DNA from: Ensifer sp. IC4062
GTDB lineage: Bacteria > Pseudomonadota > Alphaproteobacteria > Rhizobiales > Rhizobiaceae
Length of the DNA stretch: 64,000 nt
Direction: 5' to 3'
Assembly (NCBI RefSeq): GCF_020193575.1
Contig: NZ_JADYVD010000013.1
Span: forward strand, 62,001 to 126,000
Below are positions 1-64,000 of this stretch, piece by piece. The notes below the pieces were generated by a model, which was not told the origin of the DNA, did not search any database, and worked only from the letters and a program-made list of their open reading frames with translations. Position 1 is the stretch's first letter; the number at the start of each line of letters is the position of its first letter. The position numbers and the translations under genes are program-made.

Positions 1-742
1 GCCGAAAACTCTTTTCTCAGAAGATGCGATCTGACGCCGACCGGACATGTTGCTATCGCTCCTTCGTTCGCTCTATTGGCACCTACGACGTCGTGGCCGG
101 CGGCTCCTGCCGGGGAATTGCAAAAACCGTGCCAAACTGCAGAGAAGCAGTCGCAGAAAAAATACTCTTCATCTTATTCAATGGTTTAGCTCCGAGTGCG
201 GCAAGAAGCCCCCGGCCGAGGCCACCGTGTCGTATGCTCGACAAGCTACGACAGCTCGTGTCGGCTCTACGGCTTCTTCCTGGGAGACCGGCAGGAATAC
301 TACGCAGGTGAGCGGGATGCCTGCCTCATTTAACCCCCGCGCCATCGGTGGAGGTCGAGCGCAGGCGCGGTGTTACCAACCCGCAGCAATGGATATTAGC
401 GCCTCAGGATATCAAACCTCGTGTTGAGCAGCGGCAGTGCGTTCCAAATCAGGATGGGCAGGGTCGGCTATGCCCCCGGCAATTTGCTGGCCAGCTGGCT
501 GGTTCCGACCAGCGGCCGGGCCGAGCCTCTGGCGTTTGGTCCATAGTGGACAGCGAAGCACGACATTGTGATGCAACCGCCGTCTTCGAGGCGGTTCAGC
601 GACCCCCCCCCAGCGATGTCAAATGGACTTGGAAATCACATCTCCGCCTGTTGCGCTCAATATAGACTACGTTACCAACGCGAATCCGACGCATCTCCTG
701 TAGGTAGGAGTTCAGTGTCAATGCCGCCGTAAATTTGCCCAA
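1..742. other. No recognisable gene
   Basis: Several overlapping frames are open here, but none shows a family motif, a convincing ribosome binding site or a consistent codon pattern. The stretch has the feel of decayed DNA at the edge of the istB remnant that follows. I see no repeat, RNA gene or promoter that I can defend. Confidence 0.5.
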
Positions 743-759
743 TTATGCCGACTGGGTCG

Positions 760-1116
760 TCATGGAGAGATGGCCGTTTTTCGGCGGCCGTTCTTGGGTT
801 TCGGCGGCGGGGTAAAGGCTGGCGGAGTGATCAGCGCTTTCGAGTGGACATGCTCCGGCATGAGCTCGGCACCCTGACGCAGACGAGAGCTTGATCCCTC
901 GATCTGCACGACGACGGCATGGTGCAGAAGCCTGTCGAGTAGCGCGGTGGCAACGACCGGATCGCCGAAGACATCGCCCCATTCGGCAAAGCCGCGATTT
1001 GAGGTGAGGATCATTGCGCCGCGTTCGTAGCGGGCGTTGAGGAGTTGGAAGAACAGATTGCCGCCGCCGGCGATGACCGGCAGATAGCCGATCTCGTCGA
1101 CGATCAGCAGGCTACA
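760..1116 (-). pseudogene. istB: istB 3' fragment of an IS21-family element
   Basis: IstB is the AAA+ helper ATPase of IS21-family transposition. Only the C-terminal half survives. Reading leftward from about 1116, the frame gives the Walker B stretch LLIVDEIGYLP, then the typical FFQLLNARYERG and SNRGFAEWGDVFGD blocks and the VVQIEGSS strand near the end. The Walker A half is missing, because the sequence breaks just before the palindromic element at 1146-1281. It is not the same gene as the intact istB at 32969-33706, whose sequence is clearly different, so it marks an older insertion. Confidence 0.75.
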
Positions 1117-1145
1117 GCGGCTCCGGCTTTACTGAATCGGTGGGA

Positions 1146-1281
1146 ATTGAACTAACCCGCTGCCGCGGGAGAGGTGGTATTTGGAGGCGCGGTCTCCTGG
1201 TGGGACGTTGGGGTGTTGAGAACCAACCCCTGACCAGGAGACCGATCGATGACCGACGTCCCGGCAGCGGGTTAGTTCAAT
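1146..1281. repeat. 136-bp MITE-like palindromic element
   Basis: Perfect 20-bp inverted repeats (ATTGAACTAACCCGCTGCCG) bound the element at 1146-1165 and 1262-1281. A second, nested perfect 11-bp inverted repeat (GGTCTCCTGGT) lies at 1191-1201 and 1233-1243. The element could fold into one long hairpin and carries no gene. It lies between the istB remnant and the dioxygenase pseudogene, so it may be a non-autonomous element or the fused ends of an insertion sequence. Confidence 0.6.
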
Positions 1282-1313
1282 CACGCCTTCCGAGGGCGCA
1301 ATCCGCAATATCA

Positions 1314-1348
1314 GAAAGAAAAGCGCACTCAGCGAGCGCTTTTCTTTC
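1314..1348 (-). terminator. Hairpin terminator with 13-bp perfect stem
   Basis: GAAAGAAAAGCGC at 1314-1326 pairs perfectly with 1336-1348 around a 9-nt loop. Because the stem is A-rich on one side and T-rich on the other, it can work in both directions. It sits just beyond the 3' end of the leftward dioxygenase-like pseudogene and is probably its terminator. Confidence 0.6.
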
Positions 1349-1399
1349 AACACTGCGCCGCAGAAAAGCGGAAACTACACAGCATCATCAAAGACGTGC

Positions 1400-2140
1400 G
1401 GATAGTTCACGGGCGACCCGAGAAACGTCGCATGCGCTTAGACCTTCGGCCGGTTCGCATGCGCCAGTCTTCTTTGAGCCGCGATGCGGAACGGCGCATT
1501 CAATGCGCCGTTTCCCGCATACGAACGTCTCCTTTCTACGATCTCGAAGAAGAAGCCCTCGCCGAAGGTGCGGCTATAGATCTGGAAGTATTCGCCGTGA
1601 TCATCACGGTCGTAGTGGATGCTCGCGGCTCTGAGCCTGTCGGAGAACTCCGGCTCCAGACCGAAGCGGGCTTCCAGATCGTCGTCTTTCGGTTGTCGAC
1701 GCCATTCATCGTCAGTCGGAAGCCTCGGCTGGCAGTGCTTTCGACAGCCTGGCTGCGGACCAGACCGCCGGGGTCAACGACGTCAATCATAGCGTGCGCT
1801 TTGTATCGAAGATCGAGGTGTAGAACAGCAGCCACGTCAGCATCTCGTCATATCGTGTGGTCTGGGCCAAATGATCGATGCGGGTTAAACCGGCAGTTTC
1901 ACTCGATCGTGCGATTTTCGCCGAGACAAATTCCTGATCCCAGACCGATGCCAAGACAGCAGAGTCATCGAGGAAATAGATAGCGCTGTTTCCCACGCCC
2001 TGAATGGCAGGCACGGTAACCCCCTCTTCGCGACGCGGCTCCGAGAAAGTCACAGCACCAAGACGTTTCGCTCGACTGAGGGCGGCCTGTGCATCGTCCA
2101 CCTTCATGCCGAAGGCATAGGCATTCGTTCCGTGTGCCGA
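1400..2140 (-). pseudogene. 4-hydroxyphenylpyruvate dioxygenase-like C-terminal fragment, frameshifted
   Basis: The leftward reading resembles the C-terminal dioxygenase half of the bifunctional sugar-phosphate isomerase / HPPD-like proteins of Rhizobiales. Three pieces in different frames line up in order. The first runs from about 2140 (FSAHGTNAYAFGMKV, then DHLAQTTRYDEMLTWLLFY). The second, near 1800, is VVDPGGLVRSQAVES. The third, about 1700-1540, carries the iron-site-like FQIYSRTFGEGFFFEIVE. At least two frameshifts separate them, so no functional protein is expected. The 5' end is lost exactly where the traA remnant begins in the opposite direction, which marks a rearrangement junction near 2140. 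Confidence 0.6.
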
Positions 2141-2144
2141 AAAG

Positions 2145-3287
2145 GATGAGGCGATACGCGAGGCTTCGCTCGATCTCGCCCGCGGCAATATCCGCAAGGC
2201 TGTCGATGCCTATACCGCACAGGGTCGAATGATCGGTTTGAGGCTGAAGGACGAGGCAGTCGATACCCTCATCGCCGATTGGAGCCGTGATTACGATCCG
2301 ACTACGACGACACTGATCCTCGCTCATCTCCGTCGCGACGTGCGGATGCTCAACGAGATGGCACGCTCCGAGCTTGTCGAGCGCGGCATTATTGTCGAAG
2401 GTTTTGCTTTCCGGACGGAGGACGGACACCGCAACTTTGCGATCGGCGACCAGATCGTTTTTCTGAAGAACGAGGGCTCGCTCGGCGTCAAGAATGGCAT
2501 GCTCGGCAAGGTCGTCGAAGCCGCGCAAAACCGCATCGTGGCAGAGATCGGCGAACGCGAGCACCGCCGCCAGGTTACCGTCGAACAGCGCTTCTACAAC
2601 AATCTCGACCATGGCTATGCCACCACGATCCATAAGAGCCAGGGCGCCACCGTCGACAGGGTCAAGGTGCTCGCGTCCCTCTCCCTCGATCGGCATCTTA
2701 CCTATGTGGCGATGACGCGTCATCGCGAGGATCTCCGCGTCTATTACGGCACACGATCCTTCGCGTTTGCCGGCAGTCTGATCAAGATCCTCTCGCGAAA
2801 GAACGCCAAGGAAACCACGCTCGATTACGAGAAAGCCACCTTCTACCGCCTGGCGCTGCGTTTCGCCGAAGCCCGCGGCCTGCATATCGTCAATGTCGCC
2901 CGAACCGTTGCCCGCGACCGGCTCGAATGGACGATCCGCCAGAAACAGAAACTGGCCGATCTTGCCGACCGGCTCCTCGCCATCGGCGCCAAGCTTGGCT
3001 TCGCCGCGAGCGCCAAACCAACCCACTCTCAAAGCAGCAACGAGACCAGTCCCATGGTTGCCGGCATCGCGACATTCCCGAGAACTGTCGAGCAAGCAGT
3101 TGCCGATAAGATCGAAGCGGACCCCGGTCTGAAGAAGCAATGGGAGGACGTCTCGACCCGCTTCAATCGCGTCTATCGGCCTCGGGGTTCTGGTCGATCG
3201 TATCGAAGAGATGATTGCGGCGCTCGGCAGACAAGATTGATCCGACGCCATACCAGAGCTTCAAGCGAAGCAGATCCTCATCGTTAG
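2145..3287 (+). pseudogene. traA: traA relaxase/helicase, C-terminal remnant
   Basis: TraA of Ti-type plasmids is a MobQ-type relaxase fused to a TraI/RecD-like helicase. The frame is open from about 2145 (LARGNIRKAVDAYTAQGR) through the helicase end, with DQIVFLKNE, the conserved ATTIHKSQGATVDRV block and LTYVAMTRHREDLRVYY. The N-terminal relaxase domain and helicase Walker A are absent. After the FNRVY block near 3175 the frame drifts into unrelated residues. It lies beside traM/traR and the trb operon, as expected for this plasmid family. With the relaxase half missing, the window alone cannot nick an oriT. Confidence 0.8.
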
Positions 3288-3534
3288 TGCTCTCCCGCCG
3301 AGTTGAGCAGCAATGATCCGCTAGTCAATGGCATTGTGAACCGACTTCACTGCGATCTCACTGACGGCGGCAGCCTCGGCAGGTGTAGGCGCGGGATGCG
3401 GTAGCCATAATCATTCTCCTTGCGAAGAATATATAGCCGCAAGCTCTTAGTTTTGGTTGCCCACGGCGCTTGGCCGTGTCGCAAAGAAGGGCCGGTTTCA
3501 ACGCCCTTGGTCGACGTCGCAAAGCTTGTCAGAT
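3288..3534. other. Intergenic region, possible decayed small ORF
   Basis: No intact gene is seen. A leftward ATG near 3409 has a good GGAG but stops after 16 codons, while another frame downstream continues sensibly (APTPAEAAAVSEIAVKSV), suggesting a frameshifted short gene. GTCGCAAAG occurs twice (about 3478 and 3513), with CGCCCTTGG between. This is reminiscent of, but too weak to call, a MobQ oriT nick region. Confidence 0.3.
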
Positions 3535-3741
3535 TTATTTTGTTAGAAGTACGGCTGGGTCCACACCCAGCGCTTCGGAAATTTGGCCAAGCACGGTGAC
3601 TGTGGCAGAAACATCGCCGCGTTCGATCGCTCCAATATAGCGGGCGCTCAGACCAGAGCGGTGCGCTAATTCTTCCTGCGTCAGTTGCTTGTCATGACGT
3701 AGACGACGCAGATTGGTCGCCATGACCTCCTTGAGATCCAT
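3535..3741 (-). CDS. XRE-family DNA-binding regulator
   Basis: This 68-residue protein is almost entirely one helix-turn-helix domain of the Cro/CI (XRE) type. NLRRLRHDKQLTQEELAHRSG is followed by the recognition helix SARYIGAIERGD and the closing ISEALGVDPAVLL. I place the start at the ATG at 3741 (MDLKEVMATNLRRLR), where the domain begins, rather than at the longer upstream frame that runs through the operator. A perfect 17-bp palindrome lies 28 bases upstream, so autorepression is likely. Its neighbour traM is transcribed away from it. A role in silencing transfer genes is possible but not shown. Confidence 0.8.
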   Translation of the reverse strand: MDLKEVMATNLRRLRHDKQLTQEELAHRSGLSARYIGAIERGDVSATVTVLGQISEALGVDPAVLLTK

Positions 3742-3768
3742 GACGTGAGCGGAACCTGAACAGGAATG

Positions 3769-3785
3769 ATCGTTCCAGGAACGAT
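3769..3785. promoter_or_regulatory. Operator-like 17-bp palindrome
   Basis: ATCGTTCC-A-GGAACGAT is a perfect inverted repeat. A related half (GGAACGATAGTTCC) overlaps its right arm, and GGAAT lies just left, giving a cluster of GGAAC/GTTCC arms. It sits in the leader of the XRE gene and upstream of traM, where a dimeric regulator would be expected to bind. Confidence 0.6.
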
Positions 3786-3934
3786 AGTTCCGATTCAGCA
3801 CGACATATGATATTGCGCGGCCAATGCAGTCGGAAATGTTCCTCTGCAACACGAGCCGTGCAGTTATGGCTTAAATCATCTAATGCGGAGCAAGGCGTGT
3901 TTTCGGATAAAGGAATTACGTTGGAGAGAAACGG

Positions 3935-4252
3935 ATGAAGGATGTAGGTCCCTCCAAGGGCAAAAGAAACGAGAGGGAACCTCGATACGTTTCGATGCAA
4001 AAGTCAGAACTAGAAGCCTTGGCAGTTTCAGCGATTCGCGAACACCGTCGGCTTCTCGCGGCCGATCAGGCCGTCTACGAAGAGTGGTCGCGCGCAAACG
4101 ATGATCCGTCGATCTCTAGTTCCGTGCTCCAGACGCTCCAGGACGAATACATCGAACGCCAAAAGATCTCCGAGGCTCAGCAGGAGGAACTCTCGGAAAT
4201 TCTGGATGCACTCGGCTTCATTCCAGTCGTGCCTTTCGAGGATGACAACTAG
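3935..4252 (+). CDS. traM: TraM, anti-activator of quorum sensing
   Basis: TraM binds TraR and stops it activating transfer genes until the population is quorate. The 105-residue protein has the family's size and helical pattern: LEALAVSAIREHRRLL in the first helix, YIERQKISEAQQEELSEIL in the second, and the conserved tail DALGFIPVVP. It ends only 3 bases from the stop of the convergent traR. A TraR-box-like half site (GTGCAG, within 3856-3873) lies about 62 bases upstream, which would fit TraR-driven expression of its own inhibitor. The box is degenerate on one side. Confidence 0.85.
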   Translation: MKDVGPSKGKRNEREPRYVSMQKSELEALAVSAIREHRRLLAADQAVYEEWSRANDDPSISSSVLQTLQDEYIERQKISEAQQEELSEILDALGFIPVVPFEDDN

Positions 4253-4255
4253 AGC

Positions 4256-5289
<1,034 letters not shown>

Positions 5290-6591
5290 CTAATTCCCAC
5301 GATAGGCGGACGGAAAGATGATGTCCTGGTCGACGAGGACATTGAACTTATAGCCGGGTCGAATGCGGATTGTTGGTTGGACGTTCAGGTTCTTCGAAAT
5401 GGTCTGCTCAGCCACCCGGCCGAACGATTCAGCGAGGTTTCGGCGTGCGGCGTCCGAGGCAGTATCCTGTGCCGCCAGCGTCGAGTTCTCGGGCATCGAC
5501 ATGTCGATTCCGGTTCCAATCAGCGCGATTAGCGCTGCCGAACCGAATGTCCGCCAGAGATGCCGATCGACCTTGTCCTTAAAGCCCCCATAGCCCGAGG
5601 CGTCCGTCCCCGCCATGCCACCGATCCGCAGCGTCGGGCCGTTGGGGAATATGAGGTCGGTCCAAACGACGAGAACGCGCTCCTGACCGAAGGAGACCTT
5701 GGAATCATAACGCCCAAACAGTTTCGCGCCTTGCGGGATCAAAAGCCGATAGCCGGTGGCGCTGTCATAGACATTCTGGCTGACCTGCGCAGTGATCCTG
5801 CCCGGCAGGTCGGAATTGAGGCCGGTGATCAAGGTGGCCGGAATGACCGAGCCGCGCTTCAACTCGTAGGGCGACATCTGTGGCTCGACCTTGTTCGGCA
5901 GGTAGCCAAGGCCCTTGATGTCCTGATTGAAGAAGTCCTCCTTCGAGGTCTGGCCGTTCGGATCGATGTTCTGGCCCATGAGCCCCGATTGCATAGCGGC
6001 GGCGTAGAGGTCCGAGGCATTGGTTGCTGTGGCCGTCGAATTCTGTCGCATGGCGTCGGTAGGATTTGCCGCAGTCTTCTCGGCATCGGAGATGTCGACT
6101 TTCAAAGGAGAGTCGAGAGCTGTGGCGCGCGCCTGAAGGCGTGCCATCCGCTGGCGCTGCGCCTGACGGATATATTGCTCGTCCTGCTCGCGCTTCAGCC
6201 GGGCCTTCCACTCTTCCTCCGACTCGAGCCGCGGTCGGCGCTCTTGTCGTTCCAGCGGTGGGCGCTCGACAGCGGGTTCCTGTTTGTCCTCTTTCTGGAC
6301 GATGACGGGTGTTGGCTGGAAGACCTCCTGCCTTTCAGGCTCGCCGATGATGCCGTCCGAGATGCCTTTTTTCAGCTGGTCCCCGAAGTTCGTCGCCAGG
6401 GAATTGGATGCGCTGTCGAGATCGTTGCCGCGGTTGAAGGTCAGCCCGCGCCACGAAAGGCCGATCACGACGACGACGACGAACAGCACGACAACGACGA
6501 TAGCGATGATGATCGGCAGCCGGTTGAGACGGCGCATGCCCTGCTGATCCTCGGCATTGCCGGACGTGCCGAGCTGAAGCGACTGGACCAT
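5290..6591 (-). CDS. trbI: TrbI, VirB10-like channel protein
   Basis: TrbI spans from the inner membrane to the outer-membrane core of the type IV mating channel. The 433-residue protein has one N-terminal membrane helix (IIIAIVVVVLFVVVVVIG, residues about 27-44), a long proline/charge-rich periplasmic linker (residues 100-165), and the TrbI/VirB10 beta-barrel domain with LKRGSVIPATLITGLNSDLPG and RLLIPQGAKLFGRYDS. It is the last gene of the trb run, 12 bases after trbH. A 553-codon open frame on the opposite strand is a GC-rich shadow. Confidence 0.92.
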   Translation of the reverse strand: MVQSLQLGTSGNAEDQQGMRRLNRLPIIIAIVVVVLFVVVVVIGLSWRGLTFNRGNDLDSASNSLATNFGDQLKKGISDGIIGEPERQEVFQPTPVIVQKEDKQEPAVERPPLERQERRPRLESEEEWKARLKREQDEQYIRQAQRQRMARLQARATALDSPLKVDISDAEKTAANPTDAMRQNSTATATNASDLYAAAMQSGLMGQNIDPNGQTSKEDFFNQDIKGLGYLPNKVEPQMSPYELKRGSVIPATLITGLNSDLPGRITAQVSQNVYDSATGYRLLIPQGAKLFGRYDSKVSFGQERVLVVWTDLIFPNGPTLRIGGMAGTDASGYGGFKDKVDRHLWRTFGSAALIALIGTGIDMSMPENSTLAAQDTASDAARRNLAESFGRVAEQTISKNLNVQPTIRIRPGYKFNVLVDQDIIFPSAYRGN

Positions 6592-6603
6592 GTATCTCTC
6601 CCG

Positions 6604-7041
6604 TCAGTTGCGCCGCATGATCGAAAGCGGGCTCGCCGGTGTGGCTCCAGCTGCCGTGGTGGTATAGGCGCGGCCGAGCGCGATCGCCGGCGTCGTCAGA
6701 CGGGCAAGTACCTGGCCGTCAAAGCTGTCGATCGACCACGCGAGTTCGAGCGGCTTCTGGTCCTCGGCGACACTTCCGTCGGTGACGACGGTATACCCCC
6801 ACCCCTTCAGGACCGCCTCCAGGGCAGCGGCATACTCCGAAGTGTTCTTGTCCATTTTGATTGTTGTCGTGGCGGCTGGGCCCATCTGTTCTGTAAGCCG
6901 ACTTGCCAGATCGCCGGCGATGGCGCCTGCGGCCGGTCCGCTGACGGCGACGGGGGTGGAGTTCGTGGTGAGGGCATTGTCGGCAGTCTGGCAGCCGGAA
7001 AGGAAAGCGGCGCCGATGACCAAAGAGAGCAGCTTGCGCAT
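6604..7041 (-). CDS. trbH: TrbH, outer-membrane lipoprotein of the mating channel
   Basis: The protein has 145 residues with a lipoprotein signal peptide ending in the lipobox LSGC (Cys17), followed by a small periplasmic domain. TrbH occupies the VirB7-like position in Ti-type trb operons. It starts 3 bases after the trbG stop and is followed by trbI after 12 bases, so translation is probably coupled. Confidence 0.85.
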   Translation of the reverse strand: MRKLLSLVIGAAFLSGCQTADNALTTNSTPVAVSGPAAGAIAGDLASRLTEQMGPAATTTIKMDKNTSEYAAALEAVLKGWGYTVVTDGSVAEDQKPLELAWSIDSFDGQVLARLTTPAIALGRAYTTTAAGATPASPLSIMRRN

Positions 7042-7044
7042 CGA

Positions 7045-7857
7045 TCAGCCTCCCCGCCGGATGGTGATCTTCTGTTGGCGCCAGCCGACACCGGAAACAA
7101 GGATCGCCTTGTCGACCGCAAAGTCGACGACCATCATATCGTTCTTCATGCGATAGTTGACGATGCGGTTCTGGCCGCCAGAAACGACGAAGAGGACGGG
7201 TGCGTCCTGTCCCGAGATTGACCGGGGGAACTGGATGTAGGTCTTCACGCCGTCGGAATAGACCCGCTTCGGTCTCCACGAGGCGCTGCCGCTGACTGAA
7301 TAAGAGAAGTTCAACTTGTCCGGGGCAGTGCCGGGAATGCCGCCGGTCTCGAGCCGGGAATTGATATCGGTGAGCTTCGTCGACGCGTCCTCTGGATACT
7401 CGAAACCGACACGCGCCATATATTGGCTCGGATGGGACTTGAGCTGGATGTGATAGGTGCGCCGCGACGTCGTGACCACCATCGAGGTGACGAGGCCTGG
7501 CTCCGACGGCTTGACGATCAGATGGATTGCCTGTCCGCCGGTCGCGCCGGAGGTCGCCGGTTCGACCTTCCAGCGCACCGTATCACCGACCAGAACATCC
7601 CGGACGATCTCGCCGCCCTGCAACTCGATATCGCAAACTTGCAGCGGCGAGCAGACCACGGAAGGTTGGGTTTCGCCGAACAGGAAGATTACCTTCCCGT
7701 CCGGCCCTGTGGTAACGAGCCCCGGTGTGCCACGCCACTTCCGGGAAATGTTCGTTCCCTTCACCTCATTTGATGTCATGCTCTGGCCGAATGCGTCGCT
7801 TGCAAGGACGAGCGCGGCCATGCAGCCGGCGGCTGCGATCAATCCTGTGTTGTGCAT
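7045..7857 (-). CDS. trbG: TrbG, VirB9-like channel protein
   Basis: TrbG forms part of the outer-membrane core complex with TrbH and TrbI. From the ATG at 7857 the protein has 270 residues. It starts with a Sec signal peptide (cleavage likely after DAFG, near residue 25). The VirB9/CagX domain follows, with [17 protein letters not shown] and the C-terminal VFVVSGG-like and [15 protein letters not shown] blocks. The longer upstream frame overlaps trbF and lacks a signal peptide. Confidence 0.88.
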
Positions 7858-7873
7858 TGGAAAATCCCCTGCC

Positions 7874-8536
7874 CTAAAGCTGCGCTGTCCAGTCGAAATC
7901 CCGGACATAGAGTCCGATCGGATTAAGGCGGATTGTCGCCTCATCCTGCGGCGCAGTCAGCGCGACCGTCGCGATCCCGCGAAACCGGCGCGTGCCGGTT
8001 TCCTTGCCCTTGCGATCCCGCTCGTATTCGGTCCAGTCGATCTGGTAGGTCTGGTTTGAGAGCGCCACGATGTTATTGACTTCGATCGCGACCGTTGCGG
8101 TCTTCGCCTTCTCGAACGGCGAATTGCCCCGAAACCACGCGTTGATCTTCTCAGTCGAAGGATCGGAGGTACGAAGGAGCGCGTAAGTTCGACCGATATA
8201 TTGTTTCTGCACCACGGCATCGGGCGTGATCGAACGGAAGCTGGTGACGAAATTTCCAAGCGTGGCGCGCACCACTCGCACATCGGCATATTCGATCTGT
8301 TCGGGGAAGCCGGCGGCGACCGATGTGCCAAGCTTGTCGACTTCGACGACGTAGGGCACGAGCTTGGCCTGAGTGCTGAGATACATGGCATATCCAAAGC
8401 CAATCACGGCCATGGTCAGGCCTAGAACGCCGACGATGCGCCACGCCGCAGCGGCTCGCACATAGGATCCGTATCGTTCCGTCCATTCCTGCCGCGCGGC
8501 AAGATAAGGGTTTTCGGGGACGCGGTTCTGTGCCAT
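7874..8536 (-). CDS. trbF: TrbF, VirB8-like assembly protein
   Basis: TrbF is the inner-membrane assembly factor of the mating channel. The 220-residue protein has a cytosolic N-terminus starting [18 protein letters not shown], a single membrane helix at about residues 32-52, and a VirB8-type periplasmic domain ([11 protein letters not shown], then [20 protein letters not shown] and [14 protein letters not shown]). It is 24 bases from trbL and 16 bases from trbG in the same transcript. Confidence 0.92.
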
Positions 8537-8560
8537 CGATCCATCACTTTCTGATTGCTG

Positions 8561-9739
8561 TTAGTCATTGCGTTCGGGAGGTGGTTTCGGCGCGCTGTAG
8601 CCGCCGCGGCGCTCATCGAGCTTGGCGTTGGCAAGTCCGAGGATTGAGCCCGCATAAGCGCCGGGCGAACCGATCGCCTTCTCTTTGGCGGCGGATCCTG
8701 CAGCTTTGCCCGCTGATCCGATCCCGGTGCCGATACCGCGGAGAGCCGCGCCAGAGAACGATGAGCCGGCTGCTCGGGCAGCCTGGCCAGCCGCAAAACC
8801 GGCTCCTGCCCCGCCTGCTGCGAGGAACCCTGCGCCTGCGGCAAAGGATGCTGCCTGCCCGCCGTGACGGATCGTTTCCATTCCTCCGGATACCGAGGCT
8901 CCTTGGACAACACCTTGGATGATATTCGGCACGTAGATCGCAATGATGAAGACGACCACGGCGATCCCGGCAATCGCGAGTGCGGTCTGGAACTGGTCGC
9001 CCACTTGGGGCTCATTCGCCAATCCGATGAGGACCTCCGACCCAATGCGGGAGATCATGACCAACGCCATGAGCTTCATGCCTACTGAAAAGGCGTAAAC
9101 CAGATAGCGGGCGGCGAAGTCTTTGGTGAACGACGACCCTCCAAGTCCAAGCATGATCATTCCCGCAAGCAGGCCGAGATACATCTCAACCATGACGGAG
9201 ATGAAGATTGCCGCGACAAGAGAGAAAGAAATGACGACGACGATCATGGCAAAAGCGGTCGAGATCGCGAGCGCATTGTCCTCGAAAAGGCCGAACTGAA
9301 TTTTTTCGGACATCTTGGTTGCGACGGCGAGTCCGGCGTTGAAAACGTCCGACGGCGATGCGGTGCCGCCTCCGGCGCCGATCTGGAAGAGGCTGTCGAC
9401 GACAGCCTTGGCGTAGGTGGGGCCTTGCGCCAGCACGAAGGCGAAGAAGCCCACGAACATGATCCGCCGCACAAGCTCGGCAAACCAGCTGTCGAGAGAG
9501 GCAGCCTGAAGCGCGAGCCAGACGGCCGCTATCCCGATCTCGATGGTAGCAAGGATCCAGAACAGCGACTTCGCCGCATTCATGACGGTGTTTTCCCATC
9601 CTTTCGCGGCGGTCGTGATCTGGTTCTGAAGGGAAGTCAGCACTGACCCCTCCTGAGCCAGTGCGGGCTGTGCCGCCAACGCAGCGAAAGCGGCAAACAG
9701 CATGGCTATGCGAAGCGATCGAAATTGTTTCCCTTTCAT
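8561..9739 (-). CDS. trbL: TrbL, VirB6-like polytopic membrane protein
   Basis: TrbL is the multi-span inner-membrane component of the channel. The ATG at 9739 gives 392 residues. A signal-like N-terminus (LFAAFAALAAQPALAQ) is followed by at least six hydrophobic segments between residues about 45 and 245, then a long Gly/Ala-rich cytoplasmic tail (residues 250-345), all typical of TrbL. Two GTG codons upstream at 9748-9751 overlap the end of trbK and are less likely starts. Confidence 0.9.
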   Translation of the reverse strand: MKGKQFRSLRIAMLFAAFAALAAQPALAQEGSVLTSLQNQITTAAKGWENTVMNAAKSLFWILATIEIGIAAVWLALQAASLDSWFAELVRRIMFVGFFAFVLAQGPTYAKAVVDSLFQIGAGGGTASPSDVFNAGLAVATKMSEKIQFGLFEDNALAISTAFAMIVVVISFSLVAAIFISVMVEMYLGLLAGMIMLGLGGSSFTKDFAARYLVYAFSVGMKLMALVMISRIGSEVLIGLANEPQVGDQFQTALAIAGIAVVVFIIAIYVPNIIQGVVQGASVSGGMETIRHGGQAASFAAGAGFLAAGGAGAGFAAGQAARAAGSSFSGAALRGIGTGIGSAGKAAGSAAKEKAIGSPGAYAGSILGLANAKLDERRGGYSAPKPPPERND

Positions 9740-9744
9740 GGGCT

Positions 9745-9921
9745 TCACCACTCGACGTTCATTTTCTGGCCGCCCGACGTGGGATACTCCTTCGACGAGC
9801 CGAGGAACTTCGCACGATGCTCCTGCGCCACCTGTCTTTCGGAGATGAGGAGCCAGATGCCGGCACTGCCGAGGGCAAGAATGCTCGCGCTTGCGATCAG
9901 GATCAGCTTTATTCTCACCAT
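9745..9921 (-). CDS. trbK: TrbK, small entry-exclusion-type protein
   Basis: This short gene lies between trbJ and trbL. Its ATG overlaps the trbJ stop, and it encodes 58 residues: a basic start (MVRIK), one hydrophobic segment (LILIASASILALGSAGIWLL) and a polar tail. Position and size match TrbK of Ti-type plasmids, which is implicated in entry exclusion. Unlike the lipoprotein TrbK of RP4, no cysteine is present, so it is not lipidated. Its last residues (TSGGQKMNVEW) nearly duplicate those of TrbJ (TSGGEKMKVEW). Confidence 0.8.
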   Translation of the reverse strand: MVRIKLILIASASILALGSAGIWLLISERQVAQEHRAKFLGSSKEYPTSGGQKMNVEW

Positions 9922-10715
9922 TCCACCTTCATTTTTTCACCGCCGGAGGTGGATGGCGCCGTCGCACCGAAGAACTTCTCCCGCCGAGCCTGAGCGAGGT
10001 CCTTGTCGGTCTGCTCCGTCTGGAGCCAGGTTCCCATCATCGTCATCTGCTGCGAGACGAGCCCGCGGAGCTTCTGCATTTGCGCGACTTGCTGCGCCGC
10101 GATCTGATGGCCGACCTGCAGGGCCTTCATCTGCCCGTCGGCCGTCTCTGACATCGACCGTAAGGAGGACATTGTGGTTTCCTCGCTCTCGAACTGATCG
10201 GCCGTGAGGCTTGCCGCATTCAGCGTGCTGGCAATCGTATCGCGGTTGGTGTCCGACCAGGTTTGATAGGTCGAGGAGAATGTCTCATTGCTCGGCAGAT
10301 TAGTCTTGAGGGTTGCATAGCTCTGGAATCGCTGCTGCAGCACGTCGTCGGCGTTGCCCATGGAAAAGGCGATGCTCTGGCCTTGATCGATGATGCTGCG
10401 GAGCTGATTGAGATCACTCTCGACCTGCCCCCACATATGCGACGGAAGCGTCGCCGTGTTCTGGAGCAGGTTCTGATAGATGTTCAGTTGCGTCTCGATC
10501 TGTTGCGCGAGTTGGCTTATCTGGGTGAGCTGGTTCTGGATCTGCTCTCCAGACTGGCCGACGAGGGACACCAGTTCGCCATTATTGAGCACCTGGGTCC
10601 ACTCGGTTGCGGCTCCAGTAGCGGTGCCGGCGTGTGCTGGTGCGATTGCGACCACTGTCATTGCCGTGGCCGTGAGGCCGGCCAACCAACTAAGCTTTGA
10701 GCAGCGTTGCGGCAT
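9915..10715 (-). CDS. trbJ: TrbJ, VirB5-like pilus-tip/periplasmic protein
   Basis: TrbJ is the periplasmic minor pilus component. From the ATG at 10715 it has 266 residues with a signal peptide cleaved after PAHA (near residue 30), then a long helical coiled-coil body (GEQIQNQLTQISQLAQQIET and later ADGQMKALQVGHQIAAQQVA). The start overlaps the trbE 3' end by 26 bases, as is usual in this operon. The C-terminal 11 residues are repeated almost identically in TrbK. Confidence 0.9.
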   Translation of the reverse strand: MPQRCSKLSWLAGLTATAMTVVAIAPAHAGTATGAATEWTQVLNNGELVSLVGQSGEQIQNQLTQISQLAQQIETQLNIYQNLLQNTATLPSHMWGQVESDLNQLRSIIDQGQSIAFSMGNADDVLQQRFQSYATLKTNLPSNETFSSTYQTWSDTNRDTIASTLNAASLTADQFESEETTMSSLRSMSETADGQMKALQVGHQIAAQQVAQMQKLRGLVSQQMTMMGTWLQTEQTDKDLAQARREKFFGATAPSTSGGEKMKVEW

Positions 10716-13143
10716 CGTGAACTCCTCTCGTTTGAAGCCAAGGGATCGGCCAGTCGCGGCCATGTTCGGATTTCAGCGCGCAGATGCGCTTCAAGTCTTC
10801 CTTCCCGGAAACTCCGACGAAGCTCAGTGCAACAGGCCCAAGCGACATGTCGAAAAGACGCCGGCCTTCCGGCGTGGCGACGTAATATTCGCGCTTCGGG
10901 GTCGCGGTCGCGACGATTTCGATCTGGCGTTCGTTGAAACCAATCCGCTCGTAGAATTCCCGGGTCCCTGGCTCCCGAGCGGCGCCATTCGGGAGGCAAA
11001 TCTTGGTCGGGCAGGACTCCTTCAAGACGTCGATGATGCCGGATCGCTCGGCGTCTGAGATCGACTGGGTCGCAAGAACGACCGCGCAATTCGCCTTTCG
11101 CAGCACCTTCAGCCATTCCCGGATCTTGCTGCGGAAAACTGGATGGCCGAGCATCAACCAGGCCTCGTCGAGCAAAATCAGGCTCGGGGATCCATCGAGT
11201 CGCTTTTCGATGCGCCGAAACAGATAGGTCAGCACCGGGACAAGGTTCCGTTCGCCCATGTTCATGAGTTGCTCGATTTCGAAGGTCTGAAAAGCGCCGA
11301 AGGTGAGGCCGTCCTGCTCGGCGTCGAGAAGCTGACCCATCGGGCCGTCGACCGTGTAGTGATGCAATGCCTCCTTGATCTCACGCATCTGCACGCCGCT
11401 CACGAAATCCGACAGCGACCGGCCTGGCGCGCTCGCCATCAGGCCGACCTGCCGGGAAATGGCGTTGCGATGATCGGGCGTGATGGCCACGCCCTGCAGC
11501 GCCACCAGCATCTCGATCCATTCCGTCGCCCAGGCCCGGTCTGCGTCGGTGGCGAGTTCGGCGAGCGGGCAATACGCGAGTGCTTGTCCAGCTTCCTGCA
11601 CATCGCCGCCGATCTCGTAATGATCGCCGCCGGCAGCCAGCGTCAGCGGTAGGAGCGAGCTTCCTTTGTCGAACGCGAAGATCTGGGCGCGTTCATAGCG
11701 CCGGAACTGCGCCGCGATCAGCGCCAGGAGCGTCGACTTGCCCGAGCCGGTGGGCCCGAAGATCAAGGTGTGGCCAACGTCGTCGACATGCAGGTTGAGC
11801 CGGAACGGCGTCGAGCCGCTCGCAACCTGCATGAGGGGCGGCGAATTCGGCGGATAGAAGGGGCACGGCGCTACCGGCGAACCGGACCAGACCGAATTGA
11901 GAGGGATCAGATCGGCAAGATTGCTCGTGTTGATCAGCGGTTCGCGGATATTGCAGTACCAATTGCCCGGTAGGCTACCGAGATAGGCGTCGGTGGCGTT
12001 GAGCGTCTCAACCCTCGCCCCAAATCCCTCAGCCTGGATCAGCCGGCGGATCGCCTCGGCTTTTTCCCGCAATGCTTCCCGATCACTGTCGAAGAGAATG
12101 ATCACGGGCGTATAATAGCCGTAGGCGACAAGCTGTGATGATGCTTGCGCGATCGCATCCTCAGTTTCGGTCACCATCGTCATCGCGTCCTGATCGACCG
12201 ACCGGCTTTGCGTCTGAAATAGCTGGTCGAAGAACGGCCGGACTTTCTGCTGCCACTTCTTGCGAGTCCGCTCCAGCTTTTGGCGAGCCTCTTCCGCGTC
12301 GAGGAAAATGAAGCGCGAGGACCAGCGATAGGTGAGCGGCATCAGGTCGAGGCTGTCGAGGATCCCCGGCCAGCTCTCGGCCGGTAGACCGTCGATTGCC
12401 ACGACGCCGAGAAATCGGTTGTCGACCTTCGGCGTCAGCCCATGCTCGAGTTCAGCCGTCGTGATCCAGTCGAGATACATGGGGGCGTCCGGCAGCCGGA
12501 TCGGGTGGTTCTCTCCGGTAATGCAGAAGCGGACAAACTGCAGTAGTTCGTCATAGCGAGCGACGCGCTCCCCTCCCCTCTCGGCGGTCTCACGCGTTTC
12601 CATGCGCCAGATCGAAAGCGTGTTCGCGACATATTGCTCGATCTCGCGGATTGCATTCTTGAAGGTGAAGAGAACCGTGTCGGCATAGGTCTTCTTACGG
12701 CTCTCCTCATCGGAATAGATGTATTTGCTGAGAGCCGTCTTTTTGGGCTCGATCGGCCGATAAGTCAGGATCAGTGCATGCTTGCTCTCGAAATGTCCCC
12801 GGTCGCGCGCGAAATGCGCCCGCCGCTCCGAGTCGATCGCGCGCGTGACAGCATCGGGGAAATGGCAGCGGTCTTCCGTGGGATAATCGTACGTCGGGAT
12901 ACGGACGGCCTCGACCTGGATCATCCAGCCGCTTCCGAGCCGCGACAGGATGGCGTTGATCTGGCGCGCGAGTTCATTGCGCTCGAGGTGGGTGGCGCTT
13001 TCGGAATCCGGCCCAGCAAAATACCAGCCGGCCATCAGGCTTCCGTCCTTCAATAGGAGGACGCCATTGTCGACCAGGCCGGCATAGGGAACGAGATCCG
13101 CAAAAGATGGGCCAGTGGCCCGGAAGCGTTTGAGCGCGACCAT
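10690..13143 (-). CDS. trbE: TrbE, VirB4-like secretion ATPase
   Basis: TrbE is the large ATPase that drives pilus assembly and substrate transfer. The 817-residue length is normal for the family. The N-terminal CagE/VirB4 domain (SFADLVPYAGLVDNGVLLLK) is followed by the Walker A box (FGPTGSGKSTLLALIAAQF, about residues 460-478), Walker B (SLILLDEAWLMLGHP) and the TrbE/VirB4 motif LATQSISDAERSG. It follows trbD after 10 bases and overlaps trbJ. Confidence 0.95.
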   Translation of the reverse strand: MVALKRFRATGPSFADLVPYAGLVDNGVLLLKDGSLMAGWYFAGPDSESATHLERNELARQINAILSRLGSGWMIQVEAVRIPTYDYPTEDRCHFPDAVTRAIDSERRAHFARDRGHFESKHALILTYRPIEPKKTALSKYIYSDEESRKKTYADTVLFTFKNAIREIEQYVANTLSIWRMETRETAERGGERVARYDELLQFVRFCITGENHPIRLPDAPMYLDWITTAELEHGLTPKVDNRFLGVVAIDGLPAESWPGILDSLDLMPLTYRWSSRFIFLDAEEARQKLERTRKKWQQKVRPFFDQLFQTQSRSVDQDAMTMVTETEDAIAQASSQLVAYGYYTPVIILFDSDREALREKAEAIRRLIQAEGFGARVETLNATDAYLGSLPGNWYCNIREPLINTSNLADLIPLNSVWSGSPVAPCPFYPPNSPPLMQVASGSTPFRLNLHVDDVGHTLIFGPTGSGKSTLLALIAAQFRRYERAQIFAFDKGSSLLPLTLAAGGDHYEIGGDVQEAGQALAYCPLAELATDADRAWATEWIEMLVALQGVAITPDHRNAISRQVGLMASAPGRSLSDFVSGVQMREIKEALHHYTVDGPMGQLLDAEQDGLTFGAFQTFEIEQLMNMGERNLVPVLTYLFRRIEKRLDGSPSLILLDEAWLMLGHPVFRSKIREWLKVLRKANCAVVLATQSISDAERSGIIDVLKESCPTKICLPNGAAREPGTREFYERIGFNERQIEIVATATPKREYYVATPEGRRLFDMSLGPVALSFVGVSGKEDLKRICALKSEHGRDWPIPWLQTRGVHDAATLLKA

Positions 13144-13153
13144 GCCAGTCCCC

Positions 13154-13453
13154 TCAATACCGGCGCCACGGAGAAGTGGTCGCTTTGTAGTAGAGTTCGT
13201 ACGAGATATGGCGGACGTAAACCTGCCGCATGAGCGGGTCCGACTTCGCTATCATCCTGAGCAGCCCGACGACCACGATCCATACCGCGACCCCGAAAAG
13301 CGCCGAGTAGACAGTCAGCACCACGAAAATAAGGATGACAGCGGCAAGCCCGGTGATCAGAACCAGTTCCCGGTCCGCGCCCATCAGGAGGTTCGGCCGG
13401 GAGAGCGCACGGTGGATGCGATTGCGGTGAAGTTGGGACAGCGACTCAGCCAT
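13154..13453 (-). CDS. trbD: TrbD, VirB3-like membrane protein
   Basis: TrbD has 99 residues, matching the family. An N-terminal cytosolic part ([22 protein letters not shown] in pieces) is followed by two closely spaced membrane segments between residues about 35 and 72. The ATG at 13453 overlaps the trbC stop by 8 bases and is preferred over an ATG seven codons upstream. VirB3-type proteins work with the VirB4 ATPase encoded next. Confidence 0.9.
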
Positions 13454-13829
13454 GAGTCTCCTCCCCTCCTCCATTCGGGTGTGTCGACGTGACGTGATTA
13501 TCGATCAGACCGATCGAAGCGCCGGTCGCACCGAACAGACCGACAATGGTCGTGGCGCCGAGCAGAATGCCGGCAACAAGCACGACGTACATCAGTCGCC
13601 GCGCGAAATCATTGAGCTCCCCACCGAAGATCAGCATGCCGCCCGCGATCGCTACCGCTGCAAGTGCGATGTAGCCCGCGACTGGCCCCGTGATGGACTC
13701 CTGGATCTGCTCGAGCGGTCCTTCCCAGGGCAGACTACCGCCTGAACTGGCCAGGGCCGGTGCGACCGACGCCAAAATGACTGGCGCAGCAAGAAGCGCG
13801 ATGGAGACAAACTCACTCTTACGCGACAT
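13446..13829 (-). CDS. trbC: TrbC, VirB2-like pilin
   Basis: TrbC is the precursor of the cyclised conjugative pilin. From the ATG at 13829 the protein has 127 residues: a long signal peptide ending APALASSGG, then the mature pilin core with two hydrophobic helices ([21 protein letters not shown] and [21 protein letters not shown]). It overlaps the trbB stop by 11 bases and the trbD start by 8. The polar tail is likely removed during maturation. Confidence 0.9.
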
Positions 13830-14796
13830 GCCGCGCCTCCTGCTCTTCGGTGAGTTGGTCAGATTCGATCTCGTATTGGCCGTTGGCGAAGCGCTCGACC
13901 TGGATGATGTCGCGCACACGCCGGCTTCGCGGCGTACGCTCGATGGAAACGATGAGGTCGACAGCCTCCCCGATCACCTCCTGCATCGGCTGTTGGCTTG
14001 CTTCGGCCGTCAACTGCTCCAGGCGACGGAGCGCGGAGTTCGCCGTGTTCGAGTGGATTGTTGCCACCCCGCCGGGGTGACCTGTGTTCCAGGCCTTTAG
14101 AAGCGTCAGCGCTGCGCCGTCGCGGACCTCGCCGACAACGATGCGGTCGGGGCGCAAGCGCATCGTGCTCTTCAGAAGGCGGGCCATATCAATTGCGTCG
14201 GTCGTGTGCAGGAGAACCGCGTTCTCGGCCGCGCATTGAATTTCGGCAGTGTCTTCGAGGATGACGAGCCGATCTTCTGGTGCGCTGTTTACGATCTCAT
14301 GGATCACTGCGTTTGCTAGCGTCGTCTTGCCGGAGCCGGTCCCGCCAGAAATGATGATGTTCAGACGCGAGGCGATAGCCCTGCGGATCGTCGCAGCCTG
14401 GGCCTCGGTCATGACGGCAGAGCGAACATAGTCATCGAGCGGGATCAGACGCGACGCACGACGGCGAATGGTGAAGGCGGGTTTCGCGACCACCGGCGGC
14501 AAGAGGCCCTCGAAGCGATGTCCGCCAATCGGGAGTTCGCCGGAAATGATGGGTTGGTGGGTATTGGCTTCGGATTGCAGCGCGTGGGCAACCGTACCGA
14601 TGACCATTTCCGCCGCAGCTGATGACATCTCTCCGGCCGACGTCACGCCATGCCCAAGCCGTTCGATGAACAGCTTTCCATCGGGATTCAGCATGATCTC
14701 GACGACGTTGCTATCATCCAGTGCGACGCAAAGCTCGTCGCCAAGCGCCTCCTGAAGCTTGCGGACGAGTCGAGGATGGGAGCGAAGCTGTGTCAC
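13819..14796 (-). CDS. trbB: TrbB, VirB11-like ATPase
   Basis: TrbB is the hexameric traffic ATPase of the channel. The GTG at 14796 has a perfect AAGGAG ribosome site 6 bases upstream and gives 325 residues, the expected length, starting with (V)[19 protein letters not shown]. The Walker A box is [16 protein letters not shown], followed by the Asp box [11 protein letters not shown] and the His box [20 protein letters not shown]. No stop codon separates this frame from traI upstream, so a traI-trbB read-through product is also possible. The strong internal ribosome site argues that TrbB is still made by itself. Confidence 0.9.
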
Positions 14797-15432
14797 GGAT
14801 TTCTCCTTAGCTGCTTGGCCAAGAGGGCTGGTGATGTTGGAGCGGTAATTGGCGGGGCGGAGCTTCATGAATGTGTCCGCATTCGCCGGTAGAGTGCCGG
14901 CCACGGCCATGGTCACCCCGATCCTTCTCGGCTCGCCAAGGCGCCGAAGCGGCCAACCGACACGGGCGAGGATCCGCTCGAATCGGATGTCCGTTACCGT
15001 GACGATCTCGGTGAACCGGTTCGCCATCGACCACTCGATAATCCCCGCGAACATGGTGAGCGTTGCCTGGTGAATAGAACCGTCTCCCCTACCCTCAGAA
15101 AGGGAGGTTTCCACGCAAAAGCGCGAGCTCTCGACCATGGATGAATGAGCGCGGAGTTGCCCGGCAGAAAGGAGCGAGGGGAAAACGTTCGCCACCATCG
15201 TTGGGCCCAGCGTAGGAAGAAGGCGGGCGCATCCAGCCAACCGGCCCATCTTGGCAACGGCTAAAATGTAGGTCGGTTGGATGTCGTCGAAAGCATCCGA
15301 CTCACAGCCTCCCGCAACATTGACTTCCCAACCCAACCGATCGGAAAAGATGCGGGCGCGCAGTTGATGTTGGCTGTGGAGAAGCCGGGCTTCTTGGGTA
15401 TTCCGGGGCTTTGAGATCGCGAGAACCTGCAT
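14797..15432 (-). CDS. traI: TraI, acyl-homoserine lactone synthase, in frame with trbB
   Basis: TraI makes the acyl-homoserine lactone sensed by TraR. The ATG at 15432 (GGAG 8 bases upstream) is the right start; the frame stays open to 15552 without a ribosome site. Conserved LuxI-family residues are all present: R25, F29, W35, D46, D49, R70, E101 and R104 (GCARLLP and MVESSRFCVE). Exactly 212 codons precede the trbB start, matching the usual length of TraI, but the stop is missing. The sequence reads through ITSPLGQAAKEKS into TrbB. A TAA sits one base out of frame in the AAGGAG region, so a one-base deletion is a simple explanation. Confidence 0.85.
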
Positions 15433-15914
15433 CAATTTCTCCGTCGTTGAACATCGCCGCGAGATGAGCACGGATCCAAATCGCTGGGCAGTTGTAGAAT
15501 TCAACAGGGTTGTGCAGGCGGTGATTCGGGCGTTAGTTTGGGTGAAAGACATGGCGTGGCCTTACCCTATTGCAGGGTTCACGGGAAACCCGTTGGGAAT
15601 GGATCCACAAAGACTGAGTCGGGTGAGTCGCGGGAGTAATATGACGGCTATTTCGAAGTGGCGTTTCGTAGCCAGGTGAACGGCCGTATTTCTCCCCTGG
15701 AAAAGTGCTGGCGCCTAGCGGAGCGTAAGCGGCCTTCTAAGTGCATAAGAATAAAGGAGAAACACGTGTGTTCTGCCTTCGAGCGGCGTCCGCTTGGCAT
15801 GCGGTATTAACCCTTTGTTAACTCTATATTCCTTGTCAGCGGGCTAGAATCGCACATAATAACGATTATGTCGGCTCTCTGGCCGAAAAACCGTTATTCG
15901 AGAGTTCCCTTGCA
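15433..15914. promoter_or_regulatory. Divergent traI / repABC promoter region
   Basis: This intergenic stretch should carry the traI-trb promoter and the repA promoter, which in Ti-type plasmids are both raised by TraR. A TraR-box half site (TTGTGCAG, 15510-15517) lies about 78 bases from traI, and an imperfect 14-bp palindrome (TGTAGAATTCAACA, 15493-15506) lies beside it. No complete 18-bp TraR box is visible. Short open frames within it have no support. Confidence 0.5.
15855..15898. promoter_or_regulatory. RepA operator-like inverted repeats
   Basis: CATAAT-N4-ATTATG occupies 15855-15870. A further inverted pair, AATAACG at 15858-15864 and CGTTATT at 15892-15898, brackets the region immediately before the repA start. 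RepA-RepB autorepression through such sites is known for repABC operons; the match here is by position and symmetry only. Confidence 0.5.
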
Positions 15915-17147
15915 ATGAACGCTAATTCGCCGTCCATCGCTCCCGCACAGCCGATGCATTTCGAGGATCTCATCCTCGAACAGGGCGATCTGATTTCTAA
16001 GAAGCTACATCTCCTGAGCATGCAGCAGTTCCCGCCAAACGCCAAGAAACTGCTTCGCCAGTTCTCGCTTTCGGAAGTGGCGCAGTTCCTAGGCGTCTCG
16101 CAAAGCACGCTGAAGAAACTCCATCTTGAGGGAAAGGGCCCCCTCCCCCAGACATCGTCGTCGGGTCGCCGTTCCTATAGTGCCGAGCAAATGGCGGAAC
16201 TACGTCAGTATCTCGATCAGCATGGACGATCGGAAGCCAGGAACTACGTACCGTACCGTCGGCCAGGCGAAAAGCTCCAGGTCATTGCCGTTGTCAATTT
16301 CAAGGGCGGTTCGGGCAAGACGACGACGGCCGCCCATCTCGCGCAGTACATGGCGTTGACCGGGCACCGTGTATTGGCGGTGGACCTCGACCCGCAGGCA
16401 TCCCTTTCGTCGCTCCACGGTTTTCAGCCCGAGCTCGACATGTCGCCCTCGCTCTATGAGGCGCTCAGATATGACGATCAACGCCGATCGATTAGCGAGA
16501 TCATCCAGGCGACCAATTTCCCGGGCCTCGATATCGTGCCTGCGAATCTTGAACTCCAGGAGTACGAATACGACACGCCGCTTGCCATGTCGAATAAGAG
16601 CTCAAACGACGGCAAGACCTTCTTCACGCGGATTTCGCGCGCGCTGGGGGAGGTCGACGACCGGTACGATGTCGTCGTCATCGACTGCCCTCCCCAACTC
16701 GGCTATCTCACGATCACCGCGCTGACTGCGGCGACCAGCGTCCTGATCACGATCCATCCGCAGATGCTCGACGTCATGTCGATGGGACAGTTTCTTTTGA
16801 TGCTGGGCGGGATCCTGAAGCCGATCCGGGATGCGGGTGCTGCGGTTAATCTCGAATGGTATCGCTACCTGATCACCCGGTACGAGCCAACGGACGGGCC
16901 GCAGGCGCAGATGGTGGGCTTCATGCAGACATTGTTCCACCAGTTCGTGCTGAAGAACCAGATGCTGAAATCGACAGCGATTTCGGACGCAGGCATCACT
17001 AAGCAGACACTTTACGAAGTCGACAAGAGCCAGATGACGCGATCCACTTATGAGCGCGCGATGGACTCCTTGAACGCAGTCAACGCCGAGATCGCAGAAC
17101 TCGTTCATGCCTCCTGGGGCAGGAAGGTTCTCAACGGACCGGCGTAA
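15915..17147 (+). CDS. repA: RepA, ParA-type partition ATPase
   Basis: RepA segregates the plasmid and represses the repABC operon. The 410 residues match the family. An N-terminal helix-turn-helix region (LSEVAQFLGVSQSTLKKLHLEGKG in pieces, residues about 55-80) precedes the ParA fold. That fold carries the deviant Walker A box NFKGGSGKTTTAAHLAQYMA, DLDPQASLSSLHG and Walker B VVVIDCPPQLGYLTITAL. The first gene of the cassette, it is followed by repB after 48 bases. A good Shine-Dalgarno is not obvious, which is common here. Confidence 0.95.
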   Translation: MNANSPSIAPAQPMHFEDLILEQGDLISKKLHLLSMQQFPPNAKKLLRQFSLSEVAQFLGVSQSTLKKLHLEGKGPLPQTSSSGRRSYSAEQMAELRQYLDQHGRSEARNYVPYRRPGEKLQVIAVVNFKGGSGKTTTAAHLAQYMALTGHRVLAVDLDPQASLSSLHGFQPELDMSPSLYEALRYDDQRRSISEIIQATNFPGLDIVPANLELQEYEYDTPLAMSNKSSNDGKTFFTRISRALGEVDDRYDVVVIDCPPQLGYLTITALTAATSVLITIHPQMLDVMSMGQFLLMLGGILKPIRDAGAAVNLEWYRYLITRYEPTDGPQAQMVGFMQTLFHQFVLKNQMLKSTAISDAGITKQTLYEVDKSQMTRSTYERAMDSLNAVNAEIAELVHASWGRKVLNGPA

Positions 17148-17195
17148 ACTTTCACCGGTACTATCCGGTAGATCGAAGGCAAACGGAGCAGGTAG

Positions 17196-18176
17196 ATGGC
17201 GAGAAAGAACCTATTGGCGGGACTGGTAGACGCAGCGGAAATCCCGCACGCAGACGTCGCGCCCGCCTATCCGATGCGCGGCGCCTCGAAGAGCATGGTG
17301 CGCTCGCTCGATGAGTTGTCGCGCCAGGCCGAGAAATTTCTCGAAGGAGAAACGGTTGTTGAACTCGACCCTGAGACACTGGATGGTTCGTTCGTCTCTG
17401 ATCGCATGGACGATAATCCCGAGCAGTTCGAGGAATTGAAGCAGGCGATCGCCGAGCGCGGGCAGGATACGCCTATCCTTGTGCGCCCTCACCCGTCGGC
17501 AGCCGGCCGTTACCAGATCGTTTTTGGACATCGCCGCGCCCGCGTTGCCCGTGAGCTCGGCCGCAAGGTCAAGGCGGTCGTCAAGGCGCTGGATGACCGT
17601 ACCCACGTCATCGCCCAGGGACAGGAAAACTCGGCGCGCGCCAACCTCTCCTTCATCGAGCGGGCGAACTTCGCCTCGCACCTCGAGAAGCTTGGCTACG
17701 ACCGGGCAACCATCGGATCGGCACTTGCTGCCAATGCGGCCGCCATCTCGAAAATGATCGCCGTAACGGATCGTATTCCTGAAGAGACAATCGCAAGGAT
17801 CGGGCCCTGCTCGACAGTCGGCCGAGAACGCTGGGTCGAGCTGTCATTGCTTGTGGGCAAAACCGCCAACGAAGAGAAGGTGAAGGCCATCGTCTCCGAT
17901 CCCTCCTTCGACGAACTGAGCTCCGACGAACGCTTCAATGCCCTGTTTTCTGGTCTGAACAGCGCGGCGAAGCCTGTCCGAAAGACAACTCCCAAGATCA
18001 TGGAGAACTGGCAACCGACGGACAAGACCGTCTCCGCGAAGTATTCGAATTCCGGCAAGGCTTTTGCCTTGTCTATGAAATCAAGGAATGCCGGCCCCTT
18101 TGGTCGGTATCTCGCAGACAACCTGGACCGGCTCTACGCCGAGTTCCTCGCGCAGGGTAATCGGAAGGAAGACTGA
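17196..18176 (+). CDS. repB: RepB, ParB-type centromere-binding protein
   Basis: RepB binds parS sites and works with RepA. The 326-residue protein starts MARKNLLAGLVD. It has the ParB/Spo0J nuclease-like domain (ILVRPHPSAAGRYQIVFGHRRARVARELG, residues about 93-122, given here only to locate it by its GHRRARVA core), the VIAQGQENSARANLS motif, and a helix-turn-helix (YDRATIGSALAANAAAISKM). GGAG lies upstream of the ATG. Three palindromes matching the repABC parS consensus lie downstream of repC. Confidence 0.94.
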   Translation: MARKNLLAGLVDAAEIPHADVAPAYPMRGASKSMVRSLDELSRQAEKFLEGETVVELDPETLDGSFVSDRMDDNPEQFEELKQAIAERGQDTPILVRPHPSAAGRYQIVFGHRRARVARELGRKVKAVVKALDDRTHVIAQGQENSARANLSFIERANFASHLEKLGYDRATIGSALAANAAAISKMIAVTDRIPEETIARIGPCSTVGRERWVELSLLVGKTANEEKVKAIVSDPSFDELSSDERFNALFSGLNSAAKPVRKTTPKIMENWQPTDKTVSAKYSNSGKAFALSMKSRNAGPFGRYLADNLDRLYAEFLAQGNRKED

Positions 18177-18181
18177 GCACG

Positions 18182-18238
18182 CAAAAGAAAAAGGCCCCCA
18201 GACGGTAACCATCGTGGAAGCCTCTCTCATCGTTTAGC
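18182..18238 (-). ncRNA. Counter-transcribed RNA (ctRNA) of the repABC locus
   Basis: The repB-repC gap of repABC plasmids encodes a small antisense RNA that limits repC expression and sets incompatibility. On the minus strand a promoter TTGACT-N17-GATTCT (18268-18273 and 18245-18250) predicts a start near 18238. A GC-rich hairpin (about 18193-18222) followed by a U-rich tail (18182-18192) predicts the end, giving about 57 nt. That is close to the roughly 60 nt recalled for characterised examples. The boundaries are inferred from the promoter and terminator only. Confidence 0.75.
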
Positions 18239-18333
18239 AGCCTGAGAATCGCATTTCCACGAATCGCAGTCAAGAGTCTTTGGCACCGGAACGGGTGAGC
18301 GGACGTCTTTTGCCTGAAGATAGGTGAAAGAAG

Positions 18334-19548
18334 ATGCAAAGTGGAAGTGTGACGACGCCTTTCGGGCGCCGATCGATGACGCTCGGCATGTTGGCAAGCC
18401 AATATATGTCACGTGAAATCGAACCCGAGACATCGGCCGACAAGTGGAAGCTGTTTCGGGCGCTCTGCGAAGCTAAGCCGAAGCTCGGCATCAGCGAGCG
18501 TGCCCTCTCGGTTATGAGCGCACTTTTAAGTTTTTATCCCGAGACGACTTTGTCTGAGGAGAACGGCCTCATAGTGTTTCCCTCTAACATGCAGTTGTCA
18601 CTTCGCGCGCATGGCATGGCCGAAGCGACACTGCGGCGCCACATCGCAGCGCTCGTCGACGCTGGCCTTCTGGCACGCCGCGATAGCCCAAACGGCAAGC
18701 GCTACGCCCGCAAGTACGGAGACGGTGCGATCGTTGAGGCCTATGGCTTTTCGTTGGCTCCATTGCTGTCACGTGCACGCGAGATCGAGCAAATAGCTGC
18801 CGATGTCGAGATGGAGCGACAGCAGTTGCGTAGACTTCGCGAGCGCCTGACGATCTGCCGACGCGATATCAGCAAGCTGATTGACGTCGCCCACAAGGAG
18901 GGAGTGAACGGCAATTGGGACGCGATACACCAGCACTACCGCAGACTAGTCGTGGCCATTCCTCGAGTGGCAACTGCCGCGACCTTAACCACCATCCTGG
19001 AAGAGATGGAGATGTTGCGCGAGGAAATCTCCAACCTTTTGGAACTTAGGGTAAAAATGGATATTTTGAGCGCCAATCATGATCAAATTGAGCGGCACAA
19101 ACAGAATTCAGAATCCGAATCCCTTATTGAACTTGAACCTAGCTCTCGAAAAGAGCAGGGCGAGAAGCCGCGCCAAACCATCGAACCGCAGCGCGAGCCG
19201 ATGAAGGTATTTCCGCTGGATATGGTGTTGCGGGCTTGCCCAACCATTTCAGATTATGGCCCTGGAGGCGCAGTGGCAAGGCCGCGCGACCTGATGCAGG
19301 CCGCAGTGGTCGTCAGCTCGATGCTCTGCGTCAGTCCATCGGCCTACCAGGGTGCCTGCGAGGTCATGGGACCCGAAAATGCATCCGCCGTCATGGCTTG
19401 CATTCTGGAGCGGGCAGGGCACATCAAATCGCCCGGCGGATATCTCCGCGACCTGACGTCCCGGGCAAAGCGCGGCGAGTTTTCACTGGGGCCGATGTTG
19501 ATGGCCTTACTGAGGGCGCGCGGCGGGAGTGATCGATTGGCCTCGTGA
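18334..19548 (+). CDS. repC: RepC, replication initiator
   Basis: RepC is the essential initiator; the origin of replication in these plasmids usually lies within the gene. The 404-residue protein has the winged-helix N-terminal domain (LFRALCEAKPKLGISERALSV in pieces, with VFPSNMQLSLRAHGMAEATLRRHIA), a coiled middle (residues 150-250), and the conserved C-terminal domain (MKVFPLDMVLRACPTI, SPSAYQGACEVMGPENASAV, then GEFSLGPMLMALLRARGG). The reading frame is intact, so this copy is likely functional. Remnants of a different RepC C-terminus follow downstream. Confidence 0.95.
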   Translation: MQSGSVTTPFGRRSMTLGMLASQYMSREIEPETSADKWKLFRALCEAKPKLGISERALSVMSALLSFYPETTLSEENGLIVFPSNMQLSLRAHGMAEATLRRHIAALVDAGLLARRDSPNGKRYARKYGDGAIVEAYGFSLAPLLSRAREIEQIAADVEMERQQLRRLRERLTICRRDISKLIDVAHKEGVNGNWDAIHQHYRRLVVAIPRVATAATLTTILEEMEMLREEISNLLELRVKMDILSANHDQIERHKQNSESESLIELEPSSRKEQGEKPRQTIEPQREPMKVFPLDMVLRACPTISDYGPGGAVARPRDLMQAAVVVSSMLCVSPSAYQGACEVMGPENASAVMACILERAGHIKSPGGYLRDLTSRAKRGEFSLGPMLMALLRARGGSDRLAS

Positions 19549-19604
19549 TCGAAGAACCCGGTGATCGGCGGGAACCGACGCCCTTAGTTCTTGGGCGACA
19601 GCAT

Positions 19605-19620
19605 GTTGTCGGCTGACAAA
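19605..19620. other. parS-like RepB site 1
   Basis: GTTGTCGGCTGACAAA fits the 16-bp repABC partition-site consensus GTTNNCNGCNGNNAAC at every fixed position but the last. It lies 57 bases after the repC stop, a usual place for parS in this family. Confidence 0.65.
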
Positions 19621-19662
19621 ATCGGCGGATCCGTACGTCGAATCAAGCGACTAGGAGAACTT

Positions 19663-19893
19663 ATGTCTGACGCTGTCGCTTGCGGTGGTCTCGGCAGGGG
19701 AGCAACTCAAGTGGCTCAATTCGATACGAATAGGGACTTCACGCTGCATGCTGGGACTTTCGCCGGCGACATTGAGGATACCAAAGGCAGGGAGAAGCCC
19801 GAACTAGTCGGAGTTCCTTCAGCGTTGCGCTCCAGAGGTTGGCGGAGACGTTCGCGCATTGGAGGGGAGCTGGTTCCGCGTGAACTGGCTTGA
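19663..19893 (+). CDS. Hypothetical 76-residue protein
   Basis: The ATG at 19663 is preceded by GGAG with good spacing, giving a 76-residue, moderately basic protein (MSDAVACGGLGRGATQVAQF at the start) with no domain or membrane segment that I recognise. It lies in a decayed stretch, so the frame may be accidental or a remnant. Confidence 0.25.
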   Translation: MSDAVACGGLGRGATQVAQFDTNRDFTLHAGTFAGDIEDTKGREKPELVGVPSALRSRGWRRRSRIGGELVPRELA

Positions 19894-20006
19894 TCATTGA
19901 TGCGCTGCGATGAGGCGCCAGGACGATGGTGTAAAAGGCCGAGTGCTACACTAGATTTTGGTCCTTTGATCGGTTGCGAAGTATGGGGGTGACGTATTGC
20001 AAAAAA

Positions 20007-20022
20007 GTTGTCAGCTGACAAA
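20007..20022. other. parS-like RepB site 2
   Basis: GTTGTCAGCTGACAAA is near-palindromic and matches GTTNNCNGCNGNNAAC except at the last base. It differs from site 1 by one base and lies in the same orientation, 402 bases away, in non-coding DNA. Confidence 0.65.
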
Positions 20023-20205
20023 AATATCAATTTCCACAAACGAATCAAAGCATTACTTCTAAATTGTCTCCGTTTGCTTTTGGAGGAAGGGTTTCGGTCG
20101 TTTTTTCGAGGCGTGATGATCGAATGAAGCGGGAGCCGATCCGGGGTTCCCGCTTAGGATGGTGTTGAGGACGTGCCCTTAAATCGCAATTACGCTCCAG
20201 GTGGC

Positions 20206-20280
20206 GCGACATGATGTCAGCCGCCGTCATCGCCCGTTCGATACTGGCGGTGAACCCATCGGCTTACCAGCAGCCCTGCG
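20206..20280 (+). pseudogene. repC C-terminal remnant A
   Basis: The rightward frame reads DMMSAAVIARSILAVNPSAYQ, which lines up with the intact RepC segment DLMQAAVVVSSMLCVSPSAYQ in this window. Only about 25 codons are recognisable. It is a scrap of another, divergent repC. Confidence 0.65.
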
Positions 20281-20398
20281 GTCAGAAATTGGACAAACTG
20301 TAGAGATTCGCCCGGCCAGCGGAGATCTGAGTAAGCAGCGTGGATTTACGGCGCGGCGACATACGTCTTCGAAGCGGGAGTTCAGCTCCTACGAAAAT

Positions 20399-20414
20399 CC
20401 TGTCAGCTGACAGG
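20399..20414. other. Perfect 16-bp palindrome related to the parS-like sites
   Basis: CCTGTCAGCTGACAGG shares the TGTCAGCTGACA core of the two upstream sites but has CC/GG rather than GT/AA(C) ends, so it departs from the outer consensus bases. It may be a degenerate parS from the replicon that left the repC remnants. Confidence 0.45.
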
Positions 20415-20799
20415 GTTTTAGCGGGAGTTCTGGCGAAGGCGATTACAGGCGGCTGAAAGATGAGGAGCTTGAAGCCGTCGGACAGCACATTCGTACGAGC
20501 GATATCAATATGTTCGTTCTGGACGCTAGCATCCAATAGCTTTGGTATGAGCGGCGCATTTCTCTTTGTCGATCTGCCGGCTCGAGGAAACTTCACCGTC
20601 TCAATGGAGGAGGGGCTGTCGGCGACTCGGGACGCATCGAAGACTATTTCCTCGAGCTGACCGGCCGCACCCCGCGCACGCCGACGGTCGCGGATATAGC
20701 GCCAACTCCCGACGAAATGCAAATGCTACGGGATGAGAACCATCAATCGCCTGGAAATTCAAACCAATCCAAAAGATACGACCAGCAATGCTTTTCAGA

Positions 20800-21090
20800 A
20801 TGAAGTCACATACAGAAAAGAGCAGGAGACGAGATCGAGTCTAGCCATCCGGCCGACGAGAGAGCCGATAAAGGCGTTTCCGCTCAATATGGTGCTGCAG
20901 GCATGCCTAATGTCGAAAGCTGGCGAGACCTGATGTTCGCTGCTGTGGTTGTCCGATCGATGCTCGGCGTCAGCCCGAGCGCCTATCAGGACGCCTCCAA
21001 GATCCGTGGACCGCAGAACGCCGCGGCGGTTATCGCCTGTATCATCGAAAGGGCAGGGCACATCAAAAACGCCGGCGGCTACTTGCGTTG
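20800..21090 (+). pseudogene. repC C-terminal remnant B
   Basis: Two frames joined by a frameshift near 20905 read IKAFPLNMVLQACL and then WRDLMFAAVVVRSMLGVSPS, SAYQDASKIRGPQNAAAVIA and IERAGHIKNAGGYLR. They match the intact RepC C-terminus in order. The match stops abruptly at GGYLR near 21090. The next expected residues (RDLT...EFSLGPMLMAL) appear on the opposite strand at about 21940-21855. Confidence 0.8.
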
Positions 21091-21384
21091 CAGTAAAGGT
21101 TCTGTCCACTGTGAGCCCTAATGGGACGGCCCTTTCGGCTGAGCAGTTGGCATCCAAGATTTCCGATCCTGCCAGCGCAGTCTCTTTCGATCCTTCGGCA
21201 TTTTCCTTCTTTTCCGAGGTGGACGAGGATCTTCAGGTCTCGTTTTTGAACGAAATGCATGTTGATCCCACGGCCGCCACCGACCTGGCACGAAGTTCTC
21301 GGTACTTGCTGGCTACCCCCTCCCTTTGGCGCGGGCGGCGTAGTTGATCGGACACCCGGTCAGCGGATTGAGCGACCAACCCTG

Positions 21385-21826
21385 ACGGCTATGAGTTCGA
21401 TGGATCGCGGACGCTGAAGATCGTTTTCGAAAATGTCGGTGAGATCGACTTTATCTGTGGCCCAGCCTCACAGGCAACCCGACGGTGAGAGCGGAGGTGC
21501 GCGGCCGAGACGTTCTGCTCGAGACCCCCGGGGAAATCATCGCAAAGAAGATTTACTACCGCGGCGCCGCGATGCAGCCCCGCGACATGTTCGACATCGC
21601 CTGCGTCGTGAAGACTCACGGCGTGGAGTACCTCAGTGACGCCCTCATGCCCTTCCGCGACAAATACGCGTTGCGGCACTGAAAGTTGCTCGCCAGATGA
21701 ACCCGCAGTTCGCGGAGACCATCATGACGAGACTTCTGTACCGAGAGAGCTTCTCCGATATTCCGCACGCGGCTCAGTCAATGACGATTGAACGCCTGGA
21801 AACCATCTGCACTGGCGCAAAGACCT
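21385..21826 (+). pseudogene. AbiEii-type nucleotidyltransferase toxin, broken
   Basis: AbiEii-type proteins are the nucleotidyltransferase toxins of type IV toxin-antitoxin/abortive-infection pairs. Three frame pieces in order give KIVFENVGEIDFICGP, then VRAEVRGRDVLLETPGEIIA with AKKIYYRGAAMQPRDMFDIA, and LKVARQMNPQFAETIMTRLL running to a stop near 21826. Frameshifts near 21475 and 21680 separate them. The TPxEIIAKK and PRDxFD motifs are the recognisable core. No AbiEi-like antitoxin gene is present. The 3' end runs close to the inverted repC scrap. Confidence 0.65.
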
Positions 21827-21854
21827 AGCGGACGCTACGAAGCCCTGCGGCGCT

Positions 21855-21940
21855 ACGGCTCCGTTCGCCCGCATCAACGCCATCAACATTGGCCCGAGCG
21901 AAAACTCGCCGCGTGCCGCCTTTCGCGTGAGATCACGATA
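21855..21940 (-). pseudogene. repC C-terminal remnant C, inverted
   Basis: On the minus strand, YRDLTRKAARGEFSLGPMLM followed by ALMRANG matches the last conserved block of the intact RepC (RDLTSRAKRGEFSLGPMLMA). It begins exactly where remnant B ends, but in the opposite direction. This implies an inversion or a rearranged insertion between about 21090 and 21940. Confidence 0.75.
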
Positions 21941-22089
21941 GACATCTTCCTGAACCACAGATCTCTTAGAATTCTACATATGTCGCGACGATGGCTGCGA
22001 AACAGGATCGCAGGTGAGGAGGTTGTTACACGTTATCGGATAGCTCGGATAGCCGGAACAGGTTGATGTCCAAACTCAAAAGTCTTTTT

Positions 22090-22148
22090 AAGCGTCTGCC
22101 CTGACGGAAGACGGTTGCCCATTTCCGGCCGTCGCGTGGCCGACGACT
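22090..22148 (-). pseudogene. Scrap of a serine-recombinase 3' end
   Basis: About 50 bases closely match the 3' part of the intact recombinase gene (around 22988-23035; the PSSVRALL-coding region). They are followed by unrelated DNA. This is a leftover of a second, related recombinase gene or a small duplication. Confidence 0.5.
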
Positions 22149-22149
22149 C

Positions 22150-22944
22150 AGAACAGATCCGGTTTGTCCGCCCAGGCGAGCAGGACCGCGGCATCGGGAT
22201 CGACCCGATGGCCGTGCGTCATGAGAAAATACCAGGCAAAGGGGGAGGTCGACTTCGGCGTCGATCGCTTCGATCCGCTTACCGAAAGGCCTTCGTCAGC
22301 CGGCAACTGCTCGGCCGAATGCATCAGTGGCCGGGGCACAAACCGATCTCGCGCTGGCTACGCTGCTCAACGTCTTGGACGTCGAACCCCCAGTGGACGA
22401 TGCCGCCGCCGGTGCGGCAAGATATTCGGCCTCGCGGCCGAGGGGATTTGAATGAAGTCGGCCGTACCTAATCCTGTAGCGCGATGGTATCACGCTTGTG
22501 CCGCGTCACCCCGTGAATTGGCATCCGCTCGCTCGGTGCCGCGTCCAGAACGTGGTGAGGTCGCCGCCGACTTCGGCAAGCTCGCGCTCGAGCCGGTCGC
22601 GATGTTAGCCGAGCAGGAAGCCGTCGGGAGTGAGAACGGTGCGGGTGCCGCCATTAGGCGCTGTAGAGCATGGTCGCGGTGAAGCTAAAGCCGGAAAAAG
22701 CGCGCGACAGGACAGGGGCGAGCTCCGCGTCAGCCGTTTCGGGATCGAGCGGGGCCAGCGCGGCTGGCAGTCGGATCGGGTCTATGGCTATCTCGGGCGC
22801 CCTTCCTTCACGCTATCGGTTCTGTGCTCATCCTTTGGGCACCATACACCATTCTACCTCCTACCTCGTGTCGGCGCAGGCGCAAGGGGTGGACACCTCG
22901 TTTGCGGCATCCCGGTCGAACCCTCAGCCTCATGAAGCAGGCGC
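22150..22944. other. Degenerate DNA without an identifiable gene
   Basis: Short frames are open on both strands (for example a leftward stretch reading SKRSTPKSTSPFAWYFLMTH near 22200-22260 that looks protein-like), but they are cut by stops and I recognise no family. The stretch fills the gap between the toxin/repC scraps and the recombinase gene. Confidence 0.35.
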
Positions 22945-23862
22945 TCAAGAGCGAACCAGCCCAAGGCGGCGCGCGTCGTCCAGCAGCGCCCTGACGGAAG
23001 ACGGCTGCCACTTCCGGCCGCCACGTGGCGGCCGCTCATGCATCTGGTCCAATTGGGCGGCAATGTCGCGCAGCGACAGATCGGGATCGGCGATCGCGAT
23101 TCCGGCAACGAGCCGCATCAGGTGATCCTCGGGCGGCCGGCGCGGCGAGCGGGCAAGCAGTTCCGGTTCCGCGAGCTTTTCGCGCACCATCCGACGGACC
23201 GCCCGGCGCAACCGTTCGACTGTCCAGTCGTGGCCCCGCCGGTTGAGGATCCGCACGACGTTGTCCCAACTGTGTTGCGGGCGCAGCTGCCGGACGGTCG
23301 GCAGCCATATCTGCGCTGACGCAATCAGTTCATCGAGGTAGGCCCGGTCGCGTGCCACTGAGACCGCGCGGATGGCCTCCGGGCGGCGTTCCCGAAGCCC
23401 GGGATTGCCGGCAAGCCTGCCGCGCGCCTTGGCGGCCTTCATGCCGGACCTCGTTCGTTCGGCAATCAGCGCGCGCTCAAGCTGGGCGACAGCGCCGAGC
23501 ACCTGCAAGGAAAACATCCCCTGCGGCGTCGAGGTGTCGATCGGATCGCGCAGCGAGCGGAAATGCACGCCGCGCTGCTCCAAATCCTCGATCACGTCAA
23601 GCAGGTGACTGACCGAGCGCGCCAGGCGGTCGAGGCGGACGACGACGAGCACATCGCCGGCGCCAAGGTCCTTCAGAAGCTTCGCCAGCACCGGCCGTGC
23701 GCGTGACGCGCCGGATCCGTGCTCCTGGTGGATGCGGTGGCAACCGGCGGCGCGCAACTCGCCGACCTGAGCGTCATTGAGCTGATCGTCCGTCGAAACG
23801 CGAGCGTATCCGATCAGCCTGTGCGGCAGGGGAGGGGGACTGTGGGTTGCAGCTTTCGCCAT
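22945..23862 (-). CDS. Serine site-specific recombinase (resolvase/invertase family)
   Basis: From the ATG at 23862 the protein has 305 residues. The N-terminal resolvase domain carries the catalytic serine in IGYARVSTDDQ, the arginine-rich active-site segment VVVRLDRLARSVSHLLDVIE and the long helix QLERALIAERTRSGMKAAKA. The C-terminal 150 residues are longer than in small resolvases and contain two helix-turn-helix-like parts (WTVERLRRAVRRMV and WQPSSVRALLDDARRL). It may resolve or integrate a mobile segment. A perfect 12-bp inverted repeat lies about 420 bases upstream. Confidence 0.88.
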   Translation of the reverse strand: MAKAATHSPPPLPHRLIGYARVSTDDQLNDAQVGELRAAGCHRIHQEHGSGASRARPVLAKLLKDLGAGDVLVVVRLDRLARSVSHLLDVIEDLEQRGVHFRSLRDPIDTSTPQGMFSLQVLGAVAQLERALIAERTRSGMKAAKARGRLAGNPGLRERRPEAIRAVSVARDRAYLDELIASAQIWLPTVRQLRPQHSWDNVVRILNRRGHDWTVERLRRAVRRMVREKLAEPELLARSPRRPPEDHLMRLVAGIAIADPDLSLRDIAAQLDQMHERPPRGGRKWQPSSVRALLDDARRLGLVRS

Positions 23863-24282
23863 CGTTCTTTTCGATCGTTTCGGGGAAGATTTGTACAAAT
23901 AAGAAATGTGTGAGAAAACGTTCCTTTGCAAGCGTGTTTTACGCGCGAAATGGAACGCCGTACAGCGCGAAGTCTGGTCTGCGACAAGCGTCAGGTCATC
24001 GAAGGTCGGGAAATCGCGCCAGTGGCCTTTTATGGTCGAAACATCGCAAAGCCAGCCGTTTTGAAGGAGACCGAGCATCGCCTTGTCGCTTCAGGCGGGG
24101 CTTGACACTGAAAAACGATCTGGTCGCGTCGCGCGCCGGCCGCCCAGGAGAGGGGCGTTCCACTCGATCAGGCAAAAGAGTCCGCTGAACAAGGGTGGGG
24201 AAGGGGCCGAAAAAGCCCGGGTTTCCAGGCGAATCCGCCGATCCAGGACGAGCGACACCCGGCATTTGCGACTCGAAATCCA

Positions 24283-24315
24283 TCACTATCGATACTTGAT
24301 ACCTATCGATAGTGA
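24283..24315. repeat. Inverted repeat, candidate recombination or operator site
   Basis: TCACTATCGATA (24283-24294) and TATCGATAGTGA (24304-24315) form a perfect 12-bp inverted repeat with a 9-bp AT-rich spacer. It lies in the non-coding gap between the serine recombinase and the NTPase gene. A res/att-type recombinase site or a repressor operator are both possible. Confidence 0.5.
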
Positions 24316-24610
24316 TAACACGCGGAAGGCGGCGTCCGGATGACGGAAGGAGGCGTCGAGTTAATTTCCGTTAGGTTCTGTGTGGCAAGCAAATTCAGAT
24401 GGTTAATCAGGCGTTAACGGATCGTTCTATGGCATTTAGGAGAGAACCTGGGGATAGGCGGCGTCCCTTCGCGAGCTGCCCATCGCGCCATGCTAGCTAA
24501 TCAGCGATACTCGTTGTCGATGCGTAACAAAGCTTCAGCCGCGGCCACGCGACGACACCTCCCGGGGATCTGACGTTTCTCCTGTCGAAAAACTAGCCAA
24601 CAAACAGCAA

Positions 24611-24847
24611 ATGATCGAAAGAACGTTCCAAGACATCCCAGAAGGAAAAATCACTGAGGCGGATCAGCAGTCGTTCCTGGCCAGCGTGGGCTGGTCCCGA
24701 GGAACGACATGGAAGGACCTGCTGCGCTCGCAGCGCGTATTGGTGATCTCGGAAGCGGGCGCAGGTAAAACGTATGAATGCCGCGGTCAGGCCCAACGCC
24801 TGTGGGACGCCGGCGAGCCCGCGTTTTTCGTTGAATTGGCCGCTTAG
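24611..24847 (+). pseudogene. STAND-like NTPase, 5' segment (frameshifted from main part)
   Basis: This 78-residue frame holds the start and Walker A box (LVISEAGAGKTYECRGQ, residues 44-60) of the large NTPase that continues at 24868. The frame stops at VELAA, while the next frame back-reads as ATGDLRSLLDDDEEARLDAW, joining without a gap. Loss of one C in an ancestral GCT-CTA-GCT (Ala-Leu-Ala) explains the break. Without repair, the main frame lacks its P-loop. No clear ribosome site precedes the ATG. Confidence 0.65.
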
Positions 24848-24867
24848 CTACGGGGGATCTCCGAAGC

Positions 24868-27800
24868 TTGCTAGACGACGATGAGGAAGCGCGCCTCGAC
24901 GCTTGGCTTTCATCACAATCCGATATTGCGACCTTCTTCCTCGACTCCATTGACGAGCTGAAATTGAGCCTAGGCTCGTTTGAGCGCGCGCTGAAGCGCT
25001 TCAAGAAGAGCATTGGCAGTCAGCTGGGCCGGGCCCGGATCGTCATAACGACGCGGCCGATCCCTTTCGATGAACAACTCGTGCGCAGTCTGCTGGCGAT
25101 TCCTCCCACGTCTTCGATGGAACCTGCCGAAGAAACCTTCGCGAAGATCGCCATGCGGGACCATCGAATCAACCAGACTGGCGACAAGGGCGACCGTGCG
25201 GGCGTCGAATGGCGAACGGTTGCGCTGATGCCGTTTTCTGACGGACAGATCGTCGAGTTCGCGCAGAACCAAGGTGTCGAGAATGCTCTGGCGTTGTTGG
25301 CCGACTTGCGAAAACGGAACGCACAGGAGTTCGCGCGCCGTCCCCAGGATCTGATCGAGCTCTGCGCGGACTGGCGAGAGCACAAGCGCATCCGGACTCA
25401 TTGCGATCAAGTGGCGGCAAATGTACGCATCAAGCTGCAGCCGCGCGATGATAGAGAGGAGCCCGCGGAGCTTTCCGTGGAAAAAGCGATCGAGGGGGCC
25501 AGCCGACTGGCGCTCGCTATGCTCGTCACCCGCCGCTTGACGATCCGGCATAGCGCTGCGTCTGACTCCATCCAGAGTGAGGCACCGCTAGACCCCACGA
25601 TCATCTTGTCGGATTGGACAGCAAGCGAGCGCAGAGCTTTGCTTGAGCGACCGCTTTTTGGCTTTGCCTCTTACGGGCGGGTGCGCTTCCATCACCGATC
25701 GGTAGCTGAGTATCTCGCGGCGAAACGCCTGCAGACACTCCGCGAGCGCGGCATGCCCTTCCGCGCTCTCAAGCGACTATTGTTTGCCGAGACCAAAGGC
25801 AAGACAATCGTCCGCCCTTCTAAACGACCGGCAGCCGCATGGCTGGCGCTAGCGGATGATGGGATATTCGAGCTGCTGAGAGACAACGAACCCGCGGTCC
25901 TTCTCGATGAAGGTGACCCTGAGTCACTGACCCGAGTGCAACGCAAGCAAGCGCTCCGTGCGTATGTCGAGCGCTATGGCAGGGGCGGTTGGCGAGGGCT
26001 GAGTGTTCCTCATATCCAGATCCACCGTTTCGCCTCATCGGAACTGGCCAATGAAATCGCCCGGCTCTGGACTGCGGGTATCGAGAATCCCGAGGTTCGG
26101 CAAACTATCCTCTATTTGATCGAGACGGGGCGCATCAGCGAATGTGCCGATATTGCGCATGGAGCCGCCTGCGACCCCAAAGCGCATGCGGTGGAACGGC
26201 TGATCGCTTTAGACGCACTGGTGGCACTCGAAGATTCAAGGCTCCGCGACATCGCGCACGCAGTCGCTGCGGGGGACGCGCTCTGGCCAGGCAAAATCAC
26301 GCGCGGCGCCATCCTGAGAATGTTTCCACGTGACCTTACCGTGGCGCAGCTCTGTCAGGCTCTGGGAAGGCTAAAGAACCCGAAGCGAAGCGCCGGCGAC
26401 ATGAGCTGGCAGCTTCCGCGTTTGATCGAGAACGCTGATCTCGATCTATCGAACCTTGAGGCGCTTCGTGAGGGGTTCGTGCAGCTCGTTTCTGACGGAC
26501 TCCATTGGCGCGAGCAATGGCCTCACATCGTCAGCAATCGTGCGCATCTGAGCGGCGCTCTGGCCGCGACGTGCGTGCGTGGGCTTGATGTCAGCAAGAA
26601 CGAAGGCTGGCTTCACGCAAGTGTCCTTGCCCTGCGTCTTCACGATCGCGAAAGCGGGATCGACGACCCGCAGAAAGCGCTTCGGACGCTTCTAACCGGG
26701 CTAAGTGCTGAAGACAATGCCCGCCTCTTCTGGGCGGAGGACGCTTTGGTGCGATCCCTCCACGTCATCACCGACCCGTGGAAGCGTTTGGCGGAAATCA
26801 CATTTCATCAACGTCCTGTTGAGCTTCGTGCTGATCGAGATCTGCCATGGATCAAGGAGGCTCTGAGCGACACGTCCCGTTCTGCCGGCGACCGGGCTAT
26901 GCTCTTGGAGGCGGCTATGCGCCTTCCGCCGAGCCGAGAGCAATGGCGAGAACACCTCTCGGGGCTAAAACCGCTCGTTGGCGATCAACCAAATCTTCTT
27001 GCCGCGATCGATGAGCGCCTGAAGCCGTCGAAGTACGAAAAGGAGCAGGAGCGCTGGGAGAAAGAGGAGGCCGAGAGAAAAAAACAACGGGAGCGCCGAG
27101 ATGCGAAAAGCCGGGCGAGCTGGATTCAGTTTTGGCGTGAGGTTGCACGGCAGCCCGAGAACGCCTTCTCGTCCGAGCGCAGCTGGAATACTGCCTGGAA
27201 CCTGTGGCGGGCAATGAGTCATGATGGCGAGGACAGCCGAGCATCAGGCTGGAACCGACGCTTTATTGAAGAGCAGTTCGGAAATGAGACGGCGGACCGC
27301 CTTCGACGTACGCTCATGAGTATCTGGCGGCAAGATCGTCCGACCCTCGCGAGCGAACGGCCAGAGGAGGAACGCAACACCTTTCTCGTTCGTTGGCAGC
27401 TCGGGCTGGCAGCAATCTACGCCGAGGCGGAAGATCCTGAGTGGGCTGCCAGGCTAAGTGAACAGGAAGCCGAGCTCGCGGCCCGATATGCTCCCATCGA
27501 ACTCAACGGGCTTCCTGCGTGGATCGAGGGCCTCATAGCGGCCCGTCCTAATGCGGTCGATGCGACGCTTGGCGCAGAACTGAGTTGGGAATTGCATCAG
27601 GGTTCCGGCACGAGCGCCCATTCGATGTTGCTGCAGAGCATCAGCTACGCGCCAGGCCTGGTCGCCAGAGTATTTCTACCTCGTTTCCGCACTTGGCTGG
27701 ATACCGACGAAGCTTTTGGCAATAATGCGAGCTATTCTGCCGGCAGGGTTGAACGGCTTCGGCGGGTGATCGGGGTGATGCTGAAGCATGGGGGCGAAGA

Positions 27801-28671
27801 TGCGCGCGCGTATTTGCTCGTCCTTGCCCGACAGCGTCTCAAAAACAACCTCCCGGATCAATTCATTTTTGTTTGGCTACCGACGTTAATGCGGATCGAT
27901 CCCGAGTCCGGCGTAGCTGCACTTGAGGATCGGCTACAAACAGTCGAGCCAGGAGCACGTAGTGAAGCAGTTATGTGGTTCAGTGTACTGTTCGGTGATC
28001 GTACTGACTCAGTCAACCTGAGGGATGCGGCGTTTACGCCTAAACTGCTCCTGAATCTCCTTCGTCTCGCTTACCAACACGTTCGGCCTGATGACGATGT
28101 CGAGCACGATGGCACCTATACGCCCGACACCCGGGATGAGGCCGAGCGCGCCCGAAACGAGATCCTGAATGCCCTGCTCGAGGCAAATGGTGAAGCAGGC
28201 TGGGCAGTGAAGTTGGCGATGGCGGCCGACCCACTTTGTGCGCACTTCAAGGATCGAATCATTGCCCTTGCCGAGGAGCATTGGGCTCAAGAAATCGATT
28301 CTGCTGCGTTCGACGAATTACAGGCCCTTGCGCTCGACAGAACAGGCGAAGCGCCTGCTTCCACGAACGAGGCGATGTTCGGCATACTGACCGACCGATT
28401 GGCTGATCTTGATGATCTCTTACTACGGGATTCCTCGCCGAGGGACGCGTGGGCTGGTATCACCGATGAGAAGGTGATGCGTCGCGAAATAGCGCGCGAA
28501 CTAAACCATGCAGCGAACGGTCTTTACAAGGTTGACCAGGAAGCCGTCACGGCTGACGAGAAGGAGACCGATATTCGCCTGCGATCCGTAACGTCCGGTT
28601 GCGAAGCAGTTATCGAGCTTAAGCTCGCCGACGGCCGGCCAGCTAGGGACTTGCGCGAGACGATCTTATAA
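24868..28671 (+). CDS. Very large STAND-like NTPase, main part
   Basis: This 1267-codon frame opens with the Walker B region DIATFFLDSIDELKLSL (residues 19-35) and a sensor-like RIVITTRPIP, as in NACHT/STAND ATPases. A long helical, repeat-like body follows (residues about 300-1190), including a charged coiled segment (KEQERWEKEEAERKKQRERR, near residue 735). It ends in a nuclease-like strand EAVIELKLADG (residues about 1250). The P-loop lies in the frame just upstream and the end of the nuclease domain in the frame just downstream, each one frameshift away. The original protein was about 1,430 residues. Such architectures suggest phage sensing with a nuclease effector, but this family is not one I can name. 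Confidence 0.7.
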   Translation: MLDDDEEARLDAWLSSQSDIATFFLDSIDELKLSLGSFERALKRFKKSIGSQLGRARIVITTRPIPFDEQLVRSLLAIPPTSSMEPAEETFAKIAMRDHRINQTGDKGDRAGVEWRTVALMPFSDGQIVEFAQNQGVENALALLADLRKRNAQEFARRPQDLIELCADWREHKRIRTHCDQVAANVRIKLQPRDDREEPAELSVEKAIEGASRLALAMLVTRRLTIRHSAASDSIQSEAPLDPTIILSDWTASERRALLERPLFGFASYGRVRFHHRSVAEYLAAKRLQTLRERGMPFRALKRLLFAETKGKTIVRPSKRPAAAWLALADDGIFELLRDNEPAVLLDEGDPESLTRVQRKQALRAYVERYGRGGWRGLSVPHIQIHRFASSELANEIARLWTAGIENPEVRQTILYLIETGRISECADIAHGAACDPKAHAVERLIALDALVALEDSRLRDIAHAVAAGDALWPGKITRGAILRMFPRDLTVAQLCQALGRLKNPKRSAGDMSWQLPRLIENADLDLSNLEALREGFVQLVSDGLHWREQWPHIVSNRAHLSGALAATCVRGLDVSKNEGWLHASVLALRLHDRESGIDDPQKALRTLLTGLSAEDNARLFWAEDALVRSLHVITDPWKRLAEITFHQRPVELRADRDLPWIKEALSDTSRSAGDRAMLLEAAMRLPPSREQWREHLSGLKPLVGDQPNLLAAIDERLKPSKYEKEQERWEKEEAERKKQRERRDAKSRASWIQFWREVARQPENAFSSERSWNTAWNLWRAMSHDGEDSRASGWNRRFIEEQFGNETADRLRRTLMSIWRQDRPTLASERPEEERNTFLVRWQLGLAAIYAEAEDPEWAARLSEQEAELAARYAPIELNGLPAWIEGLIAARPNAVDATLGAELSWELHQGSGTSAHSMLLQSISYAPGLVARVFLPRFRTWLDTDEAFGNNASYSAGRVERLRRVIGVMLKHGGEDARAYLLVLARQRLKNNLPDQFIFVWLPTLMRIDPESGVAALEDRLQTVEPGARSEAVMWFSVLFGDRTDSVNLRDAAFTPKLLLNLLRLAYQHVRPDDDVEHDGTYTPDTRDEAERARNEILNALLEANGEAGWAVKLAMAADPLCAHFKDRIIALAEEHWAQEIDSAAFDELQALALDRTGEAPASTNEAMFGILTDRLADLDDLLLRDSSPRDAWAGITDEKVMRREIARELNHAANGLYKVDQEAVTADEKETDIRLRSVTSGCEAVIELKLADGRPARDLRETIL

Positions 28672-28903
28672 TCAACTGGTCAGGAAGTATATGGCGGCGG
28701 AGAACAGCCGGTCAGGATGCCTTTTGATTACATTGGCGAAGGATCGGAAATGGGAGCATCCGGACTGTGGGCAGCGCATCGGATTAAGCGAGTTGATCGC
28801 GCTCCTCCGTGACGAAGCCAAACGCGTGGAACAGGCGTTGGGCGGCGCGATTGCCCTTACCGTCCACCTGCTTGATCTGCGTCCCCGATTGCCTCGAGAA
28901 TAA
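28672..28903 (+). pseudogene. C-terminal nuclease-like segment of the NTPase (frameshifted)
   Basis: After the main frame stops at RDLRETIL, the next frame continues in register: NQLVRKYMAAENSRSGCLLI, then TLAKDRKWEHPD, ending at 28903. Joined to the preceding EAVIELKLAD this resembles a PD-(D/E)xK fold, with an ExK active-site pair and a following Q-rich helix (NQLVRKYM). The ATG at 28691 is internal to the domain and unlikely to be a real start. Confidence 0.6.
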
Positions 28904-28906
28904 GGG

Positions 28907-29075
28907 GTGAGAGCAATAGCCGAGGCTGTTTTTGGGTGTACGGGTTGGACTGGTGACGAAGGAAAGCTGCTTGGGCAGCTGGCAGCGGGCTCCGCCAAAC
29001 CTATGACAAAGTACACCTTTCCTTCAGGGGAATCGTGGTCAGGTGTTGGCCGAACGAAGTTTCCTGGAGCCCTGT
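28907..29075 (+). pseudogene. Possible H-NS-like C-terminal scrap
   Basis: The frame reads ... KPMTKYTFPSGESWSGVGRT, which resembles the AT-hook-like DNA-contact motif of H-NS family proteins (typically YR...G.TWSGRGR). The first ~30 residues are unremarkable, and the frame then runs as a shadow into the next gene. A chance match cannot be excluded. Confidence 0.25.
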
Positions 29076-30230
29076 GTGTTCAAAACAATTCGCTTTCAAT
29101 TGAAAGATTTTCCCGTGGAGCCTCCTTCACTTCTCGCTCCAGACGGGAAGTTGCGTCCACTGATAGAGATCGATTTGGCACGGTTGTATCACCATTACTA
29201 CTTCGACAGCTTCGGCCGTGCTCCACCGAATCCGGATCCAGCGCATTTCGAACACCTCGATCTTTTTACCACCGACGCAGAGTTGCGTGCTCGCGGGGAT
29301 GGACTAGGCGACAATCCAGCATTTCGCCAAAACAAAGCGAACGAACTCGGCCAGGCCTTCTTCCGGTGGTTTCTGTACGAGCATGTCGGAATCACTTACT
29401 TTGGACATATGCACCACGCGCTGCAAGGGAAGCTCACGGGCGTGTTTGGCGAGATCAAGGTAGCGCGCGCGTCGGGCGGCGGCGAGGCACCTGATTACCT
29501 TTGCGCCCATGACGGAAGCGACATCTATTTGGGAGAAGCCAAGGGCCGCGTGGAATCGGTCTCGTTCGGATCGAAGCATTTTGAAAACTGGCGTAAACAG
29601 TTTGACAATATCGTCGTTACCGATGGCTCGGGAAAAGTTTGCAGCTTAAAAGGATACGTCGTTGCCACTCGCTTTGCCCGAGAAAGTCAGCCACGTGTAA
29701 AGTCGACTCTTTACGCCGAGGACCCGGCAACCCGAGGCGAGCCGTTTCGCGATGGGGCCCGCCCGCTGCGCAATGCCGTGGTCTCGCTGCATTACGCAAC
29801 CATCGCAGAGAAACTCAACCAGCCCCTTCTCTCGGCTGCATTGAGAAATCGCGTGACCGTACCTACTGAAATACGGTTTCCAGCAATCGTGTGGGAGTGC
29901 CTTCTGCCTCCACTTGCCGGACGTCGTTTTGTGGGAGGGTATTATTTGCGGGACGGCGGACGAGATCCTTTCGTTCAGTACGATAAGCAGTGGATGGAGT
30001 ATCCATCCAACATGCTCAGGTTGGACATAGCTACCGGGACCTTCTTTGGCCTTGAAGAGTTAAAGTTCAAGCAGCTTGTAACCGCCGCACGTGCAGGGAC
30101 TGACTCGCTCTCTAATCTTACAGCCAGCGAAGACTATCCGCCGCTTTACAGCGCACTCAGCTATCTTCGCGACGGTTCGATATTGGGGCCTCTTGATCTC
30201 TTCCGGCCGGTACAGCCAATTACGCTGTGA
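29076..30230 (+). CDS. Putative PD-(D/E)xK nuclease, partner of the NTPase
   Basis: I choose the GTG at 29076, preceded by GGAG at 6 bases, giving 384 residues starting (V)FKTIRFQLKDFPVEPPS. Mid-protein, the segment EAPDYLCAHDGSDIYLGEAK (about residues 147-166) has the PD...xExK layout of restriction-like nucleases, with an upstream glutamate in GVFGEIKVAR. No membrane segment or signal peptide is present. It follows the giant NTPase in the same direction and both end near the IS91 element, so they probably formed one defence unit. I do not recognise a named family. Confidence 0.55.
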   Translation: MFKTIRFQLKDFPVEPPSLLAPDGKLRPLIEIDLARLYHHYYFDSFGRAPPNPDPAHFEHLDLFTTDAELRARGDGLGDNPAFRQNKANELGQAFFRWFLYEHVGITYFGHMHHALQGKLTGVFGEIKVARASGGGEAPDYLCAHDGSDIYLGEAKGRVESVSFGSKHFENWRKQFDNIVVTDGSGKVCSLKGYVVATRFARESQPRVKSTLYAEDPATRGEPFRDGARPLRNAVVSLHYATIAEKLNQPLLSAALRNRVTVPTEIRFPAIVWECLLPPLAGRRFVGGYYLRDGGRDPFVQYDKQWMEYPSNMLRLDIATGTFFGLEELKFKQLVTAARAGTDSLSNLTASEDYPPLYSALSYLRDGSILGPLDLFRPVQPITL

Positions 30231-30604
30231 TGCCATTGCTCCCCATCTTGGGCCCCGAACCGAGGGTTAGGCTCTCCTCTTCGAACTGCGGAGTCTATGG
30301 TTCGAACTGCTCAAGGCGAGGGATAGGAATCGACATCCGGACAGGCGGCATGTCGCCGGCTTCCTGTCGTCTTAGTCGGGTGGAACGTTGCCATTTGACT
30401 CGCCCTCGGAACGAGCAAAAAGCGCTAGGAGCGGGTATTGCCAATCGAATACTCTAACGTCGCGTTCGGGGCCGTAGAACGAACCCGCTGCGCGGGAGGG
30501 CGCCCGCGGTTGAGGCAGAGATCAACATCCGGTCGTCGCGCATCTATTGAGCGTCGTTCGGTGTGAGCGGACCATGACGGGCTTCTTCAACAAGGAGCCT
30601 GAAC
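30231..30604. other. Non-coding gap, left part of the IS91-family element
   Basis: No gene is seen. The IS91 element must begin here, since its recombinase gene starts at 30605 with AGGAG nearby, but its conserved end is not recognisable by eye and no target duplication is expected for this family. Confidence 0.4.
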
Positions 30605-31235
30605 ATGTCCCATTCAGTTCTTGATGCACCCATCAGCCCGCTGCGCCAGAGGTTGATCGACGACATGAACATGCGGCGTTTCTCACGGGAGACGCAGCGC
30701 AACTATCTCCGCGATATCGGCCGCCTGGCCACGTTCCTTGGGCGCTCACCAGACACAGCGACCTTGGACGACCTGCGCCGGTTCCAGATCGAGCAGCAGC
30801 AGGACGGCGTTCCCGTGCCCACCATGAACAGCATCGTGTCGGCGCTAGGCTTCTTCTTCACGCATACGGTCGATCGTCCCGATCTGGCGCGTAAGCTCGT
30901 TCGACTGGCGCACCCGCGTAAGCTGCCAGTGGTGCTCAGCCGCAACGAGGGCGCCCGCCTCCTTAACGCCACTACCTGCTTGAAGCATCAGGCCGCTCTG
31001 TCGGTCGCCTATGGTGCGGGTCTTCGCGTCGCCGAAGTGTCGATGCTGAAGGTTGCCGACGTCGACAGCGAACGCATGCTGCTCAGCGTCGAACGCGGCA
31101 AGGGCGGCCGTTATCGCAACGCCATGCTGTCGCAAGACCTGCTTTTGTTGCTGCGCCAGTGGTGGAAGGTCGGGCGTCAGCAGGGCGTGATGCATCGCGA
31201 CGGCTGGCTGTTCCCCGGACAGCATGCAATGAAGC
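30605..31235 (+). pseudogene. IS91-associated tyrosine recombinase, 5' part
   Basis: This is the N-terminal two-thirds of a phage-integrase-like recombinase that accompanies IS91-family transposases. It shows the SAM-like core-binding domain (LIDDMNMRRFSRETQRNYLR) and the start of the catalytic domain with the first arginine (ALSVAYGAGLRVAEVSMLKV). The gene is interrupted after GQHAMK by the IS21-family insertion. Removing the insertion with one copy of the target duplication restores the frame into ISTRQLYRIVVEAAQ at 33841. Confidence 0.88.
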
Positions 31236-31407
31236 TGCAAATTCCGAGGCAATCCGCCCCCTGATTCCGAAATGATCTCGCCCCCCAATTCCGAGAAATA
31301 GTCGCCCCCTGATTCCGAGATGATGCCGCCCCTTTCGGAAGGCGTCTGGCATGGGTGTTCTGCTGGTGTGAAGTTCCGTCCTTCGACTGTGACGAGGAAG
31401 GAACGGG

Positions 31408-32956
31408 ATGCCTGCGGAGAGACTGGAGATGCGGCGTGTCCGCGAGAAATTGAGATATCGCTTTGAGCAAGGGCTTGGGCACAAGTCGATTGCGGTGCGG
31501 GTTGGAGCTGCGCCATCGACGGTGCGCGAGACGCTGCGGCGTGCGGCCATTGCGGAGCTATCGTGGCCGTTGGGTGACGACGTCAGCGATGCAGTCCTGG
31601 AGGCGGCGCTTTACAAGGCGGCCGGGACGAAGACGGGTCATGGTCGGAGCCCTGAGCCGGACTGGGCACATGTCCATCGCGAGCTGAAGCGCAAGCACAT
31701 GACGCTGCAGATCCTGTGGGACGAATACATCAGCCGTTATCCGGACGGCTATCGCTACAGCCGGTACTGTGACCTTTACCGCGGCTGGGCGATGAAGCTG
31801 CCTGTGACGATGCGGCAGGATCACGCGGCCGGCGACAAGCTGTTCGTCGACTATGCCGGCGACACGGTCACGGTGATCGTTGATCGGCGGTCGGGCAAGA
31901 CACGGCAGGCGCACCTGTTCGTGGCGGTTCTGGGGGCATCGAGCCTTTCCTATGCGCAGGCGCGCTGGAGCGAGACGCTTCCCGACTGGATCGAATGCCA
32001 TATCCTGGCGCTGGAGTTTTTTGGCGGTGCCAGCCTTGCTGGTTCCCGACAATGCCAAGGTGGCGATCATCAAGGCCTGCCACTTCGATCCCCAGGTCAA
32101 CCGCACGTATTGCGGGATGGCTGCTCACTATGGGAGCGCCGTCCTGCCGACGCGGCCGCGACGCCCGCGCGACAAGGCGAAAGTGGAAGCTGCGGTTCGT
32201 ATTGTCGAACGCTGGCTATTGGGCCGGCTGCGCCATCGCATCTTCTTTAGCTTGGCCGAGGTCAATGCGGCGATCGGCGAATTGCTCCATGATCTCAACG
32301 ACAAGCGGGTCCTGCGCCGCGTCGGTGCCACCCGTCGCCAACTGTTCGAAGAGCTTGATCGCCCGGCTTTGCGACCACTGCCTGTCGAACGTTATGTCTT
32401 TGCCGAATGGCGTATCCGCCGTGCCGGACTCGACTATCACGTCGAGATCGAGCGGCACTATTATTCCGTTCCCTATCGCTTTGCCCGCGAGCAGGTCGAG
32501 GCTCGTATCACCGCCAATACGATCGAGATCTTCCACAAGGGCGAGCGCATTGCCGCCCATCGCCGCTCCAGCGGCAATGGCAAGCACACGACGATCCCCG
32601 ATCATATGCCCTCGGCGCATCGCCGTTTTGCCGACTGGACGATCGAACGCATTCAACGCGAAGCCTCTGCCATGGGACCGGATGTTGCGCTGTTGTGCGA
32701 GCGCATCCTTGCCGACAGGCCACATCCCGAGCAGGGCTTTCGAGCTTGCCTCGGGATCATCCGCCTCAACAAGAGCTTTGGCCGCGACAGGGTCAATGCC
32801 GCTTGCGGGCGGGCGCTGGAGATCGGGGCCCGGACCTATGGCTCGGTGCGCTCCATCCTCGACAATCACCTTGACCGAACGGCTGCCTCAAATGGAGCGG
32901 CGTCGCATGAACCGATCCATCACGCCAACATCCGCGGCCCCCGCTATTACCACTAA
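31408..32956 (+). pseudogene. istA: istA transposase, frameshifted
   Basis: IstA is the DDE transposase of IS21. The first frame (31408-about 32025) has the N-terminal helix-turn-helix (LGHKSIAVRVGAAPSTVRET) and first catalytic aspartate (LFVDYAGDTVTV). The second frame continues with the second aspartate ([19 protein letters not shown]) and the glutamate ([12 protein letters not shown]), ending at 32956. The switch falls at a run of six T (about 32018-32023). Removing one T, or adding two bases, restores one frame. Whether this is mutation, sequencing error or slippage cannot be told from one copy. Confidence 0.8.
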
Positions 32957-32968
32957 GGAGAAGGAAAG

Positions 32969-33706
32969 ATGCTTGCTCATCCAACACTGGATAAATTGAA
33001 TGCCATGGGCCTGTCCGGCATGGCAAAGGCCTTTGGCGAACTCGTTGCCAACGGCGAAGCCGAACATCTCTCGCACGCCGAATGGCTCGGACTGCTGCTC
33101 GAACGGGAATGGAGCTCCCGTTACGATCGGAAGCTTGCGGCACGTCTCAGGTTTGCCAAGCTTCGCCACCAGGCGACCCCGGAAGATGTCGATTATCGCG
33201 CCGAACGCGGCCTCGACCGTGCTCTCTTCATGAAACTGCTCGGTGGCGACTGGATCAACGCTCATGACAATCTGGCCATTTGCGGACCCTCGGGTGTCGG
33301 AAAGAGCTGGTTGGCTTGCGCGCTCGGCCACAAGGCTTGCCGAGACGATCGCTCAGTTCTCTATCAGCGCGTCCCAAGGCTGTTTGCCCAGCTTGCGCTC
33401 GCGCGTGGTGACGGCTGGTATGCCCGGCTGCAACGGACCTTGGGCCATGTTCAGCTCCTGATACTGGACGATTGGGGCCTCGAACCGCTCAACGAACAGG
33501 CCCGTCACGACCTGCTCGAAATCCTCGAAGACCGCTATGGCCGTCGATCAACGATCATTACCAGCCAGCTTCCCGTATCCGCATGGCACGGTGTCATCGG
33601 CGACCCAACCTATGCCGATGCGATACTCGACAGACTGGTCCACAATGCCCACCGCATCGAACTGAGCGGCGATAGTCTGCGCCGAAGTCTACCGCGCAAA
33701 GCTTGA
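32969..33706 (+). CDS. istB: IstB, IS21 transposition helper ATPase
   Basis: This intact 245-residue AAA+ ATPase has Walker A in ICGPSGVGKSWLACALGH, Walker B in LLILDDWGLEPL and the closing DRLVHNAHRIELSGDSLR. GGAG lies upstream of the ATG and the gene follows istA after 12 bases. IstB normally loads and stimulates IstA and confers target immunity. Confidence 0.93.
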   Translation: MLAHPTLDKLNAMGLSGMAKAFGELVANGEAEHLSHAEWLGLLLEREWSSRYDRKLAARLRFAKLRHQATPEDVDYRAERGLDRALFMKLLGGDWINAHDNLAICGPSGVGKSWLACALGHKACRDDRSVLYQRVPRLFAQLALARGDGWYARLQRTLGHVQLLILDDWGLEPLNEQARHDLLEILEDRYGRRSTIITSQLPVSAWHGVIGDPTYADAILDRLVHNAHRIELSGDSLRRSLPRKA

Positions 33707-33840
33707 CACCTCGCCTGAATGAATTGACAACAATCATCGCCTGCAGAACCCCCTAAAACAGGGGGCGAGATCATCCCGGAAACCGGGGGCGCAATCATCT
33801 CGGAACAACGGGGCGGCTTCATCGGAATCGGCAATGAAGC

Positions 33841-34118
33841 CGATCAGCACGCGGCAGCTCTATCGCATCGTCGTCGAGGCGGCCCAAGCCGCCGACATCG
33901 CCAAGCGCGTCGGGCCGCACACGCTACGCCACAGCTTCGCCACCCACCTATTGGAAGACGGCACCGACATCCGGATCATTCAGGTCCTGCTCGGGCACGC
34001 CAAGCTGAACAACACCGCCTTCTACACTAAGGTCGCGACCCGCACGGTGCGAACGGTGACGAGCCCTCTCGACAAGCTCGGCCTGTTCAAGCCGGGAGAG
34101 ATATCGCCCGACGGTTGA
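33841..34118 (+). pseudogene. IS91-associated tyrosine recombinase, 3' part
   Basis: The C-terminal catalytic portion contains the RHR-Y residues: HTLRHSFATHLLEDGTDIRI, LLGHAKLNNTAFYTKVA (tyrosine in AFYTKV). It is separated from its N-terminus only by the IS21 insertion. An ATG at 33834 lies in the target duplication and is not a natural start. Confidence 0.88.
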
Positions 34119-34121
34119 GCC

Positions 34122-35315
34122 TTGCGTGCCTCTGTCGAGTTCGCCGACATCTTCCGGTTAGCCGGATCAGCCTACCGATCGGACCATGCAGGTCATCTCA
34201 GCCTGCAACAACTCAAGGTCATGTCGGCAATAGAGCAGTGTCGCACCGCAGCCCTCGGTGGTCACGTCGAGGCTTGCGAGGACTGCGGCCAGTGGCGGAT
34301 CGCCTACAACTCCTGCCGCAACCGGCACTGTCCGAAGTGTCAGGGTGCCGCGGCGCGGACATGGCTTGCCGAGCGCGAGGCCGACCTGCTGCCGGTCGGC
34401 TACTTCCACGTCGTGTTCACGCTGCCCGCCGAAGTCGCCGACATCGCGTTCCAGAACAAAGCGGCAGTCTACGACCTGCTGTTCAAGGCGGCATCGGAGA
34501 CGATGCTGACCATCGCGGCGGATCCAAAGCATCTCGGCGCGCGCATCGGCATCACCGCCGTGCTCCATACATGGGGATCGGCGATGACGCACCATCCGCA
34601 TGTCCATATGATCGTGCCGGGTGGCGGCATCGCGCCAGACGGAAGCCGATGGGTATCGTCGCGCCCGGCCCTCCTGCTCCCGGTGCGGGTATTAGGCAAG
34701 CTGTTCCGCCGCCTGTTCCTCACCCGGCTGCTCGCGCTGCACGATACCGGTCGGCTTACCTTCTTCGGATCGATGGCGCACTTCATCGACCGGCGGGCAT
34801 TCCAGCGGCACTTGGCACCCGTCCGGAAGAAGCGCTGGGTGGTTTATGCCAAGGCGCCCTTCGCCGGGCCTCAGGCCGTGCTTGCCTACCTGTCGCGCTA
34901 CACCCATCGGGTCGCGATCTCCAACAGCCGCCTCATCCGCTTCGACAAGGACAGCATCACCTTCCGCTACAAGGACTATCGCCGCCACAGCGCCGACCGT
35001 CAGCAGGTGATGAGGCTCGCAACCGACGAGTTCATCCGCCGCTTCCTCATCCATGTTCTGCCGCGTGGCTTCCACCGCCTTCGGCACTACGGCCTGCTCG
35101 CCGGCTCCGCCCGCAAGGCCAGCCTCGTGCTCGCTCGCGAACTGCTGAACGTCGCCGCGCCACCTGATGACGATACCCCGGACGAACCGGACGACTTCCG
35201 TCCGCCATGCCCATGCTGCGGCGGACGCATGATTATCATCGAGATGTTCGAACGGTGGAGGCAGCCGCGTGGTCCGCCGAACAGAACCCCACCGAACCGG
35301 GAGACTGCCTCATGA
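34122..35315 (+). CDS. IS91-family transposase (HUH/Y2)
   Basis: This 397-residue rolling-circle transposase has a zinc-finger N-terminus (HVEACEDCGQWRIAYNSCRN then HCPKCQG), the HUH metal motif (HHPHVHMIVPGGG) and the catalytic tyrosine region (VLAYLSRYTHRVAISNSRLI). The C-terminus carries another CxxC pair (PPCPCCGGRM). The start overlaps the end of the recombinase gene, and I take the TTG/GTG cluster near 34122. IS91 elements replicate by one-ended rolling circles and can carry neighbouring DNA. Confidence 0.92.
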   Translation: MRASVEFADIFRLAGSAYRSDHAGHLSLQQLKVMSAIEQCRTAALGGHVEACEDCGQWRIAYNSCRNRHCPKCQGAAARTWLAEREADLLPVGYFHVVFTLPAEVADIAFQNKAAVYDLLFKAASETMLTIAADPKHLGARIGITAVLHTWGSAMTHHPHVHMIVPGGGIAPDGSRWVSSRPALLLPVRVLGKLFRRLFLTRLLALHDTGRLTFFGSMAHFIDRRAFQRHLAPVRKKRWVVYAKAPFAGPQAVLAYLSRYTHRVAISNSRLIRFDKDSITFRYKDYRRHSADRQQVMRLATDEFIRRFLIHVLPRGFHRLRHYGLLAGSARKASLVLARELLNVAAPPDDDTPDEPDDFRPPCPCCGGRMIIIEMFERWRQPRGPPNRTPPNRETAS

Positions 35316-36208
35316 CCCGGCATGGCATGATCCGACCATCCGCCGCAGGCACTCAGCCTCCGGCGAGCGGCCCACACGCGTCCACGCCGATGATCGAGAG
35401 TAAAAGGTGCGCGTCCGGACGCGGACGAACCAACAACACCGCGCGAGGGCACAACAAAGTCGCCTAGCCGGATCCATCCCGGCGCTTCCTGACGACGGTC
35501 GCGCCATCGACGAAACAGGCGGAAGTCCGAAATCCCCATAGCTATCGCATCGCCTGCCGCCCGCGGGTTCCTTCCTCGGTGACTTTCGTACGCCTGCCGG
35601 CGCCCGAAACCCTTCACGTCAGCGGTCGGGCAGCTTTCAGCAGCTAAAACGGCTATATCGGAACGTTCGACCTGGTGAGATTGGCTCGAAATGACGCTCA
35701 GTTCAACCAATCGCGGTGTCAGGCCGATCAATGAACAAGGCCATTGGCACCCCCGACAAGTGGCGTTTCGAACTGGACACGGCAGCAACCGGTTAGCCGC
35801 TCAATCAATTTTTTTAGACGAGGCCCTACGCGCAGAAATGCACGGCCCCGCTCCGCGCGGGGCCTTGCTGTCGATCGCGAGATCGAACAGCGCTCGGTCT
35901 CGCATGCGCCCATGCGCCCCTCTCTATCGAGGAAGAAACGAATTGCTCAAATCTGCCGCTGCTTCAGAGGCTTCTTTACACCGATCTTCCGGCCGGCGTT
36001 CCATGCCGGGCGACCCAGTGCAGCAGGATCATATGACGCGATACCCATTTGAATTCTCCTTCGGCCACCATTGGCCGTTGGAAGAACGCGCAAATTTCAG
36101 GTTCACGGGGCGTTAGCTGACAGCTCGGTTTTCTGGCTTCAGACGGATAATAACAGACGTTTTTACCACCGGGACTGCGAAAAATGGGTGAGATGCTTTG
36201 ACAAGTCG
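35316..36208. other. Non-coding region with strong hairpin
   Basis: Downstream of the IS91 transposase no protein-like frame stands out. A perfect 8-bp GC stem (GGCCCCGC / GCGGGGCC) with a 5-base loop lies at 35845-35865; it lacks a T tract. The right end of the IS91 element should fall in this region but is not recognisable by eye. Confidence 0.4.
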
Positions 36209-37270
36209 CTAAAGCGCCTTCCGTTGTGCGAATAGGGGGACAATTGCGAGGGAGGCGTTTGATCCAGCATCCGCCATAATGGCCAGTATGCGCCGCATCT
36301 CGGCCCGATCGCAGCCTGCATGGTCGGCCAGTGGTTTCGCCAGCGCGGCTGCGCGATCACCGAGATCATCATACTGCCAGAATCTCGGATCGCGCCCATG
36401 CGCCGCGACAAGGCGACGGAGCCACAGGGTATAGATGGAAGAGCGTTCTTCCATCGACATGCGCTCGACCACGCGGAGCGATAGCCACGCCGCTCGACGG
36501 AGATGAAGCGTCGCTTGCTGCCAGCCATCAATCCATTCCAAGAGATCGGAAAGATGCGCCCAACCGGGCGGTATCGGAGTTGACCACGGGCCCACGAAAC
36601 CCGCAGCCTCAACACAATGGTCAAGTGAATCATAATTGGTCTGTCGAGACGGGACAGCTCTCGCCATGATCCATTCCGCCGCAGGCTTCCACGCGGACCA
36701 GAAGCGCGCGTCGGGCTTGCGCTCACTGACCATCAGTTCATGAGCGATAGCCTCCAGATAGTTGCCGATGAGGTCATGCTTGTGGTCCCTGTCCTCGAAC
36801 CGAGTCAGGCTGTTCCAGAGCGTGCCATCACCGTGGAAAGCTGCAAAGCGGCCGACCTCTCGCGCCATCTTGTGCGCCCACTCGTAGGGAAAGTTGCGGC
36901 CATGCTGACGCGAGTCTTCGCGTTCCGCATAATCACGAGTCCAATCGACGAGACCTTTCAAATAAGTTGCGAAAGCATCACGCGCCGCCACCTCGGCTGT
37001 GAGCCGCTGCCAATCGATAAGAGCCAGGATCTCCGCAACTCGTTCCCAGTCGAGTACCACCGGCGAGATGAGCCGAATTCGACGCGGTGGATGATACCAT
37101 TTCCGACCGGGTATCCATTGGAGCCGGTAGGGGGCGGGTGGCAGGTCGGGAACTCGCCCTGCGGGACACGGCCTCGCGGCCTGTTCGATTATTCTTCGCC
37201 GCCTGCGCGCCATACGCCTCGCGGCTTTTTCCTTGCTTCCTTTGAGCCAGAAATGGCCGATATCGGCCAC
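36209..37270 (-). pseudogene. C-terminal part of the giant Mrr-NTPase (shifted frame)
   Basis: This frame continues the large gene to its right. Upstream of its first ATG it is already open and reads ATFAALDVCVADIGHFWLKG, which follows naturally from WNEIRT in the main frame. A single frameshift near 37318 therefore splits one gene. The segment is helix-rich with many tryptophans (WERVAEILALIDWQRLT, GLVDWTRDYAERED) and has no catalytic motif I recognise. The complete protein would be roughly 1,600 residues. Confidence 0.6.
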
Positions 37271-40200
37271 ACAGACATCGAGTGCGGCAAAGGTCGCCCG
37301 TCGCGCAAGGTCCGGATTTCATTCCAAAGAAGTCCAGAAAGCACTGCCTTCTGAACGCCGTGCAGCCGGTCGACGGCAAGTTCGAGGACCCGCCGTTCGA
37401 TGGCGGCATCGCGTCTTCGGCTCGCGTAGGCGGCCAGTCCCCATGCACCGATATCCTGCGCATCGAAGCTCAATAATGCCTGATCAACAGTAATGCTCTC
37501 CTCTGCCGGTGATCGCGAAATTTCGCTGCCGGCTACCAGTCGGTCTCGGACCCAGTCGAGCCGTGCATCCAAGAGCGCGGGATTGGCCCTTGCGGCAACA
37601 ATTGCTGCCACCCCGACAAGGGCAAAAGCCGTCAGCTTACCGGCGAACCCAAACCCGCTGTCGTCGGCGTCGTCAGGCGGGGCGGACGTAATTTGATCCG
37701 CCAGTTCGATCGCCTCTTCAAGAGTCAGACCTTCTTCGATGCCGCCTTTCTCGCGCGAATGGACCACCCACATCGCCAGCCGATTGACCTGTCCCATTCT
37801 ACGTCGGGCCTCCTCGGCGGCTTCGATGATCTCGATCTGCTCGGCGGGAGGGGTGATACGGGCTTTGAGGCGCTGCTCAGTCGCATTGTAGGTGACTTCG
37901 ACCTGATTCCGGTCGCTATCCGAGCGGATGCGCTCCAATCGCTCCTCGTTCGCCGCGATCCAGGAGCGATCGGATAGCTTTCTTTCGTCTTCAGCGAGAT
38001 TCTCTAGGCTCCACGCACTGCGCAGGGCGTCGAACTCGGCTTGCGCTGCTTCACTCGCCTTGAGGCGAAAAGGGAGCATCAGCGCGTGCGATATCGGCAA
38101 CTGCGCCTTGTGACGCTCGAAGATCGCCTCGCACTGATCAAAGTGGTCATCACGCTCTGAGAAACCGAACCCTATGCGGTGCGTCGGCTGCTGGTCGTCG
38201 ATGTGCTTACGGATATCATAGTTCCAAAACCGAGGCGCTCCGAGAAACGGTGCCGCATGATTGATCGCGCCTGGTGTGTTTACATGTGCCTTTAGGAGCG
38301 AAATACAGAGCGCCGCAGACGCCACCAAGCCATGAGGCTGGAGCGCAAGCCTAATGAGTTCGCCGACGTCCCGCCCGTTGGACGCCTGCCGGTGCATCCA
38401 TTCGTCAAGAGCGAGGTACATTGAGCCCAACACATTTGATCCGAGTACGGCGCGAGACCAACGATAGACTGTTTCGTCACCCCAGAGCGGGAGGGAGTGC
38501 CCATCGATTTGAAGCCTCAGTTTGAGGGGTTTTTCCCCGTCATGACAGCGGGCGTATCGCCGCCAGAAGACCGAGGCCCGCCGTTCGATACGATGAAAGA
38601 GATCAAGCGCGAGCGCTTCGTCGGCCTCGAACAACTCGAGGAAGCCCGCGCGTGAAGGTCCGGGCGGGTAGCAACTCCGACTGTCGGGGAGGCCCGCGCT
38701 ATGAGAGTCCTGCCAAGTAAATAGCTCGCGGCCCAGGATCGACTGATGATTACGCGAGCGCCGCCGCGGTGGCAGATAATGAGAAGCACAAAGTCGAGCC
38801 CACGTAGCAGGAAACCTGCTGGGCAGATAGCGAGGGAGCCTCAGCAAATTACCTCGAGGACGTTTGAGATCCCGATCATCAGCCAGACGCGAGAGATAGG
38901 TCTCTACGCTTCGCGCGTCCGACTGGATACTAAAGATCAGAGCCTCGCGAAGCTTCTGCTCGATAAGCTTCCAGGCGTCATGATCCGGCAGATCGATACC
39001 GAAGGGCGCGCGGCGATCTTCCCAGCTGAGAAGGTGCCGGCATTCCTCAATCTCGTCCAGCCAGGGCCGGATGATCCGCACGATAGTCTGGCTGTGAGCA
39101 TTCGGCATGTTGAGGGTGGCGCGGCAGAAGACGCGCGCAACATCGGTAAGTTGGGGCACGAGATCCCGCGGCCAGCCGGACCAATTCGGCAGCGACCAGC
39201 GGAGAAAGGGCACCCAGCTACGCCACACTGGCTGCTTGCTGTAGCTTGCGACCGCGTAGCGTTGGCTCTCGCTGAGATGGGCGAGGTGCGGCGATTGAAG
39301 GAGCGTTTCGTCTAACCGCGTCTCCGAAACGAGAAGGGTGTCAAGAAGGCGCCGAAGAAGCCGGAAGTTATCGGCTTCGAGAGCTGGGCCGAGGTTATCG
39401 AGTATCGACGCGGAGGCTTCGCTGTACAGCGGAGCCACAAGCCATGCCCGGCTCCATGCAGGATCGATCGCGGCGTCGGATTCAAGCGCTGCATGCAATT
39501 CGAGCCAGCGGAGATGATGGCCTTGCTCGAGCAACGATTGCCCGAGCAGCCTCACCGCTCGGAGCCACCACAATGGCTCACCGCTGTCGCGTAAGCGTTC
39601 GCCAAGTCTGCCACAATCGGGCAGCAGACCACGTGCAATAAGCCAGTCTTCGTGCACGTCGAAAGCAAGCGAGAGGGCATCGGCGTGAGCGTCCGAAACC
39701 AATGTGCCTTCGCTGATGAGGCAGCGCGCTCCCTGCGGGTCGAGGGCTGCTCGCCCAGGCGTGCGCGAAGGATGCTCGACGAGCCAGCGCCCCATTTCCG
39801 ACAAGGCCTTGGTCCGACGAGCGGTTAGGTCTACATCAGTTTGTTCGGCATTAGCCCACTTCGCGGCCAAATCCATTTCCGTGACCCGGCCCTCAAGCGG
39901 CACGTCGAGCTTCAGAAGCTCGCGAAGAAGGAAAAGCCGGCGGTTCTGCTGGCCCAGGTCGTTCCGTCGAAGCAAAGGTGCAAAAGCGGGGAACGCTCGC
40001 GCCACGGCCTCGCATTCGTCCTGGTCGATAGCTTCTATAGCGAGGCTTGCCGACCCGCCAATCCCCGCATCCTCAAGTGCGGTGAGAACTAGGTCACGGT
40101 CCTGATACGGGCGAGCGGAGGTGATCATCTTCCACTTGCCAGAGACTAGATGATCCGCCGCGACCGATAGCAGGTCAGTCACAACACCGCGCCGCTCGGA

Positions 40201-41052
40201 CAGCAGGAGACGATCCGCCCCATCCACGAGAATCAGGAGGTTGTCACCGCGTCCGAGACGCTCAAACAACTTGGTTGGCGTTTCGCCGATCCCTAGCTGC
40301 ACGAGATGTTCGGCGAGCGACCCGGCGCGAACCCTATTATCCTTGAGAACGAAAAGCGGACCCAAATGCTCACGCGCGAGTCGCTTCAGGATCGCCGACT
40401 TGCCTCCGCCCCCCTCGCCGGTGAGGCGGAGAATGTTCTGCTTGATGAGGTGGACCGATGCGCGCGCTACAAGATCTGACCGGGGCAGTTGCAGCCTCTC
40501 ACCTCGGTGGTGCAAGCAGTCCTCGACTGATTTCAGGGCGGAATCGGCGGCCTCGGCGACACGCTCCAAATCGACAGCGCGCGCAGCGAGGTCGGGATAA
40601 AATTGACGGATGACCGAGGGATGTTTTGCAATTAGCGCCTTTAGGGCGCCCCAGCCAAGAATATCTGCCTCGAATTTGCCAGCAGCAACGCGCGCCGCGG
40701 AGACGGTCCGGGCATGTTCCTGCAGCTCCACATCGACCTCCGCCGTCGTCGCAAAATACCACCTGCCCAGGGTAGGTGCGAACTTCTCCGCCTTGGCGAG
40801 TTCGCGATCAAACTCGCTCTTGGTTGCCTTTGCCCCAAAGTCCCGATCTTTGCCCTTGCACTGGACGCCGAAATAGCTGCCAGGCTTCCATTCGGGCGAG
40901 CCGTACACATCAACGCCATGTTGAGGCTGGCCTGTCCGGCCGTTCTTTTGAGCGGTAGGGTCCTTCCAAACCTCCGCAAACAAAGCGCAGGTGAGGTCCT
41001 CAAAGGTCTGCCACTTGCTTGGCGCATTGATTTGGGAGTCAAGGATGTCCAA
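37189..41052 (-). CDS. Giant Mrr-nuclease / P-loop NTPase (Avs-like)
   Basis: This 1287-codon gene uses a TTG start at 41052 with GGAGG upstream. Residues 15-105 form an Mrr/PD-(D/E)xK nuclease domain (FEDLTCALFAEVW, GVDVYG with D48, VQCKGK with Q64/K66, RWYFATTAEV). Residues 205-300 carry Walker A GEGGGGKS (212-219) and Walker B LLILVDGADRLL (272-283). The remaining ~900 residues are helical repeats. Nuclease at the N-terminus, STAND-type ATPase and a long sensor-like C-terminus is the layout of Avs antiviral proteins. The gene may instead be an unclassified relative. The true C-terminus lies in another frame (36209-37270). The gene is preceded by an operator-like inverted repeat. Confidence 0.75.
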   Translation of the reverse strand: MDILDSQINAPSKWQTFEDLTCALFAEVWKDPTAQKNGRTGQPQHGVDVYGSPEWKPGSYFGVQCKGKDRDFGAKATKSEFDRELAKAEKFAPTLGRWYFATTAEVDVELQEHARTVSAARVAAGKFEADILGWGALKALIAKHPSVIRQFYPDLAARAVDLERVAEAADSALKSVEDCLHHRGERLQLPRSDLVARASVHLIKQNILRLTGEGGGGKSAILKRLAREHLGPLFVLKDNRVRAGSLAEHLVQLGIGETPTKLFERLGRGDNLLILVDGADRLLLSERRGVVTDLLSVAADHLVSGKWKMITSARPYQDRDLVLTALEDAGIGGSASLAIEAIDQDECEAVARAFPAFAPLLRRNDLGQQNRRLFLLRELLKLDVPLEGRVTEMDLAAKWANAEQTDVDLTARRTKALSEMGRWLVEHPSRTPGRAALDPQGARCLISEGTLVSDAHADALSLAFDVHEDWLIARGLLPDCGRLGERLRDSGEPLWWLRAVRLLGQSLLEQGHHLRWLELHAALESDAAIDPAWSRAWLVAPLYSEASASILDNLGPALEADNFRLLRRLLDTLLVSETRLDETLLQSPHLAHLSESQRYAVASYSKQPVWRSWVPFLRWSLPNWSGWPRDLVPQLTDVARVFCRATLNMPNAHSQTIVRIIRPWLDEIEECRHLLSWEDRRAPFGIDLPDHDAWKLIEQKLREALIFSIQSDARSVETYLSRLADDRDLKRPRGNLLRLPRYLPSRFPATWARLCASHYLPPRRRSRNHQSILGRELFTWQDSHSAGLPDSRSCYPPGPSRAGFLELFEADEALALDLFHRIERRASVFWRRYARCHDGEKPLKLRLQIDGHSLPLWGDETVYRWSRAVLGSNVLGSMYLALDEWMHRQASNGRDVGELIRLALQPHGLVASAALCISLLKAHVNTPGAINHAAPFLGAPRFWNYDIRKHIDDQQPTHRIGFGFSERDDHFDQCEAIFERHKAQLPISHALMLPFRLKASEAAQAEFDALRSAWSLENLAEDERKLSDRSWIAANEERLERIRSDSDRNQVEVTYNATEQRLKARITPPAEQIEIIEAAEEARRRMGQVNRLAMWVVHSREKGGIEEGLTLEEAIELADQITSAPPDDADDSGFGFAGKLTAFALVGVAAIVAARANPALLDARLDWVRDRLVAGSEISRSPAEESITVDQALLSFDAQDIGAWGLAAYASRRRDAAIERRVLELAVDRLHGVQKAVLSGLLWNEIRTLRDGRPLPHSMSVWPISAISGSKEARKKPRGVWRAGGEE

Positions 41053-41094
41053 AGCGGCCCTCCGACAAAGCCAGATAGCTAGTCAAACATGATT

Positions 41095-41122
41095 CTGAAA
41101 TCATAATAATATCTGATTTCAG
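41095..41122. promoter_or_regulatory. Operator-like inverted repeat upstream of the Mrr-NTPase
   Basis: CTGAAATCA (41095-41103) and TGATTTCAG (41114-41122) form a perfect 9-bp inverted repeat around an AT-rich 10-base spacer, 42 bases before the TTG start. AT-rich sequence around it could hold the promoter. No dedicated regulator gene is adjacent. Confidence 0.5.
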
Positions 41123-41309
41123 CTCTATTTAACTGCTCTGTCGCGGGCGCAAAGGCGGCTTTTGGGATGTTCAATTTGGCCGCTGAACGGCCGAAATGGC
41201 GCAAAGCGGCCGTCCGATGTGCCGCTGGCGAAGGTCAACATGTCGCTTGGCACCTAATCGTGAGAATGCGGCCGTTCCGGCAAAGGTTGGCACTTAAATA
41301 GGGTCTTCC

Positions 41310-41500
41310 TCAATTTGTGTGGCTGTGATTGTTGATGAGCGGGAGCATGCGTGCTCTGAGCTCCGTGCCTGCTCTCCCATACATCGCACGTTTGATCGTC
41401 TTGAGTCGGTTGATCTGACGTTCTGCCTGGCCGTTGCAGGTGACTGATCGGTTCCATCTCATGCAAAATCTGCGGGTCGCCATCGAGGAGCAGATGAGCC
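41310..41500 (-). pseudogene. ISL3-family transposase C-terminal remnant
   Basis: The leftward reading NGQAERQINRLKTIKRAMYG followed by RAGTELRARMLPL is the characteristic end of ISL3-type transposases. Upstream residues belong to no single frame. The piece separates the Mrr-NTPase promoter from the OLD-family gene. Confidence 0.75.
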
Positions 41501-41700
41501 TTTCCGGCCGCGCCACGGGTCGAGCATTGCTGCCCGATGAAGTATCGGGAGCGCGCAAATCGATCTGGCGTAGCTTTGTCTCGTTGAAGCGGTGAGAAGC
41601 TTAAGCGATAGCGCGCGCAGTCATACGGTGGCTCCTCGTCCGCGGCAAAGATGCCGCGGCCTGTAGCCCCTTGGGGGTTTCTTGGCCTTTGCACGATATT

Positions 41701-43527
41701 TCAAACTAGCTGAAGCAGTTCTTCGATCACTTCTTTTATCTCAGACTTTTGCTGGCCGTTAACTTGGTACTGAGAACGCAGCATGATCTTTTCGGCTGTC
41801 ATCTGTGGCCAAAACGTATCAATCACATCGTCTGGTTTAACTGAGACTGCTTTTCCGATAATTTTCTTGGCGTCGCAAGTGTCGGTAAAGGCAACCTGTT
41901 TACCGGTAAGCGTCAGAATAAGATCTGGGCAGAGATAATTCTCGATTTCTCTTTTTCGTGTTGAATAGAAGCGCCGTCCCTGTGCCTCGACTTCCTTCTG
42001 CCGCTTCTGGATAGATTTTACTTGTACAGGATCACCGCCGACGTCGGAATCGAGGAACACGCACCAGGGTAAGCCCAGATTATCTGCAAGGTTTAGGGTA
42101 ACCCAATGTTTAACGCTGCCGCATCCGCCAATCAGGATGGGGACGACCCCCGCGTCTTCAAGGTTAGCCGCAATGTGTCCAGCGTCCTTGAGGACATTTG
42201 CCGCATGTTTAAGGAAAGTGACGTCCGACTTGCCTTCAACGAGAACAACACCCTTCGCTCTTTCCATGCCAGTTTCAGGTAGGACGCCGAGGCCCTCGGT
42301 CGCTTCCTTTAGAACGGGTTCGTCTGGTAGTTTGACGGTAGGAACACCAGCCGCGTTCTTGGTCACATACCGGATGCTTTCAACTGGCATCAAACCAGCC
42401 AGAGCCGGGACATGGGTAGTGACGATAATCTGCCGATTATCCTGCCCAGACAGTGCCAACAGAGCTTTCATCAGCATGATCTGGTAGTTGGGATGCTGCG
42501 AAGTTTCAGGCTCTTCGATAGCATAGATCACGTTACGCTGCGTTCCGGTTACGGCTCTCTCTGCTTCTGCTCGGAAAAAGTTCAACAGGATTAAGCGGCG
42601 CACCCCACTACCGCGCTTGTTGATGGGTATGCCGTTTTCTCCGTCCAGAGTGAAACTGAACGTCCACTTCGGCTTTTCCTTGAAACGAGGCACCAATTCG
42701 TTGGCCAAGTCGGGAGCCATCTCCCTGAGTTTGTCAAGCGTACGCCCAGCCACATCAAGCACGCTCTTTTCGATCTCTTGCTCAAGTTGGCTGATCCGGT
42801 CCTGCAGTGCGGCTTGTGCGTCTCTCACCGCTTGTTGCAGCGGATTTTTTGCCTCGACGTCGCCATCGCTGCTTTCTCTGTCGGATTTGAACAATGCGAA
42901 GGTTGGCAATTGGTCCTGTATTTTGCCCCAAATCGACTTGCTATCTGTCGACAATCCTTTATCGACATCCAGGAGCATTTCCTGAAGCGGTATTGCTCCT
43001 GCAGATGCCCTGATCGCCTTTCTCCATAACGAAGATACACGCCTATCACCGACGGCTTCGGCGACACCACGTTCTTCGCCCAGCTTTTTCAAGTCGATCA
43101 TTTTCAGGCTCAGAAGCGTACCTAAGACCTGATCAACCGGATGCTGGCAGCGGATTGAAGTTTTTTCAAGTTTGCCCGTACCTGCCTTGTAGAACTTGGC
43201 GATCTCCAGGTGACCAGAAGCATTGAGGAGATATTCGTCAGCGAGGGTTGTCTCCACGTTCTCATCAAGTACCAGCGTGCTGGGAAGATCATCGAATTCA
43301 CAGGCGATCTCAAACTGCTCAAGGCCATCCGATAAACTAAAGCAGTTCATGTCGGTTTTATCCGATTTGGCACCATCTATTTCAAAGAAGATCGCCAGGG
43401 CTTCGAGGATGGTCGATTTACCGTAGTCATTGCGACCAACAATTCCGGTCATCCCCTCTTCGACAGGAATGGCGACAGTTTCCCGGTAGCCCCGGAAGTG
43501 AGACAGTTTAATGGATTTCAGTCGCAT
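41701..43527 (-). CDS. OLD-family ATPase with TOPRIM nuclease domain
   Basis: OLD nucleases couple an ABC-type ATPase to a TOPRIM nuclease; some protect against phage. From the ATG at 43527 the protein has 608 residues. It has Walker A GRNDYGKSTILEAL, a signature-like GSGVRRLILLNFF, Walker B VIYAIEEPETSQHPN and switch histidine IIVTTHVPAL. The TOPRIM half has the glutamate in VVLVEGKSDVTFL, the aspartates in CVFLDSDVGGDP and a late glutamate in KREIENYL. No UvrD-like GajB partner is next to it, so it is a single-gene OLD rather than Gabija. It is divergent from the carbamoyltransferase gene. Confidence 0.88.
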   Translation of the reverse strand: MRLKSIKLSHFRGYRETVAIPVEEGMTGIVGRNDYGKSTILEALAIFFEIDGAKSDKTDMNCFSLSDGLEQFEIACEFDDLPSTLVLDENVETTLADEYLLNASGHLEIAKFYKAGTGKLEKTSIRCQHPVDQVLGTLLSLKMIDLKKLGEERGVAEAVGDRRVSSLWRKAIRASAGAIPLQEMLLDVDKGLSTDSKSIWGKIQDQLPTFALFKSDRESSDGDVEAKNPLQQAVRDAQAALQDRISQLEQEIEKSVLDVAGRTLDKLREMAPDLANELVPRFKEKPKWTFSFTLDGENGIPINKRGSGVRRLILLNFFRAEAERAVTGTQRNVIYAIEEPETSQHPNYQIMLMKALLALSGQDNRQIIVTTHVPALAGLMPVESIRYVTKNAAGVPTVKLPDEPVLKEATEGLGVLPETGMERAKGVVLVEGKSDVTFLKHAANVLKDAGHIAANLEDAGVVPILIGGCGSVKHWVTLNLADNLGLPWCVFLDSDVGGDPVQVKSIQKRQKEVEAQGRRFYSTRKREIENYLCPDLILTLTGKQVAFTDTCDAKKIIGKAVSVKPDDVIDTFWPQMTAEKIMLRSQYQVNGQQKSEIKEVIEELLQLV

Positions 43528-43667
43528 GTACGGACCCCCCCCAACCGCGAATCGCAAGTGTAGAAATTACAACTTTCACGGTTGATTTTCACTCCTTGTT
43601 TGTATTGTGCTTATCCCTGCGTGGTCGATTCGGCATAGCGGCCGCGGGCATAGTGGGGATTCCGTCC

Positions 43668-45314
43668 TTGAATATCCTATCCTACAATCCAGGCCATGAC
43701 GGTGCGGTCGTCTACGTAAAGGACGGGCGCCTAGTGTTCTCAATAGAGTCTGAAAAAGACTCTCACTACCGATATTCCGCCCTGTCCATATCGCACGTCC
43801 TAGACGCTATCGGAGAAATCGATGAATTACCCGATGTCATATGCACAGGTGGATGGTGGCCATATGATCATCATGAGTTCTTGTTCGGATCTTTGAGAAA
43901 TTCTGGGTATCGGGGTATCGAGCCAGAACGCACGATCATCCAGCCTGGTCGGTTCTTCAAGGGTAAGGTGGAATATTTCTCGTCCACTCATGAGCGATCC
44001 CACATCCTCTGCGCATTCGGTATGTCTACGCTGCCGCGGGGCACGCCGTCCTATGCTCTGGTTTGGGAAGGGGACATTGGCGCGTTTTACGAGATTGATG
44101 CCGAGTTCAACATCACTCTGCTCGGCGACGTATTGAACCAGCCGGGAAACAGGTACGCGATGCTCTACGGCTTAGCCGATCCAACCTTCCCAAAAGATGG
44201 TGCCTATCCCCGGCAAACCGATGCCGGCAAGCTTATGGCGCTCGCCTCGTTTTCGAAACGTAGCGAACCGACCTCAGAAGAGATGAAGTTGCTACGTTTC
44301 CTCTTAGACGGTCCTTACCGGAAGCTGAGTGACTACGAAGAAATCAACAACGCGCCTCATGTGAACGTGGGGTTGGACGATCCGGAATTTCGCAATTTCG
44401 CGGGTATATACAGCGACGCCATCTTCGATGTTTTTTATCGATTCGCACGAGCGAACATGCGCAAGGGTCTGCCGTTGGTAATTGCAGGCGGCTGCGGTTT
44501 GAACTGCGACTGGAACTCCAAATGGGCGGAAACCGGGCTATTTTCGGAGGTTTTCGTTCCTCCGGTCGCCAATGACGCTGGATCTGCTATTGGAACCGCC
44601 ATCGATGCCCAGCTCCACTTTACTGGTGACCCTAAGATAGACTGGGACGTGTACTCCGGCCTTCTGTTTCAAGAACGGGGTTCGATCGATGTCAGCAAGT
44701 ACGATATCTACGAACCTGACTTCATGCAGGTCGCTGAGTTTTTGGCTAAAGGCCTGATCTTGGCATGGGTGAGCGGCAAGTACGAAATCGGCCCACGCGC
44801 GCTTGGCAACAGATCTATATTAGCCGCTCCATTCCGAGACACCATCAGATTTCGACTCAATGAAATCAAACAAAGGGAGCAGTTCCGGCCAATTGCACCA
44901 GTTTGCTTGAGTGTGGATGCTAAGGACTTGTTCGGTTGCAATCACGATAGCCCGCACATGCTTTATACGTTCCGTGCCACTACCGACGCTTTGCCGGCGG
45001 TCACTCACGTCAACGGGACTGCACGCATCCAGACCGTGACACCCGATACCAACAAGACGCTGCATGACCTGCTCGTGGCCTTCAAACAACGTACCGGGTA
45101 CGGTGTCTTGTGCAACACATCGCTGAATTTCAACGGCAAGGGTTTCATCAACAACATTGTGGACTTGGATGCCTACGCCACACAGCATGGCTTGGACGGA
45201 TTCGTAGTTGAAGGACGAGCATATCTGATGAAGTCGTCGAAGCTCTACCAAGAGTTTCAGCGATCGTCCACAAAGCCATCTAGAACTGCCTCAGTTCAAC
45301 CCTCCGCGGTTTAG
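43668..45314 (+). CDS. NodU/CmcH-family carbamoyltransferase
   Basis: Members transfer a carbamoyl group from carbamoyl phosphate to sugars or antibiotics, via an adenylated intermediate. I place the start at TTG 43668 with GGGGA upstream, where the fold begins (LNILSYNPGHDGAVVY). The Kae1-like half has GGCGLNCDWNSK and FVPPVANDAGSAIGTA. The C-terminal part has EIGPRALGNRSILAAP, REQFRPIAPVCL and CNTSLNFNGKGF, all typical of the family. It begins a three-gene run with two glycosyltransferases, so the acceptor is probably a surface or secreted glycan. The longer frame from 43596 has no better start signal. Confidence 0.88.
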   Translation: MNILSYNPGHDGAVVYVKDGRLVFSIESEKDSHYRYSALSISHVLDAIGEIDELPDVICTGGWWPYDHHEFLFGSLRNSGYRGIEPERTIIQPGRFFKGKVEYFSSTHERSHILCAFGMSTLPRGTPSYALVWEGDIGAFYEIDAEFNITLLGDVLNQPGNRYAMLYGLADPTFPKDGAYPRQTDAGKLMALASFSKRSEPTSEEMKLLRFLLDGPYRKLSDYEEINNAPHVNVGLDDPEFRNFAGIYSDAIFDVFYRFARANMRKGLPLVIAGGCGLNCDWNSKWAETGLFSEVFVPPVANDAGSAIGTAIDAQLHFTGDPKIDWDVYSGLLFQERGSIDVSKYDIYEPDFMQVAEFLAKGLILAWVSGKYEIGPRALGNRSILAAPFRDTIRFRLNEIKQREQFRPIAPVCLSVDAKDLFGCNHDSPHMLYTFRATTDALPAVTHVNGTARIQTVTPDTNKTLHDLLVAFKQRTGYGVLCNTSLNFNGKGFINNIVDLDAYATQHGLDGFVVEGRAYLMKSSKLYQEFQRSSTKPSRTASVQPSAV

Positions 45315-45346
45315 CTTCGATGATCCTCCACGATGGACGTAGATAG

Positions 45347-46183
45347 ATGGAGACTCTCCCCCCGGATTTCGAAAACGATGATCTATTTCGGTCTGCCTTT
45401 GTGCGTGAGCTCACCTTGTGCCAGCTCACGAGCGCTGACGACACGGCCGGCAGTGACATAGGCGCTTTGGCCATTCCTAGGACACTGATCCGCTATTGGC
45501 ACGATCTCAACGAACTTCCTGAAGACGTGAAAGAGTGTCTCGACAGCTGGAATCACCTCGACCGCGAAGGATTCGAGATTAGGACGTTCGACGACCTTTC
45601 GGCAATGAAGTACATAGCGGACAAGTTTGGTGCCCGGGAAACGGCTGCCTTCGCTCGCTGCCGACACCCTGCCATGCGCAGCGACTATCTGCGGATGTGT
45701 TTCGTTCTTGCTGAGGGCGGCATGTACGTAGATGCGGATGACGTTCTGCTTGGCGACGGATGGAAAGATATCTTCCGAAACGGCCGGCTGAAGCTACAGC
45801 CACTATGTTACGACATATCGACCAGCAGGATGGTACCGGCATCTCAGATCTGGCTTGCAGATCTGCCCACTGACGGCCGCGTGTTCTATGTCAACAATGA
45901 CCCCATCGCCGCGCCTGCCGGTCACCCGATGTTGGCGCGGGCACTTGCTCGCGCGACTGAAAAGCTCCTAGGGGACGAAGAGGTTCCCATCATTCAATCT
46001 ACGACCGGCCCTGGCAACTTGACGGTAGCCCTTGCCACGCACGCTCACGCCCTTAGGGCTGCCGGCTCTCTTCCCGATTTCGAATTGCTGCGAAACTGGG
46101 ACGGCATCGCAGAGACACGATGGGACCTCTCCTATCGCGGCGACGCCCGCAACTGGCGCAATGTGGAAGGTTCAGGCTTCTAA
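45347..46183 (+). CDS. GT32-type glycosyltransferase
   Basis: The 278-residue protein shows the OCH1/GT32 layout. IPRTLIRYWHDLNELPEDVK is the nucleotide-binding start, HPAMRSDYLRMCFVLAEGGM comes next, and the metal-binding DAD lies in YVDADDVLLG (about residue 127). No membrane segment is present. It lies 32 bases after the carbamoyltransferase and 16 bases before the next gene, indicating an operon. The sugar donor and acceptor cannot be read from the sequence. Confidence 0.8.
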   Translation: METLPPDFENDDLFRSAFVRELTLCQLTSADDTAGSDIGALAIPRTLIRYWHDLNELPEDVKECLDSWNHLDREGFEIRTFDDLSAMKYIADKFGARETAAFARCRHPAMRSDYLRMCFVLAEGGMYVDADDVLLGDGWKDIFRNGRLKLQPLCYDISTSRMVPASQIWLADLPTDGRVFYVNNDPIAAPAGHPMLARALARATEKLLGDEEVPIIQSTTGPGNLTVALATHAHALRAAGSLPDFELLRNWDGIAETRWDLSYRGDARNWRNVEGSGF

Positions 46184-46199
46184 TCACGCAGATCACGAG

Positions 46200-48365
46200 A
46201 TGAACCTCAAAAGGGCCTCTGGCCTGCTACGCAAATTCGCCTTCCGTACAATGCATACTGCAACCAGCATCGTGCCTGGCGGTGGGATAGACGCCTTTGG
46301 TCCTGGCGGCGACAAGATACAGGCGATCATGGTCATCAATCTCGACCGGCAGCCTGGCCGATGGCATCGTGTGAAGCGAGAGCTGAGACGTTTTCGAACT
46401 GGGGACGGCGCTCCACTAACGTCAATTGTCAAACGCCTTGCTGCGATCGACGCGAGGGATGGCCGCGCCGTGGCTGCATCGGCAGACGTTGATCCCAACT
46501 ACCGCATCGGAGACCAACTGTATGTCCAGCCGGACCCCCGGTTGAGCGCGTGCTTCGATGTTAATGAGCCGGTGAGGATGACGCGTCAGGAGACGGCGGT
46601 TGCAAGATCTCACATCGAGGCCTGGAAGAGCATCGCAACGGGACCGCACAAGTACGTGTTGGTGCTCGAGGATGATGTTTGTTTCCGCCGCGGTGCTGCA
46701 GCCTCGATCAACCGTGGGTGGCAGGCTGCCTTGAAGCGCTGTCGTGGTGAAGGACCACATCTTCTATATCTATCTTACGCCGATGCAGGAGATTCGGCGG
46801 AGCGCGCTGACGTGTGCGATGCATTGTTTAGGCCGGTGAGGGGACTGTGGTTTCTTTCTGGATATGTCCTGTCGAAAGAAGGGGCCGCTGCACTTCTGCG
46901 AGCCATGCCGGTCGTTGGGCCGGTTGATATGTGGATCAATTACCACTTCAACGATCTGGGCGCTCTTGCACTCTCCTCTCCTGCGATCTTGCAAAGGCCG
47001 GACGATACCTCGGACAATGCCTATTCCGTCCTACCCTACCTTGCGCGTGCAGGCATCATAGATGCCGGTTCGGGGGCGATGTCACCGCCTCGGGCGGGGG
47101 GTGGCCCTCTGGTGGCCTGGAGTTCTGGAGGTGAGCGAGAGAGCCTCGCTATGGCACTGTCGATGTTGGGGCTTCGTGTTCGCGCATTTGATGGGCACGA
47201 GGAGCTGGTTCAAGCAAGTAACTTGCAACGACTTTTCCGGACGTTTGACGCTCTGGTCGACCCGCCACTTGCGGAGGACGCATTGGCCAAGGTTCTGGCG
47301 AGTGACGAGGTCAAGCTGATCTTCGAAGCGAATCCTGCCGAGAGAAACAGTATTGACCCTAAGCTGCTACCTCCATCTCGAACCGCAATCCTTACGCAGA
47401 GCAGGCTAGCCGGGAGACCTTGGGAGCCGCTCTGCACAATACTCGGCGTCGCGGAGCCCATTGATGCCTTTCCCGTCGGCGCACACCGAAGTTTGAGGCT
47501 ATTCCGGGATGATCGTTTGCACGCGACACATGACGTCGAGCCCGCTCATGGAGGAAGGTCCGTACTCATAGACGAGTCACCTTGGGTCTTGCCGCCTGAG
47601 GTTGATTGGCTGCCGCTAACACAAACGGCCCGACCGTTGCCGCATTCAGGACGAAGCATAGTGCATGAACCCATGACCTCAGCACCGTTAGAAATTCGAA
47701 GCGTAGTTGAAACCTTTCCTGGGAACCTTGCGGTCTTTGCGCATGACTCGATCACCTATGATGATCGTGGCGCCAATATCAGAATCAGTGAGAAGGCGTC
47801 CGGTAAAAGGCTATTTCAATCTGGAGCATTGGCCTCCAAACAGCTTTTCGATCATGGACGGTTCGAGGCAGAGATACGAGCAGCACCAGGGGCTGGTCTT
47901 GTTACTGGTTTCTTCCTTCACCGAGATGCGCCACGACAGGAGATAGATGTTGAGCTTGCGGGTAATGACCCAAGACGAATGTTAATTAACGTATATTTCA
48001 ATCCCGGTGACGATGGGGCCGCGATGGGCTTCGGCTACCGTGGAACCCCATGCTACATCGACTTGGGGTTCGACAGCACCTTGGACTTTCATCTGTACGC
48101 GATTGATTGGCATCCGGGCCGTATCGTCTGGTCCGTGGACGGCATGGTTGTCCATGAGCGCGTAGGCTGGAATCCTACTCCGATTCCACACCTTCCTATG
48201 CGGCTGCACGCCAACTTGTGGGCACCCCGATCTGGGAAGCTCGCCGGCCGAGTTAACAAAGCCAACTTGCCGTCAACCGCAACATTCAAAAATGTTCGTG
48301 TATGGGACACCGCACATCATCAGGTAGCGCATCGATCTTGGATGGAATTTGGCGCCTCAGCATAG
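46200..48365 (+). CDS. GT25 glycosyltransferase - GH16 glycoside hydrolase fusion
   Basis: From the ATG at 46200 the protein has 721 residues in three parts. Residues about 40-250 are a GT25 (LPS/collagen-type) glycosyltransferase: IQAIMVINLDRQPGRWHRVK, TRQETAVARSHIEAWKSI, metal-binding LVLEDDVCF. Residues 290-520 resemble a nucleotide- or sulfo-group-transfer-like module (LVAWSSGGERESLAMALSML) that I cannot assign. Residues 530-715 are a GH16-like beta-jelly-roll with the catalytic signature EIDVE (QEIDVELAG) and FHLYAIDWHPGRIVWSVDG. There is no signal peptide, which is odd for a GH16 enzyme. The fusion may build and trim one glycan. The frame upstream of 46200 overlaps the GT32 gene. Confidence 0.75.
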   Translation: MNLKRASGLLRKFAFRTMHTATSIVPGGGIDAFGPGGDKIQAIMVINLDRQPGRWHRVKRELRRFRTGDGAPLTSIVKRLAAIDARDGRAVAASADVDPNYRIGDQLYVQPDPRLSACFDVNEPVRMTRQETAVARSHIEAWKSIATGPHKYVLVLEDDVCFRRGAAASINRGWQAALKRCRGEGPHLLYLSYADAGDSAERADVCDALFRPVRGLWFLSGYVLSKEGAAALLRAMPVVGPVDMWINYHFNDLGALALSSPAILQRPDDTSDNAYSVLPYLARAGIIDAGSGAMSPPRAGGGPLVAWSSGGERESLAMALSMLGLRVRAFDGHEELVQASNLQRLFRTFDALVDPPLAEDALAKVLASDEVKLIFEANPAERNSIDPKLLPPSRTAILTQSRLAGRPWEPLCTILGVAEPIDAFPVGAHRSLRLFRDDRLHATHDVEPAHGGRSVLIDESPWVLPPEVDWLPLTQTARPLPHSGRSIVHEPMTSAPLEIRSVVETFPGNLAVFAHDSITYDDRGANIRISEKASGKRLFQSGALASKQLFDHGRFEAEIRAAPGAGLVTGFFLHRDAPRQEIDVELAGNDPRRMLINVYFNPGDDGAAMGFGYRGTPCYIDLGFDSTLDFHLYAIDWHPGRIVWSVDGMVVHERVGWNPTPIPHLPMRLHANLWAPRSGKLAGRVNKANLPSTATFKNVRVWDTAHHQVAHRSWMEFGASA

Positions 48366-48997
48366 AGGCCGGGGCGACGAGATTAAAGCGCTTTACCATC
48401 ATGCTCGCGCGCATAGCGTTCGGCGGGAGCACAGTCCGCGGCATCTTCGCCACGGTGACTCGACACGGAGGCCTCGTTCATGCCGACCCCGAAGGTGAGG
48501 AGACCTCCGGACCTGACTCAAAGGCTTCGACAATCCCGTCGCGCGGACCAGGGTTGCGGTCATCGCGACGCACTAGGCACCGGTGTCGACGAACCTACGA
48601 CGCGGTCATTAAATGGCTTGATGCGCTTCGTTCCGCGAACGGGAAGGCGTCTCGGTAAGAAGCCGGTCTGGGGGACGAGTGGTAACAAAGTTGCTGATGG
48701 CGGTGAGCTAATAAACTCAGGAAGGCTTCAGCGGCTAATGTTTGCGATTAGCCTAATGGAATGTCCGCCTCTCCCAAGTACTCGCCCGAGCCGGAGCGAA
48801 CGCTGACCGCTCCAAAACGGTCGCCACTCAAGTCAAGGCCAAAGTGGCCGGGATGTTCCCGTTCTGTGCGTCGAAGATCGCATAATGTATCAACAGGAAC
48901 GTTCGGTCGAAACGGCGAGGGGCAGCAAGCAGTCCTTCGGAGCCGTTTCACTCAACCTGCGTGGCTGTCGGAATCTGCTGGGTGCAGATGTTCTGTA
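48366..48997. other. Non-coding or decayed region
   Basis: Several overlapping frames exist on both strands, but none has a motif or a ribosome site I trust. One copy of the 39-bp direct repeat lies within at 48855-48893. Confidence 0.4.
48855..48893 (+). repeat. 39-bp direct repeat, left copy
   Basis: This 39-base segment shares 35 positions with 56077-56115 in the same orientation. The core GAAGATCGCATAATGTATCA is identical. GAACGTTCGG follows this copy, and the inverse CCGAACGTTC begins just before the right copy. It brackets about 7.2 kb containing the YhcG remnant, IS110, and the RT and exported-protein genes. Confidence 0.75.
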
Positions 48998-50130
48998 TCA
49001 CGATGATCGTCTTTCGCGGATCGCTCGGAGTTCGGCGAGGAATGCCGTTGCAATTTCGGTTGCCTCAGACGCATCCGCGGACTCGACATCCAAACCGTGC
49101 GCAGCGCGGTTCATGGTCTGTAGAGCACTCCGGAACCGACCTGCGGTTTGGGGCGCCAAGCCAAGTCGCTGCAGTTCCGTTAGCATTGGTCCAAGAGCCA
49201 GCGGACGCTCGGCTTCGGTCTGATCGGCTACCAACAGTCGGATTTCACGCTCAACCTCTATGCGTAGCTTCACGAGCGCCATCAACGGGAATTCGCGTGC
49301 AAACTCCGCCTCTGTCGGTAGCTCTGTCTGCAATGGCTCGGGGAGGGCGGCAGAGAGCCTATATTCCGCAACGCCCATCGGCTTTGTGGAGTCTCGAAGC
49401 GCGTATTCGACGATCACCTCATTCTTGCCTTTGCACAGAATGATGCCGATGCTCGGGGCGTCCGACTCGTGTCTAAGTTGGGCATCGACCGCGGAAAGAT
49501 AGAAGTTCATCTTGCCAGCGAACTCCGGCTTAAAGTCCTCTATCTTCAGCTCTACGACGACGAAACAGCGCAGCCGCAAATGGTAGAATAGAAGATCCAG
49601 ATAATAGTCCTGCCCACCAACCTCGAGATGATGCTGGCTGCCGACGAATGCGAAGCCTTTACCGAGCTCAAGAATGAGAGAGCGTAGGTGCTCGAGTAGG
49701 CCTTGCTCGAGTTCGCGCTCGGACATTGCCGGACCGAGGGCAAGAAAATCGAAGCTGTAAGGATCTTTGATTAACTCCTGCGCCAGATCGGATTGCGGTG
49801 CAGGCAGTGTCCTGGCGAAATTGGTGAGTGCCTTCCCCTTTCGCTGGTAGAGGCCGCCTTCGATCTGATGTACGAGAACATTGCGACTCCACCCATGTTC
49901 TACCGCTTGGCGAGCATACCAGAGCCGCTCTTCGGAGCTTTTCAACGCCTCGACGAGCTTGACGTTATGGCCCCAGGGCAATTGTGCAACAAGTTGTTGC
50001 ACAATTTGTTCATCCGGAAACGCCTCAGCAAAGGCGCGCATGTATTTGAGGTTCCGCGGATCCTGTCCTTAAGCTCGGCAAGCAGAGAGGCATACCCGTC
50101 GCCGTCAGATGAAGGAATGAGCGTGGTCAT
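48998..50130 (-). pseudogene. YhcG/DUF1016-type PDDEXK nuclease with internal deletion
   Basis: The downstream frame (48998-50041, 347 residues) carries the nuclease half: YYLDLLFYHLRLRCFVVVEL with the ELK/DYYLDL pair, FYLSAVDAQLRHESDAPSIG. The extreme N-terminus survives in another frame at 50130-50055 (MTTLIPSSDGDGYASLLAEL). Between them the expected ~120-residue DUF1016 N-domain is missing. The sequence jumps from LKDRIR to NLKYMRAFAEAFPDEQIVQQ near 50055 with a frame change. Intact relatives are often linked to restriction or toxin functions; this one is dead or, at best, makes a truncated nuclease domain. Confidence 0.75.
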
Positions 50131-50550
50131 GAGGGAGTCTTTATCAGGCCGGGCCGGAAAAAGCTCTACCGATCACAAACGTCGCGTAGTCATCCAGTAC
50201 TTTGATGTGGCAGCTATGATGGCGGGTCCGCGGTTCGATTCCGTTCACATCAGGATTTTTGTCAATGGTTCATTCAGATGGCATCGATTCCTCCGTTGCA
50301 GCCGGATCCACGGTCTGAGCCCACAGCAATTACCGGCCCGTTCTCGGGCCTATACAACCTCACATCCGGTCGCCGCTTTCAGCGGCCGCACCACTATCCC
50401 GCTTTCGACGGGCACGGGCTCAGGAGAACGGGACCATTCTCAAGATCGGCGGGTAAAGCCAAACGGAATCCCGGTCCGTTCACCTGGATCCGTCAGGACT
50501 GATCAGGCCCTGAGGATGAGTATTCTGCGTTCGATGGTTGCTTCTGTGCT
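50131..50550. other. Non-coding region 3' of the IS110 transposase
   Basis: No gene is recognised. It should contain the right end of the IS110 element. A stretch near 50230 (CGCGGTTCGATTCCG) mimics a tRNA T-arm but lacks the rest of a tRNA. Confidence 0.4.
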
Positions 50551-51717
50551 TCAGGCGGTTTTCATTATCGCACCCTCGATGACGACGCCGGAGCTCACGT
50601 ACTTCCAGAATGCGACCAGCAACTTGCGAGCCAGAGCGACAATCATCGGCTGCTTGAGACGACTGCTGCTGCGTGCGATGCGCTCCTTGAACCAGAACGT
50701 CAGCGCCGAGTTTGGTTGATGCCGCAGCCATAACCAGGCGAGCTCGACCATCGTCGCTCGCAAACGCGGATTTCCCGCCTTCGAGACACCCTGCTCACGG
50801 TTGATGTTGCCGCTTTGCCAGGGCGAAGGAGCAAGCCCTGCGTAGGCAGCGACTTGCCGCCGGTTGTCGAAGTGTCTGAACAGGCCTTCCGTGTGAAGGA
50901 TCGTCGCGAACTCGGGACCAATTCCCCTGATCCTTAGAAGCGCGGCCGCTCTTGCCGGTGTGTCCGCTGTTTCGCGAGACATCAACGCATCTCGTTCTGC
51001 TTCAACAGCCTTGATCTGTGTGAGCAACAATTCAAGGCGATCGAGTTCCCGGCAAATCTCGGCCTTCAGATGCTTCGGCACCATCCGGCCGTCTCCCGTT
51101 CGAAGCTCATCCAGGCGCTGACGGCGATCACGCCGCAAAGGCTCGTAATCTCGTATTCCTTGGGAGAAGAGCAGCCCCTTTATGCGATTGACGTGGAAAA
51201 CACGTTCCGCAATCAGGGTTTTCCGCTCTCGCCCGAGCCGGCGGTTGTCTTCCTCTTCGGGGGTGAGAAGCTTGACCATCGAGCAAGCACGCGGTTCACC
51301 ACGTTTCCAGGCCATCAAGGCCCGTATTAGGGTCTCGCCGTCGATGCGATCCGTCTTTGCGCGGCGATGACGGCGTGGCATGGCTATGGACGCAGCCTCC
51401 ACGATATGGCTTTCGATCCAGGCTTCCTTGCTCAGTACGCGCGCGAGCCAGAACCCGTCCAGCCCGGCCTCCTGGATCACCACCAGTGGAAAAAGCTGAT
51501 CTATACGCCGCTGTGCTTTCTGGCGAAGGGTGGCAAAACACGAGAACAGGCCGGCGATGTCGCCACCAGGCACTGTATGGCGAGACATCTTTTCGCTTCC
51601 CGGCGAGAGAGCGGTCACGAGCCATGTCGATTTGCTCAGTTCCAACGATACGAAAATTGCGCCAAGATCGACGGGGGTAGCGGCATGTGCCTGCGGTTGA
51701 TCAGCTTTCATCGGCAT
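50551..51717 (-). CDS. IS110-family DEDD transposase
   Basis: The 388-residue protein starts at ATG 51717 with GGAGG 6 bases upstream. The N-terminal RuvC-like DEDD domain (FVSLELSKSTWLVTALSPG; AKTDRIDGETLIRALMAWK) is followed by the C-terminal transposase-20 domain with the nucleophilic serine region (YAGLAPSPWQSGNINREQGV). The frame is intact. IS110 elements use a structured RNA from their non-coding end to choose target and donor DNA. Here it lies just beyond the stop of the ClpP-like gene. Confidence 0.93.
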   Translation of the reverse strand: MPMKADQPQAHAATPVDLGAIFVSLELSKSTWLVTALSPGSEKMSRHTVPGGDIAGLFSCFATLRQKAQRRIDQLFPLVVIQEAGLDGFWLARVLSKEAWIESHIVEAASIAMPRRHRRAKTDRIDGETLIRALMAWKRGEPRACSMVKLLTPEEEDNRRLGRERKTLIAERVFHVNRIKGLLFSQGIRDYEPLRRDRRQRLDELRTGDGRMVPKHLKAEICRELDRLELLLTQIKAVEAERDALMSRETADTPARAAALLRIRGIGPEFATILHTEGLFRHFDNRRQVAAYAGLAPSPWQSGNINREQGVSKAGNPRLRATMVELAWLWLRHQPNSALTFWFKERIARSSSRLKQPMIVALARKLLVAFWKYVSSGVVIEGAIMKTA

Positions 51718-51862
51718 GGTTGGCCTCCAGAGAGATTTCTAGCGACCTCACTCTGCCACGGTGCAGGCCGCTATCCACCCCTGATGGAATCTCAACTGCA
51801 CAGATGTCGGATGGCGGGGTCTCAGGTTCCGCTCCCATCAAAGCGGGAGATGCGACGCCGCG
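51718..51862 (-). ncRNA. Candidate IS110 bridge-RNA region
   Basis: The 145 bases between the IS110 transposase start and the neighbouring gene's stop hold no ORF. In related IS110 elements the guide (bridge) RNA is encoded in this upstream position. No loop structure could be folded by hand with confidence, so this is positional inference only. Confidence 0.3.
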
Positions 51863-53206
51863 TCAGTCTAGTCCAATAATCCTCGCTGGCGCGAAGGTTT
51901 GGAATGTCTTCACGCCGGATATCATGCCAGACTTGAAGAGAGGCGTGCCGACGGCGCCTTTCATCCAACATTCCCGCTTCTTCTTGATGTAGGTGAACGC
52001 GACGCAGCGGTCATTGTCGATGCAAGCCAAACGGCACTGAAGGGGCGTTGCGTTCGAGATCGATGGGCGCACGCCAATATCACCTCCGGGCAGGTCGACG
52101 CCTTCGAATAGCGCTTTTTTGGGATCGATCGTGCCCATGTTGAACGACGTCGGGTCTGGATCCGCGCTCGCAAGGAACTTTCCCGAGATAGCGACCGCGT
52201 TGCCGTCCGCACGGCCCTCATCTGCCTTCAGGAAGCAGTTCGGCCCGCGCACTATCTTCGGATTGGCATTGAAGGTGAAAGCCTTACAGGTGCCGTTCAT
52301 TTCTAGGCAGCTCCTGGCGCATTCCGCCAGATCGATCGTCCTCTTTGTTGCGAGGTCATCGCCAAACAGGTCAAGGCCGGTGTAAACGGCAATGCGCGTC
52401 GGCTTGCGGGCAAACTCCTCGATCGCCGACAATTTCTCACTCTGTCCGAGGCCGGCCGGCGCAGGATTGGCAGCGGCACGCTGTTGGCCGCTCGGTTCGG
52501 AGGCGGTGTCGCTGTTGGAGTTTGCCGTCGAAGGTGGCGCGCCCTCGAGGGTGACGGTCGGGCTTGAGGGAACGGGTTCAGTCGACGCTGACGCCGAGCC
52601 CTTGCGGTTGAGCTTGTAGCGGCCAATTTCCTCGCTCGAGAACACATGCATTTGCGACGGCGGGGTCTTGAACATCGTCGTCATGACTTCTGCCGGCGTG
52701 TCGAAGCGAGCGAGCATGTCGATGATGTCGGAGATTGAAAGCTGGGCGCTCACGAGGTCGTTCGATTCACTGGAGATCTGGTGGACCCCAAGCTCACCGT
52801 CCACTTGGCGGTCGACGCCGGCGAGAAAAATGAAGGCGCAGGCGGAGTAGCAACCTTTCCCCGCCGGAATGAAGGTGGATAGGCGCTTCTCGTGCACGTC
52901 GTCGGCGATCAACAGTGCCATCTGCACCGCGCCGCCGATGCTATCGAGCACCAATAACCTGGCTTTCTGCGAAGCATGAAGCGCCCGCCGGAAATTCAGA
53001 GCGGAATAGAGATCGATTTCGCCTTTGAGGATGATGACACTTGGGTCGCCCTCGTCGAACGAGAAGGGGCCAAACTTTTTCGTGCCGGCCAGTGCCGGAT
53101 GATATCCAAGCACAACGGCCAAGAAAAACGCCATTGCTCGGATGAGGCCGAATTGAAACCTCGGCAAGATTGGTGCTCCCACAGTCCGTCTATGTTCAGA
53201 GAACAT
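51863..53206 (-). CDS. Secreted ClpP-like protein with two PAN/Apple domains
   Basis: The 447-residue protein begins with a signal-like segment (FGLIRAMAFFLAVVLGYHPA, cleavage near ALAG). Residues about 45-200 form a ClpP/crotonase-like periplasmic domain (LLVLDSIGGAVQMALLIADD, serine in GKGCYSACAFIFLAG, histidine in GELGVHQIS). After a Ser/Pro-rich linker, two PAN-type cysteine modules follow (GLDLFGDDLATKRTIDLAEC ... CFLKADEG and GVDLPGGDIGVRPSIS ... CWMKGAVG). PAN modules bind proteins or glycans. It diverges from the SH3-domain gene across a 190-base gap. Confidence 0.75.
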   Translation of the reverse strand: MFSEHRRTVGAPILPRFQFGLIRAMAFFLAVVLGYHPALAGTKKFGPFSFDEGDPSVIILKGEIDLYSALNFRRALHASQKARLLVLDSIGGAVQMALLIADDVHEKRLSTFIPAGKGCYSACAFIFLAGVDRQVDGELGVHQISSESNDLVSAQLSISDIIDMLARFDTPAEVMTTMFKTPPSQMHVFSSEEIGRYKLNRKGSASASTEPVPSSPTVTLEGAPPSTANSNSDTASEPSGQQRAAANPAPAGLGQSEKLSAIEEFARKPTRIAVYTGLDLFGDDLATKRTIDLAECARSCLEMNGTCKAFTFNANPKIVRGPNCFLKADEGRADGNAVAISGKFLASADPDPTSFNMGTIDPKKALFEGVDLPGGDIGVRPSISNATPLQCRLACIDNDRCVAFTYIKKKRECWMKGAVGTPLFKSGMISGVKTFQTFAPARIIGLD

Positions 53207-53398
53207 CTATCAAGTTCAAGTTGCAACACAAAAAAGCCATAAGGGTTAATGTCGCAACAGATGAGAGACCTCGGTCGGCAAGGTGGATGCATGTTCTAAC
53301 GGTTTCGTGGTCATCGTTCACGGACTCGGATGACGAGCGCGTGGGCTTGCTGTGTTTCGGAAAACGTTCGATGGTACAACCCAGGGGCGGGGTATGTC

Positions 53399-54097
53399 AT
53401 GCGACGATTTCTTGTTGGTGCGGCCGTAGCTGCAACTTTGGTCCATTGGCTCGGTTCGGTTCGCGACCGTGCCCCGATTGCCGAAACCCCACCGACCTCA
53501 GCAGAAATCGTCGCAGAGAAAGAGCTGCCCCTAGCGGTAGGGAGCGCTGAGATTTCCGTTGTTGCGCCTCAGCAAGACGCATCCCCGGGGGCAGCCGAAA
53601 GCGGCGACCGTGAGCACGTGATTGCGACTGTTTTCGTGCGTGGTAGACGGGTTGCCCTGCGAAAAGGACCGGGCAAGGAGTTTGCCATCCTCGACAGATA
53701 CGATGTGGGTAGGCCGGTCGGTTTGCTGTCCGTCGATGGCGAGTGGTCTCGTATCAAAGACAATCTCACGCGGCGAGAAGGATGGATTGCTTCGCATCTC
53801 CTTAGCTCCGAGACAACGTGGTCGAAGCCAAAACGCGATTCACCCGCATCCGCTGAGCCGTCTAGTGAACAGCCAGTCACGATCCCGCGGATTTCCGACG
53901 CCGTGATTGTACAGCGCATCATCGCTGAGTCTATTTCCAGCTACAGCGGTTCGTGCCCATGCCCGGAAAGTCGCGACCGGTCCGGACGGCGCTGCGGGCG
54001 TAGGAGCGCGTATTCGAAACCGGGCGGTGCTGCCCCAATTTGCTATCCGGGCGATGTCTCAAGGGCCATGATCGATGCATTTCGCTCGCGATTGTGA
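53399..54097 (+). CDS. Exported SH3-domain protein with Cys-rich tail
   Basis: From ATG 53399 (GGGGCGGGG upstream) the protein has 232 residues. A hydrophobic N-terminus (FLVGAAVAATLVHWLG) acts as a signal or anchor, and a bacterial SH3 domain follows (VFVRGRRVALRKGPGKEFAI, then LLSVDGEWSRIKD). The conserved C-terminus (SSYSGSCPCPESRDRSGRRC and PICYPGDVSRAMIDAF) has four cysteines. SH3b domains often bind peptidoglycan. It lies immediately before the RT leader in the same direction. Confidence 0.75.
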   Translation: MRRFLVGAAVAATLVHWLGSVRDRAPIAETPPTSAEIVAEKELPLAVGSAEISVVAPQQDASPGAAESGDREHVIATVFVRGRRVALRKGPGKEFAILDRYDVGRPVGLLSVDGEWSRIKDNLTRREGWIASHLLSSETTWSKPKRDSPASAEPSSEQPVTIPRISDAVIVQRIIAESISSYSGSCPCPESRDRSGRRCGRRSAYSKPGGAAPICYPGDVSRAMIDAFRSRL

Positions 54098-54208
54098 CGC
54101 GCGATCAGCTGCCTGCAGGCGTTAGCTGGCTCGTAGCGAGTGTGTCGTCGAAAACTTATCCGGGTCCAAGCTCTGACACCGGCCGCCTGTAGCAAGTATA
54201 GTACTAAT

Positions 54209-54493
54209 CTCGGGAAAACGCGCTTGCCCCCTTGAATAGCTAGGGTTGCATTTCGTAACGTACTCTCGCGACTCAGCAATGGGACGCTATCTGGTCACGA
54301 GGGTCTCACAGACCGGGGGGACTGGAGCAGCTGTTGAAGCTGTCAAGGCTTATGAAGGTATTCAATGCGAGTTCCATTGCGCTCTCCTTTGATATCGGAC
54401 GATGCCAGCAGAATGCGCATAGCATCCTGATGACAGTATAGACGATTACGTCGATGAAGTGCCTTATCTACTAAGCGGTGCGGGGCAAGGGAT
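54209..54493 (+). ncRNA. Candidate ncRNA leader of the reverse transcriptase
   Basis: The 396-base gap before the RT gene has a promoter-like CTGACA-N18-TATAGT (54173-54178 and 54197-54202), predicting a start near 54209 and a leader of about 285 nt. Several hairpins are visible: GGTCT-CAC-AGACC (54302-54314), CAGCT-GTTGA-AGCTG (54328-54342) and CAATG...CATTG (54363-54379). DRT2-type defence RTs have a structured ncRNA of roughly this length in this place. One frame is stop-free from 54259 to 54438. All this is positional and structural inference. Confidence 0.4.
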
Positions 54494-55963
54494 TTGACCA
54501 TAAGGGCACATGGCAACCTTGCCCCCTCTCGCTCCCGCGGCCGGGCTGGCGAGTGGCCTTTCAAGCCTAAGAGCTACCCGCACTTCGATGCATTCCTCTC
54601 GGAGGATGACGCAAGATCGTTGGCAGCAGACCCCACCAGAGTGGCCTCGCACGCATTCTTTCCCTTCCTGCGCTACCATCAGCGCTGGACGAAATTCACC
54701 GACAAAGGAGAGAAGGGGGATGTAAAAGAGCGTCCCATCAGGTTCGCTTCTCGCGCCGACTCGTACATATTCAGTTACTATCGGCACCTGCTATCTCAAC
54801 CTTTTGAGAAGGAACTCAAGGCGCGTGGCCTCCACCGTAGCGTTTTGGCTTATCGAAGAGTCATTGGCGCGGACGGCAGAGGCCAGTGCAACATTCATTT
54901 TGCCCTCGAAGCGATTTCCGCGATTCGCGCCCTCGGAAACTGTTGTGCGATAGCCTTGGACATTAGCAGCTTCTTCGAGAGCCTGGACCACGGGCGCCTG
55001 AAGGAAATATGGTGCGGTCTCTTGGGCACGGATCGCCTTCCTGCTGATCATTACAAGGTCTTTCAGGCGATCACCGCGTATTCCGTCGTTGACCGCGAGG
55101 AGCTCTTTGAGCGGCTTGGTTACATCGGTCCCAAATACATGTCGAAAACGGGCGAGCCGATAAAAGGGTACCTGGTAGAGAAGTCGCTCATTCCGCGCCG
55201 ACTTTGTACGGGCCAGGAATTCCGGGAAAAGATTGCCGGTGGCGATGGTCAGAAGTCTCTGATTAAGAAGCACCGGAAGCCCTACGGTATCCCGCAAGGC
55301 TCGCCAATCTCAGATCTGCTTGCGAATTTCTACCTTCTTGATTTCGACACTGCCGTAAAGGCGAAGGTTGATGGGATGGGAGGGCGTTACTTCCGTTATT
55401 CAGACGACATTTTGATCGTGGCTCCCATAGATCGCGTGGCAGCGATCGAACTTGAGGGGTGGGTAAGATCCCAGATAGTTCTCCACGGCCCGAAGCTGCG
55501 CATCAAAGCCGAGAAATCCGCCATCTTCTGCTATGAGGGGAGCGGTGGAGATCAAAGCTGGTCCAGGATAATGGGGGAGCAAGGAAAGAATGGGCTGGAG
55601 TATCTTGGATTCCGCTACGACGGCCGCAACATGTTCCTTCGCGATAGTACGCTGAGTGGACTCCAGCGGAAGGCCGCCGCCAGCGCTAAACGGGTCGCTC
55701 TGCGACTGCTGAAGCGATACCCTGAAAAGTCCACGGACCAGATAATCGCGGAGTTCAACGTCAGCGCCTTTCTTCAGCGTTATGGCCGCGTCCAGGACTT
55801 CGAGAGCAAGGCGGATGATGTTCGGAACTGGACTTTCTGGACCTACGCGACGAGGGCCGCAAAGCTCACGGCGCCCTTAGGGCTGCCAATTTACCGGCAA
55901 CTTAGAAACTATCGACGGAACATGCGAGCTCATCTAAAGCGGGCCTTGGAAAAAGGACGCTAA
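54494..55963 (+). CDS. Reverse transcriptase, DRT2 (UG2)-like
   Basis: The 489-residue RT has motif A in IALDISSFFESLDH (D156), motif B in YGIPQGSPISDLLANFYLLD (264-283) and the catalytic RYSDDILIV (YSDD 302-305). There is no maturase, endonuclease or integrase domain, so it is not a group II intron. The start FKPKSYPHFDAFLSEDDA, KERPIRFASRADSYIFSYY and the C-terminal GKNGLEYLGFRYDGRN, RDSTLSG and NWTFWTYATRA blocks agree with my memory of the antiviral DRT2 family. That assignment needs a profile search. The TTG start has AAGGG close upstream. No second protein follows it, fitting a single-gene system with an RNA. Confidence 0.8.
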   Translation: MTIRAHGNLAPSRSRGRAGEWPFKPKSYPHFDAFLSEDDARSLAADPTRVASHAFFPFLRYHQRWTKFTDKGEKGDVKERPIRFASRADSYIFSYYRHLLSQPFEKELKARGLHRSVLAYRRVIGADGRGQCNIHFALEAISAIRALGNCCAIALDISSFFESLDHGRLKEIWCGLLGTDRLPADHYKVFQAITAYSVVDREELFERLGYIGPKYMSKTGEPIKGYLVEKSLIPRRLCTGQEFREKIAGGDGQKSLIKKHRKPYGIPQGSPISDLLANFYLLDFDTAVKAKVDGMGGRYFRYSDDILIVAPIDRVAAIELEGWVRSQIVLHGPKLRIKAEKSAIFCYEGSGGDQSWSRIMGEQGKNGLEYLGFRYDGRNMFLRDSTLSGLQRKAAASAKRVALRLLKRYPEKSTDQIIAEFNVSAFLQRYGRVQDFESKADDVRNWTFWTYATRAAKLTAPLGLPIYRQLRNYRRNMRAHLKRALEKGR

Positions 55964-56231
55964 ATGTGCGCAAAGTTGGTAACCTCGAGGTGAGTCTTTT
56001 GCCCGTATGCTGAGCTACCCGAAACAATCAACTGGCTGTTCGCCCTAAGAACGGAACCTCTGCGAGCAAGCCGAACGTTCTCGTTCTGTGCTCAGAAGAT
56101 CGCATAATGTATCAAGGGGAGTAAGACTTGGTCTACAGCGTCGCAGGTCAGGAGTTTTGAGACGTGCACGGTTTCGGTAAGGCCGTTCGCCTCCATATCT
56201 AAAAGCAAGATATCGTGATCAGTTCGCTGGG
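55964..56231. other. Non-coding gap after the RT gene
   Basis: No gene is seen. It contains the right copy of the 39-bp direct repeat and presumably the left end of the IS66-type remnant. Confidence 0.4.
56077..56115 (+). repeat. 39-bp direct repeat, right copy
   Basis: It shows 35 of 39 matches to 48855-48893, with one block of three differences and one single difference. It lies 114 bases after the RT stop and shortly before the IS66 remnants. It may be a recombination site, or the shared end of related insertions. Confidence 0.75.
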
Positions 56232-56639
56232 ATGGTCCGTGCGATTGTCGCTTGCGTTGGTCTCTGGCTTCGTCGCCACGGCGCTGGGCGGTATGCTGAT
56301 TGGGTCGAGGTGATTACGTCGGTCGAGCGGCGTCGGCGCTGGGCTCGGGAGGAGAAGGAGCGGCTCGTCGCGGCGACGCTTGAGCCAGGCGCAGGCGTTT
56401 CGGAGATCGCGCACTCGGCGGGAATCCATGTGAGTCAGCTCTTCCGCTGGCGCAAGGAGCTCTGCCAAACCTCCGCGCCTTCCGTCCCGCAGCTCGTTCC
56501 GGTGGAGGTCGTCGAAGCGCTGCCAGCACCGGCGATCCCGCCCGAGCCGCCGCCGGTCTCTCGGCCCCGCAAGAAAGCAAGCATGGCGATGATCGAGCCA
56601 CGTATCTTCAAGGCCGCTGAACGCGCATTCTCTGCATGA
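56232..56639 (+). CDS. IS66-family TnpA (OrfA) protein
   Basis: The 135-residue protein contains the IS66 TnpA helix-turn-helix block (VEVITSVERRRRWAREEKER then PGAGVSEIAHSAGIHVSQLF and RWRKEL) and a proline-rich tail. TnpA is an accessory DNA-binding protein of IS66. The stop overlaps the next ATG (ATGA), as usual for IS66 operons, but the expected TnpB does not follow. The true start may be the VEVITSVE region rather than 56232. Confidence 0.8.
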   Translation: MVRAIVACVGLWLRRHGAGRYADWVEVITSVERRRRWAREEKERLVAATLEPGAGVSEIAHSAGIHVSQLFRWRKELCQTSAPSVPQLVPVEVVEALPAPAIPPEPPPVSRPRKKASMAMIEPRIFKAAERAFSA

Positions 56640-57130
56640 GTCATCCGGAGAAACCTATGAGCGACAGTGTGAATCATCATCGAACACTCGAGGTCCTGAC
56701 GGCGGAGCCGGTACAGTCTCGACGCAAGCCACGTCATTGGTCGGACGAAGAGAAGGCACAGCTTGTCGCCGAGGCGCTTTCGCCGGGCGCCAATGTGTCG
56801 GCGATTGCGCGGTCTCAGGGACTGGATCCGTCGCAGCTCTATGCGTGGCGCCGGGTGATCGTGACGCGCCTCCCCAAATACGCTTTCCCGGGCCGCGATG
56901 GTGTGGTTCAGGCCTTAGCACCGGCACACCTCATCGAAAGCGGCCTGCCGACGGAGCGGCTGCTCGCCTATATCGCCGTGTCGAAATACGCCGACGGCCT
57001 TCCGCTTTACCGGCAGGAGGCGATCTATCTGCGCGATGGCGTCGAGGTCAGCCGGTCGTTGATGGCGCCGTGGATGGGGCATCTGGGCTTCGAATTGCAG
57101 ATGGGCGCAGATAATATCCTCGAGCGTTGA
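56636..57130 (+). pseudogene. Hybrid of IS66 tnpA start and tnpC middle
   Basis: The first ~70 residues are a second IS66 TnpA (PRHWSDEEKAQLVAEALSPG, SAIARSQGLDPSQLYAWRR). They are joined directly, in frame, to a central piece of the TnpC transposase (HLIESGLPTERLLAYIAVSK and YADGLPLYRQEAIYLRDGV). TnpB and most of TnpC are missing. A large in-frame deletion within an IS66 element explains it. Confidence 0.8.
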
Positions 57131-57190
57131 ACTCGATCGGCTTAGAAATCCAAAAAACTCGTCCACCACACTGCTGGCCGCTATGCATGG

Positions 57191-57805
57191 TCACCGACAG
57201 GCGAAGGCAACGGGCTTCCCGGGCGCTAGGCCGGTCTGGCATTCGCACGTAACTTGTTGCCCTGGCGAAATTGTGACATCACCGACACAAATGGGCACCT
57301 CGCTCGCCCTGAGCCGCAGCAGCAGCGAACCCGCATCGACGAGGAAGACGCTGCCGCAAACGCCTTCTTGACGGTCTCGCACATCCACATGGGACTGGCT
57401 TATGGGAACGGGACATGTGACCGTCAGCATTCCGTAGTTACGGAAATCCGAACGGATGATCGCGTTCTTGTTCTCGAAAACTTCGCCGACGATGGCGTCT
57501 ATCCGCGAGGCCTCTCCGTACTGAACAAAGTCGTCCACGTAAGTCTCCATGACCTTCCCGACGCGCCTGGGATCAAGGTTCGCAGGCGCATTGTCCGTAC
57601 GCGCGCAAAGGGTGGACGCGATTTCGAGGATGACGGAATGCATCTGTGACGCCGCCACGACGATATCGTGCTCCTTGGCGTATCGTGCCAACGCTGCGGT
57701 CGAAATTTTCGTTATCCTGTCGTGGCATGCATCGGCATGCGCAGCCTGCCCATGCAAGATGGACAGAAGAGCGAAGGCTAAGACTGTACCGCTCCGCATT
57801 TTCAT
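57191..57805 (-). CDS. Periplasmic protein of unknown function
   Basis: From ATG 57805 it has 204 residues with a clear signal peptide (FALLSILHGQAAHA, then DACHDRITK). The rest is mainly helical with seven cysteines, several in the last 60 residues (VTCECQTGLA, FACR). I recognise no family. Its ATG overlaps the stop of the membrane-protein gene upstream by a few bases, so it is translated with it as the last gene of the run. Confidence 0.65.
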   Translation of the reverse strand: MKMRSGTVLAFALLSILHGQAAHADACHDRITKISTAALARYAKEHDIVVAASQMHSVILEIASTLCARTDNAPANLDPRRVGKVMETYVDDFVQYGEASRIDAIVGEVFENKNAIIRSDFRNYGMLTVTCPVPISQSHVDVRDRQEGVCGSVFLVDAGSLLLRLRASEVPICVGDVTISPGQQVTCECQTGLAPGKPVAFACR

Positions 57806-58296
57806 GGTCCCTTCTTCTCGACGATCGCGTTGATCGACCGCAGACACGCAAGCCCGAGCACGATCGCGCCGGCGGCGAAGAAATAGTATTGGAGAGTCTG
57901 AGGCCACCATACGACATCCGCGAGCGGGCTGAAGCCGCCAAATGCAAGGCTCGTAAGGGTCGAGTTGATCGCAGCAAAGCCGAAATACATCGACGCGCTC
58001 AAGAGCACCAATGAAAGCAGTGACCAGACGAGCCTTTCCGCGAGTTCGCGTCCGTTAGTAAGCGGGCGCGTCATCAGCCATATGCAGCCGCCAATCAATG
58101 CGGTGGACAGCGTTATGAGCTGCTTTGCCAAATCGTTCGCCAGATCCAGCGCTTTCTCCGCCGGGTCGGTGACCTTGACCGGTGTGAATTTCAACACCGC
58201 ACCAGGCGCGACCAACTCGTAGGCGACAAAACTGCCTACGAGCACGATGGCTATGTATGCTATAGTGAGTTTTCTTATGAAGCCATCCGAGATCAT
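57802..58296 (-). CDS. Four-helix integral membrane protein
   Basis: ATG 58296 gives 164 residues with four hydrophobic segments: FIRKLTIAYIAIVLVGSFVA, LITLSTALIGGCIWLM, LVWSLLSLVLLSASMYFGFA and YYFFAAGAIVLGLACLRSIN. An amphipathic periplasmic stretch lies after the first. No named family. The start overlaps the protease stop as ATGA, suggesting translational coupling and a joint role. Confidence 0.7.
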   Translation of the reverse strand: MISDGFIRKLTIAYIAIVLVGSFVAYELVAPGAVLKFTPVKVTDPAEKALDLANDLAKQLITLSTALIGGCIWLMTRPLTNGRELAERLVWSLLSLVLLSASMYFGFAAINSTLTSLAFGGFSPLADVVWWPQTLQYYFFAAGAIVLGLACLRSINAIVEKKGP

Positions 58297-59354
58297 TTGT
58301 CCTCCGTCTCCGTGCGGAGAAGGCCCTCGCATTTCTTGGCCCGGTTCAGCCAACCGAGGTCCGCTGCGCTGTTCAGCATTGTCGTTTCCATCATCGATAG
58401 ACAAGTTTCGGGTCTCACTCGGGAAAGCATTGCGGTCCAGATCGACTCTGACCAAAGGTCCTCGCGGGGAAGATGCGGCAGCCCCAGGAAATGACCGCCT
58501 TCATGCAGAAAGACAGACACTAGCGAATAGGCTTTTCCCGCCTTGTCTCCGATGATGAAGTCTCGCGTTCCAGCCTCCCCGACATAGGACAGCTTTGTAA
58601 GGCTCAAGGAGACCTTCTTGTCCGGCTCGCCGCACGCCACGAAACCAGCGTTCTCGCAAACAGGCCCTTGGACGAAGCTCACGTTCATTGACGGGACATT
58701 CTTCGACATGTCCGGTGACTTGCACAAGGCTGTGGTGAGTTTCTCGATCCACGTGCCGGAAGGCGGCGACGCTCCAGCCTCGCAAAACTGGCGGACCTCG
58801 GGCGCCTCGCGAGGGACGACCGCGTACGTCCCGATCACGTATCCGGTCCTCGTGTTGCCGGCGGTCGAGAGGCTGAACAACACCGCGCTCGCCGCCAATG
58901 CTCTGTCGAACAGCGAGCCGCTCGCGTCGCGGAGGGCTTCATAGACCCGGCTGTCGATATAAACGACCTGTTCATCGACAACGAAAGCCATGGTGCCTTC
59001 ATTGCAGCGCAAACATACTTGCCGCCAAAGGTTTAAGGTCTGCGCCAGCGTTTGCGAAATTCGGTTACGGCAGTGGACCGAGCAGTCGCTCTCCGGAACA
59101 GTCAGATTGATTTTGACGACGGGCATGTCGACGATCGGTGCCGACTGGCTGATGGCATGGTCCCTCCAACTCGGATCGAGCATCTCCGTTTTGAATTCCT
59201 TGATGGGGGCGTACGGGCACCATCGTTGTACCAACAGGGGCAACAAAGTCACACTGTTGTCTAGAGCGAACGAGACAAAAGCCAGGCACTGAAGGCATGT
59301 CGTCATCGCAGCAAACGCGATTACCCTCTTTAATAGCTCGAAGACCTTGGCCAT
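58293..59354 (-). CDS. Metzincin-type zinc metalloprotease
   Basis: The 353-residue protein (ATG 59354) starts with a membrane segment or signal (LLKRVIAFAAMTTCLQCLAF). Near residue 295 it has the full metzincin zinc motif HEGGHFLGLPH (HExxHxxGxxH), followed about 30 residues later by a plausible Met-turn (MMETTML). Cysteines are scattered through the domain, consistent with an exported protein. It is coupled to the membrane protein downstream. The substrate is unknown; the cysteine-rich precursor encoded just upstream is a candidate. Confidence 0.75.
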   Translation of the reverse strand: MAKVFELLKRVIAFAAMTTCLQCLAFVSFALDNSVTLLPLLVQRWCPYAPIKEFKTEMLDPSWRDHAISQSAPIVDMPVVKINLTVPESDCSVHCRNRISQTLAQTLNLWRQVCLRCNEGTMAFVVDEQVVYIDSRVYEALRDASGSLFDRALAASAVLFSLSTAGNTRTGYVIGTYAVVPREAPEVRQFCEAGASPPSGTWIEKLTTALCKSPDMSKNVPSMNVSFVQGPVCENAGFVACGEPDKKVSLSLTKLSYVGEAGTRDFIIGDKAGKAYSLVSVFLHEGGHFLGLPHLPREDLWSESIWTAMLSRVRPETCLSMMETTMLNSAADLGWLNRAKKCEGLLRTETEDK

Positions 59355-59541
59355 GATCCCCGCTCCGCATATCTCAAACACTGCCGGTTTATGGCGCTAA
59401 ATCTGCTCTCGTTTTGTTAGCGAGGCCTCTGCAAAACTCTGCATGCAATGCTCACAGGTTGCATCGAGGTTGGAGAAGTATTGTTGCGATCATCTTGACA
59501 AAAAAAGCCTGAGAAGATGGACGGAACGGCATCCACAGTGC

Positions 59542-60006
59542 CTAGCAAGTCTGCGAGCCTTCCTCACACTCACCTGATCCACAGCTATGGCATTTGACGC
59601 AGCCTCCATTATAATCATCTCGCCAACATTGAGGATCCTTGTACATACTGCCGCAGCTCCCACATGAGCCCATCGCAAAGGCTGTAGTTGGGAGCATTGA
59701 AGTTACTACTGCAACGCCCACATTGCGGATAAACCGGAATGACTTTCTTCTGGACGCAAGACTAACGCTTTCATTGGCAGACGAACCGCGCTCAATGTTG
59801 TTTATTGAGTATGCTACTACATGCGACAGCCAAAGGAAGGATGCCGCAGTAGACGCAATTGCAAGAAATAAAGATGAAACCCCTGTCGACATCGCACAAA
59901 GGAACCAAAGTCCTAGAGATAAGAAAAAGGCGCGGCTGGTACACACGCTGCAGTTACCAAAATGCCGCAGAATATTAGGGGCATGGTCTTGATTTTGCCA
60001 AGTCAT
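59542..60006 (-). CDS. Membrane-anchored precursor with Cys-rich C-terminal peptide
   Basis: ATG 60006 (GGAG upstream) gives 154 residues. The first part holds a CxxC (FGNCSVCTSRAFF) and two membrane segments (FFLSLGLWFLCAMSTGVSSL and LAIASTAASFLWLSHVVAYS). A second signal-like segment follows (RRKSFRFIRNVGVAVVTSML, then PTTAFA). The final 43 residues after AFA contain eight cysteines (MGSCGSCGSMYKDPQCW, GGCVKCHSCGSGECEEGSQTC in part). This looks like a precursor releasing a small Cys-rich peptide. It lies between two metalloprotease genes. I do not know a named family for it. Confidence 0.65.
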   Translation of the reverse strand: MTWQNQDHAPNILRHFGNCSVCTSRAFFLSLGLWFLCAMSTGVSSLFLAIASTAASFLWLSHVVAYSINNIERGSSANESVSLASRRKSFRFIRNVGVAVVTSMLPTTAFAMGSCGSCGSMYKDPQCWRDDYNGGCVKCHSCGSGECEEGSQTC

Positions 60007-60092
60007 TTGCTTTCTCCATGCTTGCAACGGCGTTGCCGGTCTGGCCGTCCAGAAGAGCAGCCGCCTGGTGATGTAACCAACCTGGCCTGCCG

Positions 60093-61673
60093 TTATCGGA
60101 CAGCCACCGAATACGTGACTGACCGCCTCTTCGCTCGCGTCTTTGCTTTTTGTTTGGGTTGTTGGGCGGGGGTAGGCTCGACCGTTGCGTTGACCGCCTC
60201 TGCGATAAACTGCGCTCCAGAAAAAGACACATCGAGTGCCATCTCGGGATCGCCGGCATTCCCGCGCACCTCGATGGTTACGCCTGTCCAGCGGTTGTCC
60301 GGCAGGTTGAGCGGCGGACGCGTCGCCCGCCCAAGGGTTCGATTGACCGCCCCGTGATCGTTCGCGAAGGGATAAAGGTCGGTAGCGTCTCCGCGATTGC
60401 CGCCGCCAAACATCTTGGCGAGGTCGCGCTGATTGTCGGCCTGAATCAGTTCGATCGCGAGATGTTGCTCTTCGTTTACGTTGGCGATCGATTCGTCGAC
60501 AACGTAGACAGCTATTCCCTCATCCGGCAGGAATGCATCCTGACGTCTGCGGCGGCGATACTCCACGACGATATATTGGTCTTCCGTCATCATGGCGGGA
60601 TTGTGGATGACTACAACCGCGCCTCCCTCCGCCGCCGGTTTCAGCTGGATGCCGGCCTGGTCCGCCTGCACGACGACAGGATCGATCCAGCCATGAAACA
60701 TGCGGAGCATGCCGTTCGGATAGGTGGGCGTGAGGCCCCCATCGCCCCAGGACCCTGATGCCATCAGGCAATAATCTCCGAGTCCGTTGGACCGGAAATT
60801 GCTTGATCTACCGGTGTCGTAGTAGTCCGCCCAACGCGCCGCCAGATGCCCCCATTCGTGAGCGCAAACGCCTACCCGGCAGTCCTCCGGCACTGTCAGA
60901 TAGGTCGTCGCCTTGAGATCAGGCCCAACTGCGATACCGTCATCCGGAATGACCCATTTATGGCTCCATATGTCGCTGCGATCGCCGCTATTCTCGGCGC
61001 CGCCACCGGCATGAATGATGAAAAGTGCGGTTACGCTGTTTTCATCAAAAACATCGTAGCCGGAGAAATCGACACCTGAATCCTTCGCCGCCTGAACGGC
61101 ATCGCGCGCCATCCCCTGCGCGTTGCGGGGAAACGTGCCATCCATGCCCGAGCTATCGTCGGCATAAAAGGCCAGAGGGTGTGGAAGGCGAAACCATCCG
61201 TGGACGGTGCCCGTTACATCGATGCCACGGCCGTTATCGTCCCACCCGCTAATCTGGCGGAAATAGTCGCGCATGCTGCCGGTCGGGAAACTCGATACGC
61301 TAAAGAGCATGTGCTCGAAAAAGCTTGGGCTCCGGTCAGCTGCGTGGCTTCGGTCGGGGAAGTCGACGAGCAATACGAGGGTCCGGACCTCGCCCCTGAG
61401 CTGTCGAGGCGGCCGGTCGATCAGGGATGCGTTTGGGTTTGCAGGGCCTGTCGTTGTCGCGCCGTCATCGAGCCCAATGTAACGACTACCTCGCCGGCTC
61501 GATCGCCACACGCTGTAGTATTGCTCAAACGTCATCTCGACAGGCAGACGATGGTCCGACTTAAGAGCGAGGTATCTGGCTCGAAGTTGTGCCAAGAGGC
61601 CAGGCGATGGGGGAACCTGACACATGCATGCCCTGCAGCCGGTTCGTGACCACGACTTGAGTGAGTAGCGCAT
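60093..61673 (-). CDS. M6-family zinc metalloprotease
   Basis: The 526-residue protein (ATG 61673, GGAG 9 bases upstream) matches the M6/immune-inhibitor-A-like metalloproteases. [14 protein letters not shown] starts the catalytic domain, [11 protein letters not shown] comes next, and the zinc site is [18 protein letters not shown] beta-rich C-terminal domain and a lysine/arginine-rich tail follow. No classical signal peptide is seen at the N-terminus, so export may use another route or the start may be upstream. It lies 86 bases before the Cys-rich precursor gene. Confidence 0.85.
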
Positions 61674-61804
61674 GATATATCTCCATGTCAGCTCTTATTG
61701 TCGACAATCAGCCTATTGATAGACCTCCACAGTCTGCCGGCGGCGTCATGGACATGCCAGTGGACGGCCATCCGCCTTGAAAACCAGTGCTGTTTCCCTT
61801 CCAC

Positions 61805-62734
61805 TCAGAGTGGAACGTCAACGCTCGAGAAGGCGCGTTCATTGGATGGAGGATCTTCTTCCTCTACATCGGGACAACGGTCGCCGTCATCGCTGATAAT
61901 CTGGAGGAGGGCCCCGTCCTGGAGCCCCATGGCCACTTCCGGATCGAGGCCGGTGAGGTTTGGCTGCGTCTCCAAGGCACTCGGCTCGCTTCTGGGTTTG
62001 CCATCCCACCAGTAGAGCGCGTAGTCCACACCCGCCGCGTCACTCGGCTTGCCGGCGACGATCAAATAGCGCTCCCCAATTCGCTCGATACTGCGAATGC
62101 CGCGCCCACCCAGGTCGAGCATTGCCGTATCGCCGAATTCAGGCCGGTTGTTTTCCGCCGCGAGCACGAAGTCGACGTTTTTTAGCGTCACCACTGCCGC
62201 CTTGTTGCCCACGAGATTGCGGAACCCGAACATCAGGCCGCCATCAGGCGTGACAGCAAGCCCCTCAACGTTGATGCTCTCATCGGATGATCCTGAAAGC
62301 TCGACGAGGTGCGGCTTGAGATCCTCACGCAGGACTCCCATCGGCTCCAACATCGCCCCGCCATTGCTTTCCAAAATCCGAGTCGCGAAGATCACTTTTC
62401 GCTTTCTGTCGCTGCCGGAAGAGCTTTGAGACTGGGAAGCGCTCCAGTAGACGATGTCGCCGCGCACGGCCGCGCCTTCGATATCCGACTTCCCGTACCC
62501 GGTAAACGTCTTGAGGTCCACGGAAGCTGCAATCGCGGGCATTCCACGCTCATAAATCCTGATCACGTTCGACTCGTCACTGGCCACCGCGAACCTCTTT
62601 GCGTCGATGAGCGCGCCGGCTGACGGCTCGCAAATGCCGCTGTAACGCTTCACATTGGCGGGCGATCCGACCGGCGCGGCCGCCACTCCGCAGAAGGCGG
62701 CGATCGAGATGGCGATACTGGCACTCACCTTCAT
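61805..62734 (-). CDS. Secreted DUF3616-like beta-propeller protein
   Basis: The 309-residue protein starts with a signal peptide (VSASIAISIAAFCGVAAAPV). Repeated beta-strand motifs are typical of DUF3616/propeller proteins (VASDESNVIRIYERG, INVEGLAVTPDGGLMFGFRN, VDYALYWWDGK). No catalytic residues are evident. It is followed by the M6 protease after about 130 bases and belongs to the same run of exported proteins. Confidence 0.75.
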   Translation of the reverse strand: MKVSASIAISIAAFCGVAAAPVGSPANVKRYSGICEPSAGALIDAKRFAVASDESNVIRIYERGMPAIAASVDLKTFTGYGKSDIEGAAVRGDIVYWSASQSQSSSGSDRKRKVIFATRILESNGGAMLEPMGVLREDLKPHLVELSGSSDESINVEGLAVTPDGGLMFGFRNLVGNKAAVVTLKNVDFVLAAENNRPEFGDTAMLDLGGRGIRSIERIGERYLIVAGKPSDAAGVDYALYWWDGKPRSEPSALETQPNLTGLDPEVAMGLQDGALLQIISDDGDRCPDVEEEDPPSNERAFSSVDVPL

Positions 62735-62918
62735 AGCTGCCTCCGTTGCTCGCTATCGTCCGTCGCACGAGCGGAGGCCGATCGCGATGAACCGGTACCC
62801 GCTCCGCCACCCGGCCGGAAATTGTGCTGGAGCGAAATCCGATCGGAAATGGCTCGGCCAAGCCGCTCTATCTCATTGTGTCTCGGTGCGAAAAGTCTGT
62901 ACCATTCGGGATCATGCT

Positions 62919-64000
62919 TTAGACGACCCCAATCTCGATCAGGTACGCGCACGCATCGCCGTACCATTTGCCGGCGCGGTCGAGATGATCGCCATGGGCG
63001 CGCAGCCCCCATCGGCTGTGCGCGCTGCCATAAAGCCCGCCGGCATTGAATGCCGCCGCTACAAGGATCGGATCGAGGCTGCTTTTGTGCAGGCGAATTC
63101 GGATTTCCGCCGCGCCTAGGTCGAGATTGGTTGCAAAATCGTAAAGCGGGTGATGCGCGGGTTTGGGATCGGGCTTGGCCGGATAAACCGGCGCCACACC
63201 AAACGGGTCGTAGTCAAGGCCGTACTGCTCGCCTTTCGAGCGCATAACCCAGCGTGCCGTCGTGCCGAGCGATTGCATGGGACCGGCCGAATAATCTCCC
63301 AGTGTCGGCGGATCGACGTCATCGTTCTCGACATGCGCTTCCCAGCGGAAAGTTTTCGGGCCGGTGAATTTGGAGTTCTTGTAGATGTGGGTCTCGGTCG
63401 CGACCGTCATCATGAGCAGCGCAGGCGGTATGCCGTGCTTGGCGCTGGCGGCGAGCAGGGGGACTCCCATATACTCCATCATCTTGTGCATCGTATCGAG
63501 GCTTTCCTCCCAACGCTGCTGCGTGATTTCGCCGTTTTCGCGGATTGCAAGCCCGCGATCGTCGTACCGCCATTCCCGTATTCCCTCTCCGAACGTATGC
63601 CAATCCTTCCCGTCCATCGCCGGCAGGGAAGCGGGTGTGAAGGCAATCGGCGGCATACTGATCGTCCGCACACCCTCGCGAAGATCGGCAATCCTGGGCA
63701 TGACGACCTGATCGGGATCGAGCCGCACCGCGGAGGCGGCGAGGTCGAGAAGAAGCTGGCTGGGATTGCGCAGCCTGCTGGGACGCGGGTTGGTTTTCGG
63801 CCATGAGTAATTTTTGGTCGTACCGCTCGAATAGGTTTCGAAATGCAGCATGTTCAGTCGGCCGATCGTGCCGATCCGCTGTCCCGCGTTTACGCGATCG
63901 CCGATGCGAAGGCCGAGCGCCGAAAGCGAGTTGGGCGCCACCTCCCCGTAATTGATGACGTATCCATCGTGCTGGACCAGCAGCGCATAGGTGTTCTGGT
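62919..64000 (-). CDS. Bifunctional cell-wall hydrolase: M23 peptidase plus lytic transglycosylase, partial
   Basis: The gene enters from the right edge, so its N-terminus is missing. The first visible part is the end of an M23 endopeptidase/LysM-type domain (YALLVQHDGYVINYGEVAPN, GDRVNAGQRIGTIG, LHFETYSSG). The C-terminal half resembles SLT transglycosylases (HGIPPALLMMTVATETHIYK with the catalytic glutamate, SAGPMQSLGTTARW, ILVAAAFNAGGLYGS). Such enzymes open peptidoglycan for secretion systems or phage tails. The GTG at 63941 is internal, not the start. Confidence 0.78.
   Translation of the reverse strand, partial: QNTYALLVQHDGYVINYGEVAPNSLSALGLRIGDRVNAGQRIGTIGRLNMLHFETYSSGTTKNYSWPKTNPRPSRLRNPSQLLLDLAASAVRLDPDQVVMPRIADLREGVRTISMPPIAFTPASLPAMDGKDWHTFGEGIREWRYDDRGLAIRENGEITQQRWEESLDTMHKMMEYMGVPLLAASAKHGIPPALLMMTVATETHIYKNSKFTGPKTFRWEAHVENDDVDPPTLGDYSAGPMQSLGTTARWVMRSKGEQYGLDYDPFGVAPVYPAKPDPKPAHHPLYDFATNLDLGAAEIRIRLHKSSLDPILVAAAFNAGGLYGSAHSRWGLRAHGDHLDRAGKWYGDACAYLIEIGVV

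Follow-up and report, generated by a model that had tools for sequence, protein, structure and literature searches.

A variant DRT2 reverse transcriptase locus with a predicted antisense Neo gene in Ensifer sp. IC4062

Positions 54290-55963 of the window (the whole stretch of 64,000 nucleotides of Ensifer sp. IC4062 that was analysed) are best explained, with a probability of roughly 0.88, as a two-part DRT2 (UG2) cassette, likely directed against phages, in which a reverse transcriptase (RT) gene overlaps an upstream non-coding RNA (ncRNA) whose 117-nt template would be copied into a repetitive cDNA encoding a stop-less and likely growth-arresting protein, Neo. Read from its sequence, the locus is a variant DRT2 system that falls outside the ACA-type subgroup and has a predicted Neo gene, and its restart signal likely differs from that of the DRT2 examples studied in the laboratory. 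The features are collected in Table 1, and the loci compared are designated by L numbers.

Table 1. Features of the cassette, in window coordinates
Feature	Position	Strand	Basis or class
Alternative ncRNA -35, TTGAAT (weakly inferred)	54232..54237	+	conserved in L003 and L004
ncRNA, inferred extent	54267..54530	+	conservation with L003/L004, covarying helices, 17-locus alignment
5' handle hairpin (54290-54296 with 54320-54326)	54290..54326	+	covariation in A3, swap test
Predicted template of 117 nt, carrying one Neo repeat (minus strand)	54333..54449	+	anchors, frame
GTTGA, 5' jump word corresponding to ACA-1	54333..54337	+	word comparison, 23 loci
Junction promoter -35 hexamer TTGACA (plus-strand complement TGTCAA at 54341)	54341..54346	-	
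ATG, likely first Neo start codon	54375..54377	-	
AAGGAG, likely ribosome binding site in Neo frame	54384..54389	-	
Junction promoter -10 hexamer TATACT (plus-strand complement AGTATA at 54435)	54435..54440	-	
GTCGA, 3' jump word corresponding to ACA-2	54450..54454	+	word comparison, 23 loci
Pseudoknot strand 1, GTGCCTT	54459..54465	+	swap test, A1 covariation
3' terminal hairpin, GGGGCAAGG (54482-54490) / CCTTGCCCC (54517-54525); loop holds the TTG of the RT	54482..54525	+	A1 helix 3
RT ORF, 489 codons, TTG start, FRYSDD/YSDD active site	54494..55963	+	DRT2 (UG2)
Pseudoknot strand 2, AGGGCAC, inside the 3' hairpin loop	54503..54509	+	swap test, A1, L004 conservation

The reverse transcriptase gene, its relatives and its surroundings

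The earlier note had described an intact DRT2-like RT of 489 residues with a YSDD motif and no maturase or other domain, preceded by 396 non-coding bases, and all of this was borne out: the reading frame is complete, RVT_1 is the only domain that Pfam finds in it, the upstream ORF ends at 54097, and DRT2 was both the top-scoring profile and the top-scoring fold in the profile search and the structure comparison. Neither a better profile match to another RT class nor a lack of upstream conservation, which the earlier note had named as refuting, was observed, and its DRT2 interpretation is supported. The RT belongs to the UG2 branch, with an NCBIfam Drt2 score of 351.8 that lies below the cut-off of 390, and for DRT9 and DRT10 the scores of profile (Drt9) and fold were much lower than those of DRT2. 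An RT of another class (group II maturase, AbiA/K, DRT3, DRT9 or retron) standing behind an unrelated leader would be compatible with RVT_1, which is a general RT domain, but is refuted by profile and fold, so that we give it a negligible probability.

Nine relative loci were found in named genomes, with RT identities of about 99.8-100% for L002 (Ensifer sp. IC3342), 96% for L003 (Sinorhizobium saheli), 79% for L004 and 54-42% for the rest. With the window's own genome counted each time, a match at E <=1e-30 was present in 12 of 394 genomes at the family level and 5 of 385 at the class level, and 23 of 297 order-level genomes had a match at E <=0.001, many of them weak; none of the seven other genomes of the same genus among the 394 carries the RT at E <=1e-30. 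Further DRT2 relatives lie on plasmid records of Azospirillum and Paracoccus. In a nucleotide search of plasmid records none covered 80% of the cassette, the matches listed being short pieces of 2-6% of the query, one of which (H6, Sinorhizobium fredii) falls within the RT gene, and phage records gave three distant matches of 28-31% identity. Homology with L004 begins near 54230 and stops at the RT stop codon, which indicates that the shared unit consists of the ncRNA and the RT; with L003 the upstream flank is also conserved, together with about 100 nt downstream. In a tree of 25 RTs, a branch supported at 97/91 set the rows of the GU type apart on one side, L055 being unlabelled.

Near-copies (L001, L003, L011, L013, L035, L036, L039, L040, L043 and L045) were removed before the counts given below, which rest on 23 loci, L002 standing in for the window; the count of RT start codons adds L003, giving 24. 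Outside the 23 stand L016, L017, L058, L042, L050, L055, L057, L056 (where the record ends) and L015 and L034 (partial RT). The swap tests additionally omitted L018, L052 and L053 and used 20 loci, whereas alignment A1 holds 12 loci (without the window's branch), A3 holds 11 and the upstream alignment 17.

A DUF1016/YhcG-type nuclease of the PADLOC candidate defence family PDC-S02 (48998-50041, -) lies a few kilobases from the cassette. Further away, two genes perhaps mark a defence-rich stretch: one (41701-43557, -) codes for an AAA/OLD-like protein that matches the AriA and GajA profiles, the other (37189-41052, -) for a long protein that matches Avs4 in part (47 bits). The DRT2 region has an IS110-family transposase on one side (50551-51717, -) and on the other an HTH_Tnp_1 transposase piece (56232-56639, +), which we take to be IS66-like. 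At 60093-61673 (-) there is a peptidase domain of the M6 family (immune inhibitor A type).

The upstream RNA

The earlier note had placed an ncRNA at 54209-54493 and proposed to look for conservation of this region among close homologues. The upstream region is indeed conserved and covaries in the relatives, with fixed blocks visible in the 17-locus alignment, but its limits have to be moved: conservation with L004 starts at about 54230, the 5' end is uncertain between about 54232 and 54290, and the RNA runs past 54493 to a 3' end near 54530, within the RT reading frame. Identity to L004 is 95% over 54494-54533, against about 75% in nearby RT coding sequence, and 50% over 54534-54553; the first 37 nt or so of the annotated RT frame thus likely still belong to the ncRNA of the window. 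The promoter proposed for it, CTGACA (54173-54178)-N18-TATAGT (54197-54202), is present in the window but is not conserved, the -10 place reading TCTAGT in L003 despite 96% RT identity and having no match in L004, and it was rejected as a conserved ncRNA promoter. The conserved TTGAAT at 54232 may be an alternative -35, with no good -10 found 17 bp after it in the window; in L009, L044 and L046 a TTGAAC is followed 17 bp on by an AT-rich hexamer, directly before the handle.

The predicted fold of the window RNA as a single sequence is unremarkable (z = -1.08), and the evidence for the RNA is comparative; Rfam gave no family at E up to 1 across 53900-56300. In A3, 94.8% of the cells of the 5' handle hairpin were paired, with changes on both sides at four of the seven pairs. 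Its swap test with narrow segments, which were chosen after the hairpin had been seen, gave 66/20000, and with wider segments 2708/20000, which is not significant. The 3' terminal hairpin (helix 3 of A1) was paired in 93.1% of cells and changed on both sides at 10 of 11 pairs. For the pseudoknot, one strand of which MAFFT had partly misaligned in A1 and A2, an alignment-free swap test was also used, and the observed sum was reached in only 1 of 20000 permutations over the 20 loci. Within A1 the pseudoknot showed changes on both sides at all five pairs, 82.0% of its cells were paired, 56 cells had changed on both sides against 20.5 after shuffling, and sliding it by one column lowered the pairing to 47-49%. 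The 12 loci of A1 have one extra hairpin after the pseudoknot strand, which, judged by eye, the window, L003, L004, L005 and L038 do not have. The structured upstream ncRNA with a pseudoknot expected of a DRT2 system is present.

The template unit and the predicted Neo frame

Within this RNA, GTTGA begins 8 nt before TGTCAA and GTCGA begins 9 nt after AGTATA, so that (8 + 9 = 17) head-to-tail repeats would carry TTGACA-N17-TATACT at each junction, a 17-bp spacing that is partly a product of construction. The anchors were picked by visual inspection of the alignment; for 22 loci they were fixed before any length was computed and two loci were added later, the anchors of L049, L014, L016, L017 and L058 being set after the rule was known. 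Over the 23 loci, the 5' and 3' jump words agree at base 1 in 22 and at base 2 in 23, and at bases 3, 4 and 5 in 9, 12 and 17, while neighbouring positions agree in only 2-7. At both ends of the template, L009, L044 and L046 carry a C in place of the G of the other 5' words, probably through one event since the three loci form one branch; L004 is the exception, with GTT and ATC. Outside the 23, L016, L017 and L058 fit the template rule, L042 gives only a 66-nt unit on weak anchors, and no template anchors were found in L055. L057 (Nitratidesulfovibrio) fails it with 145 nt, which is not divisible by 3; either its anchors are wrong or it uses another jump mechanism. The sequence upstream of its position 1477 does contain motifs for the two promoter halves and a repeated ACTG. 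L050, a DRT2-like RT locus, is probably a truncated copy, with what we take by eye to be transposase sequence in place of an ncRNA.

The 117-nt unit of the window is open on the antisense strand in frame 0 only (VIVYTVIRMLCAFCWHRPISKESAMELALNTFISLDSFN) and would stay free of stops across the junctions; read on the sense strand, it has no open frame (taken from L002). A length divisible by 3 together with an open frame in the same antisense register was found in 24 of 24 loci, or 23 of 23 without the near-copy L003. After dinucleotide shuffling the Neo frame was open in 4-34% of cases per locus, and multiplying these probabilities would overstate the case because some loci are related, 13 pairs of units being more than 65% identical. 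The openness of a frame does not by itself fix the boundaries of the unit, since shifted and overlapping units are also often open: some antisense frame was open in 8-14 of the 23 loci when the unit was shifted upstream by 40-180 nt and in 13-21 when it was shifted downstream, most where the template overlapped, with 19-21 for downstream shifts of 20-80 nt, which largely overlap it. No such restriction to multiples of 3 applies to the distance that separates the 3' word from the 3' hairpin.

The strongest sign of coding is the ribosome site with a start codon, which occurs in the Neo frame of 21 of the 23 loci, where 2.5 were expected and the other frames have 2 and 1; with ATG as the start, 16 loci have it where 1.1 were expected. 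The Neo frame was also more hydrophobic than the shuffle mean in all 23. The closest pairs of units display no excess at the third codon position (6,6,5; 6,1,2; 6,3,5; 13,11,9; 15,12,13), so that selection at the protein level is not visible by that test. This last result fits the alternative that the RT and ncRNA are of DRT2 type but act through their cDNA or RNA product, no Neo protein being made in the clade; in the same sense, Tang et al. report, in the part of their account that bears on more divergent DRT2 clades, that ncRNAs were found there and Neo was harder to annotate, and suggest alternative mechanisms (PMC11100668). Such an alternative leaves the 21 ribosome sites, the shared open frame and the hydropathy excess unexplained, and we regard it as improbable. 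The stop-less protein encoded by a concatemer, which the earlier note cited from the known system, is recovered here as a prediction by a rule that works equally on three canonical DRT2 loci.

With a Neo gene as the preferred reading, the RT would start copying 5' of GTCGA (54450) and proceed to GTTGA (54333); the cDNA end TCAAC-3' could then re-anneal to GTCGA through four of five pairs, and copying would restart head-to-tail. Neo would be encoded in the repetitive cDNA, on the strand opposite to the ncRNA. By analogy with KpnDRT2, phage infection would lead to double-stranded repeats, transcription from the junction promoter, translation of Neo and dormancy.

The RT start codon and comparison with known systems

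The only in-frame start upstream of the conserved W of the RT is the TTG at 54494, which lies in the loop of the 3' hairpin and has poor ribosome-site spacing. This position and the low confidence of residues 1-16 in the structure model could point to a decayed, non-working DRT2 copy, whose RT has no proper start and is left untranslated or made from a weak TTG. All 489 codons are nevertheless intact, and L003 (96%) and L004 (79%) retain the same TTG, template frame and RNA. Furthermore, 16 of 24 loci offer an in-frame start past the 3' end of the last hairpin, whereas the other 8 (L002, L003, L004, L010, L012, L041, L049, L051) lack such a start and have their nearest one in the loop of that hairpin, a recurrence that is not expected of decay; decay is accordingly considered very unlikely. 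In L010, L012, L041, L049 and L051, which represent several separate branches, the only in-frame RT starts before the conserved motif are in or at the last ncRNA hairpin. Placing the RT start in a hairpin loop suggests that a single transcript would serve as either template RNA or RT messenger.

In KpnDRT2, neo is encoded on the strand opposite to the ncRNA, its repeat is flanked by two ACA words, and a -35 and a -10 are brought together at the junction with a 17-bp spacer (PMC12039810, PMC11100668); the commonest template length in the published set is 117 nt (PMC12039810). The window resembles KpnDRT2 and E. coli drt2 (PMC11100668, PMC12039810; 9c0i) in its RT fold, its single RT gene and its upstream ncRNA with 5' hairpin and template, and also in the pseudoknot that joins the stretch after the template to the loop of the last hairpin. 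This topology agrees with the structure of KpnDRT2, where G155-C159 pairs with G250-C254 (PMC12596737), and with the E. coli loci, where GCGGT after ACA-2 pairs with ACCGC in the last loop. The canonical loci L062, L063 and L054 likewise have an antisense unit divisible by 3 (117, 117 and 111 nt), one open frame and a 17-bp junction spacer. The alphaproteobacterial relatives (L004-L010, L012, L014, L033, L037, L038, L041, L044, L046-L049, L051) are like the window in the template rule and GU/CU word where counted, and in the handle, pseudoknot and 3' hairpin where tested. DRT9 and DRT10 also combine an RT with an ncRNA and make repetitive cDNA, as predicted for the window, but produce homopolymer or tandem-repeat DNA and use protein priming (PMC12483538, PMC12632851).

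The differences concern the jump word, the scaffold and the RT. The word of the window's group is GU(YGA)/CU(YGA), 8 nt before the -35 complement, whereas the canonical ACA stands 6 nt before it; the unit ends are GTT/GTC in the window, ACA/ACA in L062 and L063 and ACA/ATA in L054. The scaffold of the window, counted from the 3' word until the last hairpin ends, is 76 nt by the core stem or 83 by the extended stem, against 132, 129 and 107 nt in L062, L063 and L054, which were measured by the extended stem. The 16 nt between pseudoknot strand 1 (ending at 54465) and the core of the last hairpin (54482) leave no room for the tower and buttress hairpins of KpnDRT2, which requires its buttress (PMC12039810). 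The RT has 489 residues against 425 in 9c0i, and this longer RT may compensate for the missing buttress region; its start also lies inside the ncRNA, unlike that of KpnDRT2 or E. coli drt2. With neither ACA flanks nor tower and buttress hairpins, the window is filed under DRT2 and not under its KpnDRT2-like (ACA) subgroup.

A broader proposal is put forward tentatively, as one that we consider rather less than even: the alphaproteobacterial loci might form a distinct DRT2 subtype with a re-coded two-base GU/CU jump signal, a stripped RNA scaffold and a grown RT, of which the window and several other branches would have the RT start in the pseudoknotted loop, with a transcript that is either template or messenger and is bound by the RT, which would thereby restrict its own production. 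Both DRT2 gene-synthesis papers, in the text seen, rest on ACA-flanked templates of KpnDRT2 relatives (PMC11100668, PMC12039810), and, judged by their listed entries, the papers found in a literature search on drt2 and neo do not treat the window's clade.

A simple rule (two promoter halves joined at 17 bp, a repeated short word, a length divisible by 3 and an in-frame ribosome site) thus yields predicted Neo genes in loci whose RT identity is as low as about 30%, and it adds predicted hidden genes that ordinary gene finding would miss. Since the two copies of the jump word remain matched although the word itself varies from group to group, the template-jumping model could be tested with natural variants.
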